Below are positions 1-22,580 of a stretch of DNA of 22,580 nt, piece after piece. The stretch is from a virus. The stretch spans positions 1 through 22,580 of IMG/VR virus record IMGVR_UViG_3300046535_000373, one strand, 5' to 3'. Made by a program: the position numbers and the translations under genes. Within the stretch, counting starts at the first letter, position 1. Every line of letters starts with the position of its first letter. The notes under the pieces are model-generated. The model had not been told where the DNA came from and searched no databases. It was given only the letters and a program-made list of their open reading frames with translations.

Positions 1-1
1 C

Positions 2-484
2 GGGAGTATCGGAGCTAAGTTACAGGACGTTCTTGCCTTGCAAGAAACGTCTTCATTTTATAAGGCGCTGCAAGCTAGTGAACCGGCAATGGCGGAAAAT
101 GTTCGCCAGTTGATGAATGCCGGTAAGCAGCAGGAGGCGATGAATTATCTTCAGGAGAAATTTAATAAAGGCGGTGAACGATTTAAAGCGTGGTTGCCAA
201 CGGTCACAGGGATATCGAGAGCTGCGTGGGAGGCGCAAGCGCAAGGCATGGAAGGTTTGATAATGCCTTGGAAGGAGCTCGATGGTGATGCTGCGAAGTA
301 TCATAAGACGATGGTTAATCTAGGTACGATTTTTGATGGGGTGTGGAATTCTGTAACGAATACTGTTTTGGAAGGTATCGTTAAATTAACGGGGAGTGAA
401 GGTCTCGAGGGGTTGAACGAGAAGGCGCACAAGTTTGCAGATAATTTTAAAACGTGGTTTGACAATAGTGTTATTCCAACACTG
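2..484 (+). repeat. Diverged tandem gene duplication, copy 1 (copy 2 at 1975-2457)
   Basis: The two copies lie a constant 1973 bases apart with no net insertion or deletion over 161 codons. Over a 93-residue stretch beginning at ETSSFYK I counted 72 identical residues by hand. A second short conserved island (KDSNK..L..MRD, then QKWD) occurs near 719-770 and 2773-2826, just before each glycine-rich linker. The C-terminal domains beyond are unrelated. Confidence 0.9.
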
Positions 485-1558
485 AAGGAGACGTTTCAAG
501 AAGCTAAAGATATTATTGACTGGTTTAACAAACAAGCAGAGACGCGTGACTTCGGACAAGGTGGGCGGTTACGACCTGAAGAATTTATTCGCCGGCAAAA
601 TGAAGATGAGAAGGATAAAAATTTCAGTCCGTGGGATTGGATGAAAAAGCAACTTGGGGTTGGTGATGCTTCAGCTAAATCAGGGGTTGATCAGAATTCA
701 ATTATTGTTACTAAAAAAGATTCAAATAAATCGTTGCAGGATATGCGCGACATTATTCAAAAGTGGGACGATCAAGTTAGTGGCGGAGTTGGTGCGGCTG
801 GAGTACCCGGTGCTGGTGTAAGTGCACCCGGTGGAGGTGGAGGCGGAGGTAGCGCCGCAGCTAGTCCCGGTGGTCCTGCTGCTTTGAATGATGAAGGCGG
901 TAAGAAGATAGATCCGGATACGATGCGTCAGGCAGAAATTTTAGGCCGCGCGGGTGATGTTGCTGGATTGCAGAAATTGTTTAGTCAACGTGGTTATCGT
1001 ATGTCGGGTCCAGCATGTGGTATGGTGGCTTCTGGTTATGTAAAGTCTGCTGGTTATAAACCTCCTACTGGTTCAGCGATTGCTACGTCGTGGCATAAGT
1101 GGGGTGAGAAATTAGATCCTAATGATATTAACGCGCCTAATCATCCGTTCGGCAGTATGGTCAGTACTTATTTCCATGGCCGCTACGGCGGTACACAAGG
1201 TCAAGTATTAGCTCCTGGGCAAACGGGTGGGCACGTGATGACGATCGTGCCGGGATCGTATAACGAGAAAGACGGCACGGCGATATTCGCAGACCAGTAC
1301 GGTGCACGGCGACGCAAGCTTACGGATATGGATACGCGGTTTGCAGGTAAGACTGCAGTCGATGCGGTGCAAGCGCAGCAGCAGGATAGAACAAAAATTG
1401 ATAACGCATTGGGAGCGAAGAATTCGGGTAGTCCGTGGAATGCGCAGCTTAATGTTAATTTAAATAACGTGCCAGAAGGTGTGAAGGCCAATACAGAAAT
1501 GGGTGGGGTATTTAATACGTTGAAGCTTAACAAGTCCAACCAGCTTGCGTACGAGTAA
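2..1558 (+). CDS. Tape-measure-like tail protein with C-terminal NlpC/P60-like cysteine peptidase domain (5'-truncated)
   Basis: The reading frame is open from the first bases, and the neighbouring paralogue has about 139 further residues upstream, so this gene starts before the window; the TTG at 38 is not a real start. Up to position 484 it is collinear without gaps with the next gene. A glycine-rich linker (about 781-860) leads to a C-terminal domain with a Cys in PACGMVASG (Cys codon 1016-1018), a TGSAIATSWHKWG stretch, and a His in GGHVMTIV (His codon 1232-1234). This order of Cys, Ser/Trp/Gly stretch and GH resembles NlpC/P60-type (TIGR02594-like) peptidases; that assignment is from motif memory. 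Inferred role: tail-internal protein that helps open peptidoglycan during DNA entry. Its stop overlaps the next start (TAATG). Confidence 0.6.
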   Translation, partial: GSIGAKLQDVLALQETSSFYKALQASEPAMAENVRQLMNAGKQQEAMNYLQEKFNKGGERFKAWLPTVTGISRAAWEAQAQGMEGLIMPWKELDGDAAKYHKTMVNLGTIFDGVWNSVTNTVLEGIVKLTGSEGLEGLNEKAHKFADNFKTWFDNSVIPTLKETFQEAKDIIDWFNKQAETRDFGQGGRLRPEEFIRRQNEDEKDKNFSPWDWMKKQLGVGDASAKSGVDQNSIIVTKKDSNKSLQDMRDIIQKWDDQVSGGVGAAGVPGAGVSAPGGGGGGGSAAASPGGPAALNDEGGKKIDPDTMRQAEILGRAGDVAGLQKLFSQRGYRMSGPACGMVASGYVKSAGYKPPTGSAIATSWHKWGEKLDPNDINAPNHPFGSMVSTYFHGRYGGTQGQVLAPGQTGGHVMTIVPGSYNEKDGTAIFADQYGARRRKLTDMDTRFAGKTAVDAVQAQQQDRTKIDNALGAKNSGSPWNAQLNVNLNNVPEGVKANTEMGGVFNTLKLNKSNQLAYE

Positions 1559-3696
1559 TGCCGCAGCAGAATAATTTCGATGCAGACCAGATGCTGGCAT
1601 TCTTCCAGCAGCTCGGAAAAGAAGTCGATAGCTTAAAACTTAAAATTAGTAGTCTCAATGATGCTGGCAGCAAAGGTGGCAGCAATCTTGCAGATGAGTT
1701 CGAGCGGTTCGGTAAGGTCGTTGAGCATTATACGCGCGGTCCGATAAAGGCGATGGACGCAGCTGCGGCGGGGATAGCTAAGACGCTGTTGGGTGCGGGT
1801 GGTCTTGCGGTTGGTTTTGCTGGAGTTGCCAAGGCGCTGGATGCGTTTGCGGTTGGTGAGTTGCAGTTACGTAATTTTGCTACTAATACCGGGTTCACGG
1901 TTCAAAGCGTTCAGAATTTACGAACGCAATTATCTGCTGCTGGAGTTGATGCGAGCGAAGCGTCTAGTGGTATCGCGAGCATCGGATCTAAATTACAGGA
2001 AGTGTTAGCGTTACAAGAAACGTCTTCGTTTTATAAATCACTCCAGGCTAGTAGTCCTGCGCTGGCTGAACAAGTTCGTCAGTTGATGAATGCCGGTAAG
2101 CAGCAGGAAGCGTTGAACGTTCTTCAGCAAGCTTATAACAATGGTGGTGAACGGTTTAAAGCGTGGTTGCCAACTGTTACTGGTTTATCGCGTGCAGCGT
2201 TCGAGGCTGGTAAAGTTGGAATGGAGGGGTTGATTGAACCCTGGAAATTTCAGGAAGGTGAGGCCGCGAAGTATCACAAGACGATGACGAACCTCGAGAC
2301 TATCGGTACCAGCCTGTGGACCGACATGGCGTATACGATGATCGAGGGTATCAATAAGATGATGGGTAAGGAAGGTATCGACGGTCTAAATGAAAAGGCG
2401 CATTCGTTTGCAGATAATTTTAGAACTTTCTTTAATACGTATGTGATGCCCGCGCTAGCAACAACGAAACAAGAATTTGATTGGGTTGTAAAAGCGTTTG
2501 GTGAAGTCGATGCGTTCCTTACTAAGTGGACTGGCAAGAAGAAAGAAGGTGAACAGAAAGACGAAAAGGATAAGACGTTACCGTTAGGCAGCATACGTAC
2601 CGAGCGCGCGATCATCGATAGTATGAACAGCCAATTGCCCGGTGGACCGGAAGGCGGCAAGGCTGGAGGTTTATGGGACTGGATCGGGAAGCAATTTAGT
2701 ATGGAGGCTGGTGCAGCTGAAGTTGAGCCTGGATCTTCGTTACTCGTGCAGGAGTCAGCTGAGACAGATAAGGATTCAAATAAATTATTGCACGAAATGC
2801 GTGATACGTTTCAAAAGTGGGACCAGCAAAAAAGTGGTGGCGGTGCAATTGGTGGTAGTGGTGGTAGTGGAGGCGTTGCTAATCCAATGGGACGCAGCGG
2901 TCCAGGTGCTGGGCAGTCGTTTCCGCAGAGCAAGGGTGGTGGTGGACCAGCGGAGACGACTGGCGATCTTGGCGACAGTGGACCGAGTGGAAGCCTTGCC
3001 GATCAACGCGCGGGGTTCAAGAAAGAGTTGGAAGGCAATCCGCAGTTAAAAAGATTTGCCATTGACGCGATGCAACATGAAGGTGGCATTCAATCCAATC
3101 TGGAGCAATTATTTAACTACGCAGCAATGCGCCACATGACAATAAATCAGGCACTCCATTCAGGACAATATGGTCCTGTAAATAAGCATCTTATCAGTGG
3201 CAATATTTCCCAAAAGACAGCTGCAGAAGGAGAGGCCGCGCTTACCAAAGTTTATGCCGGATCAAACATTACTGATTACGCAACTGACCAAGGTATGCGA
3301 GGTGATCCGAATTACGCTAAGTATATGTCGAATCCTAAATATTGGGGGATGCATAAAGTTGAAGGCGCGTGGTTTTCTGCGCATGGTGAGGCAGGTCGTC
3401 GATGGGCAGAAAGACAGCGAGCAGCGGATGCAACGGCAGGAACGGGTGTCTGGAGTGGAGCTGGTAGAGCTATTCCATTCTTATCGCGTGGTACGATTGA
3501 TGATGCGTTACGTGCTGGCAGTGGTGGTAATGTAGGTACTGCGAATGTCGATATTAATTTTGGCGATAAGGATAAACCGGGCAGCGTTTGGGAAAAAGGT
3601 GCTAGCCCATTTATCCCGACGAACATTAAGCGTTCTCCACAGGCTGCAGTTGCTGGTGGTGGCGTGACGGCGTTCAACACATACTCTTTCGAATGA
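1558..3696 (+). CDS. Tape-measure-like tail protein with C-terminal lysozyme-like domain
   Basis: 712 residues, complete. The N-terminus is predicted helical, followed by an Ala/Gly-rich hydrophobic stretch (about residues 70-92) and the segment shared with the upstream gene (residues 140-300). A Gly/Ser/Pro-rich linker covers about residues 427-480. The C-terminal domain (about 485-625) contains AMQHEGG with Glu508, an LEQLFNYAAMR stretch and an ALHSGQYGP motif. An early Glu next to Gly-Gly, followed by helical segments, suggests a lysozyme/transglycosylase-like hydrolase, but I cannot name the family. The position just before the gp44-like hub is where Mu-like phages carry the tape measure. 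No Shine-Dalgarno is obvious; the start overlaps the previous stop, suggesting coupled translation. It is short for a myovirus tape measure, so the two paralogues may share the job. Confidence 0.6.
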   Translation: MPQQNNFDADQMLAFFQQLGKEVDSLKLKISSLNDAGSKGGSNLADEFERFGKVVEHYTRGPIKAMDAAAAGIAKTLLGAGGLAVGFAGVAKALDAFAVGELQLRNFATNTGFTVQSVQNLRTQLSAAGVDASEASSGIASIGSKLQEVLALQETSSFYKSLQASSPALAEQVRQLMNAGKQQEALNVLQQAYNNGGERFKAWLPTVTGLSRAAFEAGKVGMEGLIEPWKFQEGEAAKYHKTMTNLETIGTSLWTDMAYTMIEGINKMMGKEGIDGLNEKAHSFADNFRTFFNTYVMPALATTKQEFDWVVKAFGEVDAFLTKWTGKKKEGEQKDEKDKTLPLGSIRTERAIIDSMNSQLPGGPEGGKAGGLWDWIGKQFSMEAGAAEVEPGSSLLVQESAETDKDSNKLLHEMRDTFQKWDQQKSGGGAIGGSGGSGGVANPMGRSGPGAGQSFPQSKGGGGPAETTGDLGDSGPSGSLADQRAGFKKELEGNPQLKRFAIDAMQHEGGIQSNLEQLFNYAAMRHMTINQALHSGQYGPVNKHLISGNISQKTAAEGEAALTKVYAGSNITDYATDQGMRGDPNYAKYMSNPKYWGMHKVEGAWFSAHGEAGRRWAERQRAADATAGTGVWSGAGRAIPFLSRGTIDDALRAGSGGNVGTANVDINFGDKDKPGSVWEKGASPFIPTNIKRSPQAAVAGGGVTAFNTYSFE
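1975..2457 (+). repeat. Diverged tandem gene duplication, copy 2 (copy 1 at 2-484)
   Basis: Matches copy 1 codon for codon without gaps. Shared landmarks are QETSSFYK, RQLMNAGKQQEA, GGERFKAWLPTVTG, AAKYHKTM and GLNEKAH. Changes are mostly conservative at protein level while synonymous positions differ widely, which indicates an old duplication kept under selection rather than a recent copy or assembly artefact. Confidence 0.9.
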
Positions 3697-3697
3697 C

Positions 3698-4780
3698 ATG
3701 GTAGCGCCAACAGAGATAGCTATTCTTACGGTGAACGGGACGAATTACCAGGATTGGGAAACGGTCTCGGTCAAGCATCAGTTACGAGAGATGCCAGCAA
3801 TGTCGTGCCGCTTTACTTGTAGCGAAGCGTCGCCGTTATCTGTGCATTTGTCCAAGCTTCAGATCATGCCGGGAATGTCCTGCACGGTTACGTTGGCTGG
3901 GCAATTGGCTTTTACTGGCAAGGTTACGACGCGGCAAGTGTTCGTTGATGCACGACGGCATCATATTGAAATTCAGTGCGCTAATAATATCCCGATGGCA
4001 ACCTCGAGTGTCATTTCAAAGACTGGCGAGTTTAAGAATAACACTCCGGAGCAGATTATTCGTAGCGTGCTGAAACCACTAAAGATTAATCTCAAGATTG
4101 AAGGTGGACAGTTACCGAATTTTAAGATCCCGCGTTATTCGGTTACACCCGGTGAGTCGGTACATGATTTTATTGATACGTTAACGCGGCATCTTGGTGT
4201 GCCCGGTAGTCCAATCGGGATTGCACATGCTGGAGATGTGTTTGGTAACTTTTGTATTTTGGTTGGTGGTACGGGTGGCGGTGATAGCGTCGTTGAAGGT
4301 AAGAATATGTTGGAAGGCCGCGAAGTTATTTACGATCCCAATCAGGCTGGTGGCGTGCCGTCGCCAAATCAGGGACCGGGTAATGATGATCAGTGGGGTG
4401 CGAAGGTTGCGAGCGTGCCTTTTGTTTCCAAGACATTCGAGACGTTCGGTCCAAAATATATTCCTGGTGTGGTAATTCCAGAGATACCATTTTTTACTAA
4501 GGAGCTGCACGAAGGCCGCGCGCAGTCGGAAAGTAATTGGATGATGGAGTCGTACGTAACGGTCTACGCAACGGTTTATGGCTGGTTAAAACCGTCTGGC
4601 GGTTTATGGGAACGTGGCAAGAATGTAACGGTGCAGTCCCCGATGCTGGTTATGAATGGCACTGCACTTATTTTAAAGAGCGCAACATTCAGTCAGGATA
4701 ATACAACGGGTACGCGTACACAGTTAGAACTTGTTAACACGAAGGCTCTCGGGGAGGGTGTACCAACACCGCAGCAATGA
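3698..4780 (+). CDS. Mu gp44-like baseplate hub protein (gpP/gpD type)
   Basis: 360 residues, the usual size for the Mu gpP (gp44) family, which forms the trimeric baseplate hub related to T4 gp27. Visible landmarks are an N-terminal beta-rich domain beginning IAILTVNG with DWETVSVKHQLREM, a GQLAFTGKVTTRQV strand pair typical of the hub barrel, and a middle motif RYSVTPGESVHDFIDTL, where this family has its recognisable P-G-E/D pattern. The gene begins one base after the previous stop (TGA-C-ATG) and overlaps the next by ATGA. The next gene encodes the spike that should sit on this hub. The assignment rests on remembered family patterns plus gene order. Confidence 0.8.
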   Translation: MVAPTEIAILTVNGTNYQDWETVSVKHQLREMPAMSCRFTCSEASPLSVHLSKLQIMPGMSCTVTLAGQLAFTGKVTTRQVFVDARRHHIEIQCANNIPMATSSVISKTGEFKNNTPEQIIRSVLKPLKINLKIEGGQLPNFKIPRYSVTPGESVHDFIDTLTRHLGVPGSPIGIAHAGDVFGNFCILVGGTGGGDSVVEGKNMLEGREVIYDPNQAGGVPSPNQGPGNDDQWGAKVASVPFVSKTFETFGPKYIPGVVIPEIPFFTKELHEGRAQSESNWMMESYVTVYATVYGWLKPSGGLWERGKNVTVQSPMLVMNGTALILKSATFSQDNTTGTRTQLELVNTKALGEGVPTPQQ

Positions 4781-5682
4781 CGATACGCACAACATTAACT
4801 GACACGACACGCAAGGCGCGTATGAGTACAGCGCGTGCAACTATTCGCGAATTCGATGACGACCACCTGATGCAGCAGGTAAAGTATGCGGACGTTACAC
4901 ATAGTGAAACGCCGTCAGATTTTGAACGCTGGCAAGCGGTAGGCACAACAGCGTTTCCGATTAAACAGCAGGAAGATCCAAATCAGAAAAAGCCTTCGCA
5001 GCAATCTAATTCCAGCGAGGAAGGTGATTGGAATCATGATCAACCCACAGGACCTGCTGCTGAAGCTGTTATGTTATATCTCGGTGGGTCTAGGTCTCAC
5101 CCTGTTGCTATGGTTGACGATCGACGCGTACGACCCTATGGGATGAGTGAAGGCGAAGGTGCGCATTATGCTCCGGACGGTTCGGAGCAGATGGTGTTGT
5201 TTAAGGAGAATGGGACGTACATCGTTGGCCTGGACGGCAAGTCGGTTAAAGATCCAAAAGGTAAAACGACACGTATGGTTAGTCTGCGGCACGTTAATAA
5301 AAAGATGCAGACACATAAGATTGAAAAAAGTCAATCAAGTGGTAGCAGCGGTGGCGGTTCGGCTGGCGCGCAAGCAACACAGCTTGATGCAGCGGGTGGA
5401 AGTAGCGGTGGGCAACAGAAAGAAAAGTATAAACACGAAGGCGATAGTGTCAATACTGAAGTCAGAAACTCAAAAGATAAAATTGAGTTTTATGCTCCTG
5501 GCGATAAGATGGTAGGGAGTTATGACAAGGCGAAGAAGCGGTGGTTTTTGGATGTTGACGGTGCTGGTAGCTGTACGTTTGAAATGCTATCCGATAAAAT
5601 TACACTGAAGATGGGTGGGTCGAGTATTGAAATTACCAGCGGCAATATAAAACTTACGTCGGCAAGGATTGATCATAATTGA
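4777..5682 (+). CDS. Mu gp45-like baseplate spike protein
   Basis: 301 residues. The N-terminal half has the pattern of Mu gp45 (gpV-like) proteins: FERWQAVGTTAFP, then AVMLYLGGSRSHPVAMV and DDRRVRPYGMSEGE, then an APDGSEQMVLFKENG strand, forming the OB-like domain and start of the spike. A Ser/Gly/Gln-rich insert lies at about residues 188-215, longer than I would expect in the family. After it come short repeated beta strands (KIEFYAPGDKM, DKITLKMGGSSIEITSG), consistent with the triple-stranded beta-helix of membrane-piercing spikes. It begins at an ATGA overlap with the hub gene and ends in TGATG, so it is translationally linked to the PAAR-like tip protein that follows. Expected to act extracellularly at the tail tip. 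Confidence 0.8.
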   Translation: MTIRTTLTDTTRKARMSTARATIREFDDDHLMQQVKYADVTHSETPSDFERWQAVGTTAFPIKQQEDPNQKKPSQQSNSSEEGDWNHDQPTGPAAEAVMLYLGGSRSHPVAMVDDRRVRPYGMSEGEGAHYAPDGSEQMVLFKENGTYIVGLDGKSVKDPKGKTTRMVSLRHVNKKMQTHKIEKSQSSGSSGGGSAGAQATQLDAAGGSSGGQQKEKYKHEGDSVNTEVRNSKDKIEFYAPGDKMVGSYDKAKKRWFLDVDGAGSCTFEMLSDKITLKMGGSSIEITSGNIKLTSARIDHN

Positions 5683-5975
5683 TGCCAGCCGCGCACAGAC
5701 AAGGTGATACGAGAGTGTGCGGTGCAGCCACGATCGTGGTTGGGCAAGGCACTACATATGTCGATGGAAGGTTGTGGGCAGTGAAGGATGATATTAATAC
5801 GGATGGTGACGGTCAACTTATTCCAACTGGTTCTTCAGTATTCATCCAAGGTAAACTTGTTATCGTGAATACTCCTGACCACGCTCAGATGGATGATCTG
5901 TGCATTCCAATTGGAGCACCGCATTGTGATCCGATGACTGCTGCTGGTAGCGGCGCTACTTTTGCTTACGGGTAA
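5682..5975 (+). CDS. PAAR-like spike tip protein
   Basis: 97 residues from the ATG that overlaps the previous stop (TGATG); the TTG one codon earlier is less likely. The N-terminus MPAAHRQGDT, repeated short beta strands with Gly turns (VVGQGTTYVDGR, LIPTGSSVFIQGK), and a set of candidate zinc ligands (Cys13, His67, His81, Cys82) match the PAAR fold, a small cone that caps spike proteins of contractile tails and type VI secretion systems. Directly following the gp45-like spike gene is the expected place for such a cap. The fold assignment is inference from size, motif pattern and neighbour; metal ligands are guesses from spacing. Confidence 0.75.
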   Translation: MPAAHRQGDTRVCGAATIVVGQGTTYVDGRLWAVKDDINTDGDGQLIPTGSSVFIQGKLVIVNTPDHAQMDDLCIPIGAPHCDPMTAAGSGATFAYG

Positions 5976-6491
5976 ATGATGGCAACGATTAAAGAAGTCG
6001 CACCGGCACCGTGGCGTTTACAGTTTAGCGGCATGCCAGCTTCGTATTGTGGTGTGCAGTATCACGTTGAGCAGCAAGCACGCAGTGGTGGCCGCAGGGT
6101 GGTGCTGCATGAGTACCCTAAGCGGGATACGCCTTACGCCGAAGATATGGGAAGATCGGCTGTACGTTATCAGATTACTGGTTATCTGATTGGTCCGAGT
6201 TATAATATACCTAAGCGTGAATTAATGAATGCGTTGGATAGTGGGCAGGGTGGAGAGCTCGTCGATCCTTATCTGGCAGAACCGAAACTTTGTATTTGTG
6301 AACGGTACAACGTTACGGAAACACGCGAACGAGGCGGGTACTGTACATTTGAAATGACGTTTGTTGAATTAGGTTCACCCGGTAATACTCCGGAGCAAAT
6401 TAGTAGTGCGTTCCAGGTGCAAAGTCAATCACAGACCACGGGACAAAGCGCAGCGGCTACTGCAAACGATGCCGAGCTAGGACCAGGTTAA
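5976..6491 (+). CDS. DNA circularization/tail protein, N-terminal half (Mu gp43-like)
   Basis: 171 residues. It has the characteristic start of the DNA_circ_N family (Mu gpN/gp43): a W-R-L-Q-F-S-G-M-P stretch, VEQQARSGGRRVVLHEYPKR, DTPYAEDMGRSA, then YQITGYLIG and an LMNALDSGQGGELVDPYL region, ending in the beta strand TFEMTFVELG. In Mu and relatives this is one protein of more than 400 residues. Here the frame stops after a Gln/Ser/Thr/Ala-rich tail and the C-terminal part is a separate gene. Two adjacent ATGs are possible starts. The protein is a tail component in Mu, despite the family name. It ends TAATG, overlapping its partner. Confidence 0.8.
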   Translation: MMATIKEVAPAPWRLQFSGMPASYCGVQYHVEQQARSGGRRVVLHEYPKRDTPYAEDMGRSAVRYQITGYLIGPSYNIPKRELMNALDSGQGGELVDPYLAEPKLCICERYNVTETRERGGYCTFEMTFVELGSPGNTPEQISSAFQVQSQSQTTGQSAAATANDAELGPG

Positions 6492-7159
6492 TGCAAAAAT
6501 CTGAATTGACAGAAGCTAAGGAAATCGCTGGTCGTATGATGACCGAGCTCTTGTTATTTCCGGTTACGTCTAACGTTGATGCAGCTAAGTTACGTACTGC
6601 CGTTGGGCGGTTCATGGTAGACTTCGGCACGCTGGTTGATAACAAAGTTATTGGTACGGAATTGTTTGCCTGTTTTGAACAGGCACGTGCAGCCGGTGCT
6701 GCGCTTAATACGATGGATCGAGTTCGTCTTTCTTTGTTTGCTGAAGCGCCACTTTATAATTTAGGATTAGTTATTGTCAATGCTGGTATTTTGTTTTCGT
6801 TTATTGAGCAAAGTCAAGTGATATCTGTTATGGAATTTACTAGCCGAAGTGAAGTTGATGAGTTAATGGATGTGATGAATATAATTATCGATGATATAAA
6901 ACTTAACAAGGCAGACTCGTTTACGTCTAGCGATTATCAAAGTTTTGTTTTGCTAGCAGCATTATTAATTCAACATATGTCTGCAACCGAGCGGCAACTA
7001 CCGCGTGTTCTTCAATATCATTGGGCAGTTAATTACCCGGCATTGACTTTGTCTAATCGCATCTATGGCGATGGATCGCGTAGCGACGAATTGATTGCTG
7101 AGAATAATACCGTGCACCCGGCTTTCATGCAACGTGATATTGTGGCGTTAAGTTCATGA
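6491..7159 (+). CDS. DNA circularization/tail protein, C-terminal half (Mu gp43-like)
   Basis: 222 residues. The ending is diagnostic: QYHWAVNYPALTLSNRIYGD, then SRSDELIAENN and an HPAF motif, which is how the C-terminus of Mu gp43-type proteins reads (arginine/alanine substrings there usually read as RIYGD, ADELI, N...HPGF). The first 150 residues are helical (KLRTAVGRFMVDFGTLV, RVRLSLFAEAP) and also fit the family's middle region. The gene starts in TAATG with its N-terminal partner. A short AGGACCAGG purine stretch lies upstream of the start, so it could be translated by reinitiation or on its own. No slippery sequence is seen at the junction, so a fused product by frameshift is unlikely. 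Confidence 0.7.
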   Translation: MQKSELTEAKEIAGRMMTELLLFPVTSNVDAAKLRTAVGRFMVDFGTLVDNKVIGTELFACFEQARAAGAALNTMDRVRLSLFAEAPLYNLGLVIVNAGILFSFIEQSQVISVMEFTSRSEVDELMDVMNIIIDDIKLNKADSFTSSDYQSFVLLAALLIQHMSATERQLPRVLQYHWAVNYPALTLSNRIYGDGSRSDELIAENNTVHPAFMQRDIVALSS

Positions 7160-7653
7160 CAGATATTCGCGTCATCAACGTTACAGATTTAACAGGCATC
7201 TGGGCAGATTGGCTTTTGAAACCAGACGGTACGTTGGATGAAACTGAAGAGCTCGTCAATATCGTTAAGGTAACGTTACTGACTTGTGCGTTAGCCGATC
7301 TAAATGACGTGCTACCTGATCCTGATAGTTCAGATCGTAAAGGCTGGTGGGGAGACCTAGAGGCAGAAACGATCTGGGACGGTTGGCCGATTGGCTCGAA
7401 GATATGGCTATTGCGCCGTGCTAAGATAACTCCAATCGATGCGCAAGAAGGCGCAACGGTTGTACGGGCAGAACAATACTGCAGAACATCTTTGCAGCCG
7501 ATGATTGATAAACGTATCTGCAGCCGTATTGATGTTACGGCTATGCGTAATGGTGTTGAACAGATTGACGTGTGGGTACAAGTTTATCGCGGTCCGAATA
7601 TGTTAATTGATTTACGCTTTCAAAATCTGTGGGATGGAATAAGGAAAGTTTAA
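7156..7653 (+). CDS. Mu gp46-like baseplate protein
   Basis: 165 residues, a normal length for the Phage_GP46 family. Landmarks are the short beta start (DIRVINV), a LNDVLPDPDSSDRKGWWGD motif typical of the family (D-rich loop followed by G-W-W-G-D), WPIGSKIWLLRRAK, and a C-terminal wedge strand pair ending VWVQVYRGPN. Gp46 is a baseplate component placed next to the J-like wedge protein encoded by the next gene. The start overlaps the preceding stop by ATGA, and there is a 3-base gap to the next gene. I am confident of the family; the exact structural role is from knowledge of Mu. Confidence 0.85.
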   Translation: MTDIRVINVTDLTGIWADWLLKPDGTLDETEELVNIVKVTLLTCALADLNDVLPDPDSSDRKGWWGDLEAETIWDGWPIGSKIWLLRRAKITPIDAQEGATVVRAEQYCRTSLQPMIDKRICSRIDVTAMRNGVEQIDVWVQVYRGPNMLIDLRFQNLWDGIRKV

Positions 7654-7656
7654 GTA

Positions 7657-8730
7657 ATGCCTTGGACAACCCCAACGTTACGCGTCGTACGGCAAACGGT
7701 TCGCGGTGAGATAACGACTGCGTTAGGTCGTGCTTCGTTCGTCGGCAACAGCGTCTTGCGGGTGATGGCTGATGCCATGGCGGCACTGGCGCACCTGACG
7801 TTGCGTTACCTTGATTGGTTAGCACTGCAGTTACTACCGGATACTGCTGAACATGAATGGCTAGATCGACATGGTGATATCTGGTTAGTAAACGCTGACG
7901 GAACGATCGGGCGCAAGGTTGCAACTCCAGCTATGGGTACCATTGCAATTACTGGCACACCCGGTGTTGTCGTGCCAGCTGGAACGCAATTGATCAGCGA
8001 CAATAATATTAATTACGAGACAATAGAAGACGTGACGACAGGCGCGTCACCGGTCAATGTTGGTATCGTTGCTATTGATTATGGCGCGCTCGGTAATATG
8101 GACGAAGGCGCACAATTAAGTTTCGTGGCAACACCCGCTGGCGTTGACGGTACCGCTACCGTCGTGGAATTAACCGGCGGCACTGATGATGAAACTGATA
8201 ATCAATTACGTCAACGTATCCTGCAGCGTATTCGTAATCCTGCGATGGGTGGTTCGCAAGCAGATTATGTTACGTGGGCGCTGGCAGTTCCTGGAGTGAC
8301 GCGTGCGTGGGCAGCGCCAGAGCAAGGTACCGGCACGATCACTGTACGTTTTTTAATGGACGATCTGCGTGCGGCTGATGACGGCTGGCCAACTCCTGCC
8401 GACGTTGAGATCGTAGCAACCTACATCGATAAGATGCGTCCTGTTACGGTTAAGGATTGTTACGTGCTCGCACCGATCAAGGAATTCATCGACGTCACGA
8501 TTGCAAACTTGATGCCGGATACCGAAGCCGCACGTGCTGAGATTGAAAAGAGCATCGAGGATATGCTATTTGCAAAGGCAGCTCCAGGACAAACGATTTA
8601 CGCGGCATGGATAAGCTACGCAATTTTAAATGCGCCGAGCGTGCAATCGTTTGAATTAGTAACGACGGTGGACTACGTAATGCCGTCGCTTGGACACATG
8701 GCGGTGCTGGAGACGATCCTTTATGAGTAA
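7657..8730 (+). CDS. Mu gp47-like baseplate J protein
   Basis: 357 residues, the usual size of baseplate J/gp47 proteins that form the baseplate wedge (related to T4 gp6). Seen in order: an N-terminal helical region with LAHLTLRYLDWLALQLLPDTAEHEW that reads like the family's membrane-proximal helix and D-T-A-x-x-x-x-L/W-D/H motif, a beta domain (AITGTPGVVVPAGTQLIS), the VELTGGTDDETDNQLRQRIL motif, then NPAMGGSQADYVTWALAVPGVTRAW, which is the classic baseplate J signature. The C-terminus is the family's ferredoxin-like region. It overlaps the next gene by 8 bases. Confidence 0.9.
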   Translation: MPWTTPTLRVVRQTVRGEITTALGRASFVGNSVLRVMADAMAALAHLTLRYLDWLALQLLPDTAEHEWLDRHGDIWLVNADGTIGRKVATPAMGTIAITGTPGVVVPAGTQLISDNNINYETIEDVTTGASPVNVGIVAIDYGALGNMDEGAQLSFVATPAGVDGTATVVELTGGTDDETDNQLRQRILQRIRNPAMGGSQADYVTWALAVPGVTRAWAAPEQGTGTITVRFLMDDLRAADDGWPTPADVEIVATYIDKMRPVTVKDCYVLAPIKEFIDVTIANLMPDTEAARAEIEKSIEDMLFAKAAPGQTIYAAWISYAILNAPSVQSFELVTTVDYVMPSLGHMAVLETILYE

Positions 8731-9502
8731 TCAGATTGATCGTCACGTACGTCGTACTGGCGATGATTATAAGCAAGCGTTTCTGGCGTTGCTCCCGCAA
8801 GGACAGGCATGGCCACGGCATCCGGAAAGTTTGCTCTATAAAGTGGTTGCGGGTCTTTGTGAGTACTGGGGATTTGTTGACGGTCGTGCAGCCGACTTGT
8901 TGGAACGGGAAAGTGATCCGCGCACAACGATAGAGCTGCTGCCGGATTGGGAACGTAACTGGGGATTACCCGATCCTTGTTATACAGCGCCGCAGGGAAT
9001 AGACGCACGGCAGCTTGCGCTTGTTATGCGCATGACGATGCAAGGCGCGCAGTCACGTGAGTTCTTTATTGATGTTGCCGCGCAGATTGGCTATACAATT
9101 ACCATTACGGAATATCGGACCTTTGTTGTCGGTATTGACAGTGTCGGAGATTGTCGTACATATGGTCTTTTGCCGCCAGACCCGATGCGCAATGAATGGG
9201 GCAACCCTATCATGGGTGCAGTTGGTGATGCTTATGTTAAGGATGGGGAGTTAAGCGAGTGGCCATATTATGGTCTTGGTCCAGACATAAATCGTTTCTA
9301 CTGGACGGTACATGTTAGTGGAGCCTCATTGATTTGGTTTCGCTGTGCAAGCGGACAATGTGGTATTGATCCGCACCTACGTATTGGTATCGCAGATGAT
9401 CTTGAATGCTTACTAAATCGTTGGAAGCCAGCTCACACAACAATACTCTTTGATTATGCAGGCTTGGATCATCCCGGTGATCCAATGGCTGGTACACCTT
9501 AA
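8723..9502 (+). CDS. Mu gp48-like tail protein (YmfQ/DUF2313 family)
   Basis: 259 residues from the ATG at 8723, which has GGAG about 10 bases upstream; an in-frame extension to 8690 would intrude further into the J gene and is not needed. Family landmarks are DDYKQAFLALLPQGQAWPR at the N-terminus, TTIELLPDWERNWGLPDPC, LALVMRMTMQGAQSREFFID, and a C-terminal domain ending RWKPAHTTILFDY. These match the DUF2313/YmfQ proteins that follow baseplate J in Mu-like and P2-like phages and link the baseplate to the fibres. Here it is indeed followed directly by the fibre module after a 13-base gap carrying a strong ribosome binding site. Confidence 0.85.
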   Translation: MSNQIDRHVRRTGDDYKQAFLALLPQGQAWPRHPESLLYKVVAGLCEYWGFVDGRAADLLERESDPRTTIELLPDWERNWGLPDPCYTAPQGIDARQLALVMRMTMQGAQSREFFIDVAAQIGYTITITEYRTFVVGIDSVGDCRTYGLLPPDPMRNEWGNPIMGAVGDAYVKDGELSEWPYYGLGPDINRFYWTVHVSGASLIWFRCASGQCGIDPHLRIGIADDLECLLNRWKPAHTTILFDYAGLDHPGDPMAGTP

Positions 9503-9515
9503 AAGGAGACGTCAA

Positions 9516-10814
9516 GTGAAATATGAAGCGCCCTACGGCGTGTCTGACCCTAACGCCGGTTATATCAATGGCAACCCTTCGACTGGCACGATGGGTTCAA
9601 TCCCTCCTGCTGCTGCGATAGAATATCCGCAGCGTGAGATTGTCAATTTTATTAATCGTGGCGGTTTGATTCCAAGCGATGCTGATTTGTATCAGCTCTC
9701 ACGGGCGATACAAGGTGGTTTGGTTAATTGGGGAGTTGATACTGGCATCCCGAACCAAATGGCTATCACTCCGACGCAGCCTATTTCCGCGTATGCGCTC
9801 GGCCAGCGTTTCATCGTCAAGGTGAGATACGGTAACACGGGTCAAGTTGTTCTCAACGTCAGCGGACTCGGCAACGTCCCTGTCATTCATACTGATCAAA
9901 CGCAGCTCAATGCGTACGAGATGCTGGCGGGACAGCTGATCGAAGTCGCCTATGACGGCGTTCATTTTCAGGCCATAGGTGGCATCTCTACCGGTGCCAT
10001 AACGATGACGGCAACGCAAAATCTTTACGTCAATTCCGGGATTGGAAGCGACACGCTCTACGACGGGACGGCGGCGGCGATAAGTGGAACGTCCGGGCCA
10101 TTTGCGACAATTCCGAAAGCTCTTACCACCATGAAGAAATATAATCTCGGTGGCTGGAATTTTATCATCCATATTGCGGACGGCGGTTACTACTCGCCTG
10201 ATCCAATCGATCTGCCGCTCCCGAACGGCTCCGGCATAGTTGCGCTGATTGGTAACGTCTCAAACCCCGCTGCTGTTGTGGTGACAAATAGCGGCACTGG
10301 CAGCACAATCACATCATTTCATGGCGGCAACTACGACATTCAGGGAATGCAGCTTACGGCATCGGCACCAAAGTCAGGCGACCAAGGTCATTGTCTCTGG
10401 TGGCTCAATGGCGGATATTTAACTCTTGGAATTGTGAACTTTGGTAACGCACCGCAAAATCATGTTTGCATGGGTGCGAGTTCTAGCTGCATGCCATATG
10501 GTAATCAGAATATCGTTGGCACCTATGCCGGTGGTTCGCACTACTATGCCTTCACCAACGGCGTAATTCTTAATTCGACTCCGACCAACCCAAGCATAAC
10601 AATTTCAGTCGCGAGTCAGAACTACGCCTTCATGCAGGCGGTGGACGGCGGACAAATCTGGCCGCTCTGGAATGCCATCAATGGAGCGGGAAATCTGAGC
10701 GGCTATAAATATGTCGCGTTGAGTAACGGCGTTATCAATACAGCAGCGCGAGGCGCGTCGTATCTGCCCGGTACAGTAGCGGGAGTGGCATTTTCGGGAG
10801 GACAATACATATGA
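9516..10814 (+). CDS. Tail fibre protein
   Basis: 432 residues from a GTG start at 9516. The choice is supported by AAAAGGAG with 7 bases spacing, and by the absence of an in-frame ATG nearby. The N-terminus (about residues 1-150) has the phage fibre attachment pattern: YGVSDPNAGYINGNPSTGTM, EIVNFINRGGLIPSDADLYQLSRAI, then a beta domain with GNTGQVVLNVSGLG. The remainder is Gly/Ser/Asn-rich beta structure, including an N-G-G-Y.L / G-G-N-Y-D-I pattern resembling parallel beta-helix or pectate-lyase-like folds, so it may bind or cut a surface polysaccharide; no catalytic residues can be named. Codon choice here is visibly richer in C-ending codons than in the baseplate genes before it. It overlaps the next gene by ATGA. 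Confidence 0.75.
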   Translation: MKYEAPYGVSDPNAGYINGNPSTGTMGSIPPAAAIEYPQREIVNFINRGGLIPSDADLYQLSRAIQGGLVNWGVDTGIPNQMAITPTQPISAYALGQRFIVKVRYGNTGQVVLNVSGLGNVPVIHTDQTQLNAYEMLAGQLIEVAYDGVHFQAIGGISTGAITMTATQNLYVNSGIGSDTLYDGTAAAISGTSGPFATIPKALTTMKKYNLGGWNFIIHIADGGYYSPDPIDLPLPNGSGIVALIGNVSNPAAVVVTNSGTGSTITSFHGGNYDIQGMQLTASAPKSGDQGHCLWWLNGGYLTLGIVNFGNAPQNHVCMGASSSCMPYGNQNIVGTYAGGSHYYAFTNGVILNSTPTNPSITISVASQNYAFMQAVDGGQIWPLWNAINGAGNLSGYKYVALSNGVINTAARGASYLPGTVAGVAFSGGQYI

Positions 10815-11419
10815 ACATTTTGGATTTCTACTGGATCATCGGCGGATCAGCAACTGAGGTCTATTCTGGCGCGACTAACACGCTCGTTCCAGTGACTGAT
10901 CAAACATACACCGATTGGAGTGCAACTAAGGTTGCCTCTCCTATTGCCAGTGAGGCTGAGCTGGCTCAGGCATTACAATCCGTCGGTTCACAGTTGCCAG
11001 CATGGTTGTTTGCGGCAAAGGATACTTTCATTCAGCCTTCAGTGGGAAACTATACCGAGGGGCAGCTTGCCGCCTACAATGCTGATGCGCGTTATCGCCA
11101 TGCCAGCGGCGGCATCACCGTCACAAGTCTTAGCGCGGTGCCGTTTCTCACTGATCCGACCTCGCGCAATACGGTCAATAGTGCCTATCAATATGCGGTA
11201 GTTAATCCGGCTCACGTTACCGATTGGAAAATGTCGGACGGCTCGTTTATCCAATTGAGTAACACGCAATTGGCGACGCTCAATGACGATATGACGATGT
11301 TTGTGCAATCGTGTTTTACTTGTGAAAGCGCTAACCTAACGGCTATTATCGGAGGCACTATGACAACGCTCGCGGCAGTTGACGCGGCATTTGCTGCAAT
11401 TTCAAATACATTCTCCTGA
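10811..11419 (+). CDS. Fibre-associated protein with DUF4376-like domain
   Basis: 202 residues. The start has GGGAGGAC upstream and overlaps the fibre stop. The C-terminal half (about residues 95-195) reads like DUF4376: an R-H-A-S-G-G-I-T-V start, PFLTDPTSRNTVNSAYQYA, VTDWKMSDGSFIQLSNTQL and MTMFVQSCFTCE. DUF4376 proteins usually lie right after or at the end of tail fibres, as here. The N-terminal 90 residues begin DFYWIIGG and resemble the short N-terminal domains of such proteins. A role as fibre cap or assembly factor is inferred from context only. Confidence 0.7.
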   Translation: MNILDFYWIIGGSATEVYSGATNTLVPVTDQTYTDWSATKVASPIASEAELAQALQSVGSQLPAWLFAAKDTFIQPSVGNYTEGQLAAYNADARYRHASGGITVTSLSAVPFLTDPTSRNTVNSAYQYAVVNPAHVTDWKMSDGSFIQLSNTQLATLNDDMTMFVQSCFTCESANLTAIIGGTMTTLAAVDAAFAAISNTFS

Positions 11420-11420
11420 C

Positions 11421-11765
11421 ATGGCAACAGTCAATATCACGGTCGAGAATGACGCGGACTTTTATCGCGTCTTCCAATACATGACGGCTGTTGGTGCACC
11501 AATTGATATGACTGGTGCATCGTTGGAGATGATGTTGCGTCGTCATGCTGAGGATGTCGAGGCTGAGTTGCGGCTTGGTACTGATACTGGAGAGATTATT
11601 CTGCTTAATCCGGCAGGTGGTCTTTTCTCTGTGAGAATTTTACAGGACACTTTAGCACGGTTGGGACTTGGCAGTCATGATCAGTCTATGATTATGACGC
11701 TCAATGGAATGAAAATAAAAATATGGTTTGGCACGCTTATCAATAATGCGGGACCGACACGATGA
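11421..11765 (+). CDS. Small fibre-module protein, unknown function
   Basis: 114 residues from the ATG at 11421, one base after the preceding stop; an in-frame extension to 11379 would lie inside the previous gene. Alternating hydrophobic residues (VNITVENDADFYRVFQY, GASLEMMLRRHAED, GLFSVRILQDTLARL, SMIMTLNGMKIKIWFG) predict a compact beta sandwich. The layout (initial strand, PIDMTGASL, a G-G-L-F strand, then a L-A-R-L-x-x-G turn) resembles small proteins found beside tail fibres, possibly of the BppU N-terminal kind that attach to baseplates. I do not recognise it firmly. ATGA overlap with the next fibre gene suggests joint expression and perhaps a shared structure. Confidence 0.65.
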   Translation: MATVNITVENDADFYRVFQYMTAVGAPIDMTGASLEMMLRRHAEDVEAELRLGTDTGEIILLNPAGGLFSVRILQDTLARLGLGSHDQSMIMTLNGMKIKIWFGTLINNAGPTR

Positions 11766-13636
11766 GCAGCGTTGATATTATTAATCAAGATCCAGTAACG
11801 ATCATTATAAATGCTGCTGATGACGACACGATTGTTGTAACTGCGTCTGATGATTTGGAAACAATACAGGTTCTTGACCAAGGCATACCGGGACCGCCGG
11901 GACCGCCGTCGCTTGTACCGGGACCAGCGGGACCGACAGGACCGCAAGGGCCACCGGGAACAGAAGCTGTTGTTTTCATGCGCGATACGGCACCTGTAGG
12001 ACCAAAACCGGGTTCGATCTGGTGGGACAGTGACAGCGGAAATACATACATTTATTATGTTGATCTAGACAGTGCGCAGTGGGTTCAGCAAAATACGGTC
12101 TTTGATGCTTACGTTACGTCTGCGAATATTCCAGACTTCGCCGAAGGCGTTGACGACCGCGTTGCTGCGCTACTCAAACAAGGAAGCAATGTCTCTCTCG
12201 TTTATGATGATGCCGCCAATACGCTGACGATTAATTCGACGGGCGGTACTGGCGGCGGTGGTGGGAATGCGCTCAGCGTTGCGTTCACCCCTACGGGCAA
12301 CGTTTCGGCGACCGATGTTCAGACGGCCATAGCGGAAGTCGATACGGAGAAAGTCGCCAAGGCTGGTGACAGCATGACCGGCTCGCTGACGTTGCCTCTC
12401 GGATCTGCCACTACGCCGTCCCTGAATTTTACTGGAGAATTGAATACAGGATTATATTCGACAGCGGGTGCGCTCAACGTAGCTATCGCTGGAGTACCGG
12501 CATTTTCTTTGAATACGAGTATCTGCAATATCCTTGCACAGACAAGATCGCTCGACGGTTCGCAAGCGTTACCGGGATATGCTTTCGGCAGCGAACCGGC
12601 AAGCGGATTATTTCGCAAAGGTGCTGGCTCACTTTCGCTTTCCGCCAATAATAGCGAAGTGATGAACTGGAATAGTACCAATAAAGTAACGACCGCCTTT
12701 GGCGCGATCATACTGCCAGCTGACCCGGCTAATCCTCTCGAAGCAGCAACCAAGCAATATGTCGATGCCTCTCCCGGTACGGGTGTCACCAAGGCATACG
12801 TCGACGCTGCCGACGCAACGAAGGCTGGTATCGTCTCGCCGACATTTACCGGCGATCCAAAAGCACCGACGCCAGCGGCTAACGATAACGATACCAGCAT
12901 CGCTACGACAGCTTTCGTCAATGGCGCTATCGCGGCAATCTCGCCGAGTGTCACGACCGCCTATGTAGACGCGGCGGATGCGCTGCGCGTCCTGAAGGCT
13001 GGCGACACGATGACCGGACCGCTGATGCTTCCGGCTGATCCCTCTTTGTCACTTCAGGCTGCGACGAAACAATACGTTGATAATGCCGACTTATCATTTC
13101 AGACATCAACCAAAACCTACATTGATAACGCCGACGCGCTAAAAGCTCCGCTCGCGTCACCGACATTTACCGGCGACCCGAAAGCGCCAACGCCAGCTCC
13201 AGGTGACAACGACACATCGATAGCAACGACTGCTTTTGTTACGGCTGCGATGACGGCGGCAGGCAGTACCAATCCGTCTAATGCTAATCCGGCAATGGAC
13301 AGTGTTGCCGCTCCCGGTTCATCTGCGCTCTATTCGCGTGGTGATCACGTCCACCCGTCAGATACAACAAAGGCTCCGCTGGCTTCGCCTGTCTTTACCG
13401 GCGATCCAAAAGCGCCGACGCCGAATGCTGGCGACAATGATACATCACTGGCGACAACCGCATTTGTCACGACCGCGATCAATACAAAGCCAAGCGCCTC
13501 GATCTCTGATGCAGCGCCGCTCTCACCAATAGCGGGACAGCTTTGGTGGAATAGCATGACAGGCGCTCTCTATATCTACTTTACCGACGTAAACACAAGC
13601 CAGTGGGTTCAAGTCGGCGGTGCGGAAGTGAACTAA
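11762..13636 (+). CDS. Collagen-like repeat tail fibre protein
   Basis: 624 residues. Order of parts: a beta-rich N-terminus, a short collagen-like Gly-X-Y run (about residues 41-66) with one break, a WWD...YIYYVDLDSAQWVQ module (about 90-116), a Gly-rich turn, a helical/beta shaft with recurring AATKQYVD units, three copies of a FTGDPKAPTP...ATTAFV repeat, and a C-terminal LWWNSMTGALYIYF...QWVQVGG module that echoes the N-terminal one. The TGDPKAPTP/TTAFV unit is a widespread phage tail-fibre shaft repeat. No catalytic domain or chaperone is seen. Probably a trimeric adhesin; host range determinant by inference. The start overlaps the previous stop by ATGA; it is followed by a 12-base gap with an SD for the next gene. 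Confidence 0.8.
   Translation: MSSVDIINQDPVTIIINAADDDTIVVTASDDLETIQVLDQGIPGPPGPPSLVPGPAGPTGPQGPPGTEAVVFMRDTAPVGPKPGSIWWDSDSGNTYIYYVDLDSAQWVQQNTVFDAYVTSANIPDFAEGVDDRVAALLKQGSNVSLVYDDAANTLTINSTGGTGGGGGNALSVAFTPTGNVSATDVQTAIAEVDTEKVAKAGDSMTGSLTLPLGSATTPSLNFTGELNTGLYSTAGALNVAIAGVPAFSLNTSICNILAQTRSLDGSQALPGYAFGSEPASGLFRKGAGSLSLSANNSEVMNWNSTNKVTTAFGAIILPADPANPLEAATKQYVDASPGTGVTKAYVDAADATKAGIVSPTFTGDPKAPTPAANDNDTSIATTAFVNGAIAAISPSVTTAYVDAADALRVLKAGDTMTGPLMLPADPSLSLQAATKQYVDNADLSFQTSTKTYIDNADALKAPLASPTFTGDPKAPTPAPGDNDTSIATTAFVTAAMTAAGSTNPSNANPAMDSVAAPGSSALYSRGDHVHPSDTTKAPLASPVFTGDPKAPTPNAGDNDTSLATTAFVTTAINTKPSASISDAAPLSPIAGQLWWNSMTGALYIYFTDVNTSQWVQVGGAEVN
11884..11963 (+). repeat. Collagen-like Gly-X-Y repeat region in fibre gene
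   Basis: Codes for IPGPPGPPS, LVPGPAG, PTGPQGPPGTE: about eight Gly-X-Y triplets with one interruption. At DNA level it is a near-repetition of GGACCG/GGACCA units. Such short collagen stretches trimerise fibre shafts in many phages and change length easily. Confidence 0.85.
12842..13468 (+). repeat. Three tail-fibre shaft repeats
   Basis: Units at about 12842-12921, 13162-13241 and 13392-13468 each code for TFTGDPKAPTP (VFTGDPKAPTP in the third), then a variable A/P-x-N/D-D-N-D-T-S and (I/L)ATTAFV. Spacers contain the second recurring motif, AATKQYVD. The units are similar but not identical, so this is a protein repeat, not a CRISPR array. Confidence 0.85.
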
Positions 13637-13648
13637 GGAGATTATCTA

Positions 13649-14896
13649 ATGCCCTATGATTTTCCTGCGTCACCAACTGAAGGACAAACCTATAGTCCAG
13701 CCGGAGGACCGGATTACGTCTGGCATACAGCCTCCGGTGCATGGGACATCAAGACCAGCGGCAGTAATTCGGCCTTTGTCGCCAAGGCTGGCGATATCAT
13801 GTCAGGTCAATTGGGATTGCCGACCGGACCGGCAGCAAGCAACGCCGTTCGTAAGGATTACGTCGATGCCGCCGACGCGACGGTATCAGCCGCCAAGGTT
13901 TCCAAGACCGGCGATGCAATGAGCGGCAATCTAAACATTAATGTTGCAAGTCCGCAGTTGCTTCTTTCTAAGACCGCCAGTGGACAAGGCGCGTTTCTCG
14001 GTGGCTATACGGGAACTAGTACGCGATGGGTGATACAGCTTGGAAATTCAACGGCTGAGAGCGGCGGAAACGCTGGCAGTGATTTTGAAATTGATCGCTA
14101 TAATGACAGCGCCGGTTGGTTAGGCTCGCCATTGTTGATTAATCGAGCGAGCGGCGCAGTAACTATTGCCCAAGCGTTATCTGTTGGTGGAGCGTTTTCG
14201 TCCGGGCCTATGAATGCAAACGGCAATAGGATTGATTGCGGTTTCCTTTATTCAACCGGCAACGTGCAAGCCGCTGCGTCGCTCATGTGGGGACCAAACG
14301 GAGATTATATTTACGCTGATACTAATGCTACGTTGATGCTCGTCAATGGCGCGGCTTGCTATTGGTCCTACACAAAATCAAATGGCTACTGGCAATGGGT
14401 GGTGAACAATGCCATCACCATTCAACTGCAATATCCGGCTGGCTTTCTCGTCAATGGCGCGGCCTACAAGCCCGGCGGCGGCGCGTGGGCCGACTCGTCC
14501 GACGAGCGCATCAAGAATGTGCAGGGTGATTATGCAGTCGGCCTAGATGCCGTCGCGCAACTGCGTCCTGTCACCTTCACCTATAAAGGCAATGATACAG
14601 CGGAGCCGCCGGATCATATTCCTTCGGCTGACGGTACAAAATCAAAAGATGCGTTGGCTGTTCCCTATCCCAACAGCCCGCACCGGCAAGTCGCCGAGAG
14701 CAGTAAGACATTTCATGGTCTGATCGCGCAGGAGGTCGAGAGTATCTTTCCGGAAATGGTGACGTTGCGTAATGGCTATATCGACGGCGAACAAGTCAAC
14801 GACATACGCGACCTTGACACGACTCCGCTGATCTTTGCACTCATCAATGCCATCAAGGAATTAAAAGCGCGGGTCGAAACGCTGGAAGGCGCATGA
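13649..14896 (+). CDS. Tail fibre/spike with C-terminal peptidase S74 intramolecular chaperone
   Basis: 415 residues; the start has AAGGAG with suitable spacing. The N-terminus begins DFPASPTEGQTYSP and carries a YVWHTASGAWD module, followed by RKDYVDAADATV shaft units like those in the upstream fibre and a beta-rich middle (about residues 90-275). The C-terminus is typical S74: SSDERIKN with Ser284-Asp285 as the expected self-cleavage dyad, LDAVAQLRPVTFTYKG, FHGLIAQEVESIFPEMV, and a final coiled-coil (IFALINAIKELKARVETLE). The S74 domain trimerises the fibre during folding and then cuts itself off. The stretch between PVTFTYKG and HGLIAQEV is somewhat long (about 45 residues). Confidence 0.9.
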   Translation: MPYDFPASPTEGQTYSPAGGPDYVWHTASGAWDIKTSGSNSAFVAKAGDIMSGQLGLPTGPAASNAVRKDYVDAADATVSAAKVSKTGDAMSGNLNINVASPQLLLSKTASGQGAFLGGYTGTSTRWVIQLGNSTAESGGNAGSDFEIDRYNDSAGWLGSPLLINRASGAVTIAQALSVGGAFSSGPMNANGNRIDCGFLYSTGNVQAAASLMWGPNGDYIYADTNATLMLVNGAACYWSYTKSNGYWQWVVNNAITIQLQYPAGFLVNGAAYKPGGGAWADSSDERIKNVQGDYAVGLDAVAQLRPVTFTYKGNDTAEPPDHIPSADGTKSKDALAVPYPNSPHRQVAESSKTFHGLIAQEVESIFPEMVTLRNGYIDGEQVNDIRDLDTTPLIFALINAIKELKARVETLEGA

Positions 14897-14944
14897 GGGG
14901 AACCGCCGCTGACGATGCAGGATTTTATAACTAAGATAAAATGA

Positions 14945-15253
14945 ATGGAAGCGAGAACAATCATCGCAGTTTGTTTTGTAATGGTGCTGCTTGGCGCTGC
15001 GATGGTCTATTCAAAAGGCGATGAGCCGCTACGTCCAGTTTGCGTTACCGATGAAGACCGCGTTCATATTCGAGCGCAGGTTCTCGCAGCCGTTGACGAG
15101 GCGTTCAGAGACAACATGAAACATTTATTTACCAGCTGGCTTAAGGATGCACGCGATCAGCCTAATCGTGCGTCTGCTGGATTGCAGAATTCTATTGTTA
15201 TTTATCAACGCGCTAGAGCTGACGCGCTGAAATGGACACCACCGAGTTGCTAA
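14945..15253 (+). CDS. Small membrane-anchored protein, candidate lysis-cassette member
   Basis: 102 residues. An N-terminal hydrophobic segment (about residues 5-22, TIIAVCFVMVLLGAAMVY) is followed by an acidic/basic amphipathic region and a final CxP-rich end (PPSC). Only two cysteines outside the membrane segment remain (PVCV and the terminal Cys). There is no good Shine-Dalgarno before this ATG, which makes the start the weakest point; a 48-base stretch separates it from the fibre gene. Position after the last fibre and topology (anchor plus periplasmic tail) fit a spanin- or holin-type lysis protein, but no family motif is visible, so function is open. Confidence 0.6.
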   Translation: MEARTIIAVCFVMVLLGAAMVYSKGDEPLRPVCVTDEDRVHIRAQVLAAVDEAFRDNMKHLFTSWLKDARDQPNRASAGLQNSIVIYQRARADALKWTPPSC

Positions 15254-15265
15254 CAGGAGACTTAA

Positions 15266-15568
15266 ATGAAACGGATGATCCTTGGAATTATTTTGATGAC
15301 GTTGCTGCCAGCGGCTGCAGCGGAGGCACGACGTACGCACGTGCGTATTTATAAGGAGACTCCAGCGCAAGAGCCAGCACGAGCTGCACCGCTTGCGATC
15401 GTGCCGCCATTCGCCATGGCGATCGATCTGATACGGCGAACGTCGTGCGATCCCGCGATCGCGGTGGCAACTGGTCCGGACGATCCAGGCTTTACGTCGC
15501 ACCCGGTGGGCAATTATTTAATCCCTGCGATCTACCGCAGTGAGTGTGGAGCGCAACCGAAGAGGTGA
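15266..15568 (+). CDS. Small secreted protein, unknown function
   Basis: 100 residues. The start is well supported by CAGGAGACTTAA-ATG. A classic signal peptide is visible: MKRMILGIILMTLLPAAAAEA, with likely cleavage after residue 21. The mature part is Pro/Ala-rich with two cysteines (TSCDP and SECG) that could form a disulphide in the periplasm. No known domain recognised. It sits between a membrane-anchored protein and the RlpA-like protein, so a role at the envelope or in lysis is plausible. Its last codons run into the ribosome binding region of the next gene. Confidence 0.6.
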   Translation: MKRMILGIILMTLLPAAAAEARRTHVRIYKETPAQEPARAAPLAIVPPFAMAIDLIRRTSCDPAIAVATGPDDPGFTSHPVGNYLIPAIYRSECGAQPKR

Positions 15569-15572
15569 AGCC

Positions 15573-16007
15573 ATGGTATTACGGCTTAAGGGAAAGGTCT
15601 CATGGTTTGGTGGACCCAATGATATGGGAGTCGCGCCAGACGAAGGTCTCGCTTTTATTTACGAAATAGAAATGGCACCACATTTATTTTTACCAACACA
15701 ACCTCCCGGCACATCGGGTCTGGCGAGACGATTAAATCCATACGTGCACTTCATTGCGTGCCGGTGGGACTACGATATTTATCCCAAGGATCAAATAATA
15801 AAAGAGTTGGCAGTTATTCGTGCCGTCAAGACGCAGGTCGTGCTGACAGCTTTCCCGGCTGATTGGGGACCGCATTCAGATACAGATAGGGTTGCGGATA
15901 TCAGTGAAGGCTTGATGTTCGATTTGGGGATCACGACTGATGATGAAGTAGAGGTTGCGTTAATGAGCGAGCTGCGTCCTGCCGTGATAAAAGGACCGCT
16001 GGTTTGA
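15573..16007 (+). CDS. Small protein with RlpA-like double-psi barrel signature
   Basis: 144 residues from the ATG at 15573, which has GAGG 7 bases upstream; an in-frame extension to 15540 would overlap the previous gene and lacks a better ribosome site. The core reads KGKVSWFGGPNDMGVAPDEGLAF near the N-terminus and FPADWGPHSDTDRVADIS followed by GLMFDLGITTDDEVEV near the C-terminus. The latter has the same layout as RlpA-type double-psi beta-barrels (D-R-G-P-F...R-x-I-D-L-S...LG...G...V), a fold used by lytic transglycosylases and expansins. No signal peptide is visible. The barrel assignment is inference from motif layout; similar short proteins occur in other phages and prophages by my recollection, without a proven function. 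Confidence 0.65.
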   Translation: MVLRLKGKVSWFGGPNDMGVAPDEGLAFIYEIEMAPHLFLPTQPPGTSGLARRLNPYVHFIACRWDYDIYPKDQIIKELAVIRAVKTQVVLTAFPADWGPHSDTDRVADISEGLMFDLGITTDDEVEVALMSELRPAVIKGPLV

Positions 16008-16102
16008 AATTAGGTGTTGTGCAAATCGCGTTGCTGATAATCGGGATCGTCGTTGCCGTTTCAATCGGTGTGCGGCTTTCTGGTTATTATAACTGCTGCT
16101 GA
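16004..16102 (+). CDS. 32-residue putative membrane peptide
   Basis: Starts with TTG overlapping the previous stop (TTGA) and has AAAAGGA about 8 bases upstream. It codes for a short basic start (KLGVVQ), one hydrophobic helix (about residues 7-23, ending ...VAVSIGV), then RLSGYYNCC. The last genuine-looking frame before the terminator. Size and single membrane helix suit a small phage membrane peptide, but at this length chance cannot be excluded; an internal GTG at 16019 is an alternative start. Confidence 0.4.
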   Translation: MKLGVVQIALLIIGIVVAVSIGVRLSGYYNCC

Positions 16103-16131
16103 CACCAACGTCGTCGGCTTTGGCACCGACA

Positions 16132-16156
16132 GGAGGCAGTCCCTCCGGCTGCCTCC
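16132..16156 (+). terminator. Hairpin at end of late operon
   Basis: Perfect 8-bp inverted repeat GGAGGCAG / CTGCCTCC (16132-16139 and 16149-16156) with a 9-base loop, followed by CTCTTTCC rather than a clean T-run. It precedes the strong terminator below and may be a weak first terminator or a 3'-end stabiliser. Confidence 0.5.
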
Positions 16157-16177
16157 CTCTTTCCTTCCTACCCGACT

Positions 16178-16212
16178 GGCCGCTGTGGGCACCCCTCGCA
16201 GCGGCCTTTTTT
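16178..16212 (+). terminator. Intrinsic terminator of the late + strand operon
   Basis: Perfect 8-bp GC-rich stem GGCCGCTG / CAGCGGCC (16178-16185 and 16199-16206), 13-base loop, followed immediately by six T (16207-16212). Read on the + strand it is a standard intrinsic terminator. Read on the - strand no T-run follows, so it should not stop the opposing operon. Confidence 0.9.
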
Positions 16213-16366
16213 ATTTGCGTGCGCCGTAGTCAGGACACGGTAGCAGCTCCGTACGATCCCGCGCTCGGGACGCTCTGGGACGCTGCTGCACCCGTGCCAG
16301 CTTCATGCGCTTGCGCGTTGCCCAGCTCTTGCGGGATGCGGCGCTATGGTCTCGTTTTTTCTGCAT
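16211..16366 (-). CDS. Small basic protein, 51 residues
   Basis: Starts ATG inside the end of the upstream gene with AGGG 9 bases before it, and ends at a TAA that touches the T-run of the convergent terminator. The N-terminus (MQKKRDHSAASRKSWATRKR) is rich in Arg/Lys and has the S-A-A-x-R-K-x-W-x-T-R pattern often seen in tiny phage proteins of unknown role, perhaps nucleic-acid binding. The last third is less convincing. It is the last gene of the - strand operon. Confidence 0.55.
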   Translation of the reverse strand: MQKKRDHSAASRKSWATRKRMKLARVQQRPRASRARDRTELLPCPDYGARK

Positions 16367-16580
16367 GTTGAATATCCCTGATTAGAACGTGTCTGCCATC
16401 GCTGGCAACACAACCGAGTTGATTGTTGTTTCGTATAAACCCGCCAACGTAACCACGCGGCTTACAGAATTCTGTGGTAATATATCTATCCGTATGCAGC
16501 GCATAAAAATAAAACCAGCAGCCACCGGCAATTAATAATGCCGCGAGGATGCTGGTTGTTATGATATCTTCTTTGTACAG
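16344..16580 (-). CDS. Small membrane-anchored protein with non-standard (probably CTG) start
   Basis: The frame contains a hydrophobic helix (TTSILAALLIAGGCWFYFY, about residues 8-26) followed by a short outer domain with FCKPRGYVGGFIRNNNQ, LGCVASDGRHVLI and a basic end, 78 residues in all, a composition very unlike random sequence. No ATG, GTG or TTG exists between the last in-frame stop and the membrane helix. The CTG at 16580 lies 6 bases after AAAGGA, a good ribosome site, so CTG initiation is the simplest reading; a sequencing error or broken start is the alternative. Two cysteines (FCK, LGCV) may pair outside the membrane. It lies 10 bases after the preceding gene. Function unknown. 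Confidence 0.5.
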   Translation of the reverse strand: MYKEDIITTSILAALLIAGGCWFYFYALHTDRYITTEFCKPRGYVGGFIRNNNQLGCVASDGRHVLIRDIQHAEKTRP

Positions 16581-16590
16581 TGTCGATCCT

Positions 16591-16773
16591 TTAAGGGCCA
16601 GTAACCTCTTTGGGACGCTTTCCGCACCAAGGACAAAATTTTAGAGCCGGAAGATCACAACCTAAGAAGAAAATATCCTCCGCAGAGCGATAAACCAACG
16701 GCCCAAATCCCTCGTTGTCGGTTCCGCTCTCCTGAGCCGCTTCCATATCTGGGCAGCATTTAAGCTTTTTCAT
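16591..16773 (-). CDS. Small zinc-ribbon-like protein (CPWCG)
   Basis: 60 residues; the start has GGA 6 bases upstream. It begins MKKLKCCPDM and ends with ALKFCPWCGKRPKE. The two Cys pairs (CC near the N-terminus and CPWCG near the C-terminus), with aromatic strands between them (GPLVYRSAEDIFFLGCDLP), make a compact zinc-binding fold likely. Proteins of this layout are common among small phage accessory genes, with no defined role. Single gene in the series of small genes at the end of the operon. Confidence 0.65.
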   Translation of the reverse strand: MKKLKCCPDMEAAQESGTDNEGFGPLVYRSAEDIFFLGCDLPALKFCPWCGKRPKEVTGP

Positions 16774-16794
16774 CTGTTATCCGTTACAGGGCCA

Positions 16795-17097
16795 TTAATA
16801 CCAGCCCGCACTTTTCCAAGTGTGGCCGTCCGCGATCAGTCTCGCCTTCGTTGCCTTCATGTAGGCACTCAATTCTTGCCGCGTGACTTCCTTTGCACCC
16901 TTCGCTATCGCCAGCGCGCGGCGGGTAAGCGAAAGGTCATAGTGCGGAAAGCTCGCCTTGTCGGGCGACTGATACCATTGCCGCTTCATCCCGATAGAGA
17001 CGGCCATCGCGTGTAGCTCGTCGGGCGTATCGGCAAGCATGTGGCACATGACCATTCTCCCGAACCCGTTTCTCGCTCCGTCAATATAAACTGTCAT
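16795..17097 (-). CDS. DUF4031 family protein
   Basis: 100 residues from the ATG at 17097; a GTG two codons upstream is possible. The family pattern is clear: MTVYIDGAR, then MVMCHMLADTPDELHAMAVSIGMKRQWYQ, then FPHYDLSLTRRALAIAKGAKEVTRQEL. DUF4031 proteins are frequent in phages and bacteria; the conserved His, Asp and Tyr positions suggest a small enzyme or metal-binding protein, but no activity is established to my knowledge. There is a gap of about 20 bases to the neighbouring CPWCG gene. Confidence 0.85.
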   Translation of the reverse strand: MTVYIDGARNGFGRMVMCHMLADTPDELHAMAVSIGMKRQWYQSPDKASFPHYDLSLTRRALAIAKGAKEVTRQELSAYMKATKARLIADGHTWKSAGWY

Positions 17098-17126
17098 GGT
17101 CACTCGCTATGCGGCGGATAACGTCC

Positions 17127-17237
17127 CTAGTGGTGCTGCGGGATGCGCAGCGGGTTCGAGTATCCCGGCGGCAGGAATTTCTGCAAATCCTTTTTGATAT
17201 AGTGGCGCACGGCGACGTGGTTCAGCAGGTCGATCAT
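17127..17237 (-). CDS. Very small protein, unknown
   Basis: 36 residues from the ATG at 17237: MIDLLNHVAVRHYIKKDLQ then a Pro-rich end (FLPPGYSNPLRIPQHH). The frame extends further upstream, but that part overlaps the next gene's frame and has only a TTG start. No good Shine-Dalgarno precedes the ATG. The helix followed by a Pro-rich tail looks protein-like, yet the evidence is thin. Confidence 0.35.
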   Translation of the reverse strand: MIDLLNHVAVRHYIKKDLQKFLPPGYSNPLRIPQHH

Positions 17238-17250
17238 GCGCAGCGTGTAG

Positions 17251-17352
17251 TCAATCGCTAGACGCCCGTATGCGAATGCGCTCAAGCGCCCACTTGTACC
17301 GCTCCGCAAGAACGATTAGGCGCTCAGCACTAGACATTGCTTCTTGGTTCAT
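17251..17352 (-). CDS. Very small helical protein, unknown
   Basis: 33 residues from the ATG at 17352, preceded by AGGTGA. The product is one amphipathic helix (SSAERLIVLAERYKWALERI). The frame is open through the upstream hairpin to a TTG at 17445, but that extension crosses the terminator-like structure and is unlikely to be translated. It is the first gene after the hairpin behind the PEP-CTERM-like genes. Confidence 0.4.
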   Translation of the reverse strand: MNQEAMSSAERLIVLAERYKWALERIRIRASSD

Positions 17353-17382
17353 TTCGATCACCTGTTTATTGTGCGACGGTAA

Positions 17383-17470
17383 ACGAAAAGAAACCCGCAC
17401 GAAGGTTGTGGCGCTTTGGTAAGTGGGAGTGTTAGAAGTCTCCAACAGACTTTAGCTCCTCCGTGCGGGT
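17383..17470 (-). terminator. Large-loop hairpin with U-tract (terminator or structured RNA)
   Basis: Arms 17458-17470 and 17393-17405 pair over 13 positions in the - strand transcript (ACCCGCACGGAGG with CCTTCGTGCGGGT, one G-U pair). The 52-base loop holds a second hairpin (AAGTCT / AGACTT with a 5-base loop). TTTCTTTT follows the closing arm directly. It lies 12 bases after the stop of the first PEP-CTERM-like gene and 30 bases before the next start. The GC-rich stem plus U-tract says terminator; the long, internally structured loop is unusual for one. Confidence 0.7.
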
Positions 17471-17482
17471 CCATAACGGCCG

Positions 17483-18082
17483 TTAGGCCGCTATTAGTTT
17501 TTGATCCCAAGCGGATTTATATTTCCGCTTGCGATTGCGCATCGCGAGATACGCTCCACCGATTGCACTGGCAAAACCCCAGATCGCTCCAGGGATCGGA
17601 GTCTCAGCAAACGTGCTGAGGTTTCCGCCGTAGCCAGCATCGACACCCGCGTTGCCGGTGATCAGCAAATAATAGCTGCCACCGGAGAGTACCGCTGAAC
17701 CGCCAAACACTTGACAGTTCGGGATACCAATGCATGCCGCTGCTAGTTCAGGACCGAGTACAACGAAGTCGTCACCACCACCGGGTACGCCGTTGGGTCC
17801 GTCATTCACTACCGCGCCTTGAAAGTTGGTAATGAATTGCGGGTCGCCAGACGCAAACGTGTTGGTAGCGAACGCAATGGTCAGGACCTGCGCACCGACA
17901 AGATCGAACGTGTAGATGTCGGCAAACAATCCTGAACCGCCTCCACCAGTACCGGGATTGGTATTGGCAAAGGCTCCGGCTCCAGACGTGGGGTTAGTCC
18001 CCAAGCTGGAAACGGTATCGGCCATCGCAACCGCCGACATGGCGAGTACGGTAGCCGCAGCAAGCAGTAGTTTCTTCATCAA
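17483..18082 (-). CDS. Secreted PEP-CTERM-like protein (FxDxF-like repeat sandwich)
   Basis: 199 residues; the start has AAGGAG 6 bases upstream, with two adjacent ATGs. Signal peptide MMKKLLLAAATVLAMSAVAMA, cleavage probably after residue 21. The mature part has GLFADIYTFDLVGAQVLTIAF and a later GGSYYLLITGNA strand, the layout of a small beta-sandwich as in FxDxF-type PEP-CTERM proteins. One Cys pair (AACIGIPNCQ). The C-terminus has a Pro-Ile-Pro-Gly motif (162-165), a hydrophobic helix (166-182) with W168, and a basic cluster (183-190), matching the three-part PEP-CTERM sorting signal that exosortases cut. Unusually, nine residues follow the basic cluster. It probably ends up on the host surface or outside the cell if the host has an exosortase. 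Confidence 0.75.
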   Translation of the reverse strand: MMKKLLLAAATVLAMSAVAMADTVSSLGTNPTSGAGAFANTNPGTGGGGSGLFADIYTFDLVGAQVLTIAFATNTFASGDPQFITNFQGAVVNDGPNGVPGGGDDFVVLGPELAAACIGIPNCQVFGGSAVLSGGSYYLLITGNAGVDAGYGGNLSTFAETPIPGAIWGFASAIGGAYLAMRNRKRKYKSAWDQKLIAA

Positions 18083-18103
18083 ACACTCCTTGCAAGGTTG
18101 CCT

Positions 18104-18766
18104 CTAGGCCGCAACGATCGCTGCAGCCTTCTTACGCCTACGCAGCAGCAACGCGCCACCGCCTAGAGCGCTACCAAACAGCCATACGGCTGCTGGAAGC
18201 GGTGTCTCACCCGGTGGAGAGCTGAACGGTGTCCCGTTCGGTCCAAGCGGAATAGTTTCAGAAACAAGACTGAAGTTATTCTGATTACCGGCCCAGTCGA
18301 TCTTGAACGCGGGGTCCCACGCGAGGAAATTTCCCGAAGCCAAGTTCAACGTGAAGTCGATGTCGATAACTGTACCGGAAGCAAGTGCAGGTGTACCAGC
18401 GACACCAGTATTTCCGAAACAGAAGAACCCACCACCATTGCTGCAGCCACCGGAATTCAATCCAGTACTTTGAAAGGTCGCACCAACAAGCGTGGTGCTG
18501 CCTGACGAAATAGTGGGAAGGTTCGGTGTACTAAAAGCAAAGGCGTTGATGCCGCTGCGTCCAAGTCTCGTGTCGGTACCAACAACATTGATGCCGGTGA
18601 TTTCAACTTGGAACGTAGCGGACGTCGAGTTAAGAGCGCCACCAATAATTGAGAAATTATAAGTGAGCCCTTCGGTTGCAAGGTCCGGTCCAAGCGTCGC
18701 AGCTTGTGTCGTCCCTATCCCCACTGACAGCGAAAGTGCTGCCAGCATTACAACAAGTTTCTTCAT
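18104..18766 (-). CDS. Secreted PEP-CTERM-like protein (PLPA type)
   Basis: 220 residues; the start has AGGAG 6 bases upstream. Signal peptide MKKLVVMLAALSLSVGIGTTQA. The mature domain is beta-rich, with TYNFSIIGGALNSTSATFQ, VEITGIN and FTLNLASGNFLAWDPAFKIDW, and a Cys pair (GGCSNGGGFFCFG). The C-terminus reads ETPLPAAVWLFGSALGGGA, then LLLRRRKK: a Pro-Leu-Pro-Ala motif at 189-192, a membrane helix, and a basic cluster at 209-213. That is very close to the common PLPAA-W-LFGSGL PEP-CTERM variant of environmental proteobacteria. It lies 21 bases upstream of the second secreted protein with its own strong ribosome site, so the two are a pair. They are not close sequence relatives outside the two targeting signals. 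Confidence 0.8.
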   Translation of the reverse strand: MKKLVVMLAALSLSVGIGTTQAATLGPDLATEGLTYNFSIIGGALNSTSATFQVEITGINVVGTDTRLGRSGINAFAFSTPNLPTISSGSTTLVGATFQSTGLNSGGCSNGGGFFCFGNTGVAGTPALASGTVIDIDFTLNLASGNFLAWDPAFKIDWAGNQNNFSLVSETIPLGPNGTPFSSPPGETPLPAAVWLFGSALGGGALLLRRRKKAAAIVAA

Positions 18767-18785
18767 TAGTTCTCCTAGGATGAAG

Positions 18786-18798
18786 GTAATTTAATTAC
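18786..18798. promoter_or_regulatory. 13-base palindrome upstream of the PEP-CTERM-like gene pair
   Basis: GTAATT-T-AATTAC is a perfect inverted repeat around one central base. It overlaps the stop codon of the upstream gene and lies about 20 bases before the start of the first PEP-CTERM-like gene. It could be an operator, but AT-rich palindromes of this size arise by chance and no promoter boxes are evident. Confidence 0.25.
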
Positions 18799-19382
18799 GG
18801 CTTACCCTCGTTCTCCGTTGCCACAGTGAAGGAGATGCGTTGCCGCCACGGAATAAACGGTGGCGGCTCCACATCAAAGTCAAAAATTTCTGGCCAACCT
18901 GTCATGGGTTGTGGCCGCAGCATCGCGTCGTCGGTGCCACCTCCATGCATGAGTGAAGGGTACGCGATCGATGGATTACCTTCTGGTATGTCGATCGACG
19001 GCGCGTGCGGCTCCGGTGCAGGTTGCGGTGCAGCTGGATGCCGTATTGCACTGCGTGAAGATTGATTGTCCCAGCAGTGACCGGCACCATGCCAATAAAG
19101 CCAAGAGCGTGGATACTTGGCTGCAGCTTGTACTTTTGTCATGCACGCGTGGTCAACGTCTGCACCGAATGCAATATCGATTGCCAGCCACACCCCGATG
19201 ATTGTTACTAACGCAACAAGTATGCCAACGATTATCCACGTCAGGCGATCGCGTCCCATCGGATAATTCCCCTCTTGGTAGCAGATGCAATCCTTCGGCC
19301 ATGTCCCGCGCAAGTGTGTCGGGCACGGCGTTCCAGGTGGCAGTCCCATGCACGGTCTGCGGATCACGTCAGGAGGCTCCAT
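18795..19382 (-). CDS. Membrane protein with CWD-type motif, unknown function
   Basis: 195 residues. The N-terminal 42 residues carry four cysteines (PCMGLPPGTPC and CIC), then MGRDRLTW and one hydrophobic helix (about residues 48-70, WIIVGILVALVTIIGVWLAI). The following stretch has KVQAAAKYPRSWLYWHGAGH, then CWD, a motif I have seen in small membrane proteins of alphaproteobacterial phages. The rest is Pro-rich and probably unstructured. The start at 19382 overlaps the upstream gene by 14 bases; an alternative start at the internal MGRDR (19256) has GAGGGGAA before it and would drop the Cys-rich segment. Immediately precedes the two secreted proteins. Confidence 0.6.
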   Translation of the reverse strand: MEPPDVIRRPCMGLPPGTPCPTHLRGTWPKDCICYQEGNYPMGRDRLTWIIVGILVALVTIIGVWLAIDIAFGADVDHACMTKVQAAAKYPRSWLYWHGAGHCWDNQSSRSAIRHPAAPQPAPEPHAPSIDIPEGNPSIAYPSLMHGGGTDDAMLRPQPMTGWPEIFDFDVEPPPFIPWRQRISFTVATENEGKP

Positions 19383-19743
19383 CGGCTGGCTCGGTGATCG
19401 CGTTGCGGATGACCAGCACGATGTTCGTCAGTGTCGTTTCCAACGCAGCCGTACGCGTCACCGCTTCGTCACGTTGCGCCATGTGCGTGTTGACGCGGTT
19501 TTCCATTTCCAGTTTGGTCGAGAGGTACGTACTCTCCATCATGTTGACGACGCCTTTGAGCGCGTCCAGCTGCACCGTCAACGCCTCGATCTTCATGCGA
19601 GCATCACGCAATTCATATTCAAGCTTATCGCGTTCAGCAAGAACTTGCTGATACGTTGCAAGTCCGGCCTCGACTGCCTTCTGCCGATGTTCTGGCAAGG
19701 TCTCGCCTCCATTATTTTTTGGCGTACGTACTGCGGTATTCAT
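19369..19743 (-). CDS. Coiled-coil protein, unknown function
   Basis: 124 residues; GGAGGGG lies just upstream of the ATG, which overlaps the previous stop (TAATG). Residues 25-105 are highly helical with heptad spacing of Leu/Met/Ala (VLAERDKLEYELRDARMKIE, then ALTVQLDALKGVVNMMEST), so a long coiled-coil is predicted. A hydrophobic C-terminal stretch (LTNIVLVIRNAI) might be amphipathic. No family recognised. Similar short coiled-coil proteins are frequent in phage operons. Confidence 0.65.
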   Translation of the reverse strand: MNTAVRTPKNNGGETLPEHRQKAVEAGLATYQQVLAERDKLEYELRDARMKIEALTVQLDALKGVVNMMESTYLSTKLEMENRVNTHMAQRDEAVTRTAALETTLTNIVLVIRNAITEPADGAS

Positions 19744-19898
19744 TAGCCCCTCCGTTGTTTAAGTTTGCTTTCCAGATTTAGCGACTCGTACTTACGATCC
19801 CCGTGCACCTCCATCAGTTTTAATAACAGCGGATCTTCAGAAGGAATGACGTGCGGATTGTCACCGCTGTCAAATCCGTACCTATGTCCTGCGTTCAT
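19743..19898 (-). CDS. Small hypothetical protein, 51 residues
   Basis: ATG at 19898 with AGGAAAA 4 bases upstream, stop TAA at 19743-19745 overlapping the next start. The product begins MNAGHRYGFDSGDNPHVIPS, continues EDPLLLKLMEVHGDRKYESL and ends with a short basic helix. It fills the only space between the neighbouring genes, with 17-base and 1-base overlaps, which is strong support despite its size. Function unknown; the DPLLLKLMEVHGDRKYESL helix is the only notable element. Confidence 0.6.
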   Translation of the reverse strand: MNAGHRYGFDSGDNPHVIPSEDPLLLKLMEVHGDRKYESLNLESKLKQRRG

Positions 19899-20112
19899 TG
19901 ATTTTCCTCGCCATTGCCATCATGACTGATGCTACGTAATGTTCTTCGATTTGCTTTGCTGGCCAACCGGCAACCACCAGTCGCGTAATGACGGCGGTGG
20001 TGTCAATTAAATCGGTATTAGTATCACACAACGTATTCGCCATACCGCGAATGATTGGCGGAGAAGAGTTATGTGCTTGAGCTGACGCGGTACCTGCAGC
20101 CGTATCCCTCAT
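19882..20112 (-). CDS. Small hypothetical protein, 76 residues
   Basis: The start overlaps the upstream stop by ATGA, with GGAG 8 bases before it. The N-terminal 25 residues are low-complexity (Ala/Thr/Ser). The remainder is helical: TTAVITRLVVAGWPAKQIEEHY and VASVMMAMARKINERR. The G-W-P-x-K-x-I-E-x-H pattern could be a small helix-turn-helix (W-P-A-K-Q-I as start of a recognition unit), but this is a guess. Part of the tightly overlapping block from 19369 to 21288. Confidence 0.55.
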   Translation of the reverse strand: MRDTAAGTASAQAHNSSPPIIRGMANTLCDTNTDLIDTTAVITRLVVAGWPAKQIEEHYVASVMMAMARKINERRT

Positions 20113-20573
20113 CGGGTCTTCTCCATAAGGTGAGCACGAATGATTTGAAACGGGGTTAAAGGTTCTCCCGGTAGTGCGTCGTTGAACGGCGGCAGCTCGG
20201 CTTTTTCATTAAGTACAATCAGCCGCGCATCGATCAAATGCAGCACCAGAAAGCGAATGTCCGGCGGTGCAGCGAGCCACGGACCTTTACGGATTATATT
20301 GATCAATCGCTTTTCGTGTTCGAGCGACATTTTATTAAGTGCGTTGATAAGCGATTGAATATCTTTTTGATACGGACCTTCCAATTCGGCGTGCAGGACT
20401 TCGTTACGCCACTTTTTCCAGAGCCGCAGTAGTAAATCACGTTCGGAAAGCGCCTTGATCATCGCTTTCTTTTGTGCGCGGTTCATTTCGCGCTCGGCAG
20501 CTCGCGCCTTCTTTTTCTCTGCCCATGGTTGCACCTTGGCGGCATAAGCCAGGAAAGGATTATGATCCGTCAT
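20109..20573 (-). CDS. Hypothetical helical protein, 154 residues
   Basis: Starts at an ATGA overlap with the RuvC-like gene, without a clear ribosome site, so translation is probably coupled. The protein is helical throughout. It has a highly charged N-terminal third (KKKARAAEREMNRAQKKAM), then LSERDLLLRLWKKWRNEVLH, and a C-terminal end with LTPFQIIRAHLMEK. No domain recognised. Its fixed place just after the RuvC-like nuclease suggests involvement in DNA processing, as inference only. Confidence 0.6.
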   Translation of the reverse strand: MTDHNPFLAYAAKVQPWAEKKKARAAEREMNRAQKKAMIKALSERDLLLRLWKKWRNEVLHAELEGPYQKDIQSLINALNKMSLEHEKRLINIIRKGPWLAAPPDIRFLVLHLIDARLIVLNEKAELPPFNDALPGEPLTPFQIIRAHLMEKTR

Positions 20574-21010
20574 CGCGACACCGCTTCTAAATTAGCCACG
20601 GCGTATTTCAATAAGCAGACCGCGTCGGCTTCGTGCTCGTCGGTTCCAGTATACCCGAATTTTCGGGCAGCCGCTTGCATTTCCAATTTCGATGCAAACC
20701 CTTTGCCAGCCGCAAATTTCTTAATGGTGGGCACCGCAACGTCGATCACAGGCAGGTTGGCACGGGTGACCGCAGCCTCGATCAGTGCTGCGATCCCCCA
20801 GAGGATGCGAGTGGCAGCCTGTCCCCGTACCAGCGGGGTTTCGTAGACCGCAATCTCCACCATATGCCAGTTAAAATCATGCAGCCAGCCTTGAATGGCT
20901 GCGAGGCGTTCTACCCGGCTGCCAATAAAAGTCTTGTGGCCGGTATTGAGGTGCGCGTAATTTGTTGCCCAGCCAATTGTTGAGCCGAGATCAAAGGCGA
21001 TTATTTTCAT
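20570..21010 (-). CDS. RuvC-like Holliday junction resolvase/RNase H-fold nuclease
   Basis: 146 residues from the ATG at 21010, which has GGAG 8 bases upstream and overlaps the previous gene by ATGA; a further 19 codons upstream lie inside that gene. Acid residues of the RuvC active site are all in place: Asp7 in IIAFDLGSTIGWA, Glu57 in VYETP, and Asp129 in DEHEADAVCLL, with His126 and Asp124 nearby. A KKFAAGKGFASKLEMQAAARKFG basic helix lies before the last acidic motif, as in phage RuvC-like proteins. Such enzymes cut branched DNA during phage replication and packaging. Family confident; exact substrate not. Confidence 0.85.
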   Translation of the reverse strand: MKIIAFDLGSTIGWATNYAHLNTGHKTFIGSRVERLAAIQGWLHDFNWHMVEIAVYETPLVRGQAATRILWGIAALIEAAVTRANLPVIDVAVPTIKKFAAGKGFASKLEMQAAARKFGYTGTDEHEADAVCLLKYAVANLEAVSR

Positions 21011-21288
21011 CGGCGTTTCTCCAGCCACCATTCCTTTGGACGCGGACCTGATAATACCGAATTGCATAACACGACGGATGATTTATTAAATACCAGCTTT
21101 TTCTTGAGCGACGTGAGCGCGGCATTCATCGTCTCGCGTGCGTGGAAATGTTTATCAACGGCGTCTCGGTACAGCCGCTGCAGTAGTACAGTGGAGCTCA
21201 GCCGTTTACCGCGTGCGAGGTACGTAAATAATTTACGCTCCATCGGCGAGTACGAAACTTTTCCTGGGACGAGTTTCATTGGACGCAT
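21007..21288 (-). CDS. Winged-helix DNA-binding protein
   Basis: 93 residues; AAGGAG with a 6-base spacer supports the ATG at 21288. Residues 12-85 follow the OmpR/PhoB-type winged-helix plan: a V-S-Y-S-P-M-E-R-K-L-F-T-Y-L start, RLSSTVLLQRLYRD, a positively charged region through HARETMNAALTSLKKKL, then a beta hairpin (FNKSSVVLCNS) with the basic GPRPKEWWLEKRR end. No receiver domain is present, so this is a stand-alone wing module, probably a phage transcription regulator or DNA-replication accessory. Upstream lies an intergenic hairpin. Confidence 0.7.
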   Translation of the reverse strand: MRPMKLVPGKVSYSPMERKLFTYLARGKRLSSTVLLQRLYRDAVDKHFHARETMNAALTSLKKKLVFNKSSVVLCNSVLSGPRPKEWWLEKRR

Positions 21289-21305
21289 GGATACTCCTTT
21301 CGTGA

Positions 21306-21346
21306 GTACTACGAGGCGGCACCGATTGTGATGCCGCCCTTAGTAC
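21306..21346 (-). promoter_or_regulatory. Two-part intergenic hairpin
   Basis: Outer arms GTACTA (21306-21311) and TAGTAC (21341-21346) and inner arms GGCGGCA (21315-21321) and TGCCGCC (21332-21338) pair with short unpaired bases between. It lies between two genes and just before the strong ribosome site of the winged-helix gene. No T-run follows on the - strand, so it is not a standard terminator; it may mark an RNA processing site or act on translation or partial termination. Confidence 0.5.
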
Positions 21347-21354
21347 GCAGTCGT

Positions 21355-21609
21355 TTAGCCGGTGACCTTCACGTAGCCGTGAGAAATGAACCAGCGCAAA
21401 TACGGCATGGCCGGAGCCTTACCGTCTTCTTTGTACTTGCCAACTTTCTTGCCGTTGGAAATAAGCGCCCACAACTTTGCAGCCGTTGAACCCTTGCGCG
21501 GGTCGTACGCCTTAGCCGCTTCCAACTTATTGATCACGGCATCGTTGTTCATCCACGAACCATTCGCAGATTTCTTAGCAGCCTTGGCACCTTTTTTAGC
21601 TTTAGCCAT
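21355..21609 (-). CDS. Internal in-frame product: C-terminal domain of the basic protein
   Basis: AGGAG lies 6 bases before an in-frame ATG at 21609, within the 262-residue gene. Initiation there would give an 84-residue protein that begins MAKAKKGAKAAKKSANGSW and contains exactly the C-terminal domain, with its basic leader. The spacing and domain boundary are too good to ignore, but the start is unproven. Confidence 0.45.
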   Translation of the reverse strand: MAKAKKGAKAAKKSANGSWMNNDAVINKLEAAKAYDPRKGSTAAKLWALISNGKKVGKYKEDGKAPAMPYLRWFISHGYVKVTG

Positions 21610-22143
21610 CTCAGTCTCCTGTTTGTTTACTTTGGGTTTACGGGTTAACGACGTTATCACAGTCAAGCCTTTCGCTTCGCGCTTGGCATTGACCTGTGCT
21701 AACTTTTCTGCATCGCGCGCTGCTTTCGTTTCTTTAAGTTTCTCAATGCGCTCTGCAGCCTTCTGCTTCTTGCCTTCCTCCTGTCGAGCGAGCATCGCTG
21801 CTCCCTCTTCATCTGACATACCCTTCGGGATACGCCAATCGCGTGATTTCTTTTCAGAAACAATCGGTGGTCTCGTTGCCGGAGCAAGCGTAGGTTTGGA
21901 AGGAACGACCACGCGATCCCCCGGCTTACGTTTTAAGAAATCTGGAATGGTCAGATCGTCCTTGACTTCACCGATTTTCGTTGCCTGAATTTGCGCGTGC
22001 AGTTTCGTGCAGCGCGCAATGCCAGATTTTTGATCGGCAAATTTCTTAACGGAATTGACGGGGATGCCGACATCGACCGCCGTCAGTACCATTTCGTTCC
22101 AGATCTTGACGAGTTCTGGACCGGACATTTTGCTGAAGTCCAT
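21355..22143 (-). CDS. Basic two-domain protein, probably nucleic-acid binding
   Basis: 262 residues from the ATG at 22143, which overlaps the previous stop (TAATG) and has GGAGGGAAA upstream. Residues 1-50 contain a helical domain (SGPELVKIWNEMV, then VKKFADQKSGIARC). The middle (about 85-175) is highly charged and probably unstructured or helical (AAERIEKLKETKAARDAEKL). From 179 on there is a Lys/Ala-rich stretch (MAKAKKGAKAAKKSANGSW) and a compact C-terminal domain with STAAKLWALISNGKKVGKY and YLRWFISHGYVKV, which looks like a winged helix. Chromatin-like or nucleoid-associated function is an inference from charge. A second start inside the gene is listed separately. Confidence 0.65.
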   Translation of the reverse strand: MDFSKMSGPELVKIWNEMVLTAVDVGIPVNSVKKFADQKSGIARCTKLHAQIQATKIGEVKDDLTIPDFLKRKPGDRVVVPSKPTLAPATRPPIVSEKKSRDWRIPKGMSDEEGAAMLARQEEGKKQKAAERIEKLKETKAARDAEKLAQVNAKREAKGLTVITSLTRKPKVNKQETEMAKAKKGAKAAKKSANGSWMNNDAVINKLEAAKAYDPRKGSTAAKLWALISNGKKVGKYKEDGKAPAMPYLRWFISHGYVKVTG

Positions 22144-22325
22144 TACAGTTTCCCTCCGCTGAATTGCCGTATCCGTGCTGGAATTACGATCGTGTCGTCG
22201 CACACCTTACAGCACCGGCCATCGTTGATCGGTTCTGCATTGTTACTCCAGCCGACAATTTCCTTAAAACAAATCGAGCAGATTTCTGGCTCGCATTCAG
22301 GTTCGATGCGTTCTACGTTTGCCAT
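22143..22325 (-). CDS. Small CxxC zinc-finger protein
   Basis: 60 residues; GGAG lies 7 bases before the ATG. Two CxxC pairs (CSICFKEI and CCKVCDDT, residues 16-19 and 39-42) with WSNNAEPIND-GR between and IPARI after. The pattern E-x-x-W-x-N-N-A-x-P-x-x-x-G-R-C-C is one I know from small zinc proteins in many phages and prophages; it is thought to be a structural zinc domain of unknown role. TAATG overlap with the next gene, 29-base overlap with the preceding one. Confidence 0.7.
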   Translation of the reverse strand: MANVERIEPECEPEICSICFKEIVGWSNNAEPINDGRCCKVCDDTIVIPARIRQFSGGKL

Positions 22326-22431
22326 ATTTCTTTCTCCGTTTATATTTCTTCGCTTTCCTTATCGCGTTTATTTCCTCAAGGGCATAAAGGTAGCCCATGA
22401 GGAATTGTTTTGTGATGCGCGGCGGTTTCAT
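22297..22431 (-). CDS. 44-residue basic protein
   Basis: Begins in the ATGA overlap with the helicase stop and has GAAGGAGG a few bases upstream. The N-terminus MKPPRITKQFLMGYLYALEE is helical; the C-terminal half is almost all Lys/Arg/Tyr (KKYKRRKKYGKRR). Its last 29 bases overlap the zinc-finger gene. High positive charge suggests nucleic-acid binding. The start signal is strong, but short highly basic frames over purine-rich ribosome sites can arise by chance. Confidence 0.5.
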   Translation of the reverse strand: MKPPRITKQFLMGYLYALEEINAIRKAKKYKRRKKYGKRRTHRT

Positions 22432-22580
22432 GCGGCCTCCTTCGGTGCTGGCTCCAGATCAACCAGCAGCTCCTGCGCACGGGTAGCCGCAACGTACATC
22501 AGGTTGCGTTCCTGCTCCTGCTGCCACGCTTGCCTTGCCCACTTGGATGGGCAGGTACCGTGCCGATCGAGCCAGAACAC
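22428..22580 (-). CDS. UvrD/RecD-like superfamily 1 helicase, C-terminal end (partial)
   Basis: Only the last 50 residues are inside the window; the gene continues off the right edge. The sequence ends W-Q-Q-E-Q-E-R-N-L-M-Y-V-A-A-T-R-A-Q-E-L-L-V. The E-x-x-R-N-L-x-Y-V-A-x-T-R-A-x-x-x-L part is helicase motif VI of superfamily 1 enzymes, including the arginine finger, which couples ATP hydrolysis to unwinding. It stops about 20 residues after the motif, as in compact phage helicases. It belongs to the - strand operon and overlaps the next gene by ATGA. Confidence 0.8.
   Translation of the reverse strand: MFWLDRHGTCPSKWARQAWQQEQERNLMYVAATRAQELLVDLEPAPKEAA

Follow-up and report, generated by a model that had tools for sequence, protein, structure and literature searches.

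A pair of genes for predicted secreted proteins

The window analyzed here, a stretch of 22,580 bases, is an entire IMG/VR record. On its minus strand lie two neighboring genes, A and B, and it was confirmed that both ORFs encode the layout originally predicted for them: a signal peptide as judged by inspection, a Pro-x-Pro motif, a helix, and a basic cluster. Gene A (18104..18766) encodes a predicted secreted PEP-CTERM-type protein of 220 amino acid residues, which starts with MKKLVVMLAALSLSVGIGTTQA and ends with ETPLPAAVWLFGSALGGGALLLRRRKKAAAIVAA. Gene B (17483..18079) encodes a predicted secreted FxDxF-like PEP-CTERM-type protein of 198 residues, from MKKLLLAAATVLAMSAVAMA to ETPIPGAIWGFASAIGGAYLAMRNRKRKYKSAWDQKLIAA. 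The two genes are separated by 24 bp, and each has a good ribosome site ahead of it, AGGAG for A (18772..18776) and AAGGAG for B (18086..18091), as had been claimed. The ATG codon at 18079 is preceded by AAGGAG and is a better start for B than the TTG codon at 18082.

By inspection, the signal peptide of A is MKKLVVMLAALSLSVGIGTTQAA (18698..18766), with a basic n-region, a hydrophobic core, and an AxA-type site conserved among relatives. That of B, also assigned by inspection, is MKKLLLAAATVLAMSAVAMA (18020..18079), and its AMA|D-type site is kept among relatives. The putative sorting tail of A (18107..18208) consists of ETPLPAAVWLFG, a helix, RRRKK, and AAAIVAA. The tail of B (17486..17605), recognized from the sequence and by a layout filter, begins with ETPIPGAIWGFAS and continues to RNRKRK and then to an extension, SAWDQKLIAA. 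In both tails the basic cluster follows the helix, which is the orientation required by the positive-inside rule.

HMM searches supported the PEP-CTERM assignment. In a six-frame search, the tail of A passed the cut-off of the PEP-CTERM model TIGR02595 (16.8 bits against 16, E 4.7e-4, at 18128-18196). In a whole-protein hmmscan of A, TIGR02595 was unlisted, and the sole match was a sub-threshold one to TIGR03370 (16.4 bits against a cut-off of 25.35). Protein B matched the FxDxF PEP-CTERM model NF038126 with 27.9 bits and an E value of 2.4e-6 in a whole-protein hmmscan, below the cut-off of 50. A B homologue encoded by the second gene of another phage locus (L188) scored 51.6 bits and passed it. 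TIGR02595 does not match window protein B, which has the PEP-CTERM layout; B relatives from G005 and G014 do pass that model. TIGR02595 for the A tail and the E value of B indicate more than a chance resemblance; the cut-offs of TIGR03370 for A and of NF038126 for B were not reached. AlphaFold modeling gave a mean pLDDT of 33 for A and 40 for B and was uninformative on the fold. A PDB sequence search gave weak pilin and hydrolase matches only for A (E 0.19-0.6) and no relative of B.

It is known that PEP-CTERM proteins have fewer basic residues, are enriched in Thr, Ser, and Asn, and have very low Cys (PMC1569441). The low-basic, Thr/Ser/Asn-rich composition was found in both A and B. Lys plus Arg make up 1.8% of the secreted body of A and 0% of that of B, against a proteome mean of 11.6% in a related phage genome, G006, and the A body has 12.2% Thr, 10.4% Ser, and 8.5% Asn. 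Both bodies are also rich in Gly, an enrichment outside the published description (PMC1569441), and their Cys content of 1.2-1.5% is above it.

Phage context and recurrence

Is the segment phage DNA? Mu-like baseplate, tape measure, and tail fiber genes are present in the window. G006 (51,561 bases) shares 98.6% identity with it over 22.3 kb and encodes a terminase large subunit, PolA (a family A DNA polymerase), a primase, a UvrD helicase, and a thymidylate synthase; no integrase was found in G006. Because this near-identical relative looks like a complete phage genome, the window is phage DNA, and the phage operon context claimed for the pair was upheld. A and B are located close to the 3′ end of an operon of non-structural genes, which converges on the structural block. 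Scans for promoters and terminators gave match numbers at chance level. Pattern matches to a sigma-54 site were slightly above the expected number, and none was convincingly upstream of A.

Upstream of A, on the same strand, lies c4 (18795..19382), a conserved partner gene for a membrane or secreted protein with a Cys-rich N-terminus and the motifs WLYWH..HCWDN and FIPW..R. It is found within about 180 bp of the PEP pair in many carriers and has no match in Pfam, PHROG, or INPHARED. The next gene, c5 (19369..19743, minus strand), is a conserved upstream neighbor with a coiled-coil look (by eye); matches to it lie less than 6 kb from the PEP genes in many carrier records. It has no PHROG match and gave one weak LmuB match in PADLOC, which returned no defense match to A, B, or c4. 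The convergent neighbor c2 (15573..16007, plus strand) has the motif WFGGP..ADWGPH..DLS and, by eye, a double-psi barrel look, and in G013, G014, and G015 (e.g., L149:6019-6966) the same domain forms a fusion with an amidase endolysin. The order c5-c4-A-B is kept in many carriers, with the c2/c7 block convergent and 0.7-2.8 kb off.

Searches of viral databases found relatives of both A and B in IMG/VR. Pattern scans of IMG/VR with the tails yielded 30 and 52 stretches, some contigs being common to both, and an ORF scan of these stretches found a signal peptide and a tail almost throughout. In at least 26 IMG/VR records, some of them close relatives, two PEP-type genes are found at a short distance from each other, frequently preceded by the same two genes. 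Among the carriers there are at least three unrelated terminases, with those of Pseudomonas PAJU2 (58%), Rhizobium RHph_I3_18 (63%), and Phage C72C1 (48%) as their nearest named relatives. With this recurrence across unrelated terminases, the pair is not a stray insertion. A relaxed layout filter was applied to 1,055 genes from 27 phage records, and apart from the PEP-type genes it let only two through. TIGR03370 was passed by both proteins of G011, both of G017, and one of G021. Two carriers have other genes of note: G011 has a PAPS reductase-type gene with DUF3440 (L112:3734-5017), and G022 encodes a DNA polymerase III alpha subunit (L122:18141-20000).

PEP-CTERM genes are normally chromosomal (PMC1569441), and the locus might be bacterial DNA misassembled into, or mistaken for, a phage. 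Many phage lineages and independent contigs show the same arrangement, and G006 is a complete-looking phage genome, which leaves this explanation with a negligible probability. The chromosomal insertion that would have spoken against the original prediction was not found; the segment is phage, and the pair recurs in other phages.

A tblastn search of the 50,697 isolate phage records in INPHARED gave no match to A, B, c2, or c4; queries with the short tails also found none, in a search where low-complexity filtering may hide matches. The A body was absent from 399 sampled bacterial genomes and the B body from 369. These counts bear on whether A and B are morons, that is, genes that once belonged to a bacterial matrix system, benefit the cell during infection or lysogeny, and have no direct role in infection. 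The relationship of B to the bacterial FxDxF PEP-CTERM family would fit such host-benefit cargo, as would an integrase in the carrier G017 and an integrase-like gene in the carrier L243. However, an integrase passes the cut-off in only one of the 27 phage records, the bodies are missing from the sampled bacteria (0/399 and 0/369), and the operon position is fixed across unrelated phages. Thus, I consider cargo of this kind rather improbable.

Conserved bodies and exchanged tails

The bodies of the proteins are strongly conserved. In diverged phage pairs, dN/dS was 0.013-0.05 for the A body and 0.03-0.14 for the B body. The A bodies of G000 and G004 differ by 69 synonymous and 5 nonsynonymous changes, and across phage pairs with up to 69 synonymous changes in the A body there are no more than 8 nonsynonymous ones. 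The A body is thus under extreme purifying selection, and genes of this kind are functional in the phage and are not cargo in decay. Variation is greater in signal peptides and tails than in bodies; in A, constraint is strongest on the body and weakest on the tail.

Two tail classes were distinguished, PLPAAVWLFG.. (the first class) and PGPIVGAGLPG.. (class-G). Relatives of B in L241-L243, with 46-48% identity, end in the other tail, VP[GA]PI.GAG.PG..RRRR. A motif scan found the class-G tail, PGP[IV]xGAG[LI]PG..RRRR, on secreted phage proteins in at least 120 IMG/VR stretches, and it is commoner than the first class. I examined 80 of these loci (L271-L350): a C-terminal tail with a helix and a basic cluster was present in all 80, a recognizable signal peptide in 69, homologues of other genes of the first phage set in 58, and two genes side by side in 7. 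The class-G tail had no NCBIfam model match in the ten proteins scanned, and its full motif was not found in 399 Pseudomonadota genomes.

When 127 distinct bodies were clustered, six families were found to hold both tail classes, with cross-class matches to E 4e-103; the B family has 14 members of one class and 6 of the other. Conversely, idiosyncratic first-class tails, e.g., SALAAFGLVTH..KSAWDI and RGAWDDLPRVDFLPK, are shared by different bodies. Bodies and tails therefore recombine, and the tails are exchangeable. For tails on non-homologous bodies, nucleotide identity was computed from gapped alignments some 100 bases long, and no conclusion was drawn from it. The freedom and class switching of the tail suggest that it adapts to the sorting enzyme, and the conservation of the body says that the body does the work. 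Quite possibly, phages of exosortase-bearing bacteria draw on a common, recombining pool of surface proteins, in which selection preserves the bodies and the tails are swapped to suit the exosortase of each host; the sorting enzyme would then be a determinant of host range, and the virus would shape the surface of the cell it infects.

An Ala-Trp extension after the basic cluster was found in 15 of 61 distinct phage tails, including the C-terminus of B (17486-17515), and in none of 115 bacterial tails. Since the bacterial sample may lack the host clade, this extension could mark a host lineage rather than phage. The extension also enters into a rival reading of A and B as decoys: they would flood the host exosortase, leaving host matrix proteins unsorted, so that flocs or biofilm loosen and progeny spread. 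Two or more substrates per phage, tails resembling those of the host, and the distinctive cytoplasmic extensions are consistent with this idea, as is the need of Zoogloea flocs for PEP-CTERM proteins together with exopolysaccharide (PMC9012009). A pure decoy would need no strongly conserved body, yet in A it is the body that is held most tightly and the tail that varies most freely, and a decoy role is accordingly unlikely.

A putative substrate of the host exosortase

No exosortase (PF09721) was found in the 27 phage records, extending to them the absence noted in the window. Tails of the same type were traced in bacteria, where 28 of 30 genomes with such a tail have an exosortase, against 48 of 143 sampled Gammaproteobacteria (Fisher p ~7e-10); the test compares a mixed set of Gammaproteobacteria and Nitrospira with a Gammaproteobacteria-only baseline. 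These two results agree with the claim that the phage proteins depend on an exosortase of the host. In the one bacterial instance of the class-G tail that was found (L406:1297-2554), MPGPIAGAGLP is the tail of a small secreted protein, whose gene lies directly beside an exosortase-like gene. The latter scored 16.3 bits against TIGR04178, whose cut-off is 23, and has Cys, NxxR, and HxxxG motifs by inspection. As a link between the class-G tail and an exosortase or archaeosortase, this gene pair is suggestive only.

A signal peptide and a C-terminal helix would also suit lysis-associated, spanin-like membrane proteins in which the helix merely resembles a sorting tail, and lysis-type genes are near, usually on the opposite strand. 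Against this, the tails are matched by curated PEP-CTERM models, the PxP-WLF motif is kept though the bodies differ, the same tail tracks exosortase in bacteria, and A and B have no lysis family match. I regard a lysis function as very unlikely.

Sorting of A and B is a well-supported prediction from their sequences, and the infected cell probably exports and anchors the viral proteins with its own machinery. A and B would be translated from the phage operon, which is separate from the structural block, and leave the cytoplasm by the Sec route, after which the C-terminal helix would hold them in the inner membrane with the basic cluster inside. A host EpsH-type exosortase would recognize the Pro-x-Pro site and then cut them; processing by the host enzyme is very likely. 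The cut proteins would be passed to the cell surface or the exopolymer layer, and a surface or matrix location is likely. There they would most likely alter the surface of the infected cell, e.g., by masking receptors against superinfection or by changing the matrix. A surface or matrix change is a natural effect to expect because PEP-CTERM proteins of Zoogloea hold exopolysaccharide in flocs, both being needed for flocs (PMC9012009). As to the benefit, superinfection exclusion or surface shielding is the leading single guess, a tentative one. Taken as a whole, the reading of A and B as phage-encoded, Sec-exported substrates of a host exosortase that change the surface of the infected cell is fairly likely.

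Full-text literature searches, which covered few subscription papers, found no description of phage-encoded exosortase substrates and no phage system of the A/B type, in line with the original prediction. Within the searched literature, this would be the first described use of the exosortase sorting pathway by phages. The system appears widespread in IMG/VR and, by the searches run, absent from isolate phage collections. The natural swaps of bodies and tails offer a handle on what exosortase substrates do and how the enzyme tells them apart, and the system could explain phage-driven change in flocs and biofilms of environmental bacteria.

Among known systems, A and B resemble PEP-CTERM/EpsH sorting (TIGR02595, PF09721; PMC1569441) in the signal peptide assigned by inspection, PxP motif, helix, basic cluster, and low-basic, Thr/Ser/Asn-rich bodies. 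They differ from it in that the genes reside in phages without an exosortase and that the phage tails are often prolonged by an additional C-terminal extension. The typical, though not defining, setting of bacterial PEP-CTERM genes is a single-gene operon with a large upstream gap and a sigma-54 site; A and B belong instead to a multi-gene phage operon. B, the second gene of the phage pair, and its relatives match the FxDxF family (NF038126) over most of the body. A shares the motif of VPLPA-CTERM (TIGR03370), itself falling under the cut-off, unlike its relatives in G011, G017, and G021. Several phage relatives match the flocculation-associated PepA of Zoogloea (NF033554) weakly, mostly in the tail, and all far below the cut-off; PepA serves as a guide to the function of such proteins and not as a homologue. 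Among superinfection exclusion proteins of the envelope is Spackle of phage T4 (PMC7677548). A likeness to it would lie in the strategy, that of an early phage product with its action outside the cytoplasm. Spackle is not known to carry a sorting tail. The components of the A/B system are known; I am aware of no previous account of them combined as a recombining module in phages.
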